Source: Methylobacterium sp. J-088 (GTDB lineage: Bacteria > Pseudomonadota > Alphaproteobacteria > Rhizobiales > Beijerinckiaceae). From it: a stretch of DNA of 64,000 nucleotides. The notes below the pieces were generated by a model. It searched no databases, had not been told where the DNA came from, and saw only the letters and a list, made by a program, of their open reading frames with translations. The first letter of the stretch is position 1; each line of letters starts with the position of its first letter. The stretch spans positions 1 to 64,000 of the forward strand of contig NZ_JAKSYH010000136.1 in assembly GCF_022829295.1 (NCBI RefSeq). The letters are read 5' to 3'. The translations under genes were made by a program, and so were the position numbers. Shown in pieces: positions 1 to 64,000 of the stretch.

Positions 1-119
1 ACGGCAAGCGGCAGAACGAGATCATGAACGTGGTCGCGAAGGAGCTGTCGGACACCGATATCGCCAATCTGGCGGCGTATTATGCGGGGATTCAAGTCGA
101 CGTGCTGCCGCCGGGGTAG
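1..119 (+). CDS. C-type cytochrome, C-terminal fragment
   Basis: Only the last 38 residues are in the window, read in frame from base 3 to a TAG at 117-119. They contain a Met followed by VAKELSDTDIANLAAYYA, which is the usual C-terminal helix of class I cytochromes c (c553/c4 type); the Met would be the distal haem iron ligand. The CXXCH haem site would lie upstream, outside the window. The protein would act in periplasmic electron transfer. The family call is made from this helix alone, so the subfamily and partner oxidase cannot be named. Confidence 0.7.
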   Translation, partial: GKRQNEIMNVVAKELSDTDIANLAAYYAGIQVDVLPPG

Positions 120-132
120 TGCGCGCGCCTCT

Positions 133-157
133 CCCTCCCCCGCAGATGGGGGGAGGG
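133..157. repeat. GC-rich palindrome, copy 1
   Basis: A run CCCTCCCCC is followed by a short spacer and GGGGGGAGGG, forming a strong hairpin 14 bases after the cytochrome stop codon. Nearly the same arrangement recurs at 20858-20884, so this looks like a dispersed intergenic element that may also work as a transcription terminator. Confidence 0.5.
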
Positions 158-339
158 CGGGCGCGCGGGATGTCTGGTCCGCCCAACCTGGCAACCGGAC
201 GGTGATCCCGAATGCGATGTGTGAAGCCGCTAGCCCTCAGAGGGGGAGAGGGAGATGTCCCGCCTCATAAGGTTTCCGTTTGAAAGCTTCAGTTGATGCG
301 TCTCTGCCATCATCACGAGCGAAGTGAAGTGACCCAGGG

Positions 340-367
340 CAGCGCGACGTCTGCGAGCGTGGCGCTG
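340..367. repeat. REP-like inverted repeat between convergent genes
   Basis: CAGCGCGACG at 340-349 pairs with CGTGGCGCTG at 358-367 with one mismatch and an 8-base loop. It lies in the 309-base gap between the end of the cytochrome gene and the end of lepA, which converge. The flanks (GAGCGAAGTGAAGTGACCCA and GGATTGCTTCGCTCCGCTCG) look like repetitive intergenic DNA. I see no gene in this gap. Confidence 0.4.
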
Positions 368-428
368 CTGGATTGCTTCGCTCCGCTCGCAAAGACGGCG
401 GGGCCGAAGCCATCAACCGGAAACCGTA

Positions 429-2231
429 TCAATCGTCCATCTTCAGCGCGGCAATGAACGCCTCCTGCGGGATCTCGACGCGCCCGAACTGGCGCATCTT
501 CTTCTTACCTTCCTTCTGCTTGTCCAACAGCTTGCGCTTGCGCGAGATGTCGCCACCATAGCACTTGGCGGTCACGTCCTTGGACAGGGCCTTGATCGTC
601 TCGCGGGCGATGATCTTGCCGCCGATCGCCGCCTGGACCGGGATCTGGAACAGGTGGCGGGGGATCAGGTCCTTCAGCTTCTCGCACATGGCCCGGCCGC
701 GGGACTCTGCGCGGGTGCGGTGGACCAGCATCGAGAGGGCATCCACCGGCTCGGCATTGACCAGGATCGACATCTTCACGAGGTCGCCCTCGCGGTAATC
801 CGAGACGTGGTAGTCGAACGAGGCGTAGCCCTTCGAGATCGACTTCAATCGGTCGTAGAAATCGAACACCACCTCGTTCAGCGGCAGATCATAGACCACC
901 ATGGCGCGCTTGCCGACGTAGTTGAGGTCCATCTGGACGCCGCGGCGGTCCTGGCAGAGCTTCAGCACGCCGCCGAGATACTCGTCCGGCGTCAGGATCG
1001 TGGCGCGGATCCAGGGCTCCTGGATCGTCTCGATCTTCATGATGTCCGGCATGTCGGCCGGATTATGCAATTCCTTGGTCTCGCCGTCGCGCATCTGCAG
1101 TCGGTAGACCACCGAGGGCGCCGTGGAGATCAGGTCGAGGTTGAACTCGCGCTCCAGCCGCTCCTGGATGATTTCCAGGTGCAGCAGCCCGAGGAAGCCG
1201 CAGCGGAAGCCGAAGCCCAGGGCCGCCGAGCTTTCCATCTCGTACGAGAACGAGGCGTCGTTGAGCCGTAGACGGCCCATGGCCGAGCGCAGGTTCTCGA
1301 ACTCGGCCGCATCCACCGGGAACAGGCCGCAGAACACCACCGCCTGGACTTCCTTGAAGCCCGGCAGCATCTCGGTGGTCTGGCGCTTGTCCTCGGTGAT
1401 GGTATCGCCGACGCGGGTGTCGGCGACCTCCTTGATCGAGCCGGTGAAGAAGCCGACCTCGCCCGGGCCCAGCGCGTCGATATCGGCCATCTTGGGCCGG
1501 AACACGCCGATCCGGTCGACGCCGTAGACGGCGTCGGCCCCCATCATGCGGATGGTCATGCCCTTCTTGAGCGTGCCGTCGATGATCCGCACCAGAACGA
1601 CGACGCCGAGATAGGCGTCGTACCAGCTGTCCACGAGCAGCACCTTGAGCGGCGCGTCCCGGTTGCCCTTCGGCGCCGGCAGGCGGGTGACGATCGCCTC
1701 CAGCACCGCCTCGATGTTGAGGCCGGTCTTGGCCGAGATCGGCACGGCGTTCGAGGCATCGAGGCCGATCACCTCCTCGATCTGCTCCTTGACCCGCTCG
1801 GGCTCGGCGGCCGGCAGATCGACCTTGTTGAGGACGGGCACGATCTCGTGATTGGCGTCGAGCGCCTGATAGACGTTGGCCAGCGTCTGCGCCTCGACGC
1901 CCTGGGACGCATCCACCACCAGCAGCGAGCCCTCGCAGGCGGCGAGTGAGCGCGACACCTCGTAGGCAAAGTCGACGTGGCCGGGCGTGTCCATGAGGTT
2001 CAGGACGTAAGTCTGGCCGTCCTGCGCCTTGTATTCCAGGCGTACGGTCTGCGCCTTGATGGTGATGCCGCGCTCTTTCTCGATATCCATCGAGTCGAGC
2101 ATCTGCTCGCTCATGTCGCGCAGCGCGACGGTGCCGGTGGCCTGGATCAGCCGGTCCGCCAATGTCGATTTGCCGTGATCGATATGCGCGACGATCGAGA
2201 AGTTGCGAATGAATTCGATCGGGGCTGTCAT
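429..2231 (-). CDS. lepA: Elongation factor 4 (LepA), back-translocating GTPase
   Basis: This is a ribosome-associated translational GTPase that acts on stalled or mistranslocated ribosomes. The 600-residue product is full length. The G1 motif AHIDHGKS is at residues 15-22, followed by DTPGH (G3) and NKVD (G4), EF-G-like domains II, III and V, and the LepA-specific C-terminal domain with [11 protein letters not shown], which binds near the tRNA. I use the ATG at 2231, giving MTAPIEF, rather than an in-frame ATG 11 codons upstream, because LepA proteins begin just before the G domain. It is transcribed alone, converging on the cytochrome gene. Identification is secure. Confidence 0.97.
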
Positions 2232-2449
2232 CGGCATTCCGTTCGGGCGCGCTGAGACGCACACCGTCTGATGTCGGGGCGTGTTCGGATGGAGCGGCTC
2301 CCGCGCGAGATAGCAGCGCTACAGGAAGGCGCCAAGCGCAGCCGCAGCCGGCGTGCCATCCTGTCGCCGGACAAGCGGAAGGGCAGGGGCCGACGCAATC
2401 CGGCCCCCGCCCAAGCTGTCGAAGAATTACCCGCGCCGCCGCGAATGCC

Positions 2450-2650
2450 TCAGCGGCCGCGGTCGCGGATCAGGCGCTCGATCTCGGCCTCGCCGTGGGA
2501 GCGCGCCTTGGCCTCGGTCGGGTGCTTCCGGTCGGAGCGCTGGTGCAGCTTGCCGTGCTTGCGGATGCTCCACTGGTACATGGAGCCGCTCTCGCCGACA
2601 GGTTCCACGTCGAGGCTGAAGGGGTAGGTATCTGTCTGGGTCTCGCTCAT
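2450..2650 (-). CDS. Small conserved-type hypothetical protein
   Basis: A 66-residue hydrophilic protein beginning MSETQTDTYPFSLDVEP. It has no signal peptide or membrane segment and is rich in charged residues, with a basic middle (IRKHGKLHQRSDRKH). The ATG at 2650 is preferred over one six codons upstream. It is followed on the same strand by lepA about 220 bases further on. The composition is that of a real alphaproteobacterial gene, but I do not recognise a family. Confidence 0.6.
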   Translation of the reverse strand: MSETQTDTYPFSLDVEPVGESGSMYQWSIRKHGKLHQRSDRKHPTEAKARSHGEAEIERLIRDRGR

Positions 2651-2711
2651 GGCCCCGATATGGGGCATTCAGCGACGTTTCGCCATGCCCTCGCGTGAAG
2701 TCCGCGCGCCC

Positions 2712-3497
2712 TCAGGCCTCCGAAACAGTCGTGCGCGCCCGCGCGGCCATGGCGACGAGGCTCTTGCGCAGCGCCCCCATGTCGCCGATGCGCTCGGGAT
2801 AGACCACCCGGGCGGTGCGGTCGCCCGCCATCAGGTCCATTCCCTCGGGATCGAGGCCAGTCAGCCGCCAGGTCAGCCCATCCTCGGCGCCGCTGCCGGC
2901 AGCGTAGAGGGCGAGCGCGTCCGCATGGTCGGCGTTCATGTGCTCGACCGCCCCGCGCTCGCCCGCCACCACGGCCTCGGCTCCGGAGAGGTCGAGGAGC
3001 AACTGATCGCGGGTCAGCGTCGCGGCCTTGGCGAAGCCGCCGTTGAGGTGGCCGGCCTCCGGATCGAGGGCGAAGAAGCCGAAATCGGGAAAGTCGGCAT
3101 AGAGCTTCGCCTTGGGGTGGCGGGCAAGGAACCGCTCCCGGGCCCGTATCTCGCCGGTCTGCTGGGCGCGTCCGACCACGGTGAGCCGGGGATGCGCGAG
3201 GGGATCGCCCTTGCCGGTCTGCGCAAACAACAGCGAGCAGCGCGGATTCGTGAGCAGGTTGCGGGTATGGGCCGAGAGCCGCGACAGCAGCATCAGCGGC
3301 ATGCCGTCGACATCGGTGGCGATGGTCACGAGGGAGGCGAAGGGCGTGCCGTCCGGATCCAAGGTCGCCAGAGCCCCGGAGCGGATGCCGCGCAGGAGGC
3401 TCCGGGCGAGCCCGATCGCGTCGAAGGGCGCCTCGTCGGCCGGCAGTGGCCGGGCCGGTCCCCGCGGTCCGGGTGCATTTCCACCGGTCTGGCCCAT
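2712..3497 (-). CDS. HugZ-like FMN-binding split-barrel protein
   Basis: A 261-residue protein of the pyridoxamine 5'-phosphate oxidase-related superfamily. The N-terminal half carries the split-barrel pattern (LATLDPDGTPFASLVTIATD, then a strand ending LLSRLSAHTRNL) that binds flavin or haem. The C-terminal half, from about residue 170, has VEHMNADHADALALYA, the signature of the DUF2470/HugZ C-terminal domain. Such proteins are linked to haem utilisation, but many have no proven substrate. The start at 3497 is chosen because a perfect GGGGAGG lies six bases upstream; an ATG 11 codons earlier has no such site. No haem uptake genes are adjacent. Confidence 0.85.
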   Translation of the reverse strand: MGQTGGNAPGPRGPARPLPADEAPFDAIGLARSLLRGIRSGALATLDPDGTPFASLVTIATDVDGMPLMLLSRLSAHTRNLLTNPRCSLLFAQTGKGDPLAHPRLTVVGRAQQTGEIRARERFLARHPKAKLYADFPDFGFFALDPEAGHLNGGFAKAATLTRDQLLLDLSGAEAVVAGERGAVEHMNADHADALALYAAGSGAEDGLTWRLTGLDPEGMDLMAGDRTARVVYPERIGDMGALRKSLVAMAARARTTVSEA

Positions 3498-3786
3498 GCC
3501 GTTCCTCCCCCACGCGAATTGCCGCCGCACACGCCCGATACGTTAGCGGGGCGGGGGCCGCCGCGCGAGGCGTTCGGCCCGCGTCAGATCGGCCGTTACG
3601 GCCAAGCTATGACCGCCGCTCGCTTTTTCCGATCGGGCGTACTAAAGCACCTGTCCCTTCGCGTGCGCCGGGCTACGCTGAAATCGCCCGGTTCGCGCTC
3701 TTGTCTGCCCCTCGGGGGCCGGGACACGGCGCGGCCTGCGCGTAAAGCCAGGACCGCGCCCGAACCCGTTCAGTCAGGGATCGCGC

Positions 3787-4497
3787 ATGCCGACCATCGC
3801 CCTCGTCGACGACGACCGGAACATTCTCACCTCGGTCTCGATCGCGCTCGAGACCGAAGGCTACCGCATCCAGACCTATACGGACGGTGCCTCCGCGCTC
3901 GACGGCCTGCGCCATTCCCCACCGGATCTGGCGATCTTCGACATCAAGATGCCGCGCATGGACGGGATGGAGCTTCTCCGACGCCTGCGGCAGAAATCAG
4001 ACCTTCCCGTGATCTTCCTGACGTCGAAGGACGAGGAGATCGACGAGCTGTTCGGCCTCAAGATGGGCGCGGACGACTTTATCCATAAGCCGTTCTCGCA
4101 GCGCCTGCTGGTGGAGCGCGTGAAGGCGGTGCTCCGCCGCTTCGCCAAGGAGGCCCCCGGCGCAACGCCGCGCGGGGCCGAGGAGGTTGCGGCCCGCTCG
4201 CTCGAGCGCGGCCTGCTGATGATGGATCCCGAGCGCCACACCTGCACGTGGAAGGGCGAGGCGGTGACCCTGACGGTCACGGAGTTCCTGATTCTCCAGG
4301 CCCTCGCGCAGCGCCCCGGCGTCGTGAAGAGCCGCAACGCCCTCATGGACGCGGCTTACGACGATCAGGTCTATGTCGATGACCGGACGATCGACAGTCA
4401 CATCAAGCGCCTGCGCAAGAAGTTCAAGGTGACCGATCAGAGCTTCGACATGATCGAGACGCTCTACGGCGTCGGCTACCGGTTCAAGGAGGCGTGA
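3787..4497 (+). CDS. chvI: Response regulator ChvI, OmpR family
   Basis: A 236-residue DNA-binding response regulator. The receiver domain has the acidic pair DDD at residues 8-10, the phosphoacceptor Asp52 within [10 protein letters not shown] and the Lys of HKPFS. A winged-helix output domain fills residues 130-236, ending [13 protein letters not shown]. Together with the next gene it matches the ChvI/ChvG (BvrR/BvrS) system, which in Hyphomicrobiales responds to acid and envelope stress and controls envelope and metabolic genes. The stop codon overlaps the chvG start by four bases (GTGA), so the two are translationally coupled. Confidence 0.93.
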
Positions 4498-6320
4498 TCT
4501 TCAGGATCCGTCGCGTGTCCGCTCGTACACAAACCGAGACCGAGGAGGGCGAACCCCGCACCTCCCTGGCAAAAGCCCTCTCCCGCCCGCTGACCTGGCC
4601 CCGTGCCCTCTGGGACGCGATCGGCCAGCGCGCCTCGTCGAGCCTGACGCGCCGCATCGTCGTGCTCAACCTCGTCGGGCTGATCGCGCTGCTGGTCGGG
4701 TTCCTGTACCTCAACCAGTTCCGCCAGGGCCTGATCCAGGCGCGGATCCAGAGCCTCGCCATCCAGGGCGAGATCATCGCGGGTGCCATCGCGGCCTCCG
4801 CGTCGGTGGATACCGACACGATCCGAATCGACCCCGACAAGCTGCTCCAGCAGCAGGCCGGCGAGGCCGCCGAGGAGGAGTCTCAGCCGCTGGCCTTCTC
4901 GCTTAATCCCGAGAAGGTGGCGCCGCTTCTCTCGCGCCTCGTCACGCCGACCGGCAATCGGGCGCGGGTCTACGATCAGGAGGGTGGCCTCTTGTTCGAC
5001 ACACGGACCCTGTTCAAGCGCGGTGATGCCGGCCGGACGGACTCGCTCGAGCCCCGGCTGCACAAGCCTGGAATGCTCGAATCAGCTTTCCAGACGGTCC
5101 AGACCAAGCTGAGCGGCCTGTTCCGCAGCCGGGCCGAGCCTACGGAGGAGACGGGCCCGCAAAACGGGCATTCGCTCCGGGAGGTCCAGGCGGCGTTGGG
5201 CGGAAATCGCGGCAGCCTGGTGCGCCGCAACAAGGAGGGCGAGACCACGGTGTCGGTGGCCGTACCGATCCACCGGGCCGGATCGGTCCGCGGCGCGCTG
5301 CTGATCTCGACGCAGGGCGACGCCATCGACCGGGTGATCGCCTCGGAGCGCTTCGGCCTGCTGCAGGTGTTCCTGGTCGCCTCGGCCGTGATGGTGGTGC
5401 TGTCGTTCCTGTTGGCCGGGGCCATCGCGGGCCCGGTGCGCCGCCTCGCCGAGGCGGCCGAGAAGGTGCGGATGGGCATCAAGACCCGCGAGGAGATTCC
5501 GGACTTCACCGAGCGGACCGACGAGATCGGCCATCTCTCCGGGGCGCTCCGCGACATGACTCAGGCGCTCTACCGACGGATCGACGCCATCGAGAGTTTT
5601 GCCGCGGATGTCAGCCACGAATTGAAGAACCCGCTGACCTCGCTGCGCAGCGCCGTCGAGACCCTGCCGCTCGCCCGGAACGACGATTCGCGTGGGCGCC
5701 TGATGGCGATCATCCAGCACGACGTGAAGCGCCTCGATCGCCTGATCAGCGACATCGCCGACGCCTCGCGCCTCGATGCCGAACTCGCCCGGGCGGAGGC
5801 CCGGCGCGTGGATCTCCGGCGCCTGCTCAGCACCGTCGTGTCGGTGGCCAACGAGCGCCGGCGGCCGAAGGATTGCCTGATCCAGCTCGACGTGGAGGCG
5901 ACCGCGTTCGACAACGAGGCGCCGTTCACGATCATCGGCCACGACAGCCGGCTCGGCCAAGTCGTCAACAACCTGCTCGACAATGCCCGCTCGTTCTCGC
6001 CCAGCGACGCGAAGGTCCGCGTCGTGCTGCGCCGGGTTCGGAGCGAGATCGAGCTGGTCTGCGAGGATGAGGGGCCGGGCATCCCCGAGCATGCCCTGGA
6101 GCGCATCTTCGAGCGCTTCTACACCGACCGCCCCGAACAGGGGTTCGGCCAGAATTCCGGGCTCGGCCTGTCGATCTCGCGCCAGATCGTGCAGGCCCAT
6201 CGCGGCACGATCCGCGCCGAGAACCGCCCCGGCGCGCCCGACGAGGACGGTGAACCCACCGTGCGCGGCGCCCGCTTCATCGTCCGTCTGCCGGCCGCGG
6301 CTCGCCAGCTCCACGCGTGA
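4494..6320 (+). CDS. chvG: Sensor histidine kinase ChvG
   Basis: A 608-residue inner-membrane kinase paired with ChvI. Residues 55-74 and about 286-312 are membrane segments flanking a roughly 210-residue periplasmic sensor domain. A HAMP domain follows, then the H box [16 protein letters not shown] with phosphoacceptor His375, and an N box (NNLLDNA), a D/F region and GLGLSIS in the ATPase domain. The GTG start at 4494 overlaps the chvI stop. The next gene, hprK, again starts in a GTGA overlap with the chvG stop, which ties the kinase to PTS regulation. Confidence 0.93.
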
Positions 6321-6760
6321 CGACGACGCTCCACGGCGCCTGCTGCGCGCTCGGCGGCGCCGGCATTCTGATCCGGGGCGCGGCCGGCGCCGGGAAATCG
6401 AGCCTGGCCCTGCTGCTTGCAGCGGCCGAAGACGGTGCCTTCGTAGCCGATGATCGGGTCGTCTGCGTAGTCGTCCGCGGCCGTGTCATCGCCCGCCCGC
6501 ATCCGGCGCTCTCCGGTCGCGTCGAGGTGCGGGGACAGGGGATCCTTTCGGTGGGTGACCTCGGCGTCTCGGCCAGTCCCGAGACGGTACTCGATCTCAT
6601 CGTCGATCTCGTCGCCACTGTGCCGCGCCTGCCGGAGCCGGCCGGTTCCGAGGGCCTTCTGGGCATTCCGCTCCCCCGCCTCGTCCTCGATCGTGGTGTC
6701 CGCGCCGCCGGCTTGGCGCCGCTCCTCATTCGTGCGGCGCTGCGAAAGCGATGCCCGTGA
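6317..6760 (+). CDS. hprK: HPr kinase/phosphorylase, short alphaproteobacterial form
   Basis: A 147-residue protein holding only the catalytic half of HprK. The P-loop GAAGAGKS is at residues 21-28, followed by ADDRV and the GLLGIPLPRLVLDRG region of the kinase core. The N-terminal domain of the roughly 310-residue Gram-positive enzyme is absent, as is normal in alphaproteobacteria. It should phosphorylate HPr on serine. The GTG start overlaps the chvG stop by four bases, a conserved arrangement. About 175 bases separate it from the EIIA gene. Confidence 0.88.
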   Translation: MTTTLHGACCALGGAGILIRGAAGAGKSSLALLLAAAEDGAFVADDRVVCVVVRGRVIARPHPALSGRVEVRGQGILSVGDLGVSASPETVLDLIVDLVATVPRLPEPAGSEGLLGIPLPRLVLDRGVRAAGLAPLLIRAALRKRCP

Positions 6761-6935
6761 CTTCGCAGCCGCACACGTCGCCCGAGTCGCGCAGCGGTGG
6801 TGCTGCCCCATGGCGCACGCGCAGCAGCCGTGCCATGATCGCAGGGTTGTCCGGGCAAAAAAGTCGCGTTCGCCTTGTGGGGGGATGTGCGATGCACAAC
6901 ATGGCGGCACACACAGGACGTTGGAACACGTGTCG

Positions 6936-7337
6936 ATGATTGGCATGGTGCTCGTCACTCACGGGCTGCTGGCGACCGAATTCAAGGCCGCTCTGGAGCA
7001 CGTGGTCGGCCCCCAGGATCAGATCGAAACGATCACGATCGGGCCGGAGGACGATATGGAATTGCGGCGGCGGGACATCATGTCCGCGGTCTGCCGCGTG
7101 AATACCGGCGAGGGGGTCGTGGTGCTCACCGACATGTTCGGCGGGACTCCCTCCAACCTTGCGCTGTCCTGCATGAATGGCGGGTCGGTCGAGGTGGTGG
7201 CGGGCATCAACCTGCCGATGCTGATCAAGCTCGCCAGCGTCCGCGACGAGGAGAATCTCGGCGATGCCGTGCTCCACGCCCAGGAGGCGGGGCGCAAATA
7301 CATCAACGTCGCCTCCCGCGTGCTCGCCGGGAAATAG
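6936..7337 (+). CDS. PTS EIIA component, mannose class
   Basis: A 133-residue EIIA(Man)-type protein. VTHG holds the phosphorylatable His9, and TDMFGGTPSNLA is the conserved loop of the fold. In alphaproteobacteria this protein lacks a matching sugar permease and acts in regulation together with EI(Ntr), HPr and HprK. The start MIGMVLVTHG is fixed by homology; no strong ribosome binding site is visible. An HPr gene normally follows directly, but here the next gene, on the opposite strand, ends 13 bases away. It could be named manX or ptsL in related genomes. Confidence 0.88.
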   Translation: MIGMVLVTHGLLATEFKAALEHVVGPQDQIETITIGPEDDMELRRRDIMSAVCRVNTGEGVVVLTDMFGGTPSNLALSCMNGGSVEVVAGINLPMLIKLASVRDEENLGDAVLHAQEAGRKYINVASRVLAGK

Positions 7338-7350
7338 ACCCTTAGGCTTC

Positions 7351-8232
7351 CTAAATCGCGACTTCGCGCATCGGCCGCCGCGAGCCTGCGGTAATCCCGA
7401 TCGAGGCGGCGATGACGAGGCCGATTGCGAGCCACTGCATGGGCGTAATTCGCTCGCCCAGCAGCATCAGCCCGGCGCAGGCTGCGACCGCCGGCTCCAG
7501 GCTCATCAACACGCCGAAACTCTTCCGGTCGAGGCGGCGCAGGGCGACCATCTCAAGGGAATAGGGCAGGGCGCTCGACATCAGCGCCAAGACGAGGCCG
7601 GCCAGCAGCACGCCCGGCGCCAGTAATGCGGACCCGGCTTCAACCACGCCGAAGGGCGCGACCACGAGGGCGGCCGTCAGCATGCCCAGCGAGACCGCCT
7701 GACCGCCATCGATTCGGCCCGCGCGCTGCCCGAACAGGATGTAGAGCGCCCAGGCCGCGGCAGCGCCGAGATCGAGGACGACGCCAACCGGATCGAGGCC
7801 GTCCGTCGTGGCGATCGGAAGAAGCAGCATCAGCCCGAGGACGGCGAGGCCGATCCACAGGAAATCCGACCTGCGGCGCGAGGCAATAAGCGCGACCGAA
7901 AGCGGTCCGGCGAACTCGATCGCCACCGCCGGTCCGAGCGGTAGACGGGCCAGAGCCAGGTAGAACAGCAGGTTCATCGCCCCCAGCGCCGCGCCGTACA
8001 GGGCGATCCATCCGGCCCCACGGAGCGGCAGGCTGCGACGCCACGGTCGCCAGATCGCGACGAGAATCAGCGCCGAGAAGCCGACCCGCAGGGACGACGT
8101 ACCGGCCGCGCCGAGCACCGGGAACAGGCTCTTGGCGAAGGTGGCGCCGCATTGGAGCGAGACCATGCCGGTCACGAGGGCGGCGATTGAGAGGATGACG
8201 GGGGACGGGCGCGCCCGTCCGACCACGCTCAC
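7351..8232 (-). CDS. RhtA-like EamA/DMT-family exporter
   Basis: A 293-residue protein with about ten hydrophobic segments in two repeated EamA halves. The motifs [20 protein letters not shown] and [16 protein letters not shown] closely resemble the threonine/homoserine exporter RhtA. It would sit in the inner membrane and export amino acids or similar small molecules; the substrate is not proven. Its ATG overlaps the hslU stop by four bases, so it is probably cotranscribed with and translationally coupled to hslU. Its end converges on the EIIA gene. Confidence 0.85.
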
Positions 8233-9542
8233 AAGATGAACCGGCTCAGATCCGCATTGGCTGCCAGATCCGCAACGCGGGACCGTACATAGGCGGCGTC
8301 GATCGGCACGGTCTCGCCCGACCTGTCAGTGGCCGTGAAGGAGATCTCGTCGATCACCCGTTCCAGCACCGTCTGGAGCCGCCGGGCGCCGATATTCTCC
8401 ACCGAGGAATTCACCTCCACGGCGACCTTGGCCAGAGCGTCCACGGCATCGTCCGTGAAGGTCAGGGTCACACCCTCGGTCTCCATCAGCGCCACGGTCT
8501 GCTTCAGCAAGCTCGCCTCCGTGGAGGTCAGGATCTGGCGGAAGTCGTCCACCGTCAGCGGTTGCAGCTCGACCCGGATCGGGAGACGGCCCTGCAATTC
8601 CGGCAGGAGATCGGCCGGCTTCGAGACGTGGAAGGCCCCAGAGGCGATGAACAGGATGTGGTCGGTCTTCACCGGCCCGTGCTTGGTCGCCACCGTGGTG
8701 CCCTCGATCAGCGGCAGCAGGTCGCGCTGCACCCCCTCGCGGGAGACGTCGCCGGAGGAGCGGCCTTCGCGGGCGCAGATCTTGTCGATCTCGTCGAGGA
8801 AGACGATGCCGTTGTTCTCCACCTCACGGATCGCTTCGCGGACCAGCGCCTCATCGTCGACCAGCTTGTCGGATTCCTCGGCCATTAGCGGCGCGAAGGC
8901 GTCACGCACGAGGATCCGCCGCGGCTTGCCGCGCTGGCCGCCGAGCGCCTTGCCCAGCATGTCGCCGATGTTGATCGCCCCCATCGACGCGCCGGGCATG
9001 CCGGGAATCTCGAACATGGGCATGCCCGCAGGCGGGCCCGAGGCCAGTTCCAGCTCCACTTCCTTGTCGTCGAGCTCACTGTCGCGCAGCTTGCGGCGGA
9101 AGCTGTCACGGGTGGCCGCACTGGCCGTGGGACCGACCAGGGCATCGAGGATCCGGTTCTCGGCAGCCGCCTCGGCCTTGGCCCGCACGCCGTCGCGCTT
9201 GGTCTGCCGGGTCAGGCCGATCGCCACCTCCACGAGGTCGCGCACGATCTGTTCGACATCGCGGCCGACATAGCCGACCTCGGTGAACTTCGTGGCTTCG
9301 ATCTTCAGGAAGGGCGCGTTGGCAAGGCGGGCGAGGCGCCGGGCGATCTCGGTCTTGCCGCAGCCGGTTGGGCCAATCATCAGGATGTTCTTGGGCGCGA
9401 CCTCCTCGCGGAGCGGCCCGGTGAGCTGCTGGCGGCGCCAGCGGTTGCGCAGCGCAATGGCCACGGCGCGTTTGGCGTCATGCTGCCCGACGATGAAGCG
9501 ATCGAGTTCGGACACGATCTCGCGCGGAGAGAACGTCGTCAC
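8229..9542 (-). CDS. hslU: HslU, ATPase subunit of the HslVU protease
   Basis: A 437-residue AAA+ unfoldase. Walker A GPTGCGKT is at residues 57-64 and the Walker B stretch is [10 protein letters not shown]. An I-domain of about 120 residues with a Gly/Met-rich loop ([16 protein letters not shown]) follows, and the C-terminus DLSRFIL is the tail that inserts into HslV. The GTG at 9542, giving [16 protein letters not shown], matches known HslU starts; a longer reading frame with 25 extra codons is unlikely to be used. HslU feeds unfolded substrates to HslV, whose gene is unusually 3.7 kb away on the same strand. Confidence 0.95.
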
Positions 9543-9607
9543 CGCTGTGCCATCCCTGTTGCCGGCCGCATCCCGCGGCCCACGGTCGGGAATGGGGTCC
9601 CGCGCGC

Positions 9608-9631
9608 CCCCGCGCAAGGGGCTGCGCGGGG
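9608..9631 (-). terminator. Inverted repeat between sulP and hslU
   Basis: CCCCGCGCA and TGCGCGGGG form a 9-bp perfect stem with a 6-base loop, in the 102-base gap downstream of the SulP gene. There is no T tract, so termination or attenuation is only an inference. Confidence 0.4.
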
Positions 9632-9644
9632 TCGTAGTGCCGCC

Positions 9645-11141
9645 TTAGTGCGTCCCGAGCGAGGGCGCCGCATCGTCCTTGTCGTGCGTTCCGAATCGCT
9701 CGACCAGCGTCGCACTGGCTGCGTTCAGCCCCACGACCTCGACCACGCGCCCTCGCGCACGGGCCTTGAGCACCACGCGGTCGAGGGTAGCCACGGCCGA
9801 GATGTCCCAGAAATGCGCGCCCGTCACGTCGATGACGAGGCGCTCGACCGGTTCGAGGACATCGATCGCCTCCGCGAAGGTGCCGGCGGAGGCGAAGAAG
9901 ATCTGCCCGGTGACCCGGTAGGTGCGGGTTTTCCCGTCGGGCGACAACGCGGACGTAACCTGGCTGAGGCGCGAAACCTTCCCGGCGAAGAACACCCCCG
10001 ACAGGAGCACACCGACCAGGACGCCGATGGCGAGATCCTTGGTGGCAACCACGACGAGGACCGTCGCAAGCATCACCGCCGACGAGGGCAGGGGGTTGGC
10101 GCGCAACTGCGCCAGCGAGCGCCACGAGAAGGTGTTGAGCGAGACCATGATCATCACGGCGGTGAGCGCCGCCACCGGCACGACGGCGAGCAGATCCTGA
10201 AGCGCCACCAACAGCAGGAGCAGGAAGGCTCCGGCCACGAGGGTCGACAGCCGGCCCCGCGCCCCCGAGGAAACGTTGATCACCGACTGGCCGATCATCG
10301 CGCAGCCACCCATGCCGCCGAACACGGCCGACGCCATGTTGGCGACGCCCTGACCCATGCATTCGCGATTCTTGTCGCTGCCGGTGTCGGTCATGTCGTC
10401 GACGATCTGCGCGGTCAGCAGACTCTCCAGAAGGCCGACGGCGGCAAGCGTCGCCGCGTAGGGCAGGATGATGCGCAGCGTCTCCCAGTTCAGGGGCACG
10501 TCCGGCAGCGCGAAGCTCGGCAGCGACGACGGTAGGGCACCGAGGTGCGCGACGGTGCGCACGTCGAGGTGGAACACAGCCGTGACGACGGTCAGCACGG
10601 CGATCGCAACCAGGGGCGACGGCACGGCCCGGGTGATCCGCGGGACGCCGTAGATGATCGCGAGTCCCAGTGCGATCAGCCCGTAGGTCGCCGGGGTCAC
10701 GCCGGTGAGTTCGGGCAGCTGCGCTAAAAAGATCAGGATCGCCAAGGCGTTGACGAAGCCGGTCATCACCGATTGCGAGACGAACCGCATCAGCCGGCCG
10801 AGCTTCAGCACGCCGGCCAGGATCTGGATGAGCCCCATCAGGATGGTCGCGGCGAAGAGGTACTGAACCCCGTGCTCGCGCACGAGCTCGACCATGACGA
10901 CGGCGGTGGCGGCAGTGGCGGCCGAGATCATCGCAGGGCGTCCGCCCGCGAACGCGATCGTGCAGGCGATGACCACCGAAGCGTAGAGGCCGACCTTGGG
11001 ATCGACCCCGGCGATTACCGAGAAGCCAATCGCTTCCGGGATGAGGGCGAGGGCGACGACGATGCCCGAAAGGGTGTCGCCGCGAAGATTGGAGAACCAC
11101 CGGCCGCGAAGGCCAGTGGGTCCGGACAAGCTGGATTGCAT
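9645..11141 (-). CDS. SulP-family anion transporter with STAS domain
   Basis: A 498-residue protein starting MQSSLSG. About eleven hydrophobic segments occupy residues 15-390, with the SulP pattern [20 protein letters not shown] near the start and the family stretch [20 protein letters not shown] cytoplasmic STAS domain (about 400-490, [19 protein letters not shown]) follows. SulP proteins move sulfate, bicarbonate or dicarboxylates; no carbonic anhydrase or sulfur gene adjoins it to decide between these. It lies between hslU and a chemoreceptor gene, in the middle of the separated hslV-hslU pair. Confidence 0.9.
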
Positions 11142-11323
11142 GGGACGTTCCGCACAAGGCGCACGTCCGCGCCTTGGAGCGGACAAACTGGCGACTCGGA
11201 TGCGTGGTCCGGCGGATCGGCGGCCGGAAGAGCCACCCGGGCTTTCACCGGGTCCTTGCGAATGCCGTATCCCTACGGCGCTTCGCGCTGCAACGCAACG
11301 TCGCCCCGTGCAGGACCGCCCCG

Positions 11324-11351
11324 AAGCAGCGTTGGCGTGCCAACGCTGCTT
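11324..11351. repeat. Perfect 13-bp inverted repeat
   Basis: AAGCAGCGTTGGC, two bases (GT), then GCCAACGCTGCTT: an uninterrupted 28-base palindrome in the 271-base gap between the chemoreceptor gene and the sulP gene, both on the minus strand. It could terminate chemoreceptor transcription or be an operator for sulP. It lacks a following T run. I see no gene in the gap. Confidence 0.6.
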
Positions 11352-11412
11352 GGGTTCTTGGCCGGTTGCAGGTTTTTATCGCAAAACCGGTGGCCGCTTT
11401 CGCGAACCCTGC

Positions 11413-13083
11413 TTAGGCGGCCCGGACCTGCGTGACGAAGCCCGCCACCTCTCCGCCGAGCCCGTTCGAACGCCGGGCGATGTCGGCGGCAGCCTCGAGC
11501 ACCTGTGCCGCGCTGATGCCGGTCTCGTTTGCCGCGCCGAGCACCAGGGCCATCGTGTCGGTGACCGAGCGGGTGCCGCTCGCCGCTTCGGCGATGCTGC
11601 GCGCGATCTCCTGCGTGGCGACCTGCTGCTCCTCGACCGCGGCGGCCACGCCGAGGGCGATGCCGTGGACCTGCTCGATCGTGCCGCCGATCTCCTCGAT
11701 CGCCGCCACCGCCTCGTGCGTCGCGGTGCGCATGGCGGCGATCTGGCCGGCGATCTCCTCGGTCGCCTTGGCGGTCTGCGTCGCCAGATCCTTCACCTCG
11801 GTCGCCACCACCGCGAAGCCCCGCCCGGCCTCTCCGGCGCGCGCTGCTTCGATCGTGGCATTGAGCGCGAGCAGATTGGTCTGCCCGGCGATGGTCGAGA
11901 TCAGCGACACGACCCGCCCGATCCCATCGGCGCTTCGGGCCAGGGCCTGGACGCTGGCCCGTGTGCGCCGGGTCGCCTCGACCGCGCTCTCGGCGGCGCT
12001 CGAGGTCTGGGAAACCTGAACGCCGATCTCGCTCGCCGTGGCAGCGAGTTCCTCCGTCGCGGCGGCCACCGCCTCGACGTTGTGCGACGTGGTCTCGGCG
12101 GCGCGCGTCACGGCCTGCGACTGGCTGCCTGTCCGCTCGGCATTGCCGGCCATCGTGGCGGCGGCCCGCTCCATCCCGGCGGCCGCACCGGCGAGGTGTT
12201 GGACGAGGCCACCGATATTGCCCTGGAATTGATCGGCGAGGGCGGTCATCTCGCTACGCTTGCGCGTCGTCGAATCCGCGTCCGAGCGCTGGTGATCCTG
12301 GCGCTGCGCCTCCGCCTTCTGCAGCATCTCGCTGAGGATCCGCGTGCTCGTCCAGATCGCGCCGATCTCGTCGCGGCGGACCGTTACGGCCGGCAGCGCG
12401 TGATCCCCCCGCGACAGGCGCTCGATCGCGTCCGAGACCGCGCGTAGCGGCCGGGCGATCTGCCGCTGTCCGACGAGCAGACCCAGGGCGCCGCAGATCA
12501 ACGTGCCGAGGAGCGCGAGGCCCAGAAGGAGGATCGTCCGCACCTGGAACAGCGCCTGGGTATCGCCCCGGATCGCCGCCATCTCGACCCGTCCCTGGCT
12601 GACCAGGGCGTCGATGCTGGCCTGGAAGGCTTTGCGATTGGCGCGGTTGGAGTCGTTGAAGCCGAGCTCGGCGGCGGCGCGCGGGCCGGCCGTCTCTCCG
12701 GCGTCCGCCAGGGCGCTTCGGAGGGTGCGGTAGGCTTCGAAGTTGCGGGTCATGGCCTCGAAGAGCGGACGCTCGGACTCGGCCAGTTGCGGAGCCCACT
12801 CGGTCCGGAGGGCATCCATCTCGCTCAGGCCCTTCCGGATGCCGGCGGCATATTTCGCCGCCTCGGCCCTGTCGGCGGAGGCGTAGACGCCCCGGGAGTC
12901 CATCGTGACCTCCGCGGCGAGCCGGTTGAAGTTCGCCGCGTTGAGCGCACGGATTGAGGCATTCTCGACGTTCGATAGGGACGTCTCAAAGCTTCGCAGC
13001 GTCACCACGCCGACGCCCACGACCACCAGCGTCGTCAGGCTGCACGCGCCCACGAAGCCCAGAAGTTTCCCGCCGATATTCAT
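11413..13083 (-). CDS. Methyl-accepting chemotaxis protein
   Basis: A 556-residue chemoreceptor. A membrane helix at residues 8-29 is followed by a helical periplasmic domain of about 150 residues resembling a four-helix bundle. A second membrane helix lies near 183-207, then a HAMP domain, then a long signalling coiled coil. The hairpin tip is conserved: [20 protein letters not shown], then [15 protein letters not shown]. This tip binds CheA and CheW. The ligand is unknown. No CheR/CheB-docking pentapeptide is visible at the C-terminus (QVRAA). Confidence 0.93.
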
Positions 13084-13224
13084 AGTGCTCCAACCCTAGA
13101 GGCTCGGTTGAATGCAAAATATCGTTGATAGTTCAAGAGGCCGTTAACCGCCCGTGGGCGGATGGATCTGTATTCGCACGACCGTGCTGCGCACCCGCAA
13201 CGATGGATCTCACCTGGCTAGAAG

Positions 13225-13803
13225 TCAGGCGCCATCGAGCGCCTCCATGACCAGATTGCCGTTGGTATAGACGCAGATCTCGGCGGCGATCGCCATGGCG
13301 CGGCGCACGATCGCCTCCGCGTCGAGATCGCCATCCTCCAGGGCCCGCGCTGCCGCCAGCGCGTAGTTGCCGCCCGAGCCGATGGCCATCACGCCGCTCT
13401 CGGGTTCCAGCACGTCGCCCGATCCCGACAGGAGCAGGCTGACGTCGCGGTCGGCGACCAGCATCATGGCTTCCAGCCGGCGCAGGTAGCGGTCCGTTCG
13501 CCAATCCTTCGTCAGCTCCACGCAGGCGCGGGTCAGCTGTCCGGGATATTGTTCGAGCTTGGCTTCGAGCCGCTCGAACAGGGTGAAGGCGTCGGCCGTG
13601 GCGCCCGCGAAGCCGCCGATCACGGCGCCCTTGGCAAGACGCCGGACCTTCCGGGCATTGCCCTTGACGATGGTCTGTCCGAGGCTGACCTGTCCATCGC
13701 CGCCCAGCACCACGCGGCCACCCTTTCGGACCATCAGGATGGTGGTGGCATGCATCTGGGGCACCGCGCCCCGGTCGTCGTACCTGAATGTGTCCTGGCT
13801 CAA
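13225..13803 (-). CDS. hslV: HslV, peptidase subunit of the HslVU protease
   Basis: A 192-residue proteasome-type Ntn hydrolase. The catalytic Thr is in [11 protein letters not shown] (Thr20 of the precursor), exposed by removal of the short propeptide. GGDGQVSLG and [14 protein letters not shown] are conserved family motifs. Twelve HslV chains assemble with HslU hexamers to degrade misfolded proteins. In most proteobacteria hslU follows hslV directly; here a chemoreceptor gene and a SulP gene intervene. It may still be one transcript, but the gaps (141 and 271 bases) make separate promoters likely. Confidence 0.95.
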
Positions 13804-13920
13804 CGGTCGGCTCCGATCTCGATCGCGTCGAGATGGGGAGATTGGCCGGCCACGTCCAGCCGGATCGTCACCGCAATCCTGGGATCTTGCCCGGTTCTCG
13901 CGGGGACCCGACGGCTTGCT

Positions 13921-14784
13921 CTACTCGGCCACCGCCTCAGGCGTCTGCACCGATCCCGCATCCGACAGGATCGACTGCGCCGCAGCTTCGGCCAGGAGGG
14001 CGTAGCCGCCATCGGCCATATGCAGGCCGTCGGAGGCGAAGAGCTGCTTCGTGGTCAGCTTCCCGTCTTGCACCCAGCCATGCATCAGGTCGGCGCGCCG
14101 GATGACCGGCACGTCCAGCTCGTCCCCGATGCTGCGAACGGCCTCAAGGAAGCGGGAGGCACCCGGCGTCGACTCGAGCTTCGGGCACCATTGCGGTTCC
14201 ATCAGCACCACGTCGATGCCGGCCTCGCGGATCCGACGGATCGCCGCCACCGTGGCGGCGCGGAAATGAGCCACGGACACGCCGCGCAGCGGATCGTTGC
14301 TGCCCGTCTGCCAGATGACAAGCTGCGGCTCCGCCTTGATCACGTCGCGGTCCAGGCGCGCCAGCATGTCATCCACGTGCTCGCCGCCGATGCCGCGGTT
14401 GATCACCGCCACGTCGATGCCGTGCAGCTTCTTGCGCAGGTCGGTCTGCAGCCGGGCCGGATAGGCGTTCGCGGGGCTCGACGCGCCGATGCCCTCGGTC
14501 GACGACGAACCGAACGCCACGATCTTCAGCGGCGCACCGATGGCGATTTGGCGGGCGACATGCGGAAGATCCGGGCTTTCGCGCAGATCGATACCCAGGA
14601 GGTCGAGCGATTCGGGCAACAGATCCGCGTAGGCGAGTACCGCCGTCGGGATCACGAGCAGGCCGCACAGCAGGCCGAGCCGGCGCAGCATACCGCGGGT
14701 CGACCGGGGGGCGACCTGAGTGTTCGAGGACTGGTTTTTCGCGGACTTGAACACTGGACCGACAGCTCCGGCACTCGCGAGCAA
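13921..14784 (-). CDS. SGNH/GDSL-family hydrolase, membrane-anchored or secreted
   Basis: A 287-residue protein. A hydrophobic segment at residues 33-52 (MLRRLGLLCGLLVIP) suggests a signal peptide or anchor, so the true start may be the internal Met32. Block I reads AFGSSSTEG, with Ser94 as nucleophile; block III has QTGSND; block V has DGLHMADGGYALLAEA with the catalytic Asp and His. Such enzymes are esterases or deacetylases acting on cell-wall or exopolysaccharide esters. It is divergent from the glycosyltransferase gene, with a 257-base AT-richer gap between, and I cannot assign its substrate. Confidence 0.82.
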   Translation of the reverse strand: MLASAGAVGPVFKSAKNQSSNTQVAPRSTRGMLRRLGLLCGLLVIPTAVLAYADLLPESLDLLGIDLRESPDLPHVARQIAIGAPLKIVAFGSSSTEGIGASSPANAYPARLQTDLRKKLHGIDVAVINRGIGGEHVDDMLARLDRDVIKAEPQLVIWQTGSNDPLRGVSVAHFRAATVAAIRRIREAGIDVVLMEPQWCPKLESTPGASRFLEAVRSIGDELDVPVIRRADLMHGWVQDGKLTTKQLFASDGLHMADGGYALLAEAAAQSILSDAGSVQTPEAVAE

Positions 14785-15041
14785 TGGTTACAGTCTCACA
14801 CGGGGATTTGAAAAGGGCCGTTCGGCCAGCGGTGTTAATCTGAAGTGAATTCGTAACACAAAATTAACGCCCGCGGATCTCCCACCGCTTTGCGTCCGTC
14901 CCCTTGATCGATCTGCGGCACGGACGATGCGTATGTCGGGCTCCGGGTCTCCGAGAGGGCGGCGGAGACCGGTGTTCGGGTCGCTGGGCATGACGTCCGA
15001 ACCGGCCGCGAACCGGGTTGCGCCGTCCCAGGGTCGACAGC

Positions 15042-16256
15042 GTGCGCATCGCGATCCTCACCTCTTCCACCGAACCCCACGGCACCGGGATCCATGCGCT
15101 GGCACTCGGCGAAGCTTTGTGCGCGTTAGGCCACGAGGCCGTGGTTCACGCCCCCGATCCGACCGGCCGCGGTTTCTTCCGCGATGCCAGCTGTCCGGTG
15201 GTGTCGGTGGCGGCAAAGCCGATCCGCGGCGCCGGAGCCGCGCTGGTCGGGGCACGGATCGCCGACTATCTGGCGCATTTCTCGACACCCGCGGCCTGCG
15301 ATTTCGATGTCTTCCAAGCGCAGTGCGGCATCGGCGGCAACGCGCTGACGACGCTGACCCGGCGACGCCTCATCGCCGGCTTCGCGCGCACGGTCCACCG
15401 GACCGAGATGTTCTCGGACCCGCAACTGGCCCGATGGCAGGATCGCGCGATCGTCGATGCCGGACAGCTGTTCTGCCTCAGCCAAACCTGGGCCGCGACG
15501 CTTGCGGCCGAGTACGGAGCGCGGGCCGAGGTGGTCGGCACCGGCGTCGACGGGACGGCCTTCAGGCCCGATCCGGAACCCGGCGACGAGGCCCTGCGCC
15601 GGCGCCTTGGGCTCGGCCGCGGACCGGTTTTCCTGAGCATCGGCGGTTTCGATGCCCGCAAAAACGGCCTCGCGATCATCGAGGCGTTCGCGACGCTGCA
15701 CCGACGCGTCCCGAAGGCTCAACTCGTCGTGGTGGGCACAGCGTCATCCCCTGAACCGACGGATTACGAGGCCTTTTGCTGCGCCGCGCTGGAACGCGCG
15801 GGCTTGGCGGTCGGTCCGGGCAAGCCGGTGATTCGCACCGGGCCGGTCGCCCAGGCCGACATGCCGGGGCTCTACCGACTTTGCACGACGCTGGTCTCTC
15901 CCTCCCTGGCCGAGGGGTACGGCCAATGCGTGCTGGAGGCCATGGCCTGCGGCATCCCGGTGATCGTCTCCAAGCGGCCACCCTTCACCGAGTATCTCGC
16001 CCCCGGCGAGGCCCTGATGGTCAATCCCGAAGATGGGGAAGCCCTGACGGTGGCGATGCGGGAGAGCCTGGCACCGGCGCGGCGCGCCCGTCTGCGCAAT
16101 GCCGGCATCGATGCGGCCCGCGTCCATACCTGGGCGGCCTGCGCGGCACGGCATCTGCCGGGCTATGCGACGCTCCTACAGGAACCAAGATTGGCCGTGC
16201 CGCCGGCCACTGGCGCGGCGGCCTGGAACATCACGCGGGTACCCACCGATGCCTGA
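15042..16256 (+). CDS. MSMEG_0565-like family 4-type glycosyltransferase
   Basis: A 404-residue GT-B glycosyltransferase. The N-terminal domain has THALAL-like spacing (GTGIHALALGEALCALGHEA), then VHAPDPTGRGFFR, and the nucleotide-binding half carries SPSLAEGYGQCVLEAMACG with the catalytic EX7E-type acidic pair. The N-terminal pattern is that of the MSMEG_0565 subfamily, which occurs in a conserved cluster with a nitrilase, a radical SAM protein, an acetyltransferase and a flavoprotein. I use the GTG at 15042 rather than a TTG eight codons upstream because AGGG precedes it at good spacing. It overlaps the next gene by eight bases. Its substrate is unknown. Confidence 0.75.
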   Translation: MRIAILTSSTEPHGTGIHALALGEALCALGHEAVVHAPDPTGRGFFRDASCPVVSVAAKPIRGAGAALVGARIADYLAHFSTPAACDFDVFQAQCGIGGNALTTLTRRRLIAGFARTVHRTEMFSDPQLARWQDRAIVDAGQLFCLSQTWAATLAAEYGARAEVVGTGVDGTAFRPDPEPGDEALRRRLGLGRGPVFLSIGGFDARKNGLAIIEAFATLHRRVPKAQLVVVGTASSPEPTDYEAFCCAALERAGLAVGPGKPVIRTGPVAQADMPGLYRLCTTLVSPSLAEGYGQCVLEAMACGIPVIVSKRPPFTEYLAPGEALMVNPEDGEALTVAMRESLAPARRARLRNAGIDAARVHTWAACAARHLPGYATLLQEPRLAVPPATGAAAWNITRVPTDA

Positions 16257-16527
16257 GATGCGCTTCCACATCCGCTGGCCGGACGGCTCCCGCGAGGCCT
16301 GCTACTCGCCCTCGCTGGTCATCAAGGACCACCTCGCGGTCGGGCAGGACTACCCGCTCGATGAGTTCGTGGGCCTGAGCCGCGTCGCCCTCGGTATCGC
16401 CAGCGAGCGCGTTCAGGCCCGCTACGGCTTTCCGTGCGGGCGGGCCCAGGCGCAACTCGCCCGGATCGAGGAGGCTGCCCGCCGCCAGGATTCCGGAACC
16501 GTATACGTCGAAGCCTTCGAGGAGTGA
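16249..16527 (+). CDS. MSMEG_0570-like nitrogen-starvation-response protein
   Basis: A 92-residue protein beginning MPEMRFHIRWPDGSREACYS. This matches the small MSMEG_0570 family, named for a mycobacterial protein induced by nitrogen starvation. It has no membrane segment or known catalytic motif. The start at 16249 overlaps the glycosyltransferase gene by eight bases, so the two are cotranscribed and probably coupled. In other bacteria it is found with five or six partner genes, none of which is present here. Confidence 0.72.
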   Translation: MPEMRFHIRWPDGSREACYSPSLVIKDHLAVGQDYPLDEFVGLSRVALGIASERVQARYGFPCGRAQAQLARIEEAARRQDSGTVYVEAFEE

Positions 16528-16627
16528 TCGCCGCGCCTTGCGTGCTTCGCTTCGGGATAAACGCATGCGAACAGGGGTTGTCGTCAGGTCCGAGCCGCAC
16601 GGCTCACGATCGAGGCAGACGAACGTT

Positions 16628-16927
16628 ATGGTGACCCGGATTGCTGCGGCCTTCGTCCTGGCCGCGACGCCCGTCGGAGCGCAGACGCGGCCCTCCAGTA
16701 CGGCAATGACCTGTCAGCAGACGAGCCGGCTGATCCAGGGGCGGGGTGCCCTCGTCCTCGGCACCGGTGGGATGACCTACGACCGGTTCGTGCGCGACCG
16801 GTCGTTCTGCGAGCCCACCGAGATCGCCAAGCGCGCCTTCCGCCCCACCCGGGACAACCCGAACTGCCTGATCGGCTATACCTGCTACGAGCCCGGACCG
16901 GGGGACTGGCCCGGCGCAGATTTCTAG
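16628..16927 (+). CDS. Small secreted protein of unknown function
   Basis: A 99-residue protein with a clear signal peptide (MVTRIAAAFVLAATPVGA, cut before QTRPS). The mature part holds four cysteines (MTCQQ, SFCEP, NCLIGY, TCYEP) that could form two disulfides in the periplasm, and a GTGGMTYDRFV stretch. I recognise no named domain. The start is Met at 16628; an upstream extension has no protein-like character. The stop codon shares the palindrome CTAG with the selB stop on the other strand. Confidence 0.7.
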   Translation: MVTRIAAAFVLAATPVGAQTRPSSTAMTCQQTSRLIQGRGALVLGTGGMTYDRFVRDRSFCEPTEIAKRAFRPTRDNPNCLIGYTCYEPGPGDWPGADF

Positions 16928-18852
16928 CCGGCTTCCGCGATGCCGGAGGGCGATTCGAGGGTGACGAGGATCCGCCGGTCGCCTGCCCGCCGGGTGAAGC
17001 CCGTGGCGTCGAGATGCTCGAGGAGGGGGATCGAGAACTTGCGGGAGATCCCGAGCGTCGCGCCTGCTTCCCGGGCGAGGAAGCCGGTCTCCGGCGTCCC
17101 GGCGTTGGGGAAGGCCTCCAAGAGGCGCGTCCGGGCATCGGCCACCGCCTCCCGGTGGAACAGGACCGCGCGGCGTTGCACGCGGTCGACGGCTCGGATC
17201 ACCGTCCCGGCGCCGACCAGATAGGTCAGCGCTTCTCGACGGCGCACGTCCCGCCCCACGGCTTCGCTCTCGTCGGGTGGGTTCAGTCCGGCACGTCGGA
17301 ACATCTGTTCCAGCCGGCGGGCGGCCTCGCTCTCGTTGCGCGCAGGATCGAAATCGGCGCGCCGCCACAGGGTGCCGGCCTGACTTACACCCCCCGCCGC
17401 CACGAGGGCCCGCAGAGCCGAGCTAACGAGGAGGTCGGAAAGCACGAGCGACCGCGACAGGCGTTCCAGGGCGATCCCGTGCTCCATCGGGAAGTCGCGG
17501 TGATGCTGCGAGAGCGTCGCCAGGATCCCGGTCTGCAAAGCCTCGAAGGCCGGCGCGCCGATGAAGCGGTCGCCGACCTCGCGCGCGCCGGATGCGGTCA
17601 GGATTTCCCGGGCGCGGTCCGGGGCCGTGCCGGCGAGCCTGGCCAGTTCTGCGAGGGGGGCACCGGCCGCGCCGACTTGCCCGAGACGGACAGAGATCGC
17701 CTTCGCCGGCCCTCCCGATGCCAGCGCGGCCAGATTGGCCATGGTACGCGGATCGTTGCGGCGCCGGCGCCGGCTCGCCGGATCGAGGATGTGCCCGCCC
17801 GCGATGGTCGCGGCGGGCGAATCGAGCCGCAGAACATAGGGCTCCCGCGCCGGGACGGAGACCGGCTGCGCGAGGTGCAGCTGCGCCTGCGTGCTGGCTC
17901 CCGGCTCCAGGACGTCACGATCGAGCAGGCGCAGCCGAGCTTCGACCTCGGTGGTCCCGAACAGCAGGCGACAGGTCGTACCGCTCGCCACGGCGGCGTC
18001 CGCGCTGGCGGCGGCCGTGATCGCCACGTCGAGCCACGCGCTCGACTCGAGCAGACCCGCCGGCGCCAATGCCTGTCCCCGGGCGATCTCATCTAGCCCG
18101 ACCCCGCGCAGGGCGACCGCCGTGCGTCGCCCCGGCTCGGCCCGCTCGACCGGACGCCCGTGGATCTGGAGACCACGCACAACCGCGCTGCGCCCGCCCG
18201 GTACGATCTCGATTAAGTCGCCGATCGAGAGCCCCCCCCGTCGCAGGGTTCCGGTCACCACCGTCCCGAAGCCGGCGCGGGAGAAGACCCGGTCCACCGG
18301 AAGGTACGGGAAACCGTCGTCGCGGCCGGTTTCGGCGTCGGCCAGCAGCTCGGCGAGGGCCGCCCCGAGGTCGGACAGGCCCGCGCCGGTGACCGTGGAG
18401 GTCGGAATGACCGGTCCTGCCTCAAGGCCGGCCCGAGCCGCGGCGGCCGTGATCTCGGCCGAACGTGCCGCGACCACCTCGGGGCTGACCAGATCGGATT
18501 TGGTGAGCGCCAGGACACCGCGGCGCACGCCGATCAGCCGTGCGATCTCAAGGTGCTCGACGGTCTGCGGCTTGATGCCCTCATGCGCATCCACCGCCAG
18601 CAGGACGGCCCGCATGCCGGTCGCCCCCGACACCATGGCGCGGACGAAGCGCTCGTGGCCGGGCAGATCCACGAGGTCGATCTCTCCCGCATCGGTGGAC
18701 AGGAGCGCGAAGCCCGGCACGATCGAGACGCCGCGGGCGCGTTCTTCCTTGAGCCTGTCCGTCTCGACCCCGGTGAGCGCCCGGACGAGCGCCGTCTTGC
18801 CGTGATCCACGTGTCCGACCACGCCCACGAGAAGTGTCTTCAACGCAGTCAC
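16924..18852 (-). CDS. selB: Selenocysteine-specific elongation factor SelB
   Basis: A 642-residue specialised translation factor that brings selenocysteinyl-tRNA to UGA codons. G1 is GHVDHGKT, G3 DLPGHE and G4 TKSD. EF-Tu-like domains II and III and C-terminal winged helices (about 380-642), which bind the SECIS hairpin, follow; E. coli SelB has 614 residues. I place the start at the GTG at 18852 (VTALKTLLVG), preceded by GGAG; an ATG at 18885 or 18933 would add residues not seen in relatives. No selA or tRNA-Sec gene is visible in the window. Confidence 0.92.
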   Translation of the reverse strand: MTALKTLLVGVVGHVDHGKTALVRALTGVETDRLKEERARGVSIVPGFALLSTDAGEIDLVDLPGHERFVRAMVSGATGMRAVLLAVDAHEGIKPQTVEHLEIARLIGVRRGVLALTKSDLVSPEVVAARSAEITAAAARAGLEAGPVIPTSTVTGAGLSDLGAALAELLADAETGRDDGFPYLPVDRVFSRAGFGTVVTGTLRRGGLSIGDLIEIVPGGRSAVVRGLQIHGRPVERAEPGRRTAVALRGVGLDEIARGQALAPAGLLESSAWLDVAITAAASADAAVASGTTCRLLFGTTEVEARLRLLDRDVLEPGASTQAQLHLAQPVSVPAREPYVLRLDSPAATIAGGHILDPASRRRRRNDPRTMANLAALASGGPAKAISVRLGQVGAAGAPLAELARLAGTAPDRAREILTASGAREVGDRFIGAPAFEALQTGILATLSQHHRDFPMEHGIALERLSRSLVLSDLLVSSALRALVAAGGVSQAGTLWRRADFDPARNESEAARRLEQMFRRAGLNPPDESEAVGRDVRRREALTYLVGAGTVIRAVDRVQRRAVLFHREAVADARTRLLEAFPNAGTPETGFLAREAGATLGISRKFSIPLLEHLDATGFTRRAGDRRILVTLESPSGIAEAG

Positions 18853-19223
18853 CGACCTGACTATCTCCGCGACGCTGCCGTCCATGCCGCGCACACCACT
18901 CGAATCGTCGGGAATCCCGCCGTGCCGGCTCATCGTCGAACCAGGGGCCGCCGGGCGGTCGGGGCCGGGGCATGCACGGCAGATGGATTGTGGACAATTT
19001 GTTTTGCCATGCGTTTTCGATTTGGGGAAGAGCGATTTTTACGCAGTGCAACATGCCCGGCTTGCAATGCGACTGAGCGATTTCGGTGCGACTCCGCGCA
19101 CCGCGCGATTTTGCTACACTGACGTCTATTGCGATCGCGGCCGTTTGGTCTGGCCGCGACAGGTCGCGGCAACCCGACGCATGCCTTAGACGGTTGGGCA
19201 TGCATGGTTACGACGAGGAGAGC
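18853..19223. other. Divergent promoter region between selB and the CYTH-CHAD gene
   Basis: This 371-base gap separates two divergently transcribed genes and must hold promoters for both. It contains AT-rich patches (GGACAATTTGTTTTGCC near 18990 and GCGATTTTGCTACACTGACG near 19105). TACACT at 19115-19120 is a possible -10 element for the rightward gene, but I see no convincing -35. No further gene is visible. Confidence 0.35.
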
Positions 19224-20738
19224 ATGAGCGAGAGCAGACGCAACGCCGGGGAGCCGCGCGAAGTCGAGTTGAAGCTCGCCTGCGCGGGGCCCGATCTGAC
19301 GGTGCTCGCCGCCCATCCGCGGCTTCCAGGCGCGGCGGATGTCGAGCCCGACCAGCTGATCAGCGTCTATTTCGACACAGCCAACCGCGATTTGCAGGTG
19401 GCCGGCCTGACGCTGCGGGTGCGTGCCAAGGGTGGCCGCCATATCCAGACCGTGAAGGCGGGCGCGGGCGATATCGGACTGTTCGACCGGGCCGAGTGGG
19501 AGACCGAGATCGCCGGCGAGGATCCCGATCCCGCCGCCTGGGCCGGAACGGCCGCCGAGGCGGTGCTGCGCGAGGCTGATGCGCCGGTGGAGCGGCTCTT
19601 CTCGACTGTCGTGATGCGCCGGGAAATCCCGGTCACCCAAGGCGAGTCGCGGATCTTCGTCACCCTCGACGAAGGCCAGGTGGAAAGCCCTTCGGGCGAG
19701 GCGCCACTCTGCGAGATCGAGCTGGAGCTCCAGGAGGGCGATCCGGCCGACCTGTTCCAGCTGGCGCAGGCCCTGGCCGAGACGGTGCCGCTGCGCCTGA
19801 GCGTCTACAGCAAGAGCGCGATCGGCTTCGCGCTGATCGACGGCGGCGGACGCTCCATCGTCAAGTCCGAGGCGATCGATCTGCCGGAGGATGCGAGCGC
19901 CGGCACGGTGTTTCGCGCGGTGGCACGGGCCTGCCTGCGCCACATGCGGCTCAACGAGACGGTGTTCCTGGAGGACGGGCAGCCGCCCGAGGCTCTCCAT
20001 CAGATCCGCGTTGCCCTGCGTCGCCTGCGTTCGGCTTTGTCGCTGTTCGCCCCGATGCTCGCGGGGGATCCCCGGGCGGTGAGCTTCGCCGACGAGATCA
20101 AGCGTGTCACCGAACCCTTCGGTGAGGGCCGCAACCTCGATGTGTTCCTCGGACACACCCTGCCGGACCTGGTGAAGGAGCGCCCGGACGAGGCCGGGCT
20201 CGACGGGCTTCGCGAGCGGGCCGAGGCCGAACGGGAGCGCGCCTACGCGGTGGTCCTGTCGACGCTGCAGAGCCCGCAATGGCGCAGCCTGATCATCGAT
20301 TTCGCCGGTTGGGTCGAGACCGGCGCCTGGACCACGCAGCCGGCCGCCGCCGAGGACGGGCGCGACTTTGCCGTCCGCGTACTCGACAAGGCGCGCGAGC
20401 GACTGAGGAAGCGCGGTCGCGGCTTGAAGCATCTCGATCCGCACACGCGGCACAGGGCCCGGATCGCGGCCAAGAAGTTGCGCTACGGCGCGGAATTCTT
20501 CGCAGGACTCTACCACAAGAAGAAAGCGCGCCGTCGGCAGGAAAAGTTCGGCGACGCCCTGTCGGATCTGCAGGATCATCTCGGGGCGCTCAACGACCTT
20601 GAGACCGCCCGTGCGATGACGGAACGCCTCTCGGGGCCGCCGATGCCCGGTTCGGACGATCCGAGCGCGCAGCAGCTCCTGAAGGCTGCCGCCGATGCCC
20701 GGTCGGATCTCCTCGACCTGAAGCCATTCTGGCGCTGA
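19224..20738 (+). CDS. CYTH-CHAD domain protein
   Basis: A 504-residue protein. The N-terminal CYTH (triphosphate tunnel) domain starts with the ExExK signature EVELK and continues to about residue 205. The C-terminal CHAD domain is helical, with conserved histidine and basic residues (ALHQIRVALRRLRSALSLF; IAAKKLRYGAEFF). CYTH domains hydrolyse triphosphates or polyphosphate; CHAD domains bind polyphosphate, and some locate to polyhydroxyalkanoate granules. Methylobacteria make both polymers. The ATG at 19224 has GAGGAG three bases upstream; an ATG eight codons earlier is possible. It is transcribed alone. Confidence 0.9.
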   Translation: MSESRRNAGEPREVELKLACAGPDLTVLAAHPRLPGAADVEPDQLISVYFDTANRDLQVAGLTLRVRAKGGRHIQTVKAGAGDIGLFDRAEWETEIAGEDPDPAAWAGTAAEAVLREADAPVERLFSTVVMRREIPVTQGESRIFVTLDEGQVESPSGEAPLCEIELELQEGDPADLFQLAQALAETVPLRLSVYSKSAIGFALIDGGGRSIVKSEAIDLPEDASAGTVFRAVARACLRHMRLNETVFLEDGQPPEALHQIRVALRRLRSALSLFAPMLAGDPRAVSFADEIKRVTEPFGEGRNLDVFLGHTLPDLVKERPDEAGLDGLRERAEAERERAYAVVLSTLQSPQWRSLIIDFAGWVETGAWTTQPAAAEDGRDFAVRVLDKARERLRKRGRGLKHLDPHTRHRARIAAKKLRYGAEFFAGLYHKKKARRRQEKFGDALSDLQDHLGALNDLETARAMTERLSGPPMPGSDDPSAQQLLKAAADARSDLLDLKPFWR

Positions 20739-21376
20739 GGCGCACGCTACCGCTTGCGGATCTCGCGCCCTGCGGAGGGGGCGCGGGTTCCTGTTCCGGC
20801 GTGGCATACCGGGTTCATATATCGGCGTTGGACAAGGCAGATCCGGCAGCCGCTTCCCTCCCTCCCCCGCAAAGGGGGAGGGAGAGCGCCTGTCAGGCAT
20901 GTCAGCGGATGACTGTCGTGTCCCGTAAACTACTAATCCAGTAGCCAGCAACCGAAGTCAGATTCGCACACATCGTAGCTGCTTATGGCCGCACGGGCCG
21001 ACGGGGCGTTCGGATCGGGTCCAGGGGCAGGCGCATCGAAAACGAAGATCGCCCACAGGTAGAAACCGCCGCCGGCGCGAAGGTCGGGCCTGGGGGGCAC
21101 CCGAACCTCGTTCCGGCGGCGTGACGACGGTGGCGGAACTCGCTGGGGGGACTTGGCCCGCCACCCGTCGACCGCGCATCGGCGCGGCTGAACCGACTCG
21201 TCGCATGGCGATGTTGCCCGAGCGTGTCTACCAAGCCAAGAGACCGCAGAAGTTGCAGATTCTGGTCGCGCCGGCGATCGGTGCGTCGAGCCGTTGCGCG
21301 ACCTCGGCTTCCTTCCGCGCCAGCCTCTGCTATCCCTCCCGTATTCAGCCCGCGCCCAGCCCCCGGCACAGCCTTC
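20739..21376. other. 638-base intergenic region without a convincing gene
   Basis: The space between the CYTH-CHAD gene and the TerB-like gene holds the GC-rich palindrome at 20858-20884 and no open frame with protein-like composition. The short frames on either strand are arginine- and proline-rich, as expected of random reading in G+C-rich DNA. A promoter for the TerB-like gene must lie here. Confidence 0.4.
20858..20884. repeat. GC-rich palindrome, copy 2
   Basis: CTCCCTCCCCC and GGGGGAGGGAG form a perfect 11-bp stem with a GCAAA loop, 120 bases beyond the CYTH-CHAD stop codon. It is a near copy of the element at 133-157. It probably belongs to a dispersed palindromic family and may terminate transcription. 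Confidence 0.55.
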
Positions 21377-21838
21377 ATGAGCTTACTCCGCGACCTCCTC
21401 GGCCACGTGGGCCGCACCGTCACGGCCTATGTCGGCGATAAGGCGCTGATGCTCGCTGCGGTCTCGGCCGCGGCCAACGTCATCGTGGCCGACGGTGAGG
21501 TGGCCGGTCAGGAATTTGACGCTGCCCTCCTCGGGTTGAGCGCCGATCCGGTGCTGATGAAGGGCTACGATGCGCTCATGCTCGAGACCGAACTCTACGA
21601 GGGGATCGCCCGGGCGCGGACCCGCCTCGGCCGCGCGGAGAACCTGCGCAACGTCACGGCGATCGCGGAGCGGCCCGACAGCCAGCGCGAGAACGTCTTC
21701 CTGATCGCCGCCGATGTCGCCGATCAGGACGGGATCAGCAATATCGAGGCGAGTGCCCTCGGGGCGATCGCCGCCGCCCTGCAGGTCGACGGCGTCGGGC
21801 TCCTGCGGGCCAACCCGGTGCGGCGGCCGCCGGCCTGA
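21377..21838 (+). CDS. TerB-like protein
   Basis: A 153-residue, mostly helical protein of the tellurite-resistance TerB family. It has the two acidic TerB-type loops, VADGEVAGQE near residue 38 and ADQDGISNIE near 124, which bind metal in known members. TerB-like proteins are widespread and linked to membrane-associated stress responses, and many have nothing to do with tellurite. No terC, terD or terE gene is adjacent. The start is the only ATG near the beginning of the conserved region. Confidence 0.75.
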   Translation: MSLLRDLLGHVGRTVTAYVGDKALMLAAVSAAANVIVADGEVAGQEFDAALLGLSADPVLMKGYDALMLETELYEGIARARTRLGRAENLRNVTAIAERPDSQRENVFLIAADVADQDGISNIEASALGAIAAALQVDGVGLLRANPVRRPPA

Positions 21839-21936
21839 CTGGCATCGGCGTTGCTGAGACGGTGCGCCCGGCGCAGAACGGCGGGCGGATCGACGACCCA
21901 GGCGTGACACGGCGCTGCGCCGTGAGAGGAACCGGC

Positions 21937-23229
21937 ATGGCCGAGACGAATCTGAGCAAGACCCACAACCTGCGCGCCGATGGCACACGGCTCTGGTCCA
22001 CCATCCTGGAGACGGCCGCGTTCGGCGGCACGCCGGCCGGCGGCATCAACCGTCTGACACTCTCGGCCGAGGATGGCCGCGTCCGGGACTGGTTCCGCGA
22101 GGCCTGCATCGCGGTCGGGCTGGAGGTCTCGGTGGACGCGCTCGGGACGCAGTATGCCCTCCGCCCCGGCCGGGATATGGGCCGGAAGCCGATCGCCTTC
22201 GGTTCGCATCTCGACACGCAGCCCACGGGGGGCAAGTTCGACGGGGTGCTCGGCGTTCTGGCCGGTCTCGAAGTGATGCGAGTTCTCAACGACGCCGGCA
22301 TCGAGACCGAGGCGCCGCTCCTCGTGGTCAACTGGACCAACGAGGAAGGCTCCCGCTTCGCGCCCGCCATGATGGCCTCGGCAGCCTACGCCGGAGATTT
22401 CACCACCGACGAGATCCTCGCCAAGCGCGATGCTGCCGGGACCACGGTTGCCGAGGCGCTCGACGCCATCGGCTATCGTGGGGTCGAGGCCGTCGGGACG
22501 CGCGAGATCGGCGCCTTCGTCGAGCTGCACATCGAGCAGGGGCCGATCCTGGAAGCCGAGGGCAAGACCATCGGGGTGGTCGAGGGCGGCCAGGGCATCA
22601 TGTGGTTTGACGGGGTGATCACCGGTTTCGAGAGCCATGCCGGAACCACGCCTATGCCCCGCCGCCGGGATGCGCTGCTGGCGCTCTCCGAATTCGCGCT
22701 GGCCGCGGAGCGCATCGCCCTGGCGCACGCCCCCTCGGCGGTGGCCACGATCGGCGAGGCCGCGATTCTGGCGCCGTCCCGCAACGTCGTGCCCGGACGG
22801 GTCGCCTTCACGGTGGACGTGCGTGACCCGCGCTCGGCCACCCTCGACGCCATGGAAGCCGCCCTGCAGGAGGCGGCTGCCGAGATCGCCGGGCGCCGCC
22901 GCCTGGAGATCCAGCTCAACCGGATCTGGCGCAAGGAGCCGGTGCCGTTCGACCCCGCCATCGTGGCGGCGATCGACGCGGCGGCCGAAGGACTCGGCCA
23001 TCCCCGGCGCCGGATCATCTCGGGGGCCGGGCACGATGCCTGCAACCTCGCCGCCCGGGTGCCCGCCGCGATGATCTTCGTGCCATGCAAGGACGGGATC
23101 AGCCACAACGAGTCGGAATCCGCCACCCAGGCCGACTGCGCGGCCGGCACCGACGTGCTGCTCCAGACCGTGCTGCGCCTCGCCAACGCCCCCCGCGAGA
23201 CCGGACCCGGCGCGTCCGCCTCGGAATGA
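21937..23229 (+). CDS. M20-family amidohydrolase (N-carbamoyl-L-amino acid hydrolase or allantoate amidohydrolase)
   Basis: A 430-residue zinc or manganese hydrolase. The metal ligands are in GSHLDTQPTGGKFDGVLG (His, Asp), NEEGSRF (Glu pair), ELHIEQGP (His) and GISHNESE (His). The dimerisation domain carries SHAGTTPMPRRRDAL. The family splits N-carbamoyl amino acids, allantoate or ureidoglycine, releasing ammonia and CO2; the sequence does not decide which. The ATG at 21937 is preceded by GAGAGGA at six bases. No hydantoinase or allantoinase gene is near, and it stands upstream of the fatty acid genes by 61 bases. Confidence 0.85.
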   Translation: MAETNLSKTHNLRADGTRLWSTILETAAFGGTPAGGINRLTLSAEDGRVRDWFREACIAVGLEVSVDALGTQYALRPGRDMGRKPIAFGSHLDTQPTGGKFDGVLGVLAGLEVMRVLNDAGIETEAPLLVVNWTNEEGSRFAPAMMASAAYAGDFTTDEILAKRDAAGTTVAEALDAIGYRGVEAVGTREIGAFVELHIEQGPILEAEGKTIGVVEGGQGIMWFDGVITGFESHAGTTPMPRRRDALLALSEFALAAERIALAHAPSAVATIGEAAILAPSRNVVPGRVAFTVDVRDPRSATLDAMEAALQEAAAEIAGRRRLEIQLNRIWRKEPVPFDPAIVAAIDAAAEGLGHPRRRIISGAGHDACNLAARVPAAMIFVPCKDGISHNESESATQADCAAGTDVLLQTVLRLANAPRETGPGASASE

Positions 23230-23290
23230 CGGGGCGGCCATCGGATGTCCGGTGGTGTAAGGCGGTGGAAAATCTGCTAAGGGCCGCCGC

Positions 23291-24574
23291 ATGAGCGCGC
23301 AATCCTACCGCGACGCCAGGGGCCGACCGCTCGTCGCGGTCACCGGCCTCGGCATCGTCTCCTCCCTCGGCCAGGGGCAGGCCGAGACCTGGGCTGCCAT
23401 GACCGAGGGTCGGTCCGGCATCCACGCCATCGCGCGGTTCCCCACCGAGGGCCTGCGCACCCGGATCGCCGGCACGGTTGATTTCCTCGACACCGAGCCG
23501 CTGGTGGCGCCGCTCCTGTCCGAGCGCTTCGCAGCGGTGGCGGCCGAGGAGGCGATCGCCCAGGCCGGGATCGGCACGGCGGGTGATTTCCCCGGCGCCT
23601 TGTTCATCGCGGTGCCCCCGGTGGAGATGGAATGGCCGCAGCGGCAGGCCCTGGCCGAGGCAGCCGGCGGTGACGGCCCGGTCGATTACGCCGGCCTGCT
23701 TCGGGCCGCCGCGACGCGCCGGTTCGACGCCTGGCACGATCTGTTCATCTTCGGCACCGTGGCCGATCGCATCGCCGAGCGGTTCGGCACGAAGGGCTCG
23801 CCGATCTCGCTCTCGACCGCCTGCTCCTCCGGCGCCACCGCAATCCAGCTCGGCGTCGAGGCGATCCGGCGCGGTGAGGCCACAGCGGCTTTGTGCATCG
23901 GCACGGACGGCTCGGTGAACCCGGAATCGCTGATCCGTTTCTCGCTGCTCTCGGCTCTGTCCACCCGCAACGACGATCCGGAGGCGGCCTCGAAGCCGTT
24001 CTCCAAGGACCGGGACGGCTTCGTGATGGGCGAGGGTGCCGCCGCTCTGGTGCTCGAAGACGCTGCGTCGGCCCGGGCGCGCGGCGCAAAGATCCTCGGC
24101 TACGTCCTCGGCTGCGGCGAGAAGGGCGACGGCTTCCACCGCACCCGCTCCAGCCCCGACGGGGCGCCGATCATCGCGGCGATCCGGGCGAGCCTGGAGG
24201 ATGCCGGGCTCGAACCCGACGGGATCGACACGGTCAACGCCCACGGCACCTCGACGCCCGAGAACGACAAGATGGAGGCGCTGGGTCTCGGTGCCGTCTT
24301 CGGCGACCGCGCAGCCGCCCTGCCCGTGACCTCCAACAAATCGATGATCGGCCACACCCTGACGGCCGCCGGCGCCATCGAGGCGGCGGTGTCGCTCATG
24401 ACCATCCGCCATGGCCGCATCCCGCCGACCCTCAACCACCGCGTGCCGGATCCGACGATCGCCCTCGATATCGTCGAAACGGCCCGGGACCTTCCGGTGC
24501 GCACCGTGCTGTCGAATTCCTTCGGGTTCGGCGGCCAGAATACGTGCCTCGTCTTCGGAGCGGAGCCGGCGTGA
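23291..24574 (+). CDS. Beta-ketoacyl-ACP synthase II, lipid A very-long-chain type
   Basis: A 427-residue FabF-like condensing enzyme with a complete Cys-His-His triad: Cys in STACSSG, His in NAHGTSTPEND and His in NKSMIGHTLTAAGA. With the downstream zinc dehydrogenase and acyltransferase it matches the fabF1XL-adh2XL-lpxXL order known in rhizobia, which builds the 28-carbon hydroxy-acyl chain of lipid A. The special carrier protein (acpXL), fabZXL and a second synthase are not in the window. Its stop codon overlaps the SDR gene by four bases (GTGA). Confidence 0.85.
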   Translation: MSAQSYRDARGRPLVAVTGLGIVSSLGQGQAETWAAMTEGRSGIHAIARFPTEGLRTRIAGTVDFLDTEPLVAPLLSERFAAVAAEEAIAQAGIGTAGDFPGALFIAVPPVEMEWPQRQALAEAAGGDGPVDYAGLLRAAATRRFDAWHDLFIFGTVADRIAERFGTKGSPISLSTACSSGATAIQLGVEAIRRGEATAALCIGTDGSVNPESLIRFSLLSALSTRNDDPEAASKPFSKDRDGFVMGEGAAALVLEDAASARARGAKILGYVLGCGEKGDGFHRTRSSPDGAPIIAAIRASLEDAGLEPDGIDTVNAHGTSTPENDKMEALGLGAVFGDRAAALPVTSNKSMIGHTLTAAGAIEAAVSLMTIRHGRIPPTLNHRVPDPTIALDIVETARDLPVRTVLSNSFGFGGQNTCLVFGAEPA

Positions 24575-25338
24575 GCGCGGCGACGGCCCCCCGCCGTATC
24601 CTCGTGACCGGCGGCGCGTCAGGGATCGGTGCGGCGATCGTCCGGGCCCTGGCCGGCGCGGGCTTTGCGGTGGAATTCACCTATCGATCCTCGGCCGACG
24701 ACGCCCAGGCGCTGCTGTCCGAGCTCGGAGCGGCCCATCCGGACTGCGGCTTCGCGGCCCATGCCCTGGACCTCGCCGATCGGGCGGCCCTCGACGCCTT
24801 CTGCACGGCAGCCGAGGAGGGCGATTATTACGGCCTCGTCCACAATGCCGGCCAGTCCTACGACGCGCTCGCCGCCATGCTCGACCAGGAGCAGGCCGAG
24901 GCCGCCATGCAGGTCAACTTCTTCTCGCTGACCCGGCTCGCCAAGGCGCTGATCCGCCCGATGACGCGGGCGCGGTCCGGCCGCATCGTCGCGATCGGGT
25001 CGGTCGCCGCCCTGCGGGCCAATGCCGGCAACGCCGCCTACGCCGCCACCAAGGGCGCGCTGATCGCCTACTCCCGCACGCTCGCGATCGAGACGGCCAA
25101 GCGCGGCGTCACCGTCAACGTGATCGCGCCCGGCTTCGTCGACACCGCCATGATGGCGCGCTACGCCGCGTATCGCGATGGGATGGAGCGCCAGATCCCG
25201 GCCGGGCGGTTCGCGCAGCCCGAAGATGTCGCAGCGCTCGCAACCTTCTTGATGGGCGCGGGCGCGTCCTACATCACCGGGGCGGTGCTGCCGGTGGACG
25301 GCGGTCTGACCGCGATGATGGGCGTCCACCGGACCTGA
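24571..25338 (+). CDS. SDR-family 3-oxoacyl-ACP reductase (FabG-like)
   Basis: A 255-residue short-chain dehydrogenase. TGGASGIGAA near residue 13 binds NADP(H), NAG marks the central strand and YAATK with the preceding GSVAAL holds the Ser-Tyr-Lys catalytic residues. The end GAVLPVDGGLTAMMG is typical of FabG. The GTG start is inside the ketoacyl synthase stop, so it is translationally coupled and most likely reduces the product of that synthase in very-long-chain acyl synthesis. The rhizobial cluster lacks such a gene. Confidence 0.87.
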   Translation: MSAATAPRRILVTGGASGIGAAIVRALAGAGFAVEFTYRSSADDAQALLSELGAAHPDCGFAAHALDLADRAALDAFCTAAEEGDYYGLVHNAGQSYDALAAMLDQEQAEAAMQVNFFSLTRLAKALIRPMTRARSGRIVAIGSVAALRANAGNAAYAATKGALIAYSRTLAIETAKRGVTVNVIAPGFVDTAMMARYAAYRDGMERQIPAGRFAQPEDVAALATFLMGAGASYITGAVLPVDGGLTAMMGVHRT

Positions 25339-25345
25339 CCGGAGC

Positions 25346-25657
25346 ATGCCGAACCGGACGATACCGCCGATGCGTGCCAGCTCTGCCCTCGCCATGGTCT
25401 TCTGTATCGGGGCGCCGTTCGCCGCCGGGCCGGCCCGGGCCGAGCCCGAGGCCTACCGGGTCACGGGCTTGGCGCCGGGCGAGGCCCTGAGCATTCGCGT
25501 TGAGCCGGACGCCGCCGCCGAGCAGATCGGCGAGATCCGTGTCCGCGCCCTGGTCTTCGGCTGTACCAACGACACGCCGAGCCGAACGACATGGTGCCGC
25601 GTCAAGGCCGGGCGGACCCTGGGCTGGGCGCGGCGGCGGTATCTGGCGCCGGAATAG
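25346..25657 (+). CDS. Small secreted SH3-domain-like protein
   Basis: A 103-residue protein with a signal peptide ending PARAEPEA and a mature part of about 70 residues. LAPGEALSIRVEPDAAAEQIGEI and WARRRYLAPE follow the bacterial SH3 (SH3b) pattern, including two cysteines (FGCTN, TWCRV). Such domains bind cell-wall peptides. The ATG at 25346 has GGAG close upstream; Met9 at 25370 is an alternative. It follows the SDR gene by seven bases and may be in the same transcript, though a role in lipid A synthesis is not evident. Confidence 0.65.
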   Translation: MPNRTIPPMRASSALAMVFCIGAPFAAGPARAEPEAYRVTGLAPGEALSIRVEPDAAAEQIGEIRVRALVFGCTNDTPSRTTWCRVKAGRTLGWARRRYLAPE

Positions 25658-25750
25658 GGCGCCAGCGCGAGCTGGCTGCTGCCGCTCTGTGCTTCGATGC
25701 GCGAGGCCATGTTGATCTGCGACGGGCCGGCGCGTAGCTCTCGGTGAGAG

Positions 25751-26062
25751 GTGAACGATGGCGACCCTGATCCTGCGCGGGCGATCCGCACGCTGCGGCC
25801 GGACCAACTCATCGTTCTCCGGGTCGAGGGCAAGCCCCTGCGCTTCCGCAAGATCGTCGACACTGAGACCGGACACCCGACCGATGGCGTCCGTCCGGAG
25901 CCGGCCGATGCAGAGATTTGGCATGACTTGCAGACCCGCCGCGGTTCGATGATCACCGTAGATCCAGAGCGGCCGATGCCTGATCCGTATCTACTGCCTC
26001 TGAGCGCGACGCTGACGGAATGGAACAGCCCGGACGATGCCGCAGCCTATGACGGCCTTTGA
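25751..26062 (+). CDS. Probable antitoxin of a PemK/MazF-type pair
   Basis: A 103-residue acidic protein starting at a GTG with GAGAGGT upstream. Its C-terminus, TEWNSPDDAAAYDGL, resembles the acidic toxin-wrapping tail of MazE-like antitoxins, and the toxin gene overlaps it by 26 bases in another frame. The N-terminal part (RPDQLIVLRVEGKPLRFRKI) does not match a known DNA-binding domain that I can name. The assignment therefore rests on position and the acidic tail. It sits inside the lipid A gene block. Confidence 0.55.
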   Translation: MNDGDPDPARAIRTLRPDQLIVLRVEGKPLRFRKIVDTETGHPTDGVRPEPADAEIWHDLQTRRGSMITVDPERPMPDPYLLPLSATLTEWNSPDDAAAYDGL

Positions 26063-26387
26063 ACGCTTTGATGTTCTCACGGCGCTTTTTCCCTTCATCG
26101 ACGTTCCGGTCCGCAAACCGCGGCCGGTGAAGGTGCTCTCGAACGGCACTTTCAACACCGCGAACGGGCCTGTCGTGAGTGCGATGATCACGACAGGTAT
26201 CGGTAGCCACTGGCCGAGCGACCATTTGATCATCGATCTGACGGCGGCCGGCCTGAAGCATCCTTCGGTGGTCCGCTGCAAGCTTTTCACGCTGCCGAAC
26301 ACGCAGATCGGCCGCCGGATCGGACATCTCGCGGAGGCGGATCGCGCGCAACTCGCAACCCATTTCGAAGCGATCCTGCATGCCTGA
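26037..26387 (+). CDS. PemK/MazF-family toxin (endoribonuclease-like)
   Basis: A 116-residue protein. PRPVKVLSNGTFN corresponds to the beta-strand-rich start of PemK/MazF toxins, SDHLIIDLTAAGLKHPSVVRC to the central strand-loop-strand, and GRRIGHLAEADRAQL to the C-terminal helix. MazF toxins cut mRNA. Met5 at 26049 is an alternative start. It overlaps the putative antitoxin gene by 26 bases. The residue pattern is divergent, so activity is uncertain. Confidence 0.65.
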   Translation: MPQPMTAFERFDVLTALFPFIDVPVRKPRPVKVLSNGTFNTANGPVVSAMITTGIGSHWPSDHLIIDLTAAGLKHPSVVRCKLFTLPNTQIGRRIGHLAEADRAQLATHFEAILHA

Positions 26388-26439
26388 TGCTGATCGCGGC
26401 GCATCCGAAATCAAGGGCGCCGATGATGGAAAGACGATG

Positions 26440-27465
26440 ATGGTACAAGCCCTTCAGCTCTTCGGCGACCGCGACCTGCGCCTGACCGAGATCGAGGCCG
26501 CGCCGGCGCCCGGTCCGGGCGAGGTGCGGATCCGCATCCGCGCCGTCGGGCTCAACTTCATCGACGTCTGGGGCTTTCGCGGCATGGCCTTCGTCAAGCG
26601 CAAGCTGCCCCTCGTGGTCGGGGCGGAAGCCGCGGGCGCGATCGAGTCGGTGGGGGCGGGCGTCGCGGGTCTCGCGCCCGGTGATCGGATCGTGCCCTAC
26701 GGCGCCATGACCTGCGGCCAGTGCCGGGCCTGCCGCGAGGGGCGCGACAACCTCTGCGAGGACGTCTCCGGCGTGATGGGCTTCCATCTCGACGGCTTCG
26801 CCCGGGAACTGGTGACCCTGCCGGCGCGCCTCGTCGTGAAGGTGCCGGATGGGGTGAGCGACACCGATGCCGCCTGCGCGGGCATCGCGTTCGGCACCGT
26901 CCAGCACATGCTGTTCGACAACGCCCGTCTGGAGCCCGGCGAGAGCGTGCTCGTCCATGCCGGCGGTTCGGGGATCGGCACCGCGGCGATCCGCATGGCG
27001 AAGGCGATCGGCTGCACGGTCTACACGACGGTCGGCGACGACGAGAAGGGACGCCGGGCCGCGGAGTTGGGCGCCGACCACGTCATCAACTACCGGACCG
27101 AGCGGTTCGAGGGCGAGGTCCGGCGCCTGACCAAGCGCAAGGGCGTCGATGTCGTGTTCGAGCATGTCGGCGCCGACACGTGGAACGGCTCGCTGCTCTG
27201 CCTGAAGCGCGGCGGACGTCTGGTCACCTGCGGCTCGACCTCCGGCGTCTCGGCGACCATGAACCTGATGCAACTGTTCCAGCAGCAATACCGCATCACC
27301 GGTTCGTTCGGCTGCTCGCTCGCCAATATCCGTCAGGCCCTCGACAAGATGGCCGCCGGCATCCGGCCCGTCGTCGACACCGTCTACCCCCTGGCCGACT
27401 TCGCGCAGGGGCTGGAACGCCTGGAATCGCGGACGGTGTTCGGCAAGATCCTCGTCGGTCTGTAG
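26440..27465 (+). CDS. Zinc-binding dehydrogenase of the AdhXL type
   Basis: A 341-residue medium-chain dehydrogenase. CGQCRACREGRDNLC holds the four structural-zinc cysteines, GAEAAGAIESVG and the N-terminal GroES-like domain precede it, and HAGGSGIGTAAIRMAKA forms the Rossmann nucleotide-binding turn. In rhizobia the adjacent homologue (adh2XL) is part of the lipid A very-long-chain fatty acid cluster, where its exact step is unproven. I use the second of two adjacent ATGs because GGAAAG lies six bases upstream of it; the first, at 26437, is possible. The acyltransferase gene follows 83 bases later. Confidence 0.83.
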   Translation: MVQALQLFGDRDLRLTEIEAAPAPGPGEVRIRIRAVGLNFIDVWGFRGMAFVKRKLPLVVGAEAAGAIESVGAGVAGLAPGDRIVPYGAMTCGQCRACREGRDNLCEDVSGVMGFHLDGFARELVTLPARLVVKVPDGVSDTDAACAGIAFGTVQHMLFDNARLEPGESVLVHAGGSGIGTAAIRMAKAIGCTVYTTVGDDEKGRRAAELGADHVINYRTERFEGEVRRLTKRKGVDVVFEHVGADTWNGSLLCLKRGGRLVTCGSTSGVSATMNLMQLFQQQYRITGSFGCSLANIRQALDKMAAGIRPVVDTVYPLADFAQGLERLESRTVFGKILVGL

Positions 27466-27548
27466 CGGGCTTCGCGCTGCGCCGGACATGGCGTAAACGG
27501 GGCCGTAAGGGTGCGTGGGGGCGGCCCGGATCTGCCTGGGAAGTAACA

Positions 27549-28565
27549 GTGCTGCGTCTCGCCCTCGTTCTGAAACGGTCCTGGCCGCGCCTTGCGGGCT
27601 ACGCCATGATCCCGTTGATCCGTGCTCTGGTCTGGCTGGCGCGCCTCCTGGGGCCGCAGCGCTCGACCGCCTTCGGCGCAGGCCTGCTCCGCCGGATCGG
27701 GCCGCTCCTGCCGGCCCATCGCACCGCGCTGGCGAACCTGCGGGCAGCCTTCCCGGAGATGCCGGAGGCCGAACGGCGACTCATCGCACTCGAGGCCTGG
27801 GACAATCTCGGCCGTGTCGGGGCCGAGTACGCCCATCTCGACAGCCTGTTCGACTACGATCCGGCGGCAGCGGGCCCGTTGCGGACCGAGGTCGCCGGGA
27901 TCGAGCACTTCGCCACCCTGCGCGACGACGGCGAGCCGGGCCTGATCTTCTCCGCGCATCTCGCCAACTGGGAATTGCCGGCGATCGCCGCGGCGCGGTT
28001 CGGCCTGGACGCGACGGCCGTGTTCCGGCCGCCCAACAATCCGGCGGCCGCGCGTCTCGTGCAGGAGGTCCGCCGCCGGTCCATGGGCGGACTGGCCGCC
28101 TCGAAGCCGGGCGCCGTCTTCGCCATGCGCGACGTCGTGGAGCAGGGCGGTCATCTCGGCCAGTTGATCGACCAGCACTTCACCCGCGGCGTCGTGGTGC
28201 AGTTCCTCGGGCGGCCCTGCCTTGCCAATCCGCTGCTCGCCAAGCTCGTCCGGCACTATGAATGCCCGGTCCACGGTGTCCGGGTCGTCCGGCTGCCGGA
28301 GGGCCGTTTCAGGCTCGAACTGACACCACCACTCGATCTGCCGCGGGCCGCGGACGGGACCATCGACGTGCCCGGCGCCATGCAGGCGATGACCGCCGTG
28401 GTCGAATCCTGGGTGCGCGAGAATCCCGGCCAGTGGCTGTGGATGCACCGTCGCTGGAGGCCTGACATGCTGCCCAAGGCGCGGGCCATGCCGCCATCGG
28501 CCGCAGTACCGGTACAACCGTCTCAAGCCAACGTGATTTCCCAGGCGGCGGACCAGGCGCTCTGA
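27549..28565 (+). CDS. lpxXL: Lipid A acyltransferase, LpxXL type
   Basis: A 338-residue member of the LpxL/HtrB lauroyl-acyltransferase family. The catalytic HX4E motif appears as SAHLANWE, followed by FRPPNNPAAARLV, and the C-terminal ENPGQWLWMHRRWRP motif is typical. It is anchored by an N-terminal hydrophobic stretch and transfers an acyl chain to lipid A on the inner membrane. Following the very-long-chain genes, it is best matched to LpxXL, which adds the 28-carbon chain. The GTG at 27549 has GGGAAG five bases upstream. Confidence 0.85.
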   Translation: MLRLALVLKRSWPRLAGYAMIPLIRALVWLARLLGPQRSTAFGAGLLRRIGPLLPAHRTALANLRAAFPEMPEAERRLIALEAWDNLGRVGAEYAHLDSLFDYDPAAAGPLRTEVAGIEHFATLRDDGEPGLIFSAHLANWELPAIAAARFGLDATAVFRPPNNPAAARLVQEVRRRSMGGLAASKPGAVFAMRDVVEQGGHLGQLIDQHFTRGVVVQFLGRPCLANPLLAKLVRHYECPVHGVRVVRLPEGRFRLELTPPLDLPRAADGTIDVPGAMQAMTAVVESWVRENPGQWLWMHRRWRPDMLPKARAMPPSAAVPVQPSQANVISQAADQAL

Positions 28566-28572
28566 TAGCGCC

Positions 28573-29340
28573 ATGACGTCTCGGCACCAAGCCTGGATCC
28601 GCGAACGCAGCGCGCTTGGCGCCGCAGTCCTGCTCGTGGCCGCCGTGGCTACCTCCGCGGCACGGGCCGAGCCGGTCCGCGCGGTCGTGGAGCTGTTCAC
28701 CAGTCAGGGCTGCGGTGCCTGCCGCACGGCCGAGCCCATCCTGCGCGACCTGTCGCGTCAGCCCGGGGTGATCGCCCTGACCCTGCCGGTGACCTACTGG
28801 GACTATCTGGGCTGGAAGGACACGCTGGCGTCGCGACCGCTGACCGAGCGCCAGCGCGCGTATGCCCGGGGACGCGGGGGCCGGCAGGTCTTCACGCCGC
28901 AGGCGGTGGTCGATGGCAGCGGCGTGGCCGTGGGTTCGGACAGGGTCGCCCTCGACCGGCTGATGCGGGACGGCGTCCAGCAAGATGGATTGCCGATCGC
29001 CGTTCACGGTGAGGCGCGCGGGGACCGCATTCGCGTCGAGATCGGGGCTGCGCCGGACGCCAAGACGCAGGCGCGCGGCGAGGTCTGGCTGGTCCCCGTG
29101 TTGCGCCGCCGGGCGGTCGCGATCCAGTCCGGCGAGAATGGCGGGCGGACCGCAACCTACGTCAACGTGGTTCGGGGTCTGCAGCACCTCGGCCACTGGG
29201 GCGGTCAGCCGCTCAGCTTCGACGTGCCCGGCACGCAGGCCGAGATCGCCGATGCGGACAGCTGGGTCGTGCTGCTTCAGGGCGGCGCCGACACCAGACC
29301 CGGCCGCATCTTGGGCGCCGCGAAGGGACCAGGGCTCTGA
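28573..29340 (+). CDS. DUF1223 thioredoxin-like secreted protein
   Basis: A 255-residue protein with a signal peptide (hydrophobic residues 15-32, cut near ARA-EP). The mature part begins RAVVELFTSQGCGACRTAEP, the DUF1223 signature with a CXXC pair that suggests a thioredoxin-like fold and redox activity in the periplasm. VTYWDYLGWKDTLAS and GGRQVFTPQAVVDG are also conserved. Function is unknown in the family. It starts seven bases after lpxXL and is probably cotranscribed. Confidence 0.8.
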   Translation: MTSRHQAWIRERSALGAAVLLVAAVATSAARAEPVRAVVELFTSQGCGACRTAEPILRDLSRQPGVIALTLPVTYWDYLGWKDTLASRPLTERQRAYARGRGGRQVFTPQAVVDGSGVAVGSDRVALDRLMRDGVQQDGLPIAVHGEARGDRIRVEIGAAPDAKTQARGEVWLVPVLRRRAVAIQSGENGGRTATYVNVVRGLQHLGHWGGQPLSFDVPGTQAEIADADSWVVLLQGGADTRPGRILGAAKGPGL

Positions 29341-29370
29341 ACCGCCGGGTTCTTCGTGCCCCGGGGCGCC

Positions 29371-29592
29371 CTATTCGAGACTGATCGGGTCGATCTGACG
29401 GCGACCCTCGCGCCTGTGCCGCGTCTTCGACTCGTGCGCCAGTTCGGCGAGTTTCACATCGAACCGGTCGGACAGGTGGCCGACCAAGCCGATCGTTCCA
29501 TCGATGACACGGCTTACCAGGGCGACGGTACCGATCACGGCAGCGACGATGAGGCTCTCGATGGCGCGTACGATCCGGCGAACACGATGCAT
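29371..29592 (-). CDS. Small membrane protein of unknown function
   Basis: A 73-residue product with one hydrophobic stretch (about 12-42, ESLIVAAVIGTVALVSRVI) and a charged C-terminal tail (RFDVKLAELAHESKTRHRREG). The layout of basic N-terminus, one helix and a hydrophilic tail is protein-like. No strong ribosome binding site is visible and the frame could be chance, so confidence is limited. It converges on the DUF1223 gene. Confidence 0.4.
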   Translation of the reverse strand: MHRVRRIVRAIESLIVAAVIGTVALVSRVIDGTIGLVGHLSDRFDVKLAELAHESKTRHRREGRRQIDPISLE

Positions 29593-29834
29593 GGACGGCA
29601 GTCTCGATGTTTGCGGCGCGGGAAACGCCTTTGCCTGCGCGAAGTAGCGTTGTCGAAGGCCGGCGCGATGAGACCAAAAGCGGCGCTGCTTCGACGAGGG
29701 CGTGCGGAACCAAATCGAAACGCGTCCGGCGGGGGGCTCGACGGAGGTTGGGGTTCGCGAACCGCAGGGGCAGCAAGCCCGTTGCCTGCGATACGGCGGC
29801 GCTTTCGCGTCGCCATCCAGATCGAGTGTCGACC

Positions 29835-30551
29835 ATGCGGCGACGCCACCTCCTGTCCGGCTTGCTCGCGACACTTTCGCTCGCGGGACGCCGCGCCGAG
29901 GCGGCCGACCCGGAGGTCGATGTTCTCCTGGTGCTCGCCGTGGATGTGTCGCTCAGCATCAGCGAGGCGCGCTTCGAGCTCGAACGGCGCGGCTATGCCG
30001 AGGCCTTCGCCGACGCCAGAGTCCTGCGTGCCATCGGTGATGGGCCTGCCGGGCGCATCGGGGTCGCGTTGTTCGACTGGGCCGGGCCCGGAGAGCAGCG
30101 TGTCGCGGTCGACTGGATGACCATCGCGTCCGCGCAGGACGCGGCTCTGTTCGCAGCGCGGCTCGACGTGGCGATGCGCCCGTTCTACGGCCGGACCGCG
30201 ATCGGCTCCGCCCTCGACTTCGCGGCCGATCTCCTGGCGCGGGCACCGTTCCGGACCGAGCGGAAGGTGATCGACATCTCGGGCGATGGGACCGGCAATG
30301 CCGGGCGCCCGATCTCGAACGCGCGCGACGCCGCCATCTCGGCCGGCATCACGGTGAACGGCATCGTCGTCCTCACCGATCCGGATGGCATGCCGAACTT
30401 CCTGAGGGAGCACACCAACCCGCCCGGGGGCCTCGCGGCCTATTACCGGGATCACGTCATCGGCGGCGCGGGCGCGTTCGTGATGAGCGCGGAGACCTTC
30501 TCAGCGTTCGGACGCGCCATCATCGCCAAGTTGATCCGCGAGATTTCGTGA
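29835..30551 (+). CDS. DUF1194 von Willebrand factor A-like secreted protein
   Basis: A 238-residue protein with a signal peptide, including a twin-arginine-like RRR near residue 3 (MRRRHLLSGLLATLSLAGRRA). The vWA-type core begins VDVLLVLAVDVSLSISEARFEL; the MIDAS-type metal site DVSLS is present, with TAIGSALDFA and DISGDGTGN as the other loops. DUF1194 proteins occur in many alphaproteobacteria without an assigned role; vWA domains usually mediate metal-dependent protein binding. The ATG at 29835 marks the start of the signal peptide. Confidence 0.8.
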   Translation: MRRRHLLSGLLATLSLAGRRAEAADPEVDVLLVLAVDVSLSISEARFELERRGYAEAFADARVLRAIGDGPAGRIGVALFDWAGPGEQRVAVDWMTIASAQDAALFAARLDVAMRPFYGRTAIGSALDFAADLLARAPFRTERKVIDISGDGTGNAGRPISNARDAAISAGITVNGIVVLTDPDGMPNFLREHTNPPGGLAAYYRDHVIGGAGAFVMSAETFSAFGRAIIAKLIREIS

Positions 30552-30654
30552 CGCCGCCGGTGAAGGCGTCACCCGAACGGCTCGCACAGCACGATCGTGG
30601 GCGCTAGCTTCATCCCGCACGCGCCCGGCGAGGCGCGGCCAGGGAGGAGCCGGA

Positions 30655-31725
30655 ATGCGGATCTCGGCTGACGGGCTGTCCGCCTTTGTGCGGGACATCT
30701 TCGTGCGCGAGGGCTGTGCGGAGGCGGAGGCCGAGCGGATCGGCCGCTTCCTGGTCGCGGCCAACCTGACGGGCCACGACAGCCACGGCGTCGTCCGGGT
30801 GCCCCGCTACGTCGCGTGGCTGCGCACCGGCGAGGTCGAGGCGGGCCGCACGCCCGAGATCGTCACCGACGCGCCGTGCTTCGCCCTCGTGGACGCGCTC
30901 TACGGGTTCGGGCCGACCGCCGGACCTTTCGCGGTCGATCTCGGGATCGCGAAGGCGCGGGCGAACGGCGTCGCGATAATTGCCCTCCGGCATTCCGGGC
31001 ATATCGGCCGGATCGGCGAATGGTCCGAGCGCGCCGCAGCTGCCGGGCTGGTCTCGGTCCATTTCGTCAATGTGTCGGGCAGCCTGCTGGTGGCACCGTT
31101 CGGCTCCGTCGAGCGGCGGTTCTCCACCGCGCCGTTCTCCGCCGGTTTTCCTGTGCCGGATGCCGATCCGATCATCCTCGACTTCGCCACCTCGTTGGTG
31201 GCCGAGGGCAAGGTGCTGGTCGCCTCCAGGGGCGGCAAGGCGCTGCCGGAGGGCGCGCTGATCGAGCCCGACGGTCGCCTCAGCGCGGATCCGGCGACCC
31301 TGTTCGGCCCCCTCGACGGGGACGAGCGCGACAACCAGCGCGGCGTCGGCGCAATCCGGGCTTTCGGCGAGCACAAGGGCTCGGGGCTGGCGCTGATGTG
31401 CGAGCTGCTCGCCGGCGCGCTCACCGGATCCGGCACGGCGGGGCCGGGCAAGCGCCGGATCTGCAACGGCATGCTCTCGATCTACGTGACGCCCGCGGCG
31501 CTCGGGACCGAGGATGTGCTGGCCACCGAGGCGCGGGCCTATCTCGATTTCTTCAAGAGCGCCCGCCCGATGCCCGGCGCCGAGGTGCTGCTGCCCGGCG
31601 AGCCGGAGCGCCGGATGCGGGTCCAGCGCCTTGCGGAGGGCGTACCTCTGCCGGAACCGGTCTGGGAGACGCTGCTCGCCGCCGGTCGCCCGCACGGGCT
31701 CGACGGGGATGCTTACCGCGCCTGA
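30655..31725 (+). CDS. Ldh-family NAD(P)-dependent oxidoreductase (MDH2/LDH2 class)
   Basis: A 356-residue protein of the malate/L-lactate dehydrogenase (LDH2/MDH2) family. The N-terminal GHDSHGVVRVPRYV is the family signature, with HSGHIGRIGEW and LDFATSLVAEGKV further on. Members act on malate, lactate, sulfolactate, ureidoglycolate or 2,3-diketogulonate, and the sequence does not decide between them. GGGAGGAG precedes the ATG. An MFS carrier and a UxaA-type dehydratase follow, so it probably oxidises a sugar acid or related hydroxy acid. Confidence 0.87.
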   Translation: MRISADGLSAFVRDIFVREGCAEAEAERIGRFLVAANLTGHDSHGVVRVPRYVAWLRTGEVEAGRTPEIVTDAPCFALVDALYGFGPTAGPFAVDLGIAKARANGVAIIALRHSGHIGRIGEWSERAAAAGLVSVHFVNVSGSLLVAPFGSVERRFSTAPFSAGFPVPDADPIILDFATSLVAEGKVLVASRGGKALPEGALIEPDGRLSADPATLFGPLDGDERDNQRGVGAIRAFGEHKGSGLALMCELLAGALTGSGTAGPGKRRICNGMLSIYVTPAALGTEDVLATEARAYLDFFKSARPMPGAEVLLPGEPERRMRVQRLAEGVPLPEPVWETLLAAGRPHGLDGDAYRA

Positions 31726-31823
31726 TCGGGCGCGGCGGACGACGGTCTTTGCGGCGAAACCCGGTCACAATGGGGGCGCCGCGCCAAGCGGGGACGCCAT
31801 CCCCGCGCTTCGGGAGGAACGCG

Positions 31824-33134
31824 ATGCCTCGCTTGCGCTGGCTCATGATCGGCCTCTGCATGGCCGCCAACGCCATCAACTACATCGACCGCGCCAATCT
31901 CGCGGTCGCCGCCCCCTCCATGTCGAAGGAGTTGGGCCTCAATGCCACCGATATGGGGCTGATCCTGTCGGGCTTCTTCTGGACCTACGCGATCATGCAA
32001 TTGCCGTTCGGCTACGTCGCCGACCGGGTCGGGGCGCGGCTCTCGCTGGTCGTGGCGGTGGTCTGGTGGTCGGCCTGCACGGCGCTGACCGCGGCCGGGC
32101 GGGGCTTCCTGTCGCTGCTGGGCCTGCGCATGCTGCTCGGCGTCGGCGAGGCGGGCGCCTACCCGTCCTTCGCCAAGGTCACGGCCTCGTGGTTCCCCCG
32201 TGGCGAGCGGAGCTTTGCCAGCAGCATCTTCGACAGCGGCTCGCGGGTCGGCTCGGCGCTGGCGATCCCGCTGGTCTCCTGGGTGATCGCGACGCTCGGC
32301 TGGCGCGAATCCTTCATCGTCACCGGCGTGCTCGGCTTCGTCTGGGCGGTGTTCTGGATGTGGCTCTATCGCGAGCCCGAGAACCACCCCGCCGTCTCGC
32401 CCGAAGACCTCGCCCGGCTCCGCGCCGCACAGGACCGGCCGAAATCCGTCGATGCTGCGGAGGCGCAGGAACAGGTGCCGTGGCTGTCCCTGTTCCGCTA
32501 CCGCACGGTCTGGGGGATGATGGCCGGGTTCTTCTGCCTGAACTTCGTGATCTACTTCTTCATCACGTGGTTCCCGACCTACCTCGTCAAGGCGCGCGGC
32601 TTCTCGCTCGCCGAACTCGGCACCTTGGGCAGCCTGCCCGCGCTCGCCTCGATCCCGGCAGGTTGGCTCGGCGGCTTTGCCTCCGACGCGCTCTACCGCC
32701 GGGGCTGGAGCCTGACGGCCGCCCGCAAGACCTGCCTCGTCGGCGGCATGCTGATGTCCTCGGTGATCACGCTCTCGATCATCGCGCCCAACGTCTACGT
32801 GGCGTTGCTGTGCTTCGCGGTGGCTTATGGCAGCTTGGCCTTCACGGCGGCCTCGATCTGGGCGCTCCCCGGCGACGTGGCGCCGACGCCGGCCCATGTG
32901 GCCTCGATCGGCGGCATCCAGAACTTCGCCTCGAACGTCGCCGGCATCGTGACCACGACCTTCACCGGCGTGATGCTGACCGTCACGCAGGGCTCGTTCG
33001 TCATCCCGCTGATCGTGGCCGGCGGGTTCTGCCTGCTCGGCGCCGTCATCTACCTGTTCGTCGTCGGCGAGATCGCGCCGCTGCCGGTGCGGGAGGCTCG
33101 CGCCCCGGGGCTGCAGCCCGAAGCTGCCCGATGA
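31824..33134 (+). CDS. MFS transporter, ACS (anion:cation symporter) family
   Basis: A 436-residue protein with twelve hydrophobic segments. NAINYIDRANLAVAAP in the first helix and GYVADRVGARLSL between helices 2 and 3 are typical of the ACS group, which includes hexuronate and glucarate carriers. GGGAGGAAC precedes the ATG. Its stop overlaps an ATG of the next gene (ATGA), although a downstream ATG there has the better ribosome binding site. It probably imports the substrate of the neighbouring Ldh and UxaA-family enzymes. Confidence 0.88.
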   Translation: MPRLRWLMIGLCMAANAINYIDRANLAVAAPSMSKELGLNATDMGLILSGFFWTYAIMQLPFGYVADRVGARLSLVVAVVWWSACTALTAAGRGFLSLLGLRMLLGVGEAGAYPSFAKVTASWFPRGERSFASSIFDSGSRVGSALAIPLVSWVIATLGWRESFIVTGVLGFVWAVFWMWLYREPENHPAVSPEDLARLRAAQDRPKSVDAAEAQEQVPWLSLFRYRTVWGMMAGFFCLNFVIYFFITWFPTYLVKARGFSLAELGTLGSLPALASIPAGWLGGFASDALYRRGWSLTAARKTCLVGGMLMSSVITLSIIAPNVYVALLCFAVAYGSLAFTAASIWALPGDVAPTPAHVASIGGIQNFASNVAGIVTTTFTGVMLTVTQGSFVIPLIVAGGFCLLGAVIYLFVVGEIAPLPVREARAPGLQPEAAR

Positions 33135-33163
33135 GCGACACGACGCACCGCCAGGAGACAGCC

Positions 33164-34687
33164 ATGCCTGCCTATCCCGTCATCGCCCTGCGGCCGGACG
33201 ACGGCGTCGTCGTCGCCCGCGGCGCCATCGAGCCCGGCACGCCGGTCGCCGAGGGCGTCACCGCCGCCGAGCGGATCCCGGCCGGCCACAAGGTCGCGGT
33301 GCGCACGCATCGGAGCGGCGAGGCGGTGACCAAGTACGGCCAGATCATCGGCTTCGCCAAGGAGGAGATCGCAGTCGGACGGCACGTCCACGTCCACAAT
33401 CTCGGGATGGGCGCGTTCGCCCGCGACTATGCGTTCGGGGTCGATGCGAAGCCGACCCGGCTGGTCACGCCGCCCGCAACCTTCCAGGGCATCCGCCGCC
33501 CGGACGGGCGGATCGCGACCCGCAACTATGTCGGCATCCTCACCTCGGTGAATTGCAGCGCCCACGTCGCCGACCTGATCGCCGACGCGTTCCGGCGCCA
33601 CCCGATCCTCGGGCTCGATCCGCTCGCGGCGTACCCGAACGTCGACGGCGTGGTGGCGCTCACCCACAAGACCGGCTGCGGCATGGCGATGGGCGAGCCG
33701 CTGCGGCTCCTGCGCCGGACGCTCGCGGGCTATGCGCGGCACGTCAACTTCTCGCACATCGTGATGATCGGGCTCGGCTGCGAGGTGAACCAGATCGGCG
33801 CCTTCCTGGAGGAGCAGGGGCTCGGCGACCGGATCCGCAGCATGAACATCCAGTCGCTCGGCGGCACCCGCAAGACCGTGGAGGCCGGCATCGACTTCGT
33901 GAAGGGGATTCTGGACGAGGCTAACGTGGTCCATCGTGAGCCGGTGCCGGCGAGCGAGCTGATCGTCGCGCTGCAATGCGGCGGCTCGGACGGGTATTCG
34001 GGCGTCTCGGCCAACCCGGCGCTCGGGATCGCCAGCGACCTCGTGGTGCAGAACGGCGGCACGGTGATCCTGTCGGAGACCACGGAGACCTATGGCGCCG
34101 AGCACCTGTTCACCCGCCGCGCCGAGAGCCCGGAGGTCGGCCAGAAGCTCGTCGATCTGATGCGCTGGTGGGAGGAGTACACCCGCAAGGAGGGCTCGGA
34201 GATCGACGCCAACCCCTCGCCCGGCAACAAGGCCGGCGGCCTGACCACGATCCTGGAAAAGTCGCTGGGCGCCATGGCGAAGGCTGGGAGCACCAACCTC
34301 GTGGACGTGCTGCGCTACGCCGATCCGGTCACCGCCAAGGGCTTCGTGTTCATGGACACGCCCGGCTACGATCCGGTCTCGGCGACCGGGCAGGTGGCCG
34401 GCGGGGCGAACCTCGTGTGCTTCACCACCGGTCGGGGCAGCGTGTTCGGCTGCAAGCCGGCGCCGTCGATCAAGATCGCCACCAACTCGGCGATGTACCG
34501 GCGGCTTGAGGAGGACATGGATGTCAATTGCGGCACGATCCTCGACGGAGACGAGAGTGTCGAGCAGGCCGGGCGGCGGATCTTCGAGCGGATCCTGAAA
34601 GTCGCGGGCGGTGAGCGCACGAAGAGCGAGCAATTTGATTTCGGATCCTCGGAATTCGCGCCCTGGCAAATCGGCGCGACGGTGTGA
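33164..34687 (+). CDS. UxaA-family altronate/galactarate-type dehydratase
   Basis: A 507-residue enzyme. The N-terminal SAF-like domain (about residues 1-95, ERIPAGHKVAVR, YGQIIGFA) is followed by the catalytic domain with NYVGILTSVNCSAHVA, THKTGCGMAMG and GCEVNQIG, whose cysteines and histidines fit the iron site of the family. Relatives include altronate dehydratase (UxaA), galactarate dehydratase (GarD) and sulfolactate sulfo-lyase, which is split in some organisms. I use the ATG at 33164, which has AGGAG six bases upstream, over one at 33131 that overlaps the transporter stop. Confidence 0.85.
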   Translation: MPAYPVIALRPDDGVVVARGAIEPGTPVAEGVTAAERIPAGHKVAVRTHRSGEAVTKYGQIIGFAKEEIAVGRHVHVHNLGMGAFARDYAFGVDAKPTRLVTPPATFQGIRRPDGRIATRNYVGILTSVNCSAHVADLIADAFRRHPILGLDPLAAYPNVDGVVALTHKTGCGMAMGEPLRLLRRTLAGYARHVNFSHIVMIGLGCEVNQIGAFLEEQGLGDRIRSMNIQSLGGTRKTVEAGIDFVKGILDEANVVHREPVPASELIVALQCGGSDGYSGVSANPALGIASDLVVQNGGTVILSETTETYGAEHLFTRRAESPEVGQKLVDLMRWWEEYTRKEGSEIDANPSPGNKAGGLTTILEKSLGAMAKAGSTNLVDVLRYADPVTAKGFVFMDTPGYDPVSATGQVAGGANLVCFTTGRGSVFGCKPAPSIKIATNSAMYRRLEEDMDVNCGTILDGDESVEQAGRRIFERILKVAGGERTKSEQFDFGSSEFAPWQIGATV

Positions 34688-34690
34688 GGC

Positions 34691-35737
34691 TCAGAGGTCC
34701 GTCCGCACCACGCCCGGGAAACCCAGGATGAAGTCGGGGCCGAAGGCGGTCACCGGTGTGTGGAAGCCCGCCGGCACCGCGCCCGAGGCGAGGCGCCGGG
34801 CGACTTCCAGGGCCGTCGCGGCCGTGAGCGTGTAGCCTTCGGGCGTCTCCATCCGGCTGGCCGCCTTCCGCCCGGCGCCATCCCAGGCCTCGGCCAGGAA
34901 GGTGCTGCGCGCCGTTTTCCGCGCTGTCTCCGACGGCCCGGCGGGAAGCCGATCGATGCCGCGGTTGATCAGCCGCTGTGCGGCCCCGCCCGCGATGATC
35001 CGCCGGATCCCGGCCGGCAAACCGGCGGCGGCCGCCATGGCGGGGAAGGCCTCGAAATACACGTCGATGTTGGGGACCCGCGTCGAGTACCACGCGCTCG
35101 ACACGTCACCCCAGCCGAGGCCGACCGTGCGCCGGGGGCCGCGGCCGAAATCGGCGCTGCCGCGGGGCGGGCTCGGCAACTCGACGATCCGGCCGTCCCG
35201 GCGCACCCGCGTGCCCCAGGCGATGCCCTCGACCATGGTGCGGGCGGTGCCCTGACTGAACCCGCCGAACCCGCCGATCGAGATCCGCAGATGTGTCGCG
35301 CCGGGGAGTCGACGTGCCACATGGGCTGCGAGGCAATCGCTCGGCACCACGTCGAAGCCCGCGGCCGGGAGCAGCACGATGCCGGCCGCCTTCGCCTCCG
35401 CGTCGCGGGCGGCGAGCGCCTCCAGCACCGAGATCTCGCCGGTGATGTCGATGTAGTGCACGCCCGCGGAGAGGCAGGCCTCGGCCATCGGCCGGGCGGT
35501 CCTGGAGAACGGGCCGGCGGCGTGGATCACAGCCGCGACTCCGGCAAGCGCGGTTCGCAGGCGTTCCGGTTCGTCGAGGCGGGCGGCGCGCGCTTCGAGG
35601 CCGAACTGCTCGGCGAGGGGCCGGAGCTTGTCCGGATCGCGCCCCGCCAGGATCGGCCGCAGGCCTTGCGCGCGCGCGCGTTCGGAGATGAGTCGGCCTG
35701 TATAGCCTGTGGCGCCGTAGATGAGGATCGTGCTCAT
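34691..35737 (-). CDS. Saccharopine dehydrogenase-like NAD(P)-binding reductase
   Basis: A 348-residue protein with an N-terminal Rossmann turn GATGYTGRLISERA and AAGPFSRTARP near residue 75. It belongs to the saccharopine dehydrogenase/trans-acting enoyl reductase family, whose members reduce varied substrates. LLPAAGFDVVPSDCLAAHVA is the conserved middle. It converges on the UxaA-family gene, with three bases between stop codons. No lysine pathway genes adjoin it, so the substrate is open. Confidence 0.8.
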   Translation of the reverse strand: MSTILIYGATGYTGRLISERARAQGLRPILAGRDPDKLRPLAEQFGLEARAARLDEPERLRTALAGVAAVIHAAGPFSRTARPMAEACLSAGVHYIDITGEISVLEALAARDAEAKAAGIVLLPAAGFDVVPSDCLAAHVARRLPGATHLRISIGGFGGFSQGTARTMVEGIAWGTRVRRDGRIVELPSPPRGSADFGRGPRRTVGLGWGDVSSAWYSTRVPNIDVYFEAFPAMAAAAGLPAGIRRIIAGGAAQRLINRGIDRLPAGPSETARKTARSTFLAEAWDGAGRKAASRMETPEGYTLTAATALEVARRLASGAVPAGFHTPVTAFGPDFILGFPGVVRTDL

Positions 35738-35869
35738 GCTCGACTTCTGCCACCGCGTCGGCTCCTATCAAAGCACACCGAGGAACGACGCGGATTCGCA
35801 AGATTGGAACGCGAGGCGTCGGGCGGCTCGGATCGCCCGGTCTCCGTCACGTTTGGGAGCGGCAAGAGG

Positions 35870-36682
35870 ATGAAGCGGAACCCACGGTCGACGGCATCGC
35901 GGGGCGGCAGAGCCGCGATCCGGCACGGCGCCTGTGCCGTCCTCCTCGCCATGGCCGCGCCGGCCTGGGCCGCAGACCGGACCGTGACGCTGAAGGCTCA
36001 GCCCGAGGCTAAGGCCGACATCGCGGTGATGCCGCAGATCGATGCGCCGGTGGACGAGGCGGAGCGGCGGATCAATACCGCGCTGAAGCGGCTCGACGGC
36101 AATGTCCGCAAGGCCGCGAAGCAATGCACGGTCGGAGACGGGAAGCCCGGGGACTGGGGTCGGAGCGTCGAAACCTCGATGCGCGGCCCCAGTTTCGTGA
36201 GTTTCGTTATTCACGACGATTCGTTCTGCGGCGGCGCACATCCGAACAGCAGCACGATGTCGATCGTCTACGATCTGACCACCGGCGCGCCGGTCGATTG
36301 GACCAAGCTGCTTCCGCCCTCCCTGATTGGAACGGTCGCGCTCGCGGAGGGAATGGACGGGACCAAGATGGTCACGCTGGCCTCCAAGAGGCTGCACAGA
36401 CTCTACCTCGAACGATACCGCCCGAAGGCCGGCGATCCGAAGAAGGACGACGCGGACAAGGAGTGCCGCGAGTCCGTGACGGAGACGTTCTCCGGCGATC
36501 CACCGGCCATGATGGCGTGGCTCGACGCCAAGGAGGGCGGTCTCGCGGTGCAGTTCGATCTGGCCCACGCCGTCCAGGCCTGCGCCGACGCAGTCGTCAT
36601 CCCGAATGCGGTGCTGCGCCGGGAGGGCGCCAAACCCATCCTCGTCGATGCCCTCGACGCCGCCCGCGCAGCGGGCCAGTGA
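35870..36682 (+). CDS. Secreted DUF3298-like protein
   Basis: A 270-residue protein with a signal peptide ending APAWA-ADRT. The mature region contains SFCGGAHPNSSTMSIVYDLTTGAPVDW, the core of the DUF3298 (RsiV C-terminal) fold, which in RsiV binds lysozyme. Two cysteine pairs may form disulfides. A charged loop, RPKAGDPKKDDADKECRE, follows. The ATG at 35870 has AAGAGG directly before it. No sigma factor gene is nearby, so a role like RsiV is not supported. Confidence 0.65.
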   Translation: MKRNPRSTASRGGRAAIRHGACAVLLAMAAPAWAADRTVTLKAQPEAKADIAVMPQIDAPVDEAERRINTALKRLDGNVRKAAKQCTVGDGKPGDWGRSVETSMRGPSFVSFVIHDDSFCGGAHPNSSTMSIVYDLTTGAPVDWTKLLPPSLIGTVALAEGMDGTKMVTLASKRLHRLYLERYRPKAGDPKKDDADKECRESVTETFSGDPPAMMAWLDAKEGGLAVQFDLAHAVQACADAVVIPNAVLRREGAKPILVDALDAARAAGQ

Positions 36683-36692
36683 ACTGCGGCAC

Positions 36693-38624
36693 TCAGCCTT
36701 GGCTGGGTGCCGGAAGGGGGCGCCGTGCCGCGAGCGCATCGATCACCCGCGCACCGAACGGCGTGCCCTCCAGGCCGCTCAGGAGCTGGCCATACAGCTC
36801 GTCCCTGCTGAAGCGGCAGTCGATGTCGGGGATCGCGACGAACCGGTCGAGTTCCTGAAGCATCAGATCGGCGAAGGCGTCGGCGCTGAGCAAGGTTTCG
36901 GCGGCGTCGAGGAGGCCGTGATTCGCCAGGAAGCCGCCGCCGAGCCAGATGAGGCCGTCCCGGTACTGGATCAGCGCGACGTAGATGCCGAAGCCGAGCA
37001 TCGCCGCGTCGCGCCAGCCCGTCTCGGCGAGGTAAGCCTTCACCATCACGTCGGTCGAATAGGTCTCGTGCTCTCCGTCGCGCTTCGCGAGATAGTCGCG
37101 GAACACGTCGTGGGATTCCGGATCGAGACGGAGCAGGGCCTCCATCGCCGCCGCCAAGGCGCCCTGATCCGCTTTCGGCCCCCAGATCTGGCGAAACAGC
37201 CGCTTGGCCTCGACGGCGGCGGGCTGGACTTCGAGATAAGTGGTCAGGAGCGCGCGCAGGGCCGAGGCGACCGGGATCCGCTCGCGGGACACGCGCGCGA
37301 AGAACGCCGTCTCGGTCATCTTGCGGCCGGCGACCACGAAGGACAGCTTCAGGTACTCGCCCTGCATGAGGGCGACCAGACGCGTGCGGATCTCCTGCGC
37401 CAGCTGTTCCAGCGCGGCGGCGATGTCGGCCTGCGAAAAGCTCGCGACGGGCACCACGGGCCGGCGACTCGTCTTGGACAGGAACCGTTGGACCGCCATC
37501 CCGCTCGGGCCCGTCAAGCCCCCGGCCTGGAAGCCGTCCTCGTCTTCCGAGATCACGCGGTTGGCCGCGGTGCTCGCACACCAGGCGCGTGGGATGGTGA
37601 CCGTATCGGGAAACGCACTGATCACGACGTGATCCGCACGCGTCACGTCGGCGATCTCGATCACGAGCTTTTTTCCGTCGAAACGCTGAAAGCTGAAGAC
37701 GGGCGAGAGGGTGCCATCCAGAGCGGCGCGCTGAAATTCGGCCTGCGTGTCCCAGGAATAACCAAACCGGATCCAGAACGCCGTCTCATCCGGCTCCCAG
37801 ACGATCTGGCTGATCTTGAGATGGCGCTCCGATGCGATGCCGGCGGCGATGCGTTGAAGGGGGACGGTCGTCCAGACATCCAGGGCCTGCTCAACGCGCC
37901 CGGCCCCGTTGGCATCCCGATGCGCGGCCGGCGTGTCGGCCGAGCCCTCGCGGATGACGGGTAATCCGCGAGACAGCGTCGCCAGATACCGGCGGCCGGG
38001 ACTGAGCCACCACGGTTTCGTTTCGTCCGTGAGCGGCTCGTAGCGCACGGTCCAATCGGAACGATCCAGATGGAAAACTCCGTAGTGCAGCCCCGTGGGA
38101 TGGCAATCGAAGCCGATGAACGAGAGGCGTCCGGCAGGGTCCTCGAACAGATCGCTGCAGATCGTCAGGTATTTCGGGTCGTCGTCCGTGGGCGGGTAGA
38201 CGTATCCCATGACCAGGCGCGCGACCGAATGGTCCCCCGACCATCGCAGGCCCTCGCCTTCCGCGACCATCTGCAGGTCCTGCACCCGCAGAAGCTGAAG
38301 GTGAAAGACATAATGCTGGCCGTCGGGCTGGCGAGCACGTTGATAGAGCGCGATCAGCTCCGTGTCGGCCGTCACGAACAGGCGATAGAGTGAAGTCGAC
38401 TTGACGGAAAGCTTTCTCCGCAGGATCTCCCTGTTCGCGCGCCAGTCGATCAGGGCGAGTTCTCCTCCTTCCGAGAAGCAGGCGAGGCGATCGTCGCCGA
38501 AGCACACCGCTGAAATGATCTTGCCGTCCCGGAACGGCCGGAACAGGCGCCATGTGCCCTCATCCTCGACGGCGGCCACGGTCTTGTACTGACGCTCCGT
38601 TCCGGTGATCTCCACACGCGGCAT
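36693..38624 (-). CDS. Large protein of unknown function with WD40/propeller-like repeats
   Basis: A 643-residue soluble protein. Residues 1-360 contain short strand-rich blocks (GDDRLACFSEGGELALIDW, VWEPDETAFWIRFGYSWDTQ) that look like beta-propeller repeats. The C-terminal half is helical, with conserved-looking stretches LVALMQGEYLKLSFVVAG and GFGIYVALIQYRDGLIWLG. No signal peptide, membrane segment or catalytic motif is clear. I recognise no family. The ATG at 38624 has GGGAG six bases upstream. It converges on the DUF3298-like gene with ten bases between. Codon use is normal for the window. Confidence 0.72.
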   Translation of the reverse strand: MPRVEITGTERQYKTVAAVEDEGTWRLFRPFRDGKIISAVCFGDDRLACFSEGGELALIDWRANREILRRKLSVKSTSLYRLFVTADTELIALYQRARQPDGQHYVFHLQLLRVQDLQMVAEGEGLRWSGDHSVARLVMGYVYPPTDDDPKYLTICSDLFEDPAGRLSFIGFDCHPTGLHYGVFHLDRSDWTVRYEPLTDETKPWWLSPGRRYLATLSRGLPVIREGSADTPAAHRDANGAGRVEQALDVWTTVPLQRIAAGIASERHLKISQIVWEPDETAFWIRFGYSWDTQAEFQRAALDGTLSPVFSFQRFDGKKLVIEIADVTRADHVVISAFPDTVTIPRAWCASTAANRVISEDEDGFQAGGLTGPSGMAVQRFLSKTSRRPVVPVASFSQADIAAALEQLAQEIRTRLVALMQGEYLKLSFVVAGRKMTETAFFARVSRERIPVASALRALLTTYLEVQPAAVEAKRLFRQIWGPKADQGALAAAMEALLRLDPESHDVFRDYLAKRDGEHETYSTDVMVKAYLAETGWRDAAMLGFGIYVALIQYRDGLIWLGGGFLANHGLLDAAETLLSADAFADLMLQELDRFVAIPDIDCRFSRDELYGQLLSGLEGTPFGARVIDALAARRPLPAPSQG

Positions 38625-38929
38625 ACCGGCTCCCTGCAACGGCGTTTCGATCCGCGATCCCGGCGGCGGGCAGGGCTATGATTTCGCGTCTATCCGGCAA
38701 GCGCGTGTCTTCGGGCAGATCGCGATTGTTTGCCCGTTCAGGCCACCAACGGAGCAGTTTGTCTTAGCTTCTACGTTGCCCGGCGGTTGGGTTTCGCGGT
38801 GACCTAGGGCATCGCCGTGTGGCGGTGGGCGCCATCCGGATATCCGCGGACGGGTCTGGCCGGTTGCTGCGGACGATGTAGCTTGGGGCGGGGATCGCTG
38901 AGGCGAAACGCGATCCCGCAAGGGGCATC
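38625..38929. other. Divergent promoter region upstream of putA
   Basis: This 305-base gap lies between the divergent unknown gene and putA. It must hold both promoters. GCGGGATCGCGTTTCGCCT-like sequence near 38900 precedes the putA start, but I see no clear binding-site repeat. No small gene is convincing here. Confidence 0.3.
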
Positions 38930-41900
38930 ATGTCCGAATCCGGCAATCCCGACCCATTCGCAGCGTTCGCCGACGCGGTCACCGACCTATCGCCCCTGCG
39001 GCGGGCGGTCGTGGCCGCCTGTCGGCGCCCTGAGCCCGACTGCATCGCGCCGCTCCTCGAACAGGCGCGCTTGCCCGCCGAGGCCGCCGCGCGCGTCGTC
39101 GCCACGGCCCGCCGCCGCGTTGAGTCCCTGCGCCGCCGTGGCCGCCGCGGCGGCGTCGAGGGCCTGATCCACGAATATGCCCTGTCGAGCGAGGAGGGTG
39201 TCGCGCTGATGTGCCTCGCCGAGGCGCTGCTGCGCATCCCCGATGCCGCCACCCGGGACGCGCTGATCCGTGACAAGATCGCGCCGGGCGATTGGGCGGC
39301 CCATCTCGGCCACAGCCAATCGCCCTTCGTCAACGCGGCGACCTGGGGCTTGCTGGTCACCGGTCGCTTGGTCGCCACCCGGGACGAGGCCGGCCTGTCC
39401 GCCGCGCTGACCCGCCTGATCGCCCGCGGCGGAGAGCCGTTGATCCGCGGGGGCGTCGATCTCGCGGTGCGGATGATGGGCGAGCAGTTCGTCACCGGCC
39501 GGTCGATCACCGAGGCCCTGCGCAACGCCGCCACGCTGGAGGCGAAGGGCTTCACCTACTCGTACGATATGCTGGGCGAGGCCGCCGTCACCGCCGCGGA
39601 TGCGGCGCGGTATCTCGACGCCTACGAAGACGCGATCCGGGCGATCGGGGCGGCCTCCGATGGGCGCGGCGTGCTGCGCGGGCCGGGGATCTCGATCAAG
39701 CTGTCGGCGCTCCATCCGCGCTATGTCCGTTCACAGCGCGGGCGCGTCCTGGCCGAGCTGGTGCCGCGCGTCCAGGGCCTGGCGCGCCTCGCCAAGGGCT
39801 TCGACATCGGCCTCAACATCGACGCCGAGGAAGCCGACCGGCTCGATCTGTCGCTGGACATCCTGGAACGGCTCGCCTTGGACCCGGAACTCGCGGGTTG
39901 GGACGGCCTCGGGTTCGTGGTCCAGGCCTACGGCAGGCGCTGCCCCTTCGTGATCGACGTGCTGATCGATCTCGCCCGGCGCAGCCGGCGGCGCCTGATG
40001 GTGCGGCTGGTCAAGGGTGCCTACTGGGACAGCGAGATCAAGCGCGCTCAGGTCGATGGGCTCGCCGACTTTCCGGTCTTCACCCGCAAGGTCCACACCG
40101 ACGTGTCGTATCTCGCCTGCGCACGCCGGCTGCTGGATGTGCCGGATGCGGTGTTCCCGCAATTCGCGACCCACAACGCGCAGACGCTCTCCGCCATCGT
40201 GGAGATGGCGGGGCCCGACTTCCGGCTCGGGCAATACGAGTTCCAGTGCCTCCACGGGATGGGCGAGCCGCTCTACGAAGACGTGGTGTCGGGCGTGAAT
40301 CTGCGGCGCCCGTGCCGGATCTATGCGCCCGTGGGGACGCACGAGACGCTGCTGGCCTATCTGGTGCGCCGGCTTCTCGAGAACGGAGCGAACACCTCGT
40401 TCGTCAATCGCGTCGCTGATGAGTCGGTGCCGGTCGAGACCCTGGTCGCCGATCCGGTGGCCGTGGTGCAGGCCATGCCGGTACCCGGCGCGCCGCACGC
40501 GCAGATCGCGCCGCCCCGCGATCTCTTCCGACCCGGACGGGCGAACGCCGCCGGCCTCGATCTCGCCGATGAGGCGGCGCTCGCCCATCTGGCGGACGGG
40601 CTGGCGGAAAGCGGCCGGACGGCATGGCGGGCCGTGCCGCAGGGGGCCGGGACTGCCGAGACACCCGTGCGCAACCCGGCCGATCATCAGGACGTGGTCG
40701 GCTTCTACCGAGCGGCAACGGCCGCCGACATCGATCGGGCCCTGGCGCAGGCGGACGTGGCCGCGCCGCGCTGGGCCGCGACGCCCACAGCCGAGCGGGC
40801 CGTCATCCTGCGCCGTGCCGCCGACGCCTTCGAGGCGCGGATGCCGGCGCTGATCGGTCTCATCATGCGCGAGGCGGGCAAGTCCGGCGGCAACGCGGTC
40901 GCGGAGATCCGCGAGGCCGTCGACTTCCTGCGCTATTATGCGGCCGAGGCGGAACGGACGCTCCATCGTGGCCATGACCCGGTCGGGCCCGTGGCCAGCA
41001 TCGCACCCTGGAATTTCCCGCTGGCGATCTTCGTCGGGCAGGTGGCGGCCGCCCTGGCGGCGGGCAACACAGTCCTGGCCAAGCCCGCCGAGGAGACGCC
41101 GCTCACCGCCGCGGAGGCGGTGCGGATGCTGCACGACGCGGGCATTCCGCAGGACGTGCTGCAGATCCTGCCGGGGGACGGCGCGGTCGGCTCCGCTCTG
41201 GTCGCGGATGCGCGGGTCCAGGGCGTGATGTTCACGGGCTCGACGGCGGTCGCCAAGTTGATTCAGCGTTGCCTGGCCGAGCGGTTGAACCGTCACGGCG
41301 AGCCCGTACCCTTCATCGCCGAGACCGGCGGCCAGAACGCCCTGGTGGTGGATTCCTCGGCCCTGGCCGAGCAGGTGGTCGCGGACGTGATCGCCTCCGC
41401 CTTCGACTCTGCGGGCCAACGCTGCTCGGCCCTGCGGATCCTGTGCCTGCAGGAGGAGATCGCCGACCGGATCCTGCATATGCTGAAGGGCGCGATGCGC
41501 GAGCTGGCGGTGGGCGACCCGCGCCGCCTGTCCACGGATGTCGGTCCGGTCATCACCCCCGAAGCGGCCGAGGGGATTGGCCGACACATCGCGGCGATGC
41601 GGGCCCGGGAGTTCGCCGTCGACCAACTCGACAGGCTGCCCGAAACCGCTGGCGGGACCTTCGTGCCGCCGACCCTGATCGAGATCGGCCGCGTGGCGGA
41701 TGTCGAGCGCGAGGTCTTCGGGCCGGTGCTGCACGTGCTGCGCTACAGGCGGGCGGACCTCGACGACCTGCTGGGCGCAATCGAGGCCACCGGCTACGGC
41801 CTGACCTTCGGCCTTCACAGCCGCATCGACCGGACGATCGTCCGGGTCCTCGACCGCGTCAAAGCCGGCAACCGGTATGTGAATCGCAACATCATCGGCG

Positions 41901-42586
41901 CCGTGGTCGGCGTGCAGCCCTTCGGCGGGTCGGGCCTGTCGGGCACCGGGCCGAAGGCGGGCGGCCCGCTTTACCTCGGCCGGTTGGTCCGGCGAGCGCC
42001 CGACGGGGCGTACGATCGGTTCGTGGCTGATGCCTTTCCGGTACCGGCCTACCGCGCTTGGCTGATCGCGACGGGGCATGGCTCGCTGGCGGATCGCTTG
42101 GCCACAATATGCTATCCGGCCCAGAGGGAGATCGAACTGGCGGGACCGGTCGGCGAGCGCAATGTCTACGCCCTTCGACCGCGCGGGCGCGTCGCTGCGA
42201 TCGCCGAGACGGGACCGGGGCTTCTGATTCAGATCGGGATGATTCTGGCCTGCGGCAACCACGCCGTCGTGGTGCGCGGCGAGCGGCACGGGGCCCTCCT
42301 GCGGGACCTGCCGTCCGACGTGGCGGCGCGGGTCGCGCATGCACCGGATCTCGACGCCGCCGGCGATATCCGGGCGGTCCTGTTCGAGGGCGACGCAGTC
42401 GGCTTGGCGGCCATCAACATGGCGGTTGCGGCCCGAGACGGCGCGATCCTATCGGTCCAGACCCGCACCCCGGGCGCGCTGGCGGACGGCGATCTTTACG
42501 GTTTGGCCGGACTCGTCGAGGAGGTGTCGACCGCGATCAATACGGCCGCCGCCGGTGGCAATGCCAGCCTGATGGGCGTCGGCTGA
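38930..42586 (+). CDS. putA: Bifunctional proline dehydrogenase/P5C dehydrogenase PutA
   Basis: A 1218-residue enzyme that oxidises proline to glutamate. Residues 1-150 are the helical arm. The FAD-binding proline dehydrogenase barrel follows (about 190-490, with KLVKGAYWDSEIKRAQ-type core as RLVKGAYWDSEIKRA and QFATHNAQTL). The P5C dehydrogenase domain (about 550-1000) has catalytic Glu in ETGGQNALVV and Cys in SAGQRCSALRIL. A C-terminal ALDH-like domain completes it. The ribbon-helix-helix DNA-binding domain of E. coli PutA (about 50 residues) is absent, so it should not repress its own gene. A GGGGCATC stretch precedes the ATG. It is transcribed alone. Confidence 0.95.
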   Translation: MSESGNPDPFAAFADAVTDLSPLRRAVVAACRRPEPDCIAPLLEQARLPAEAAARVVATARRRVESLRRRGRRGGVEGLIHEYALSSEEGVALMCLAEALLRIPDAATRDALIRDKIAPGDWAAHLGHSQSPFVNAATWGLLVTGRLVATRDEAGLSAALTRLIARGGEPLIRGGVDLAVRMMGEQFVTGRSITEALRNAATLEAKGFTYSYDMLGEAAVTAADAARYLDAYEDAIRAIGAASDGRGVLRGPGISIKLSALHPRYVRSQRGRVLAELVPRVQGLARLAKGFDIGLNIDAEEADRLDLSLDILERLALDPELAGWDGLGFVVQAYGRRCPFVIDVLIDLARRSRRRLMVRLVKGAYWDSEIKRAQVDGLADFPVFTRKVHTDVSYLACARRLLDVPDAVFPQFATHNAQTLSAIVEMAGPDFRLGQYEFQCLHGMGEPLYEDVVSGVNLRRPCRIYAPVGTHETLLAYLVRRLLENGANTSFVNRVADESVPVETLVADPVAVVQAMPVPGAPHAQIAPPRDLFRPGRANAAGLDLADEAALAHLADGLAESGRTAWRAVPQGAGTAETPVRNPADHQDVVGFYRAATAADIDRALAQADVAAPRWAATPTAERAVILRRAADAFEARMPALIGLIMREAGKSGGNAVAEIREAVDFLRYYAAEAERTLHRGHDPVGPVASIAPWNFPLAIFVGQVAAALAAGNTVLAKPAEETPLTAAEAVRMLHDAGIPQDVLQILPGDGAVGSALVADARVQGVMFTGSTAVAKLIQRCLAERLNRHGEPVPFIAETGGQNALVVDSSALAEQVVADVIASAFDSAGQRCSALRILCLQEEIADRILHMLKGAMRELAVGDPRRLSTDVGPVITPEAAEGIGRHIAAMRAREFAVDQLDRLPETAGGTFVPPTLIEIGRVADVEREVFGPVLHVLRYRRADLDDLLGAIEATGYGLTFGLHSRIDRTIVRVLDRVKAGNRYVNRNIIGAVVGVQPFGGSGLSGTGPKAGGPLYLGRLVRRAPDGAYDRFVADAFPVPAYRAWLIATGHGSLADRLATICYPAQREIELAGPVGERNVYALRPRGRVAAIAETGPGLLIQIGMILACGNHAVVVRGERHGALLRDLPSDVAARVAHAPDLDAAGDIRAVLFEGDAVGLAAINMAVAARDGAILSVQTRTPGALADGDLYGLAGLVEEVSTAINTAAAGGNASLMGVG

Positions 42587-42607
42587 GGGCGCGCGCTCAC
42601 GCCCTCA
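42584..42607 (+). terminator. Hairpin at the end of putA
   Basis: TGAGGGCG and CGCCCTCA form an 8-bp stem with an 8-base loop. The first arm includes the putA stop codon. Without a T run it may be an imperfect or bidirectional terminator between putA and the convergent DUF2218 gene. Confidence 0.4.
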
Positions 42608-42641
42608 AGCGTCTGGGATCGATCCAACCGCTCCCGCGCCG

Positions 42642-42935
42642 TCAGGCGGCGCGCGACCAGCGGATGTCGCCGAGGCTCTCGCGGAAGGCGAAGCGGGCCA
42701 GGTGATCGGCCACGACGTTCTCCAGCCGGGTGAGGTTGACCGGGTCCGCGCTGTCGATGCGCATCACCAGCGCGTCGGGCTCGGCATCGAAGGTGCAGAC
42801 GCGATCCTCGCCGAACGGCACGGTGCCGTGCTCCGGGGTCGCCTCGACCTTGAACTTGTGGCTCCAGTGCCGGCAGAGCTGCTGAAGGTAGCGGCTCGCT
42901 TCCGCGGTCTGCACGCGGGCCAGTGAGGTAGGCAT
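42642..42935 (-). CDS. DUF2218 domain protein
   Basis: A 97-residue cytosolic protein. EASRYLQQLCRHWSHKFKVE and GTVPFGEDRVCTFDAEPDAL are the DUF2218 signature; the fold resembles siderophore-interacting or iron-related domains, and the function is unknown. The start at 42935 (MPTSLARVQT) has GGAG nine bases upstream; an upstream extension of about 39 codons is unlikely. A CtrA-like motif lies 155 bases upstream. It converges on putA. Confidence 0.8.
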   Translation of the reverse strand: MPTSLARVQTAEASRYLQQLCRHWSHKFKVEATPEHGTVPFGEDRVCTFDAEPDALVMRIDSADPVNLTRLENVVADHLARFAFRESLGDIRWSRAA

Positions 42936-43088
42936 TCCGTCGATCTCCAAAAGGACGTGATCCAGCCTGTCGTTGACGGTTCGTCGCTCGATCTCGCACG
43001 TGCGAGATAGGAAGGCTCCAGAGCAATTGCCATGCCGGGCTACTACCGACACGCCTGCGCCGTCATCTGAGAAGGTCTGGCCATCGTG

Positions 43089-43104
43089 TTAGCAGACGCT
43101 TAAC
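43089..43104. promoter_or_regulatory. CtrA-like site upstream of the DUF2218 gene
   Basis: TTAG, seven bases, TTAAC: one mismatch from the alphaproteobacterial CtrA consensus TTAA-N7-TTAAC. It lies between the FAD oxidase stop and the DUF2218 start. A chance occurrence is quite possible. Confidence 0.25.
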
Positions 43105-43190
43105 GCGGTGGTCGGCCGCCGCGGATGGTGGCGAGCCGTGTCTGTCCTGCACCGGCCTCGGCGCCGAATTATGGCGCGCCGCACAATTTT

Positions 43191-44645
43191 TCATGACTTG
43201 GATTCGGGCGCTTGCGCGCGTTCGGAGGCGACATCCGCCAGGATCTTGCCGGGGTTCAGCATGTGCCCGGGATCGAGGGCATCCTTGAGCCGCCGCATCA
43301 GGTCGAGACCGGCCGGATCGCCGTAATGCGCGAGTTCCTCGCGCTTGATCAGGCCGACCCCATGCTCGGCCGCGATGGAGCCGCCGAGATCGTCGACGAT
43401 GTCGTGGACGATCCTGTTGAACCGGCCCCATTGCGCCAGAAAGTCCGCCGCCGGCATGCCGGGGGGCTGCGACAGGTTGAAGTGGATGTTGCCGTCTCCG
43501 AAATGGCCGAAGCCGCAGGGGCGCAGGCCCGGCATCTCGGCGACGCAGGCCGCGCCGGCCCGCGCGAGAAAATGCGGCAGGCGCGAGAGGGGAACCGACA
43601 CGTCGTGCTTGATCGAGGCGCCTTCGCGGGTCTGCGCCTCGGGAACCCCCTCGCGCAGCCGCCAGAGGGCGCCGTTCTGCGCGCCGCTGGCGCCGATCAC
43701 CGCATCTGCGACCGTCCCAGCCTTCAGCGCATCGCCCAGAGCGGCTTCCAGCGCGCCCTGCATGTCGGCGTCCGGCCGGGCCGAGGCGGCCTCGATCAGC
43801 GCGTAGGCACCGTGCGCGCCGGCCAGCGGCGGGACCGTGCCCGGGACATGCCGCAGGACGATCTCCAGCGCGAAGGGCGGAAGGTACTCGAAGGCCGTCA
43901 GATCCCGGTCGAGCCGGGTCCGCAGCGTCACGAACAGGTCGAGGGCCGCCTGTGCCGAGTCCAAGCCCACGAAGGCGACGCTGGTGCTGCGCGGCTTCGG
44001 GAACAGCTTCAGCACCGCCGCGGTGACGATGCCGAGCGTACCCTCCGAGCCGATGAAGAGCTGCTTGAGGTCGTAGCCGGCATTGTCCTTGCGCAGCGCC
44101 CGGAGACCGTTCCACACCCGCCCGTCGGCCAGGACGACCTCGAGCCCGAGGACGAGATCGCGGGCATTGCCGTAAGCCAGCACCGCGATGCCGCCCGCAT
44201 TGGTGCTGATCCCGCCGCCGATCCGGGCCGAGCCCCGCGACGCGTAGGAGAGCGGGAACAGCATGCCGGCCGCGTCGGCGGCCTCCTGAACCTCCTGAAG
44301 GATCATCCCGGCCTCCACCGTGATGGTGGCGTCCACCGGGTCCACGGCGCGCAGCCGCGTCATCCGCTCCAGCGACAGGACCACCCCGCCCTGCGGGACG
44401 CCCGCCCCGGTGAGCCCGGTATTGCCGCCGAGCGGCACCACCGGAAGGCCGGCCTGCGTGCAGGCGCGGACGGCGAACGCCACCTCATCGGTGGAGCCCG
44501 GCCGCAGCACCGCCACGGCCGAGCCGGTGAACAGCTTCCGGGTCTCGATCAGATAGGGGGCGAGATCCGCCGGCTCGGTCAGCACGTGTCGCGCGCCGAG
44601 GCCGTCGCGGAGCGCGGCGAGCAGGGTATCGGGGTTGGACGCCAT
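43191..44645 (-). CDS. FAD-linked oxidase, GlcD/D-lactate dehydrogenase type
   Basis: A 484-residue flavoprotein of the GlcD/Dld family. The FAD-binding stretch PLGGNTGLTGAGVPQGG is near residue 75 and the C-terminal oxidase domain ends CGFGHFGDGNIHFNLSQP with the metal-binding His pair. Substrates in the family include glycolate, D-lactate and D-2-hydroxyglutarate. The start is uncertain: ATG at 44645 (MASNPDT) or at 44654 (MTPMASN); neither has a clear ribosome binding site. It is divergent from the FAH-fold hydrolase gene, with a 144-base gap, and could share regulation with it. Confidence 0.88.
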   Translation of the reverse strand: MASNPDTLLAALRDGLGARHVLTEPADLAPYLIETRKLFTGSAVAVLRPGSTDEVAFAVRACTQAGLPVVPLGGNTGLTGAGVPQGGVVLSLERMTRLRAVDPVDATITVEAGMILQEVQEAADAAGMLFPLSYASRGSARIGGGISTNAGGIAVLAYGNARDLVLGLEVVLADGRVWNGLRALRKDNAGYDLKQLFIGSEGTLGIVTAAVLKLFPKPRSTSVAFVGLDSAQAALDLFVTLRTRLDRDLTAFEYLPPFALEIVLRHVPGTVPPLAGAHGAYALIEAASARPDADMQGALEAALGDALKAGTVADAVIGASGAQNGALWRLREGVPEAQTREGASIKHDVSVPLSRLPHFLARAGAACVAEMPGLRPCGFGHFGDGNIHFNLSQPPGMPAADFLAQWGRFNRIVHDIVDDLGGSIAAEHGVGLIKREELAHYGDPAGLDLMRRLKDALDPGHMLNPGKILADVASERAQAPESKS

Positions 44646-44789
44646 GGGTGTCATCGCGAAGATTTTTTTAGACGAGGGCGCGCCCTCGGCAAGCGGCCGT
44701 CTGGCGCGCGGCGGGAGGCACCTTACAACGGTCGCGTCGATCGCGGGCAGGGTTTGCCCGATCCCGGACGTTCCACCGCAGAGGCAGAG

Positions 44790-45485
44790 ATGCTCTCCGT
44801 CATCCAGAACCCGCCCCGCATCGCGCTCCCGATCGTCGGCAGCAGCGATCTGTTCCCCGTCCGCCGCGTCTACTGCGTCGGCCGCAACTACGCCGCCCAT
44901 GCACGGGAGATGGGGGCCGATCCGGATCGCGAGCCGCCATTCTTCTTTATGAAGCCCGCCGACGCGCTTCAGATCGTGGGTTCCGAACCGACGCCGCACC
45001 CCTATCCGTCCAAGACCAGCAACTACCATTTCGAGGTCGAACTGGTGGCCGCGCTCGCCGGCGGCGGCACCGATCTTCCCGTCGAGAACGCTCTCGATCA
45101 CGTCTACGGCTACGCGATCGGTCTCGACATGACCCGACGCGACGTTCAGGACGAGGCCAAGCGGCTGTCGCGGCCCTGGGACACCGCCAAGGCGGCGGAC
45201 GGATCGGGCCCGATCGGCGCCCTGCATCCGGTCTCGCTGGTCGGCCATCCGGCGCGCGGAGCCATCACGTTGGCGGTGGATGGGCAGACGCGCCAGACGG
45301 GCGACCTCGGCGATATGATCTGGTCGGTGGCCGAGCAGATCGCCTACCTGTCGGGCTACTTCGCGCTGCAGCCGGGGGACCTGATCTTCACCGGCACGCC
45401 GTCGGGCGTCGGTCCGGTCGAGCGCGGTCAGCGCATGGTGGCCTCGGTCGCCGGCCTCGGCGCGATCACCCTCGATGTCATCTGA
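44790..45485 (+). CDS. Fumarylacetoacetate hydrolase-family protein
   Basis: A 231-residue hydrolase of the FAH superfamily. VGRNYAAHAREMG is the family start, FHFEVELVA-like YHFEVELVAALAGGG carries the acidic metal ligands (Glu-x-Glu), and IFTGTPSGVGPVERGQ is the C-terminal signature. Members act on acylpyruvates, oxaloacetate or ring-cleavage products. GAGGCAGAG directly precedes the ATG. The Nudix gene follows by 20 bases. No aromatic degradation cluster is visible, so the substrate is open. Confidence 0.87.
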   Translation: MLSVIQNPPRIALPIVGSSDLFPVRRVYCVGRNYAAHAREMGADPDREPPFFFMKPADALQIVGSEPTPHPYPSKTSNYHFEVELVAALAGGGTDLPVENALDHVYGYAIGLDMTRRDVQDEAKRLSRPWDTAKAADGSGPIGALHPVSLVGHPARGAITLAVDGQTRQTGDLGDMIWSVAEQIAYLSGYFALQPGDLIFTGTPSGVGPVERGQRMVASVAGLGAITLDVI

Positions 45486-45505
45486 TCCGGCAGCCGCGGA
45501 CCGTC

Positions 45506-45970
45506 ATGCTCCTCGATCGTTGGCTGCTGCGGCGCCTGTTTCACCTCGGGGCGTTCGCCTCGCGGGGCATGACGCTCGGCGTCCGCGGAATCGCCATCGA
45601 TCCGCAAGGCCGCGTGGCTCTGGTGCGCCACACCTATGTCAGTGGATGGCACCTGCCGGGCGGCGGCGTCGAACGCGGGGAGAGTGCGGCCGAGGCGATG
45701 ATCCGCGAATTCCGCGAGGAATCGGAAATCGTCCCGGATGCGCCGCCTCGCCTCGTCGGCCTGTACCGGAACGCCGCCGCCGCGCCGCGCGATCACGTGG
45801 CCCTGTTCGTCCTGCCGGCCTTCACGGTTCTGCGGCCGAAGGCACCCGACCGGGAGATCGCCGCCTGCACGTTCTTCCCGGCCGATGCGCTGCCAGAGGG
45901 GACGACCCGCGGCACCCGCGCCCGCCTCGACGAGGTGCGGCGCGGCCTCCCTGCGGACCCGCATTGGTGA
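45506..45970 (+). CDS. Nudix hydrolase
   Basis: A 154-residue protein. The Nudix box reads GGVERGESAAEAMIREFREE followed by SEI, matching GX5EX7REUXEE, with Glu in place of the final Gly. It would hydrolyse a nucleoside diphosphate linked to another moiety; the substrate is unknown. It starts 20 bases after the FAH-family gene and is probably cotranscribed. A short N-terminal extension (residues 1-22, DRWLLRRLFHLGAF) is hydrophobic and basic, with a membrane-associating look. tRNA-Gly lies downstream. Confidence 0.85.
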   Translation: MLLDRWLLRRLFHLGAFASRGMTLGVRGIAIDPQGRVALVRHTYVSGWHLPGGGVERGESAAEAMIREFREESEIVPDAPPRLVGLYRNAAAAPRDHVALFVLPAFTVLRPKAPDREIAACTFFPADALPEGTTRGTRARLDEVRRGLPADPHW

Positions 45971-46077
45971 ATCGTCGTGAGTGGGCAAAGAGACGCTTGC
46001 GTCGCCCGTCGGAATGGTGTTTAGAAAGCGCCGTCGGGGCCGCCGGCACGAAAGTCCAGGCGGCGCGGCACTAGTGA

Positions 46078-46152
46078 GCGGGTGTAGCTCAGGGGTAGAG
46101 CACAACCTTGCCAAGGTTGGGGTCGAGGGTTCGAATCCCTTCGCCCGCTCCA
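46078..46152 (+). tRNA. tRNA-Gly (GCC)
   Basis: The 75 bases fold into a full cloverleaf. GCGGGTG at 46078-46084 pairs with CGCCCGC at 46142-46148, with one T-G wobble. The anticodon stem CAACC/GGTTG encloses the loop TTGCCAA with anticodon GCC, and the T arm contains GGTTCGAATCC. A discriminator T and an encoded CCA end the gene. Confidence 0.97.
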
Positions 46153-46178
46153 GTTTTTCCAACCAGTCGAACGATCGC

Positions 46179-46203
46179 AAGGCCGCCTCCGTGCGGCCTT
46201 TGT
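46179..46203 (+). terminator. Rho-independent terminator of the tRNA
   Basis: AAGGCCGC and GCGGCCTT form an 8-bp stem with a 6-base loop, followed by TTTGTCGTTT. It lies 27 bases after the tRNA CCA end and is the most likely end of the tRNA transcript. Confidence 0.7.
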
Positions 46204-46423
46204 CGTTTCTGATCGTCCGCGAAGCGGCGACGGACGAGCCGCTTCAGGCGTCGCGGATTGATGCACGGGTTCGGCCCGTGGGCTGCGACAGCGCCGCGCG
46301 ATGACCCCGGCCAGCCATGCCGGCGGTCGGCCGAGGACAAAATAGCCGGTTCCGGCAGCTATCTGACCGGACGCGCTCTGGTGACGACCGGCATCAACCG
46401 GTCGTCCGGCCGCATCACACCCG

Positions 46424-48088
46424 TCAGGCCCGCCGCAACAGGCTCGGCGAGCGGAAATCCGAGCCGCGGCTCTGGGAGGTACGCAGCACCGACATCCGCT
46501 GTTCCCCCTGCCGGATCTGCTCGATCAGCTGAGGCTTGGCGTAATAATAGCCCTGCGCACAGCGGATCTGCGTGGCGCCCAGCAAGTAGGCGACCTCCTC
46601 GAAGGTCTCGACCCCTTCGGCGACCACCGACATGCCGAGGGCCATCCCGAGCGATTCGATCGCCTTAAGGACGATCTGGCTGCGGGGCCGCTTGTCGATA
46701 TCGGTGATGAAGGACCGGTCGATCTTCAGTTCATCCGCTGTGATTTCCGCCAGCGCCGCCAGCGAGGAATAGCCGACTCCGAAATCGTCGATCGACACCC
46801 GGGCCCCTATGGCGCGGATGCGCGGCAGAACCTCGCGCTGAAAGCTGCCCTTGGTGAAGAAGGCCTCCTCGGTCAGTTCCAGCACGAAGCGCCGGGCCAT
46901 GCCCGTCGCCCCGAGCGCGTCGCAGAAAGCCGACATGAACGGCACGTCGCAGGCCTGCTTGGCGGCGATGTTGAGGCTCACGGTGACATCCGGCCCGAAC
47001 ACCTCGTCGATGTCGGGCATGGTCTGCACGGTCTCGGTCAGCACCTGCAGGGTGATCTCGTTGATGAGACCGAGTTCGATCGCCAACTCGATGAAATCGC
47101 CGGGAGCCTGGATCATCCCGAGCTCGTCCCGCCAGCGCAGCAGGACCTCGACGCCCATCACGGCGTGCGTCCGCATGTCGACCTTCGGCTGGAAGGCGCA
47201 GCAGAAGCACCGGTCGCGGATCGCGAGACGCAGGCGCTGCTCCACGGCCATGCGGGCCGTGGCGGCGTGGCTCATCGTCTCCTCGAAGACGCTGACGCCG
47301 CCCTTCACGCCACCCTTGACCCGATACATCGCATTGTCGGCCTGCCGCCGCAGGATCTCGTAGGTCGTGCCGTGTTCCGGAAACAGGCTCAGGCCCATCG
47401 ACGCCGAGGCAAAGATCTCGTGGTCGTCGATGAAGAACGGCTGCTTCAGGCGGTCCGAGATGTCGAGCACCGAAGCCAGGGTGGCGTCCCGATCGGCCAC
47501 CGGGCTGAGCAGCAGCACGAATTCGTCGCCGCCGATCCGGGCGAGCATGTCGCTCGGGCGCAGCGTGCCGCGGATACGGTCAGCCACTTTGCGCAGCAGG
47601 GCGTCGCCCGCGGCGTGGCTGTAATAGTCATTGATGTGCTTGAAATTGTCGAGATCGATGAAGGCCAGGGCGAAGCGGTCGTCCGGGCCGGCTTCGATGA
47701 TGAGTTCCTCGATGCTCTGCTCGAACATCGTCCGGTTGGGCAGTCCGGTCAGCGCGTCGATGAAGGCCCGCGCGATGAGATCGCGCTGCATGCCGTGATG
47801 GTGCGTGACATCCGTGAGGGTGGTGAGCGTGTAGGTGTCCGCCTCGGTGGCGACCGCCTGTGCCTGCGCCTCGACCACGAGATCGCCGATCTCCGCGATG
47901 ATCGCGGCGTCGGGGCTGTCGAAGGCGTTGGCCGAGAGGTCGTCGATCGCCCGCGATCCCAGAGCACGGGCGGCGTCGTTGGCCAGGATGCAGAGCCCTC
48001 GCTCGTCGTGGACCACGACGCCGACCGGAAGCGCCTGAATGGCGGCTTCCAGCAGGCTCTGGCGATGTCGGGGCGCGGACGTGCTCAC
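46424..48088 (-). CDS. GGDEF-EAL c-di-GMP protein
   Basis: A 554-residue protein with a PAS-like N-terminus (ILANDAARALGS), a GGDEF domain and an EAL domain. GGDEF is intact at residues 186-190, and the inhibitory I-site RPSD is five residues upstream. The EAL domain has EVLLRW in place of EAL, with DDFGVGYSSL, KIDRSF and VVAEGVE conserved. It may therefore both make and break c-di-GMP. The GTG at 48088 has AGGG upstream and lies one base after the stop of the HerA-like gene; a longer frame of 44 codons is unlikely to be used. Confidence 0.9.
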   Translation of the reverse strand: MSTSAPRHRQSLLEAAIQALPVGVVVHDERGLCILANDAARALGSRAIDDLSANAFDSPDAAIIAEIGDLVVEAQAQAVATEADTYTLTTLTDVTHHHGMQRDLIARAFIDALTGLPNRTMFEQSIEELIIEAGPDDRFALAFIDLDNFKHINDYYSHAAGDALLRKVADRIRGTLRPSDMLARIGGDEFVLLLSPVADRDATLASVLDISDRLKQPFFIDDHEIFASASMGLSLFPEHGTTYEILRRQADNAMYRVKGGVKGGVSVFEETMSHAATARMAVEQRLRLAIRDRCFCCAFQPKVDMRTHAVMGVEVLLRWRDELGMIQAPGDFIELAIELGLINEITLQVLTETVQTMPDIDEVFGPDVTVSLNIAAKQACDVPFMSAFCDALGATGMARRFVLELTEEAFFTKGSFQREVLPRIRAIGARVSIDDFGVGYSSLAALAEITADELKIDRSFITDIDKRPRSQIVLKAIESLGMALGMSVVAEGVETFEEVAYLLGATQIRCAQGYYYAKPQLIEQIRQGEQRMSVLRTSQSRGSDFRSPSLLRRA

Positions 48089-48089
48089 G

Positions 48090-49916
48090 TCAGCCCTGCT
48101 GCCAGAGCGTCTTGGGCGCACGCAGGCCCGACTCGGCCGCGGCGTCGGCCCCCTCAAGGGGGCGACGGAGCAGGCGACGGTGCACTTGGTCGAGTGCCGC
48201 GCCGTTGCTGCCCTCGGCACTCGGTTCCCGGGCCAGGCGGGGGCTCGCGGACTGGTCCGCCGAATCGAGCCCGCTGGCCTTGCTCATGGTGGCCCCCCGC
48301 CAGCGCTCGACCACCGCGCCCACGAAGGCCGCGCCGGCGATCGCGTCGCCGTGGTCGGAGGCGCGCCCGCTCATGTCGTTGCGCGGCTGGCGCTCCGGGG
48401 GCAGGGCGGCGAACTTCATCCGCACCGGCATCGGCACACCCTCGCCGAAGGCGATCACCTCGCCGGTCCCGAGCGACGGCACGAAGGTGAGCAGGTTCAC
48501 CGCGTCGGAGACCGCCGCGGCCAGGAAAGCCTGGTCGCGATCGTTGGTCATCCGCATGGCGAAGAGCGTGCTGCACTGGGACATGATCGTCGGATCGAGT
48601 TCCGCAGGCCGTTGGGTGACGAGGCCCAGATAGACGCCGTGCTTGCGGCCCTCGCGGGCGATCCGCGAGAGAGCCCGGCGGGTCGGGGTGAAGCCGACCG
48701 AACGGTCGGCGGACGCGTAGCGGTGAGCCTCCTCGCACACGAACAGCAGCGGGATCGCACCTTCGCTCCAGATGCCGAATTCGAAGGCCAAGCGGCACAG
48801 GACGCAGACGACGGCATCGACCACCTCCATGGGAAGCCCGGCGAGCTGCATGATCGTCATCGGGCGCCCGTCCGGATCGAGCCGGAACAGGTGGGCCAGG
48901 ATCTCGCCCATCATGTCGCCGCCGACATTGGCGTTCTCGAACATGAAGCCGTAGCGCGGATCGTTGCGGATCGCCTCGATGCGCGTGATCAGGCGGTGGT
49001 AGTGCATACGCCCGACGCGGTTCTCCAGGCGCCCCATCCGCTCGTCGATCAGGGCGATCAGATCCTGAAGCATGTAGGGGACCGGCGTATCGACGGTGTA
49101 GCCGGAGCTCTTGCCGATGGTACGCTTGACGATCTGCCTGTCGCTGGCCTCCTTGTACTGCGCGTACTTGCTTTTCGCCAGCGGGATGACTTCCGCCAGG
49201 ATCTCGATTTCCTCATCGATCGGTGAGCGGCCGCCGTAGATGACGTCGGCGATTTCTTCGAGATTGAACAGCCAGAAGGGCAACTTGAGATTGCGCGGGC
49301 TGATGACGCTCGCATGCTCTTCGAAGCAGGCCGCGTATTCGTTGTGAACGTCCAGCAGGAAGATGCGCACTGCCTGCTGGGACCGCATCACCTGGTCGAG
49401 GATCACGGCAACGCCGCTCGACTTGCCGACGCCGGTGGTGCCGAGCACCGCGAAGTGTTTCGTGAGCAGATCCTCGACCTTGATGCAGGCCGGCGTGTCC
49501 GGATCCTGGTACAGCGCCCCCACGGTGGCCATGTTCGCCGATGAGACCTGATAGAGGATCCGCAGATCGCCCGCAGGCAGCAGATCGACCGCATCCCCGA
49601 TGGCGGGGTAGCAGGTCACGCCCCGGCGAAACCGCTTGGTCCCATTATCCGACAGGATCTCCCCGAGGAGATCGATGCTCGCATAGGCGCCCCGTTGCCC
49701 GGACCGATCACCACCCGACGAGAGCGTCGTGATGATCCCGATCAGGAGCGCGGCGCCGGCCTCGATCCGTACGAAATTGCCGACGGTCGCCCGCACGTGC
49801 GGTCGGCCGTTCTGCCCGGCGAGTTCGAGATGAACCTTCGAACCCTCGATCGACGTAACCGAACCCATCTGCGCCGCCGGAACCTCGTCCCGGTCCATGC
49901 CGTCACCGTTCACCAT
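48090..49916 (-). CDS. HerA-like ATPase (DUF87 family)
   Basis: A 608-residue P-loop ATPase. An N-terminal barrel-like domain (HAS-barrel type, about 1-140) precedes Walker A GTTGVGKS at residues 159-166; LLDVHNEY follows, and the Walker B block is LLFVCEEAHRY. An arginine-finger stretch SRIAREGRKHG and the sensor-like TQRPAELD follow. HerA proteins form hexameric DNA translocases, often with NurA in archaea or with defence nucleases in bacteria. No nuclease gene is adjacent. The last 100 residues are disordered. The next gene follows after one base. Confidence 0.85.
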   Translation of the reverse strand: MVNGDGMDRDEVPAAQMGSVTSIEGSKVHLELAGQNGRPHVRATVGNFVRIEAGAALLIGIITTLSSGGDRSGQRGAYASIDLLGEILSDNGTKRFRRGVTCYPAIGDAVDLLPAGDLRILYQVSSANMATVGALYQDPDTPACIKVEDLLTKHFAVLGTTGVGKSSGVAVILDQVMRSQQAVRIFLLDVHNEYAACFEEHASVISPRNLKLPFWLFNLEEIADVIYGGRSPIDEEIEILAEVIPLAKSKYAQYKEASDRQIVKRTIGKSSGYTVDTPVPYMLQDLIALIDERMGRLENRVGRMHYHRLITRIEAIRNDPRYGFMFENANVGGDMMGEILAHLFRLDPDGRPMTIMQLAGLPMEVVDAVVCVLCRLAFEFGIWSEGAIPLLFVCEEAHRYASADRSVGFTPTRRALSRIAREGRKHGVYLGLVTQRPAELDPTIMSQCSTLFAMRMTNDRDQAFLAAAVSDAVNLLTFVPSLGTGEVIAFGEGVPMPVRMKFAALPPERQPRNDMSGRASDHGDAIAGAAFVGAVVERWRGATMSKASGLDSADQSASPRLAREPSAEGSNGAALDQVHRRLLRRPLEGADAAAESGLRAPKTLWQQG

Positions 49917-50048
49917 CGCGTGTGCTCGAACCTGCCAATCAAACGTGACGCTATGGTGGGATCGGCCGATTAAGAATCAGACAAAGACCGCAATGCAGTG
50001 GATCGATGATTAATCAATTCTTCCACAAATACACAGCCGCCTGTACGA

Positions 50049-50054
50049 TATAAT
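50049..50054 (+). promoter_or_regulatory. TATAAT -10-like element
   Basis: A perfect TATAAT within TACGATATAATAC, 17 bases before an ATG at 50071. No good -35 hexamer is visible at 17 bases; TTCCAC lies at 22 bases. A perfect -10 is uncommon in this G+C-rich DNA. Confidence 0.3.
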
Positions 50055-50070
50055 ACTAGTATCGGTATGC

Positions 50071-50226
50071 ATGGCGAGGCGCCCCGCGGGAGCCGCATAC
50101 ACTGGGTGTATCTTCAGAAGAAATTTACACGCAGAGATTGTGTCGCTGGCCCGCAAGATCCGGCAAGCAAAGCCTCAGCGGTGGCAGTTGCGCGGTCGCC
50201 TATCGTGGATCGAGGGCAATGCTTGA
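50071..50226 (+). CDS. Possible small basic protein, 51 residues
   Basis: A frame from ATG at 50071 to TGA at 50224-50226. The product is basic and begins MARRPAGAAYTG, with a helical, charged middle (HAEIVSLARKIRQAKPQRWQ). It follows a TATAAT element by 16 bases, so a transcript would have almost no leader, and there is no ribosome binding site. G and C at third positions are less common than in neighbouring genes. It may be real and recently acquired, or chance. Confidence 0.25.
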   Translation: MARRPAGAAYTGCIFRRNLHAEIVSLARKIRQAKPQRWQLRGRLSWIEGNA

Positions 50227-50316
50227 GAGTGAGGACCCGTGCTCGGTCATGCAGCCCGGGCACGAGTCGCTTTCGGGATGTCGGCGTTCTCAAGCTCCCC
50301 GGGGGCGAAGGATGGC

Positions 50317-50508
50317 CTAATCGCCCGAGGCGTCATTGAAATGCTCGCGCTTCCAGCACTCGCCCGAGATGCGCGCGCCGTTCAAGGTCACAAACGCGTA
50401 AGGCGAAGCTTCCACGACGGCGCCGCCCCGCGTGCGGATGACCCAGCGGTAGCCCTCCGAGCAGGGTACGATTTCGACGGTGTGGGTCTGTGAAGCGTGC
50501 ATCGACAT
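50317..50508 (-). CDS. Small hypothetical protein
   Basis: A 63-residue product starting MSMHASQTHTVEIVPCSEGY. It has a compact strand-rich pattern (YRWVIRTRGGAVVEASPYAF) and no signal peptide. Met3 at 50502 is an alternative start. I recognise no family with confidence. It is transcribed away from the small gene at 50687. Confidence 0.5.
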   Translation of the reverse strand: MSMHASQTHTVEIVPCSEGYRWVIRTRGGAVVEASPYAFVTLNGARISGECWKREHFNDASGD

Positions 50509-50686
50509 GCTGCGTTAACGCGCCCGGTGACTCTTCCGCTCCAAAAACACGATGCACTAGGTTACCGACATGCGCCGCGTCGCGTTCGCGTTGGGTGGCG
50601 ACCTGTCTTGGGAACGCGCGATGCCCTATCCCGTTCGAACGGTCGGGAGGGCCAACCTGCCCCCCGTGAAGGAGCAAGAACACGGC

Positions 50687-50929
50687 ATGGCGATCAAAGC
50701 CTTGAATGATCGGAAGAAGCTCTCGAACGACTTCAACGAGGCCAACGACGCCTTTATCGACGAGGTTCTGAGCGCCCTCCAGTCCGACAAGATCCCTCTG
50801 GATCTGGCCCGCGCCTATCTCGCCCATCCCGTCGCGATGATGCACACGGATGGGGCCCAGGCGGTGGCCGATTATCTCGAACGCATGCTGGCACAGCGGC
50901 CCCATATCGATTGGATGCCTGGGAATTGA
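50687..50929 (+). CDS. Small hypothetical protein
   Basis: An 80-residue protein beginning MAIKALNDRKKLSNDFNEAN. It is helical and acidic at its centre (DEVLSALQSDKIPLDLARAY), ending MLAQRPHIDWMPGN. AAGGAG lies twelve bases upstream of the ATG, which is rather far; a longer frame from 50570 exists but is less protein-like. It precedes the 71-residue gene by 29 bases and may share a transcript with it. Function unknown. Confidence 0.6.
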   Translation: MAIKALNDRKKLSNDFNEANDAFIDEVLSALQSDKIPLDLARAYLAHPVAMMHTDGAQAVADYLERMLAQRPHIDWMPGN

Positions 50930-50958
50930 CCGGCACGAGTTTCGGAAAGGAAGCGCGG

Positions 50959-51174
50959 ATGACCGCCGACGAAATACAGGATCTCAATCGTGCCCGCGCG
51001 TCGCTGGCGCGCCAGCGGAATGCCATCGCCCGCAGGATCGGCGGCCTCGACGTGGCGCCGATCTCCATGTCCGAGGACCTGACCCGGACCCTCGTGGCCA
51101 TCGAGGCCGTGGACCGCGCCCTCGTGGAGGCCGGCCAGCCACACGTCGATATCGGCCCGGCGCCCGACGCGTAG
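50959..51174 (+). CDS. Small hypothetical protein
   Basis: A 71-residue helical protein starting MTADEIQDLNRARASLARQR. The arginine-rich first half and MSEDLTRTLVAIEAVDRAL suggest a short coiled coil. GGAAAGGAAG lies upstream of the ATG. It follows the 80-residue gene and precedes metY by 107 bases. I do not recognise a family. Confidence 0.6.
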   Translation: MTADEIQDLNRARASLARQRNAIARRIGGLDVAPISMSEDLTRTLVAIEAVDRALVEAGQPHVDIGPAPDA

Positions 51175-51281
51175 CCGATCGAAGCCGGGGGCGACATCCG
51201 GACCGACACCCCATTGCGTGATCTCTTGCGCCCTGCTCCTGCACGGGCGTAGAGGCTCGCCTGCCTGGAGGAGACACGACG

Positions 51282-52562
51282 ATGACCGACCGCCTGCCCG
51301 GCTTCAACACGCTGGCGATCCACGCGGGCGCCGCACCCGACGCCGCAACGGGCGCGCGGGCAACGCCGATCTATCAGACCACGAGCTTCGTGTTCGACGA
51401 CGTCGATCACGCTGCTTCGCTGTTCGGTCTTCAGGCGTTCGGCAACATCTACACGCGGATCACCAACCCGACCAACGCCGTGCTGGAGGAGCGTATCGCC
51501 GCCCTCGAAGGTGGAACAGCCGCCCTCGCTGTCGCGTCGGGTCACGCGGCCGAATTCCTGACCATGCACGCCCTGATGCAGCCGGGCGACGAGTTCGTGG
51601 CCTCGAACAAGCTCTACGGCGGCTCGATCAACCAGTTCAATCACGCGTACAAGAACTTCGGCTGGTCGGTGGCCTGGGCCGAGAACGACGATCCGGCCTC
51701 GTTCGATGCGGCAATCACCCCGCGCACCAAGGCGATCTTCTGCGAGTCGATCGCCAATCCGGGCGGCGTCATCACCGACATCGCGGCGCTGTCGCAGATC
51801 GCCAAGAAGCACAACATCCCGCTCGTCGTCGACAACACCATGGCGACGCCGTACCTGATCCGGCCCTTCGAGCACGGGGCCGACATCATCGTCCATTCGG
51901 CCACCAAATTCCTCGGCGGACACGGCAATTCGATCGGCGGCCTGATCGTCGACGGCGGCACGTTCCAATGGGCCGGCGATGCCCGCTACCCGATGATGAG
52001 CGGGCCGCGGCCGGAATATTCCGGGATGGTGCTCGCCGAGACGTTCGGCAATTTCGGCTTCGCCATTGCCTGCCGGGTGCTGGGCCTGCGCGACCTCGGG
52101 CCGGCGCTGTCGCCCTTCAACGCCTTCCTGATCCTCAACGGCATCGAGACCCTGCCGCTGCGGATGCAGCGCCATTCCGACAACGCCCTGACGGTCGCCA
52201 AGCACTTGGTCCAGCACCCGGCGGTCTCGTGGGTGAGCTACCCGGGGTTGGAAACCGACCGCTACCACCAACTGGCCAAGCGCTACACGCCGAACGGCGC
52301 CGGGGCGGTCTTCACCTTCGGCCTGAAGGGTGGCTACGAGGCGGGCGTGAAGCTCGTCTCCAATCTCCAGCTGTTCTCGCACCTGGCCAATATCGGCGAC
52401 ACGCGCTCGCTGATCATCCATCCGGCCTCGACGACCCACCGCCAACTCACGGACGCACAGAAGACCGCCGCGGGGGCTGGACCGGATGTGGTGCGGCTGT
52501 CGATCGGCCTGGAGGATCCGGCGGATCTGATCGAGGATCTGGATGGCGCGCTCACGGCCTGA
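51282..52562 (+). CDS. metY: O-acetylhomoserine sulfhydrylase-type enzyme (MetY)
   Basis: A 426-residue PLP-dependent enzyme of the Cys/Met metabolism family that makes homocysteine from O-acetylhomoserine and sulfide. YQTTSFVFDD opens the active-site region, NIYTRITNPTNAVLEERIA is the signature, and the PLP lysine is in HSATKFLGGHG. Length and motifs fit MetY better than the shorter MetB/MetC group. TGGAGGAGAC precedes the ATG. It stands alone, with a RelB-like gene 123 bases downstream. Confidence 0.93.
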   Translation: MTDRLPGFNTLAIHAGAAPDAATGARATPIYQTTSFVFDDVDHAASLFGLQAFGNIYTRITNPTNAVLEERIAALEGGTAALAVASGHAAEFLTMHALMQPGDEFVASNKLYGGSINQFNHAYKNFGWSVAWAENDDPASFDAAITPRTKAIFCESIANPGGVITDIAALSQIAKKHNIPLVVDNTMATPYLIRPFEHGADIIVHSATKFLGGHGNSIGGLIVDGGTFQWAGDARYPMMSGPRPEYSGMVLAETFGNFGFAIACRVLGLRDLGPALSPFNAFLILNGIETLPLRMQRHSDNALTVAKHLVQHPAVSWVSYPGLETDRYHQLAKRYTPNGAGAVFTFGLKGGYEAGVKLVSNLQLFSHLANIGDTRSLIIHPASTTHRQLTDAQKTAAGAGPDVVRLSIGLEDPADLIEDLDGALTA

Positions 52563-52685
52563 GCGCGCCATCGAATTCGACGAACGGGCTGCCGGACGCG
52601 CGTCCGCGAGGACATGCCGCCTCGGTCTTATGGTTTTCGGGCGATCGCAGCGTTATCGTGGGCTGCGCGTCCGGACGCTGTCACG

Positions 52686-52946
52686 ATGCCGAATGCCGTG
52701 ATCGAGACCAACCTTGATCCCGTCACGCGGGAAGAGGCTGCTGCCCTTCTGGCCGGCCCGGGTCTCACGGTGTCCGATGCCGTACGGCTGCTGATGACGC
52801 GGGTCGCTCGCGAGAAGGCGCTGCCGTTCGAGCCACTCGCGCCGAACGAAACGACAATCGCCGCGATGCGTGAAGCGCGACGGGCGGGGCTACCGCGTTT
52901 CGACGCCGTGGCCTCGCTGAAGGCCGCCCTCGATGCGGACGATTGA
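52686..52946 (+). CDS. RelB/DinJ-family antitoxin
   Basis: An 86-residue protein. LTVSDAVRLLMTRVAREKALPF is the ribbon-helix-helix DNA-binding segment of DinJ/RelB antitoxins; the C-terminal RFDAVASLKAALDADD should wrap the toxin. It overlaps the toxin gene by 14 bases, so the two are coupled. The antitoxin would neutralise the toxin and repress the operon. Confidence 0.85.
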   Translation: MPNAVIETNLDPVTREEAAALLAGPGLTVSDAVRLLMTRVAREKALPFEPLAPNETTIAAMREARRAGLPRFDAVASLKAALDADD

Positions 52947-53355
52947 GCACGCCGGCCAGTTCAAGCGCGATGTCAAACGAGAGCCGAAGGGGCGCCACCG
53001 CGCAACGCTCACGGCCGATCTTGCGGCCGTCTTGGAACGCGTGGCGTCCGATCTGCCCCTCGAAGCACGGTACCGGGACCGTACCCTGATCGGAGATTGG
53101 CATGACCATCGGGACTGCCACACCAAGCCGGATCTCGTTCTGATCTACCGACTTCCCGATCCCGCGACGATCCACCTGGTCCGCCTCGGATCGCACGCCG
53201 AAGACCGGACCAGTCGCGACGCGTTCGTGCTCGCATGGACGATGCGTGCCTCGTTCCGGATGCAGCACCCGGAACGAGGCCGTTGTCGATACCAACACGT
53301 CGACGTCAGAACGCCTCCGCCTCCAGAGCCATGGTGCTCTCTGCGCCGGCCTTGA
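52933..53355 (+). CDS. YafQ-family toxin with abnormal C-terminal extension
   Basis: A 140-residue frame. Residues 1-90 match YafQ, a ribosome-dependent mRNA interferase: LPLEARYRDRTLIGDWHDHR, DCHTKPDLVLIYR and RLGSH contain its histidines and acidic residues. Normal YafQ stops a few residues after GSH with a Leu-Phe pair. Here the frame runs on for about 50 arginine-rich residues that cross the hairpin at 53249-53279 and overlap the end of the opposite gene. The loss of the terminal Phe, important in E. coli YafQ, suggests impaired activity. Confidence 0.75.
   Translation: MRTIEHAGQFKRDVKREPKGRHRATLTADLAAVLERVASDLPLEARYRDRTLIGDWHDHRDCHTKPDLVLIYRLPDPATIHLVRLGSHAEDRTSRDAFVLAWTMRASFRMQHPERGRCRYQHVDVRTPPPPEPWCSLRRP
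53249..53279 (-). terminator. Hairpin near the end of the acyl-CoA dehydrogenase gene
   Basis: CCTCGTTCCGG and CCGGAACGAGG form a perfect 11-bp stem with a 9-base loop, about 27 bases beyond the stop of the leftward acyl-CoA dehydrogenase gene. It lies within the run-on part of the toxin frame. No T run follows. Confidence 0.5.
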
Positions 53356-55093
53356 TCCGCGTCAGCCGCAGGCTCGTCTCCGGCAGCATCCGCTCCATGA
53401 AGAACCGGCCGCCCGTGAGCTTCGATTCCCAGCGCGGGGAGGGCGCCTCGGTCTGCTTGATCAGCGCCGCCTTGGCGATTCGGCCCCACATGTAGCCCAG
53501 GGCGACCAGCCCGAAGAGGTGCATGAAGTCGGTCGCGCCGGCGCCGGCATTGTCGGGTTTGCTGAACGCGTTCTGCATCAGCCACATCACGGCACCTTGG
53601 AGATCGTTCAGCCCGGCCTGGAGCGGCTTGACGAACGGTGCCATGGCGGGGTCCTCGCCGTGATCCTTCACGAAGGCCTGGACCTCGCCCAGGAAGGCCA
53701 TCATCGCCCGGCCGCCGTCCTTCGGCAGCTTGCGGCCGATCAGGTCCATGGCCTGGATTCCGTTGGCGCCCTCGTAGATCATGGCGATGCGGGCATCGCG
53801 CACGAACTGCGACATGCCCCATTCCTCGATGTAGCCGTGCCCGCCCAACAGCTGCTGGGCCTCGACGGCGTTGGCGAAGCCGCGATCGGTGAAGACGCCC
53901 TTCACCACCGGCGTCATCAGGCCGAGATAGTCGTCGGCCGCCTGGCGCTCCTTGGCATCCTCCGAGCGGTGCAGGATGTCGGCCTGAAGCGCGGTCCAGA
54001 GCATCAGGGCGCGGGCCGCCTCGTTGAAGGCGCGGATCTGCAGCAGCGTCCGGCGCACGTCCGGGTGCACGATGATCGGATCGGCGACCTTCTCGGGCGC
54101 CTTGGCGCCGGTCAGCGCGCGGCCCTGGAGCCGGTCCCGCGCGTAGGCGGCGGCGTTCTGGTAGGCGACCTCGGACTGCCCGAGGCCCTGAACGCCCACG
54201 GCGAGCCGCGCCTCGTTCATCATCACGAACATGGCGTTGAGGCCGCGATTCTCCTGGCCGACGAGCCAGCCGGTCGCGCCATCGTAGTTCATGACACAGG
54301 TGGCGTTCCCGTGGATGCCCATCTTGTGCTCCAGGGAGCCGCAGGACACGCCGTTGCGGGCGCCGAGCGACCCGTCGGCCTGCACGAGGACCTTCGGCAC
54401 CACGAACAGCGAGATGCCCTTGATGCCGGCGGGCGCGCCTTCGATTCGCGCGATGACGAGGTGGATGATGTTTTCCGCCAAGTCGTGCTCGCCGGCCGAG
54501 ATGAAGATCTTGGTGCCGGTGAGGCGGTAGGAGCCGTCGCCGTTCGGCACAGCCTTGGTCTTCAGGAGGCCGAGATCCGTGCCGCAATGCGGCTCGGTCA
54601 GGTTCATGGTGCCGGTCCAGGCGCCCTCGACCATCTTGGGCAGGTACGTCGCCTTCTGTTCGTCGGTGCCGTGCACCAGCAGGGCTGCCATCGCGCCCTG
54701 CGTCAGGCCCGGATACATGCCGAACGCCAGATTCGCGCCTGAGGCGAATTCCTGAATTGCCGTGTTGAGCGTGTGCGGCAGCCCCTGGCCTCCGAACGCC
54801 TCGGGGACGGAGAGACCCATCCAGCCGCCGCTGGCATAGGTGTCGTAGGCGGCCTTGAAGCCGGTCGGCGTGCGCACGCGGCCATCGGCCTCCCGGCGGC
54901 AGCCCTCGAGATCGCCCGTCCGGTTAAGCGGCGCGAGCACCTCCTCGGCGAGCTTGCCGCCTTCGCGCAGGACCGCCTCGACGACATCGGGCGATGCGTC
55001 GGCGAAGCCCGCCAGATTGGCCCGCGCGTGAAAGCCCAGCACGTCGGAGAGCAGGAACAGCGTATCGTCGACCGGAGCACGGTACTGCGGCAT
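53306..55093 (-). CDS. Acyl-CoA dehydrogenase, DmdC-like
   Basis: A 595-residue flavoprotein of the long acyl-CoA dehydrogenase group that includes the 3-methylmercaptopropionyl-CoA dehydrogenase DmdC. GLSVPEAFGGQGLPH, TEPHCGTDLGLLKTKA and RLTGTKIFISAGEHDL form the FAD/substrate region; the catalytic Glu is in MIYEGANGIQAMD. A C-terminal extra domain (about 470-595) is typical of the group. Whether it acts on a thioether or an ordinary acyl-CoA cannot be told. No dmdA or dmdB gene is adjacent. Confidence 0.88.
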   Translation of the reverse strand: MPQYRAPVDDTLFLLSDVLGFHARANLAGFADASPDVVEAVLREGGKLAEEVLAPLNRTGDLEGCRREADGRVRTPTGFKAAYDTYASGGWMGLSVPEAFGGQGLPHTLNTAIQEFASGANLAFGMYPGLTQGAMAALLVHGTDEQKATYLPKMVEGAWTGTMNLTEPHCGTDLGLLKTKAVPNGDGSYRLTGTKIFISAGEHDLAENIIHLVIARIEGAPAGIKGISLFVVPKVLVQADGSLGARNGVSCGSLEHKMGIHGNATCVMNYDGATGWLVGQENRGLNAMFVMMNEARLAVGVQGLGQSEVAYQNAAAYARDRLQGRALTGAKAPEKVADPIIVHPDVRRTLLQIRAFNEAARALMLWTALQADILHRSEDAKERQAADDYLGLMTPVVKGVFTDRGFANAVEAQQLLGGHGYIEEWGMSQFVRDARIAMIYEGANGIQAMDLIGRKLPKDGGRAMMAFLGEVQAFVKDHGEDPAMAPFVKPLQAGLNDLQGAVMWLMQNAFSKPDNAGAGATDFMHLFGLVALGYMWGRIAKAALIKQTEAPSPRWESKLTGGRFFMERMLPETSLRLTRIKAGAESTMALEAEAF

Positions 55094-55260
55094 CGTGAGG
55101 CTTCCCCCGTCTGCGCGGATCTCTTGGCGCGATCCGCTTTCAGCAGCGCATGTAACCGCCCGGCCACTGTGGGAGCAACGGCTTAGTCCTGCCGCGTGGT
55201 GACACGCGTCACGACCTGCGGCGTCTTGAACGCCACGATGATTACCGGCTCAGCACAGCC

Positions 55261-55276
55261 TTAACCTCGTGTTTAC
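55261..55276. promoter_or_regulatory. CtrA-like site upstream of the PodJ-like gene
   Basis: TTAA, seven bases (CCTCGTG), TTTAC: one mismatch from TTAA-N7-TTAAC. It lies 114 bases upstream of a PodJ-like gene, a type of gene under cell-cycle control in Caulobacter. A second TTAA (55286) follows closely. The match is short and could be chance. Confidence 0.4.
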
Positions 55277-55389
55277 CAAGAAAGTTAATGATCACATTCG
55301 AACGACCCGGGGCGTGATCCGCGGATACCCATTTGGGGAACTGCCGCGCACCAGGCTGGACCGCGAACGCTGCCGACCACAGGCCCCCG

Positions 55390-58300
55390 ATGACCCGCAC
55401 CGCGATGCCGCAGCTCGACAGTTTCGATCCCGAGGTGCTCGACGCCGCCCGCGACGTCGCCGCCCGGGCGGGTGTCCCGCTCGAGACCTGGATCGCCTCG
55501 GTCGTGCCGCAAACGCAGCCCGGTCTGTCCGGAAACCGCAATCAGCGTCGCCGCCTCCGTGCCGAGCAGCTCGATCGGCCCGTCAACCGGCCGGAGGCTG
55601 CGGCCCGCACCGAATCAAGCATCGACCAGATCGGCGCCCGCCAGAGGGATCTCCCGACCGAGGCGCGTCCGCTGGAGCGCCCGGCGCCCATCGCCGAGAC
55701 CTATGGCGAAGGTTTCGCCGCGCTGATGAATCGTCTCGACGGTCTCGACCGGACCCTGGATGCGGACCGGCGCGAAGCGCAGATCGCCGAGGCGCAGCGC
55801 CTAGCCGAGATCGAAGCCCGGATCGAGCGCGCTCTGCAGGCCGCCCCGGTCCAGCAGGTCACCGAGCGGCTCGGGGATATCGAGCGCCGCATGTTGCAGC
55901 TCGGCGAGCAGGTCGCCGCGCGCCAGCCCGGCCGACGTGCGCGCCCGGCGCCCGCCGATATCCGCAGCGCGGTCTTGGACATCCGCCAGCGCCAGCGGGA
56001 GCTGTCGCAGGAGGCCGCCGGCGACGCCGCGCCGCTGGCCGCCGATGGCGGTGTGGTCGCAAGCATGCGCCAGGATTTGGCCCGCCGCCTGGAGGCGCGC
56101 ACCGAGGACGCCGCCGCGACATCGGTCGCCCTCGCGGAGCTTCAGGTTGAAACCCTCCGCCTGCGCCAGGCCATCGATCGGCTGGCCACGAGCCGCGATC
56201 TCGGGGCCCTGGAGCAGGCCGTCACCGCGCTGACGAACGGCCTGGAGCGTGCGCAGATCGGCACCGATCTCACCGCGATCGCGACACCGATCGCCGAGAT
56301 CCGGCATCAGGTCGAGCGCTTGGCCGAAGAGGTCGCCGAGAATGTCCACGCCCGGATGGCGGAGGATGTCCGCCGCTTGGCCGCGCGTCTCGACGATGTC
56401 GCGGCGGCCGGTCCGACGGATCCCGAGGGTCAGACCCTGGCCGGGCTGTTCACGGAACTCGACGAGATCCGGCAGCTGATCACCACGCTCGCCGATCCGG
56501 AGCGGATCCAGGCTCTCGCGAACAGCCTTCAGGTCGTCAGCGCCCAGGTGGTGCAGCTGCAACGCATCGGCGCCGGCCCGGATCTGCGCCCGATGCTGGA
56601 GGAGATCCGCGGCGACGTGACGTTTGCCGCGCCCGCGGCGCTCGCCGAGAAGATTCAGGCGCTGGCCGAGAAGGTCGATCACCTCTGCGCGCTGCAGGAC
56701 CAGGCGGAGCCGGTCGGCGCGGTCGTTCACGCCCAGCCCGGCGAGATGGCCTCCATCCAGGCCATGCTCCACACGCTGGCCGAGAAGGTGGACGAAGCCG
56801 GCGAGCACGAGGGCCTCGACGCCCTCGAGAAGCAGGTCATGACCCTGGCCGACCGGCTGGATGCGCCCAAGGGCGGCGATCCGGCCCTGGCCGGGCTCGA
56901 GCGCACGATGGGCGATCTGCTCGCGCAGGTGGCCGCCCTCCGGGACGCGGCCCCGAGCGAGGCCGTGGTCGAACGCGCCGCCCGCAACGCGGTTGCGCAG
57001 ACCCTGAGCGGTTCGGGGATCGCAGCGGATTCTGGCGAGATCGGCCTCCTGCGCGCGAGCCTCGCCGACATGCAGGCGCGGCAGGCGGCTTCAGACGCGC
57101 GCCTGGGCGCCACACTGGAGGGCGTCCAGACGGCCCTCGAACGCCTCCTCGTCCGGCTCGGCCCCACCGAGACGGCGGAGCCGCGGGTTCCGTCCCTCGA
57201 CGATCGCCTGATGTCCTCGACAAGCCCGGAGGTGGCGCTTGCCGCCGCGGATCTGAACACGGCCGTCCGGATGGCCGGGGCCGACACCCCGTTGATCGCC
57301 GACGACCTTCTCGAGCCGGGAAGCGGGCGGCCGATCCGGGCGCCCCGCGGGAGCCGCGATCCGGCGAGCCGCCGGTCGGCCAAGGCTCCGCAGACCGAAT
57401 CGGTCCGCGTCCGGCTGGATGCCGAGCCCGGGTCGGAAAGCGATATCAAGACCAGCTTCATTGCAGCCGCACGCCGCGCTGCGCAGGCCGCGCAGGCGGA
57501 ACTGGCCGCCGAGGCGCCGATCGACCGCCGGGATTCCCGTGCCGCGAAGCCCGCGACCGCGCCGGCGATGGGCGAACCGGGCCGCCTCGGCCGGTTGCGG
57601 AGCGAGATCGACCGTCGGCGTCGGCCGCTGCTGCTCGGGCTCGCCGCGATCGTTTTGGCGCTCGGAGCCCTTCAGGCGGTCAAGCTGCGCGCCCCGGACG
57701 AGCCCCGCCCGGTCGTCGCCGCCAGCCAGGCCGGTCCCGTTGCCAGCGAGGCGGCCGGCGAACCCGCGAAGGCTGCGGCGGGATCCGAGACCGGCGCAGT
57801 CGTCAAGGAAGCGTTGAAGGACGTCCCGAAGGAGACCACCAAGGTTGCTGGAGCCGAAGCTTGGAAGGATGCTCCGGGTGCCAAGCCACCCGTGACCGAT
57901 CCGACGACCACCCAGGCCCTCCCGAATCCGGTTCCCACCGAGGCGCGTGCGACCGCCGCGAAAGCCGCCCTGCCGCAGGTTTCGGGGATGAACACCCTGC
58001 AGGCCGAACTCGGCGGCGTGCCGCCAGGACTCGCCAAGATGAAGGCCGCCGCCCTCGACGGCGACGGCTCGGCGGTCTGGGATCTTGCCACCCGGGAAGC
58101 CGACGGCCGCGGCATGCCCCGCGACCTCGCCGTGGCCGCCAAGCTCTTTGAAAAGCTGGCCTCGGCGGGCTACGCGCCGGCGCAGTACAAGATCGCCGGC
58201 CAGTACGAGAAGGGCGCCGGCGTGGTCCGCGACCTTGACAAGGCCAAGCTCTGGTACGGCCGCGCCGCCGAGCAGGGCCATGCCCGGTCGATGCACAATC

Positions 58301-58722
58301 TCGCGGTGATCTTCGCCGAGAACCCCGCCGCCAACGGGAAGCCGGATTTCGCCTCCGCGGCCTCCTGGTTCCGTCAGGGTGCCGAGTACGGTGTCCGCGA
58401 CAGCCAGTACAACCTCGGCGTCCTGTACGCCCGCGGCATGGGCCTGACGCAGGATCTGGTGCAATCCTACGCGTGGTTCGCCGCCGCTGCCGCCCAGGGC
58501 GACGAGGACGCGGCCAAGAAGCGCGACGACGTGGCCAACAAGCTGAGCACCGCCGAACTCGCCAGCGCGAAGTCCCTCGCGGGATCGTTCAAGCCGCGAA
58601 AGATTGACGCGGCCGTCAACGACCCGCCGAGCGTCAAAACAAGTGCCACTGCCCCGATGTCACTGCTCGGCGCTCCTGCACCCAGTTCCGTCGCGTTGAC
58701 GGCCGCTCCGAAGCGGTCCTAG
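55390..58722 (+). CDS. PodJ-like polar organising protein with Sel1 repeats
   Basis: A 1110-residue protein. Residues 30-700 are heptad-rich, with many repeats of the kind LAEKVDEAG, MLEEIRGDV and ALEKQVMTLADRL: a long coiled coil. One membrane helix is near 746-766 (PLLLGLAAIVLALGALQAV), followed by an Ala/Pro/Lys-rich linker. Four Sel1 repeats occupy about 896-1054 (SAGYAPAQYKIAGQYEKGAG, EQGHARSMHNLAVIF, GVRDSQYNLGVLYARG). This order is that of PodJ, a pole-organising scaffold. It lacks PodJ's C-terminal peptidoglycan-binding domain. The ATG at 55390 gives MTRTAMPQL; Met at 55405 is possible. Confidence 0.78.
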   Translation: MTRTAMPQLDSFDPEVLDAARDVAARAGVPLETWIASVVPQTQPGLSGNRNQRRRLRAEQLDRPVNRPEAAARTESSIDQIGARQRDLPTEARPLERPAPIAETYGEGFAALMNRLDGLDRTLDADRREAQIAEAQRLAEIEARIERALQAAPVQQVTERLGDIERRMLQLGEQVAARQPGRRARPAPADIRSAVLDIRQRQRELSQEAAGDAAPLAADGGVVASMRQDLARRLEARTEDAAATSVALAELQVETLRLRQAIDRLATSRDLGALEQAVTALTNGLERAQIGTDLTAIATPIAEIRHQVERLAEEVAENVHARMAEDVRRLAARLDDVAAAGPTDPEGQTLAGLFTELDEIRQLITTLADPERIQALANSLQVVSAQVVQLQRIGAGPDLRPMLEEIRGDVTFAAPAALAEKIQALAEKVDHLCALQDQAEPVGAVVHAQPGEMASIQAMLHTLAEKVDEAGEHEGLDALEKQVMTLADRLDAPKGGDPALAGLERTMGDLLAQVAALRDAAPSEAVVERAARNAVAQTLSGSGIAADSGEIGLLRASLADMQARQAASDARLGATLEGVQTALERLLVRLGPTETAEPRVPSLDDRLMSSTSPEVALAAADLNTAVRMAGADTPLIADDLLEPGSGRPIRAPRGSRDPASRRSAKAPQTESVRVRLDAEPGSESDIKTSFIAAARRAAQAAQAELAAEAPIDRRDSRAAKPATAPAMGEPGRLGRLRSEIDRRRRPLLLGLAAIVLALGALQAVKLRAPDEPRPVVAASQAGPVASEAAGEPAKAAAGSETGAVVKEALKDVPKETTKVAGAEAWKDAPGAKPPVTDPTTTQALPNPVPTEARATAAKAALPQVSGMNTLQAELGGVPPGLAKMKAAALDGDGSAVWDLATREADGRGMPRDLAVAAKLFEKLASAGYAPAQYKIAGQYEKGAGVVRDLDKAKLWYGRAAEQGHARSMHNLAVIFAENPAANGKPDFASAASWFRQGAEYGVRDSQYNLGVLYARGMGLTQDLVQSYAWFAAAAAQGDEDAAKKRDDVANKLSTAELASAKSLAGSFKPRKIDAAVNDPPSVKTSATAPMSLLGAPAPSSVALTAAPKRS

Positions 58723-58861
58723 CGCAGATCAGCCGGAGCGCGGCCTCGGACAATCCGAGCTTGACCGCGCTCCCGCGATGCAGGAACGCTCCGACCGGGG
58801 CGGCGTCGGACCGCGGTTGGAACGCGTCGGTCGCCAGCCCATGCCGCTGCTCGGAGGATGG

Positions 58862-59299
58862 ATGGCGCGCCGGAACACCGTCCCGATCGGCGCCGTCGTA
58901 CTCGGCGTGGCGGGTCTCATTCCGTTCCTGGGATTTGCGGCCCTGGCGGTTTCGGGCAGCGACGGCGGCCTGAGCAGCCTCGGTTTGGCGCCGCGCACCA
59001 TTCTGTCGGCCTACGGGGCGGTGATCGCTTCGTTCCTCGGCGGCATCCGGTGGGGCGCCGCCGCTGCGCGCAATGCCGGCAATGCCGATTACCTCGTGGC
59101 GATCATCCCGTCCCTGGTGGCCTGGGCCGCGATGGCTGCGCCGGCACCCTGGGACCTGCGCATCCTCGGCGTCCTCGTGCTCGCCTGGGGCCTGATCGAC
59201 CAGGATCTGCACCGCCGCGGCCTCGTGCCGCTCTGGCTCGGGCGGTTGCGGCTGCTCTTGTCAGGTGTCGCCGGCGCGGCATTGCTGGTGGCGGCCTGA
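58862..59299 (+). CDS. DUF3429 membrane protein
   Basis: A 145-residue protein with about five hydrophobic segments and the DUF3429 pattern: YGAVIASFLGGIRWGAA in the middle and WGLIDQDLHRRGLVP near the end. Function is unknown. I use the ATG at 58862 (MARRNTVP), which has GGAGG just upstream; ATGs at 58841 and 58778 are less likely. It follows the PodJ-like gene by 139 bases. Confidence 0.8.
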   Translation: MARRNTVPIGAVVLGVAGLIPFLGFAALAVSGSDGGLSSLGLAPRTILSAYGAVIASFLGGIRWGAAAARNAGNADYLVAIIPSLVAWAAMAAPAPWDLRILGVLVLAWGLIDQDLHRRGLVPLWLGRLRLLLSGVAGAALLVAA

Positions 59300-59640
59300 G
59301 ATTCAGCTTCGCGGGCCGCATCGATCGCGGACTGGTCGGACCTGAGAACGCACAGCCGGTGCGGGCGATGGTCTGTGTCGGGTGGATTGTGCCGGCCCTC
59401 TCCGGGTGGCTGATGCATCAGAGCCGACGTCGACCGAGCATCACGCCAACCCGTGACGGGACGCATCGACCGCGTCGAGCGCCTCGTTCCCAAGAAAGCC
59501 CAAGGCCAACGCCCGCGCAGCCGCGCCATGGCCCGCGTTTTAGCCGAATACGATAGGACTACGCGCAACGTTTTGGTGAGGCTCTGCTGGCATTATCGTT
59601 GCCTATAGACGCCTATAAGACTTAAGACTGGACCAGAACG

Positions 59641-61020
59641 ATGCGGATCGTGTCAGGCAGCGCGGTCGAAGCCAGGACGATCCAGCTCTCGGAAGTTCTC
59701 GGCGCCCTGAGCCACGCCCTCGACCTTACGGAGGGTCAGCCCGTCGGCCATTGCGTGCGCGCGACATGGATCGGCTTCCACATCGGCCGAGCGCTAGGCC
59801 TGCCGGACCTGCAACTCTGGGAACTCTATCACACGGTGATGTTGAAAGACCTCGGGTGTTCCAGCAACGCCGCGCGCATCTGTGAACTTTATCTCTCCGA
59901 TGATCTCAGCTTCAAGCGTGACTTCAAGACGGTGAGCGATAGCCTGCCCAAGGTGCTCGGCTTCGTGTTTTCTCACACAGGTTTGAAGGCGGGCCTCGCT
60001 GAACGCTTCCGGGCCGTGCTCAACATCCTGCAGAACGGCGGCACGATCGCCGACGACCTCATCCAGACCCGTTGCCAGCGCGGCGCGCAGATCGCCCGTC
60101 AGCTTCGCTTCCCGGCCAGCGTCTGCGAAGCCATCCACGCCCTGGACGAACATTGGAACGGCAGCGGGCGGCCAGACCGTCTCGCCGGCTCCGCGATTCC
60201 GCTCTACGCACGCGTGGCGCTTCTCGCCCAGGTGGTGGACGTGTTCCACACCGCAGCCGGCCCCGCGGCCGCGATTGCCGAGGTGCGAGCGCGCTCGGGC
60301 ACATGGTTCGATCCTCAGGTCGTCGCCTGTTTCGAGGCAATCGCTTCCGAGCCCGGATTCTGGAACACCCTGGCCTCGGCTGAGGTCGAGGCGGCGGTGT
60401 TAGCGCTTGCGCCGACCAGCCCGATCGTGGTGGACGACGATTACCTCGATGACATCGCCCGTGCTTTTGCACAGATCATCGATGCCAAGAGTCCGTTCAC
60501 CTCTGGCCACTCCGAGCGCGTCGCGGTCTACGCCGATATGATCGCTGCTGAACTCGGTTACCCGCCGGAACGACGCCGATGGCTCAAGCGGGCTGCGCTG
60601 CTTCACGATGTCGGTAAGCTCGGGGTCTCGAACGCGATCCTCGACAAGAACGGCAAGCTGGACGAGGCGGAATGGCGTGATATGCGCAACCACGCGTCTC
60701 TCTCCGAGACGATACTGGCGCGCGTCGCGGTCTTCCACGAAATGGCCAGCATCGGGGGTGGTCACCATGAGCGGCTGGACGGTAAGGGCTATCCACGTGG
60801 GATAAGCGGCGGTGCGATCGGGCCCGAAACCCGCATCGTTTCGGTCGCCGATGTCTTCGACGCGCTGACCGCAGACCGGCCCTACCGCGCAGCGATGTCG
60901 CTTGAGAAGGCGCTTGGCATCATGCGCGCGGACCTTGGAGCGGCGTTCGATCCAGACTGCTTCGGGGCGCTGGAGCGGGCGCTCGCCGCCATCGAGGGTG
61001 ATCTCGCCCGCGCGGCCTGA
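59641..61020 (+). CDS. HD-GYP domain phosphodiesterase
   Basis: A 459-residue cytosolic protein with two HD-type domains. The second (about 270-440) is intact: HSERVAVYADMIA, LLHDVGKLGVS and GGHHERLDGKGYPRG, the last being the HD-GYP signature for c-di-GMP hydrolysis. The first (about 15-180) is degenerate, with MLKDLGCSSNA in place of the metal-binding HD. The first domain may be regulatory. Two GCCTATA motifs ten bases apart lie near 59601-59617. No strong ribosome binding site is seen. It is transcribed alone. Confidence 0.88.
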   Translation: MRIVSGSAVEARTIQLSEVLGALSHALDLTEGQPVGHCVRATWIGFHIGRALGLPDLQLWELYHTVMLKDLGCSSNAARICELYLSDDLSFKRDFKTVSDSLPKVLGFVFSHTGLKAGLAERFRAVLNILQNGGTIADDLIQTRCQRGAQIARQLRFPASVCEAIHALDEHWNGSGRPDRLAGSAIPLYARVALLAQVVDVFHTAAGPAAAIAEVRARSGTWFDPQVVACFEAIASEPGFWNTLASAEVEAAVLALAPTSPIVVDDDYLDDIARAFAQIIDAKSPFTSGHSERVAVYADMIAAELGYPPERRRWLKRAALLHDVGKLGVSNAILDKNGKLDEAEWRDMRNHASLSETILARVAVFHEMASIGGGHHERLDGKGYPRGISGGAIGPETRIVSVADVFDALTADRPYRAAMSLEKALGIMRADLGAAFDPDCFGALERALAAIEGDLARAA

Positions 61021-61692
61021 ACCACGCCCCGGCCGACCTGTCGACTATCGAACTGGGGCCATGTTGCCAGCACCGCCATGGGCAGCCTTGCCGTGGGGTG
61101 ATGCTTCCCGCGACGCCAGGACGACGACCGTCCGCACCACCCATCCGCAGGCCGGCGAACGCAGGACCCGAAGGCAGAGCGCGGTGAAAAGACGGGAGAA
61201 CATGCGCTGAGCATCCTGGGCTTCTGTCGGGCGGCAAGCCTGGATCGCTATTGAAGCTCTCACCGGCGCCTTATGGGAGCGTGCACCATTCGCCAATAGA
61301 TGCTGATAGCAATTCCGATCGCATTTGATGCAACTTGATCTGCACCTTCTAGATGCAAAAACCTGTCTTTGTATGGGTTGGGACACCTCAAAGGTCGGTT
61401 TTTTGTAGACCGCCTCAACTGAGGACAGAGGCGAAGTTGGCCCGGGTTAGGACTGGCCGCCGGATTGCCGACGCTCTGGCGATCGTATCCGTCATCGCAT
61501 GACGACCGAACAACCGGATTGCACATAGTTCGAAGAGACCGAACGGAATACTCGTCCCGACTCAGCGCGCGACTGCTTCGCAGTTCATAGGATCGCGTCC
61601 CAAAAGATGGTTCTCAATTTAAAGCAGATGCGACAAACGAAACGGCGGGCCCCGTAGGGATGCCCGCCGCGTTGCGATCCAAAATGCGTGCC
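61021..61692. other. 672-base AT-richer intergenic region
   Basis: Nothing gene-like stands out between the HD-GYP gene and icd. The part from about 61290 to 61640 is AT-richer than the flanks. Short frames are arginine- or cysteine-rich and not convincing. The icd terminator at 61643-61669 is the only clear element. A regulatory RNA cannot be excluded. Confidence 0.35.
61643..61669 (-). terminator. Rho-independent terminator of icd
   Basis: CGGCGGGC and GCCCGCCG form an 8-bp stem with an 11-base loop. On the icd strand it is followed by TTTCGTTTGTCGC. It lies 24 bases after the icd stop. Confidence 0.7.
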
Positions 61693-62907
61693 TCACACAC
61701 CCATGGCGGTCTTCAGGTTCTGATCGACCTTGTCGAGGAACCCGGTCGTCGAGAGCCACTTCTGCTCGGGCCCGACGAGCAGCGCCAGATCCTTGGTCAT
61801 GAAGCCGGCCTCGACCGTGTCAACGCAGACCTTCTCGAGCGTCGCCGAGAACTTCGCCAGATCGTCGTTGCCGTCGAGTTTGGCGCGGTGCGATAGGCCA
61901 CGGGTCCAGGCGAAGATCGACGCAATCGAGTTGGTTGAGGTCTCGCGGCCCTTCTGGTGCTCGCGGTAGTGGCGGGTGACGGTGCCGTGGGCGGCCTCGG
62001 CTTCCACGGTCTGGCCGTCGGGCGTCATCAGCACCGAGGTCATCAAGCCAAGCGAACCAAAGCCCTGCGCGGCCGTGTCGGACTGCACGTCGCCGTCGTA
62101 ATTCTTGCAGGCCCAGACGTAGCCGCCCGACCACTTCAAGCAGGAGGCGACCATGTCGTCGATCAGGCGGTGCTCGTAGGTGATGCCGAGGGGCTTGAAC
62201 TTCGCCTCGAATTCCTCCTCGTAGACCTTCTGGAACAGATCCTTGAACCGGCCGTCATAGGCCTTGAGGATGGTGTTCTTGGTCGAGAGATAGACCGGGT
62301 ACTTGCGCGCCAATCCGTAGTTGAGCGAGGCCCGGGCGAAGTCGATGATCGACTGGTCGAGGTTATACATCGACATGGCGACGCCGGCGTCGGGGAACTT
62401 GAAGACCTCCTTCTCGATCACCGTGCCATCATCGCCCTCGAACTTGATCGTCAGGCGGCCCTTGCCGGGCACCTTGAAGTCCGTGGCGCGGTACTGGTCG
62501 CCGTAGGCATGGCGGCCGATCACGAAAGGCTGGGTCCAGCCGGGGACGAGGCGCGGCACGTTCTTGCAGATGATCGGCTCGCGGAAAATCACGCCGCCCA
62601 GGATGTTGCGGATCGTGCCGTTGGGCGAGCGCCACATCTCCTTCAGGTTGAATTCCTGCACCCGCTGCTCGTCGGGGGTGATGGTGGCGCACTTCACGCC
62701 GACGCCGTGGCGCTTGATCGCCTCGGCGGCATCGACGGTCACCTTGTCGCCCGTGGCGTCGCGGTGCTCGACGCCGAGATCGTAATATTCGAGATCGACG
62801 TCGAGATAGGGATGGATCAGCTTGTTCTTGATCTCGGCCCAGATGATCCGGGTCATCTCGTCGCCGTCGAGCTCGACAACGGGGTTCGCTACCTTGATCT
62901 TCGCCAT
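61693..62907 (-). CDS. icd: NADP-dependent isocitrate dehydrogenase
   Basis: A 404-residue enzyme that converts isocitrate to 2-oxoglutarate and NADPH in the TCA cycle. It is of the eukaryote-like class II type: [14 protein letters not shown] at the start, [19 protein letters not shown] (substrate site) and [17 protein letters not shown] near the end. The Arg, Tyr and Lys of the active site ([15 protein letters not shown]) are present. It has its own terminator and a divergent methyltransferase gene upstream. Confidence 0.96.
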
Positions 62908-63101
62908 GGACAGATGCCTTCCGCGTTGTGCCCGCCCACGGCATGCAAAGGCCGTGCGGTCGTGCGCCCGGGCGGCCCGGGCTGGAATTCGCTCCGCGAC
63001 ATAGCGCGGCCCTTCCGGCGACGGAAGGCGCGCGCTGTCATCCGGGCCGCTTCGTCACCCGGGCCTCGACGGGCGAGGGCCGGCTATGTCAGATCGCCCG
63101 C

Positions 63102-63875
63102 ATGACGAGCCGAGACGCACAGGGCGACGCCCCAGGAAAGGTCACCGAACTTCCGCCGGGGCTCGCCCCTGCGGTGATCCTGGTCGAGCCGCAACTCGCC
63201 GAGAATATCGGCATGACCGCCCGCGCCATGGCAAATTTCGGCCTGTCGGAGCTGCGCCTGGTCAATCCGAAGAACGGCTGGCCCAAGAAGGGCGTGCGCG
63301 AGGCGGCCTCGGGCGCGACGCATGTCCTCGACCGCGCGACGCTCTTCGGCAGCGTCGCCGAGGCGATTGCCGATTGCCACTACGTGCTGGCCACCACGGC
63401 GCGCGAGCGCGGGCAGATGAAGCGCGTCTTCGCGCCCGAAGAGGCGATGGGCGAGATCGTCGGCCGGGTCGGGCAGCGCACTGCGGTGATGTTCGGCCGC
63501 GAGCGGGCCGGGCTCACCAACGACGAGGTGTCGCTCGCCGACGCCATCGTGACCTTCCCGGTCTCGCCGGATTTCCCCTCGCTCAACCTCGCGCAGGCGG
63601 TACTGCTCGTCGGCTATGCGTGGCGTCAGGCGAGCGGCCGGGCGCGGCTGCCGTTTTCGGGCGAACTGCTCACCCCGCCGGCGACCCGCGAGGCCTTGCT
63701 CGCGCTGTTCGGCAGCCTGGAGGCCGCCCTCGACATGGCCGGCTTCTATCCGCCGGAAAAGCGCGACATCATCGCCCGCAACATGCGCGACATGCTCCAC
63801 CGCATGGCGCTCACCGAGCAGGACGTGCGCACCTTTCGCGGCGCCCTGCGGGCGCTGACCCGCAAGGGCGCCTGA
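63102..63875 (+). CDS. TrmJ-like RNA 2'-O-methyltransferase (SpoU family)
   Basis: A 257-residue SPOUT methyltransferase. VEPQLAENIGMTARAMANFG (motif 1), FGRERAGLTNDE (motif 2) and LNLAQAVLLVGYAW (motif 3) match TrmJ, which methylates the ribose of tRNA position 32 with S-adenosylmethionine. A helical C-terminal tail (190-257) is also typical. ATG at 63102 begins MTSRDAQ. It is divergent from icd; the final stop overlaps nothing, and an unknown gene ends on the other strand one base on. Confidence 0.88.
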   Translation: MTSRDAQGDAPGKVTELPPGLAPAVILVEPQLAENIGMTARAMANFGLSELRLVNPKNGWPKKGVREAASGATHVLDRATLFGSVAEAIADCHYVLATTARERGQMKRVFAPEEAMGEIVGRVGQRTAVMFGRERAGLTNDEVSLADAIVTFPVSPDFPSLNLAQAVLLVGYAWRQASGRARLPFSGELLTPPATREALLALFGSLEAALDMAGFYPPEKRDIIARNMRDMLHRMALTEQDVRTFRGALRALTRKGA

Positions 63876-64000
63876 CTACTCGGTGGCCAGCTTCATCTCC
63901 GGCGGTTTGCCCCCGCCGAAGCAGCGCCCAACCGCCTCCCAGAAGGCCGCCTGCTCCTCCTGCGTACAGGCGGCCAGGCGCGCCTCGACCTTGGCGCGGC
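63876..64000 (-). CDS. Unknown protein, C-terminal fragment
   Basis: The last 40 residues of a gene whose start lies beyond the window edge. They read RAKVEARLAACTQEEQAAFW then EAVGRCFGGGKPPEMKLATE, ending at TAG (63876-63878). The piece is helical and acidic-basic mixed, with two cysteines. It is too short to name. It converges on the TrmJ-like gene. Confidence 0.5.
   Translation of the reverse strand, partial: RAKVEARLAACTQEEQAAFWEAVGRCFGGGKPPEMKLATE

Follow-up and report, generated by a model that had tools for sequence, protein, structure and literature searches.

Co-inheritance of a HerA-family ATPase with one GGDEF-EAL protein family in one bacterial order suggests a two-gene module

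The window analyzed here is a stretch of 64,000 nucleotides from Methylobacterium sp. J-088 (contig NZ_JAKSYH010000136.1). Two of its genes encode a HerA-family ATPase and a PAS-GGDEF-EAL protein (Table 1). The initial annotation placed the two genes one base apart, with the GTG of the second just past the HerA stop codon, and this arrangement is confirmed on the minus strand. HerA is not flanked by a SIR2 NADase gene; its neighbors are the GGDEF-EAL gene and a 119-aa open reading frame without a Pfam match, beyond which lies a Cys/Met metabolism enzyme. A promoter consensus scan returned a single weak site upstream of HerA, which is the number expected by chance. A tRNA-Gly gene adjoins the pair in the window. 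A tRNA island was rejected as a description of the locus, since this gene is found beside the pair in just three of 18 Methylobacterium-type loci scanned (L034, L035, and L048).

Table 1. Features of the HerA/PAS-GGDEF-EAL locus (window coordinates)
Feature	Position	Strand	Basis or remark
HerA-family ATPase, 608 aa, ATG start	48090..49916	(-)	ORF; Pfam DUF87; Foldseek
HAS domain, N-terminal beta-barrel of HerA, residues 16-112	49581..49871	(-)	AlphaFold2 model
Walker A GTTGVGKSS, HerA residues 159-167	49416..49442	(-)	conserved in both paired and solitary HerA
Walker B LLFVCEEAH, HerA residues 390-398	48723..48749	(-)	motif comparison
C-terminal HerA tail, residues 546-608, low confidence (pLDDT <50)	48093..48281	(-)	AlphaFold2 model
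One-base spacer, HerA stop to GTG of second gene (TGA-C-GTG)	48089..48089	(.)	sequence
PAS-GGDEF-EAL protein, 554 aa, GTG start, predicted c-di-GMP phosphodiesterase	46424..48088	(-)	ORF; Pfam; structure model; Foldseek
PAS domain plus linker helix, about residues 5-109	47762..48076	(-)	weak Pfam PAS; PAS-like secondary structure in model; Foldseek
GGDEF domain, residues 108-258	47315..47767	(-)	Pfam
I-site RPSD, residues 177-180, intact in window protein, lost in some relatives	47549..47560	(-)	alignment
GGDEF motif, residues 186-190, intact in window protein	47519..47533	(-)	alignment
EAL domain, residues 284-519	46532..47239	(-)	Pfam; catalytic residues conserved in family
EAL motif reading EVLLRW, residues 314-319, catalytic Glu kept	47132..47149	(-)	sequence; alignment

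The first protein carries the DUF87/HerA central domain (Pfam, E=2e-40) with both Walker motifs, as expected of the HerA/FtsK ATPase family, and the AlphaFold2 model adds the HAS barrel. The strands of this barrel cover residues 16-24, 27-32, 48-53, 56-69, 75-90, 93-98, and 109-112, and its HAS label rests on comparison with HerA structures and with the excerpted text of PMC11291478. The same excerpts describe a C-terminal hook in the HerA hexamer, to which a short helix predicted at residues 573-583 of the tail may correspond. The top Foldseek match of the model is SIR2/HerA (8wld, E 3e-39), and the matches span most of the protein. In profile comparisons, HerA proved nearer to the bacterial defense HerAs, on whose profiles it outscores those of archaeal type (PADLOC PDLC04105, 314 bits). 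It remains well below the NCBIfam anti-phage HerA cut-offs (193 bits versus 850 for NF042944, and 128 versus 800 for NF042943).

The second protein matches the Pfam EAL (8e-57) and GGDEF (2e-40) profiles, and its PAS match is weak, falling under the cut-off. Its best structural match is PA0861, a protein with the same PAS-GGDEF-EAL domain order, and PA0575, likewise of this order, is also among its closest structural relatives. We take these two proteins to be RbdA and RmcA, and we know of no pairing of either with HerA. As the initial annotation stated, the I-site and the GGDEF motif are both intact in the window protein, which also has the metal residues that accompany the motif. The further proposal, that a dual enzyme with an intact I-site is the point of the pair, was not supported. 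Residue R177 of the I-site is kept in 61 of 72 partner sequences and lost in 11, so the intact I-site was rejected as a key feature of the pair; four of the losses fall in the Methylobacterium-type cluster (L038, L039, L045, and L046). A GGDEF or SGDEF motif is found in 63 of the 72, and the motif is degenerate in several lineages. The EAL site, in contrast, is kept throughout: of 11 positions checked, which we take to be the catalytic residues as seen in EAL structures, ten are present in 72/72 sequences and the other, D435, in 71/72, and the window protein has all of them. This pattern makes phosphodiesterase the likelier role. From residue conservation, the output of the partner is probably c-di-GMP hydrolysis, and the I-site is not predicted to be central to the module.

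The initial annotation would have been contradicted by an adjacency limited to a few strains, and the opposite was observed: the HerA/GGDEF-EAL pair is spread over many genera, with three gene orders and some 20 different flanking contexts. Among 149 genomes of the family, 11 carry the GGDEF-EAL subfamily (at least 407 bits), and each of these has it beside HerA. Conversely, the partner is adjacent at 37 of the 51 HerA loci from the genome contigs searched. This adjacency is far above chance. Sorted by flanking context, 50 adjacent loci give 21 groups, which are perhaps over-split by a few because the flanks vary in length and some are short. Three relative orientations of the two genes are represented, and no third gene recurs across the differing contexts of the pair loci.

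Linkage is not universal. In 15 genomes of another family, which we guess to be Bradyrhizobium-like, both genes are present and far apart. Among the genomes listed with either gene, both are kept in 14/14 from g78 and in the one from g148. One genome (G497) has a paired-clade HerA and lacks the partner. HerA proteins of the same family also occur without a partner in many genomes, and solitary Hyphomicrobiales HerAs, such as that on Sinorhizobium pSymB, belong to this same protein family and have no GGDEF-EAL neighbor in the loci examined. Identity to these solitary proteins is 43% in Sinorhizobium and reaches 56% in closer ones. Among 13 genomes with HerA outside the paired clades, a set in which MAGs of untold completeness are common, the partner is absent from 12, and in the remaining one it lies beside a second, paired HerA.

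The HerA and partner gene trees, by sequence comparison, largely agree. For 65 pairs, 42 of 62 splits are common to both trees, and the pairwise distances correlate with r 0.84. When 34 representatives are used, r is 0.64 and none of 2000 permutations reaches this value; for the 15 unlinked pairs, r is 0.92. The agreement partly reflects shared descent. Both trees come from quick searches, with SH-aLRT as the sole measure of support, and their long branches are flagged. The HerA tree omits 14 duplicate or partial loci, L122, the exact duplicate L125, and matches of 380 bits or fewer (e.g., L087), and the partner tree omits 13 duplicates as well as L065, which is cut by a contig end. Solitary Hyphomicrobiales HerAs occupy other branches of the HerA tree than paired ones. 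The tree was used for this division because bit scores do not cleanly split the two groups: G143 (631 bits) and G071 (617) belong to the paired group, whereas G400 (632) and G492 (617) are solitary. Given how the tree leaves the forks among two paired HerA clades, a partner-less clade of ten, and L124, pairing may have arisen once or twice. Inheritance of HerA with one GGDEF-EAL family in one bacterial order suggests a two-gene module, and comparison of the loci shows the pair to be conserved as such a putative module, in which HerA has stayed tied through several relocations to a single predicted c-di-GMP phosphodiesterase family.

HerA proteins are known as motors for nucleases and defense effectors, and co-encoded sensors such as H-NOX or NosP link nitric oxide to c-di-GMP. 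The pair described here resembles both kinds of system. Like SIR2-HerA and DUF4297-HerA, it is a two-gene module whose HerA has an N-terminal barrel and a RecA-like core, and these systems provide its closest folds; their partner, however, is an NADase or nuclease, whereas here it is a PAS-GGDEF-EAL protein without a visible defense neighborhood. With HerA-NurA it shares a HerA ATPase and a co-encoded enzyme, but no NurA was found in this genome (0 matches; the control matched in 7/14), and HerA has its stronger scores on the bacterial defense profiles. As in H-NOX and NosP (FIST) systems with a diguanylate cyclase or phosphodiesterase, a separate protein is encoded beside a GGDEF-EAL gene, although that neighbor is a DNA-motor ATPase rather than a heme or NO sensor. 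The nearest sister proteins of the partner sit directly behind a FIST (NosP-type) gene in 3/3 cases, with modest support (80) for their sister position. Among the papers listed, no title or abstract opening describes the pairing of HerA with a GGDEF-EAL protein; nor do the passages considered from PMC7159879, PMC12657218, PMC10910872, PMC8846402, PMC8738867, and PMC11291478.

Our preferred reading, held tentatively and at somewhat under an even chance, is that HerA could be the input partner of the phosphodiesterase in a conserved two-gene module that couples motor state to c-di-GMP. A HerA hexamer, in a state determined by ATP and by the DNA it binds, would carry the PAS-GGDEF-EAL protein, probably docked on the ring of N-terminal barrels. 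In the DUF4297 system, the excerpts of PMC11291478 describe the HAS barrel of HerA as the docking site of the effector. The PAS and GGDEF domains of the partner would regulate its EAL domain, as residue conservation and the PA0861 and PA0575 proteins suggest, and HerA would switch c-di-GMP hydrolysis on or off, with ATP/DNA state as input and a change in c-di-GMP as output. The cell could thereby couple a DNA-engaged motor state to its c-di-GMP level, as H-NOX and NosP do for nitric oxide. If this is true, the activity of a DNA motor would be linked directly, at the molecular level, to the second messenger that governs how bacteria live. In favor of HerA as input are the complete adjacency among carriers, the tree agreement, the 21 contexts, EAL conservation, the FIST-linked sisters, and the modeled HAS barrel. 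Counting against it are the 15 unlinked genomes, G497, the share of descent in the tree agreement, the modest support for the sister position, and the fact that HerA residues hardly differ between paired and solitary proteins. A conservation filter (85% or more among paired-clade proteins, 30% or less in the others) passed five weak positions without an obvious interface or pattern, and so the basic function of HerA may be partner-independent. It is doubtful, though conceivable, that the hexameric translocase goes further and reports DNA engagement, damage, entry, or replication to the c-di-GMP network via an assembled phosphodiesterase.

The coupling might also run in reverse, the direction suggested in the initial annotation, with the partner making or removing c-di-GMP locally and c-di-GMP, or the partner bound to it, controlling the HerA ATPase and DNA translocation. 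The same co-inheritance would be expected, and the GGDEF or SGDEF motif kept in most partners, including that of the window, indicates that synthesis may also occur. We consider this unlikely, because loss of the I-site and GGDEF motif with retention of EAL better fits a regulated phosphodiesterase than a local c-di-GMP source, the conservation filter suggests no new ligand or c-di-GMP site in paired-clade HerA, and the proteins sister to the partner lie behind a sensor-type gene. It is quite improbable that the genes are co-inherited and co-expressed while acting separately, for example in one lifestyle trait without molecular contact. The unlinked genomes and the HerAs without partner would fit this explanation, but the pair stays together across context groups and orientations with no other recurrent gene, and the partner is missing from 12 of the 13 genomes, many of them MAGs, with HerA outside the paired clades. 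An exception is G452, which combines such a HerA with the FIST-linked sister form of the partner. HerA clades with and without a partner, and the genomes with unlinked yet co-inherited genes, offer a natural comparison.

Least probable is an anti-phage defense system in which HerA is a shared scaffold and the c-di-GMP enzyme an effector or sensor, as in SIR2-HerA and DUF4297-HerA: defense HerAs are the nearest to this HerA by both sequence and fold, and its distribution in Methylobacterium is patchy (at least 880 bits in 25/111 genomes), but the partner has no PADLOC match at E <= 0.01, both genes are retained in all of the g78 and g148 genomes listed with either, and the PADLOC families listed near the pair are few. 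The defense module raised in the initial annotation finds no visible island signal among the families listed (25 of 60 PADLOC, 25 of 196 Pfam) for 130 neighbors at 29 pair loci, taken as up to five nearest genes each of at most 700 aa; L051 was left out because the gene caller gave no genes. A DUF4297/Cap4 search of the genome itself was empty, but its control also matched nowhere, and the gene adjacent to HerA is the PAS-GGDEF-EAL one. Ten of the 130 neighbors were scanned singly, and these do not include the members behind the single RTasHel and GajB matches. The other PADLOC families listed among the neighbors are ABC-type ATPase matches and one RecQ-type helicase in L119, which accounts for the strong DpdF and PsyrT matches.

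Both open reading frames were recovered as the initial annotation had placed them, one base apart and with the second beginning at a GTG codon: both lie on the window's minus strand, where a single-base gap separates the end of the HerA gene from the start of the gene for its partner. The closest HerA locus is that of Methylobacterium sp. E-065 (L032), where identity is 99% across the entire HerA. Both proteins belong to ordinary families, and the novelty lies in their combination. The pairing of HerA with a GGDEF-EAL protein is undescribed in the titles, abstract openings and selected passages of the literature searched, which included few subscription journals. The window also carries a gene pair for a RelB antitoxin and a YafQ-type toxin.

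Locations of the paired genes, the FIST-linked sisters and nearby genes
Feature	Location	Strand	Evidence
HerA ORF, 608 aa	window 48090-49916	minus	Pfam DUF87, HerA central domain, 2e-40
Partner ORF, 554 aa, GTG start	window 46424-48088	minus	Pfam GGDEF 2e-40, EAL 8e-57, weak PAS match ahead
RelB antitoxin and YafQ-type toxin genes	window 52686-53355	plus	Pfam
DUF2218 gene	window 42642-42950	minus	
DUF2218 gene	L110:2673-2963		
FIST (NosP-type) gene, then GGDEF-EAL sister gene	L110:2994-6179		Pfam
FIST (NosP-type) gene, then GGDEF-EAL sister gene	L112:1268-4472		Pfam
FIST (NosP-type) gene, then GGDEF-EAL sister gene	L113:2952-6129		Pfam
Convergent partner, extended N terminus	L049:5284-7578		Pfam PAS-GGDEF-EAL
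Convergent partner, extended N terminus	L050:7824-10166		Pfam PAS-GGDEF-EAL
Convergent partner, extended N terminus	L076:3522-5840		Pfam GGDEF-EAL alone
Divergent GGDEF-EAL gene beside HerA	L092:5280-7184		Pfam PAS-GGDEF-EAL
HWE histidine kinase gene	L089:1730-2692		
HWE histidine kinase gene	L093:4938-5897		

The pairing is real and conserved. The initial annotation had named adjacency limited to a few strains as a refutation; instead, the partner subfamily (at least 407 bits) adjoins HerA in all 11 of the 149 family genomes that carry it, and flanking genes sort 50 adjacent loci into 21 groups at the threshold used, a few of which were perhaps split by short flanks. No third gene common to different contexts was found among 23 loci inspected. 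The subfamily is sharply bounded, since the next GGDEF-EAL matches among those listed for the family genomes reach at most 279 bits and the top paralogue in the window's own genome 266 bits. In genome G118, the HerA that stands beside the partner is truncated at a contig end. Across 51 HerA loci, the partner adjoins 37 and is absent beside 14. Within the Methylobacterium-type cluster (L032-L048 and L069, including the Beijerinckiaceae MAG locus L045) it adjoins HerA at 18 of 18 loci; the Methylobacterium locus L077, whose HerA is more distant, has no adjoining partner. Two Nitratireductor plasmid records annotate the pair as 'ATP-binding protein' and 'bifunctional diguanylate cyclase/phosphodiesterase'.

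Adjacent partners lie downstream on the same strand, convergently, or upstream on the same strand. Three convergent partners carry approximately 190-210 additional N-terminal residues that have no Pfam match. At a locus labelled Eremiobacterota (L065, JASHOM010000205.1), the HerA pair clusters with Hyphomicrobiales sequences, probably through a binning error or transfer.

Beyond adjacency, the partner (E <= 1e-90) was found in 25 of 397 order genomes and adjoins HerA in 6. Fifteen genomes of one family, f36 (genus g78 in 14 and g148 in one; perhaps Bradyrhizobium and kin, to judge by their tree position and size), hold both genes on separate contigs or distant on one contig. In G510 the partner sits at the end of a contig and no HerA was found at E <= 1e-90, and G452, G274 and G502 have a FIST-linked sister form and lack a HerA of the paired clades (the tree groups whose members go with the partner). 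G497, also of f36, has a paired-clade HerA without the partner, its top GGDEF-EAL match being 263 bits. Among 15 genomes with HerA but no adjoining partner, most of them MAGs, 14 have no partner elsewhere (at most 267 bits), and the remaining one carries it beside a second HerA (L050, with matching coordinates). Among 367 genomes drawn from the class as a whole, the order included, just two carry the partner, that of the window and one from f36, and thus the partner appears to be confined to the order. HerA presence alone was scored in 111 genomes of the genus (E <= 1e-60): 25 have a HerA of at least 880 bits, 2 have a 619-bit HerA and 84 have none. A second, solitary-type HerA accompanies the paired one in G118, G138 and G205.

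In four f36 genomes (L092, L094, L140, L142) HerA lies beside a divergent GGDEF-EAL gene of another kind, which scores 235-260 bits against the partner, and the usual partner is distant. An HWE histidine kinase gene lies just 5' of the unlinked partner at both loci inspected.

In a HerA tree of 107 rows, the 37 'downstream' pairs, including the window's, form a single clade (99, starred). A second clade of 31 rows (96, starred) unites 8 'upstream', 6 'convergent' and 15 unlinked members with two that are partner-less (L103, L055). The other 39 partner-less rows fall outside both paired clades, whose junction is without resolution in this tree. The partners form a single 71-row family (100, starred), whose stem is very long at 2.5 changes per column. 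Their tree recovers the downstream (with L106 within), upstream and unlinked groups; the convergent partners are without resolution, and L096, which is a second copy in G358, groups in their midst. Over 65 pairs, the two trees have 42 of 62 splits in common and a distance correlation of 0.84. The correlation is 0.92 for the 15 unlinked pairs and 0.64 over 34 representatives, a value reached in 0 of 2000 permutations. This agreement owes part to shared species descent.

Residue conservation was compared in 72 partner sequences (the window, 50 adjacent loci, 15 unlinked, L106, L122, L096 and 3 FIST-linked sisters). At the 11 EAL positions checked, ten show no variation, and the eleventh, D435, is present in 71 sequences. 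The initial annotation had stressed an intact I-site, but the arginine of this site (RPSD in the window protein) is present in only 61 sequences and is altered even within the Methylobacterium-type cluster, where L038, L039, L045 and L046 have GPSD, CPSD or GSTD. The GGDEF glutamate is present in 66; the motif reads GGDEF in 32, SGDEF in 31, and ANGMF, GADEF, APDGF, GGDQF, GSDAF, GGNEF or GGDRF in the other 9. Because the EAL positions checked are invariant or nearly so whereas the GGDEF glutamate and I-site vary, c-di-GMP hydrolysis is the predicted constant output of the family. Many members, the window's included, may retain synthesis.

AlphaFold2 modelling drew on 32 sequences for HerA and 25 for the partner. 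In the HerA model (mean pLDDT 76.6), a beta-barrel at the N terminus precedes a RecA-like core and a tail of low confidence; the solved structures closest to this model are the SIR2/HerA and DUF4297-HerA complexes. Several HerA tails close with a short motif resembling RFxLLKKP (window residues 573-583, by eye), possibly a hexamer hook. For the PAS-GGDEF-EAL partner (mean pLDDT 83.7), the nearest solved structures are PA0861 and PA0575; the domain arrangement is unsure given a pTM of 0.49.

A defence role for the pair is improbable but conceivable. HerA itself most resembles defence HerAs. The window HerA scores 314 bits with the top PADLOC HerA model, and 193 bits with the NCBIfam anti-phage HerA model, far under its cut-off of 850. 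The 130 neighbours of 29 pair loci gave, among the PADLOC matches listed, ABC-type ATPases, one RecQ-type helicase and single RTasHel and GajB matches, and among the Pfam matches listed, varied metabolic, transport and signalling genes. No NurA was found in the window's genome.

Most likely, the pair is a phosphodiesterase module with HerA as the input partner. In three loci placed as sisters to the partner with modest support (80), a 408-aa gene with FIST_N/FIST_C domains (3 of 3) lies directly 5' of the sister gene, at a gap of 6-13 nt that depends on the start codon chosen. The sister proteins are GGDEF-EAL, with a GAF match under cut-off in two of three. Two reports (PMC8846402, PMC8738867) describe NosP-type FIST proteins as putative sensors of nitric oxide or haem within c-di-GMP signalling, and NO-bound H-NOX partners as inhibitors of diguanylate cyclases. 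Because a FIST gene precedes the sister genes, the partner's enzyme lineage may, by analogy, take input from an adjoining gene. HerA in the paired clades holds the place of this FIST gene. In the DUF4297-HerA complex, as described in PMC11291478, the effector touches the HAS barrel, and both enzymes become active upon assembly. The neighbour position and this barrel contact together lead us to propose HerA as a switch: it would act as an ATP- and DNA-dependent scaffold for the phosphodiesterase partner. We infer the HerA-partner contact, the direction of control and the signal alike. A DUF2218 gene lies a few kb from the window pair and another directly adjoins the L110 sister gene, which may be coincidence.
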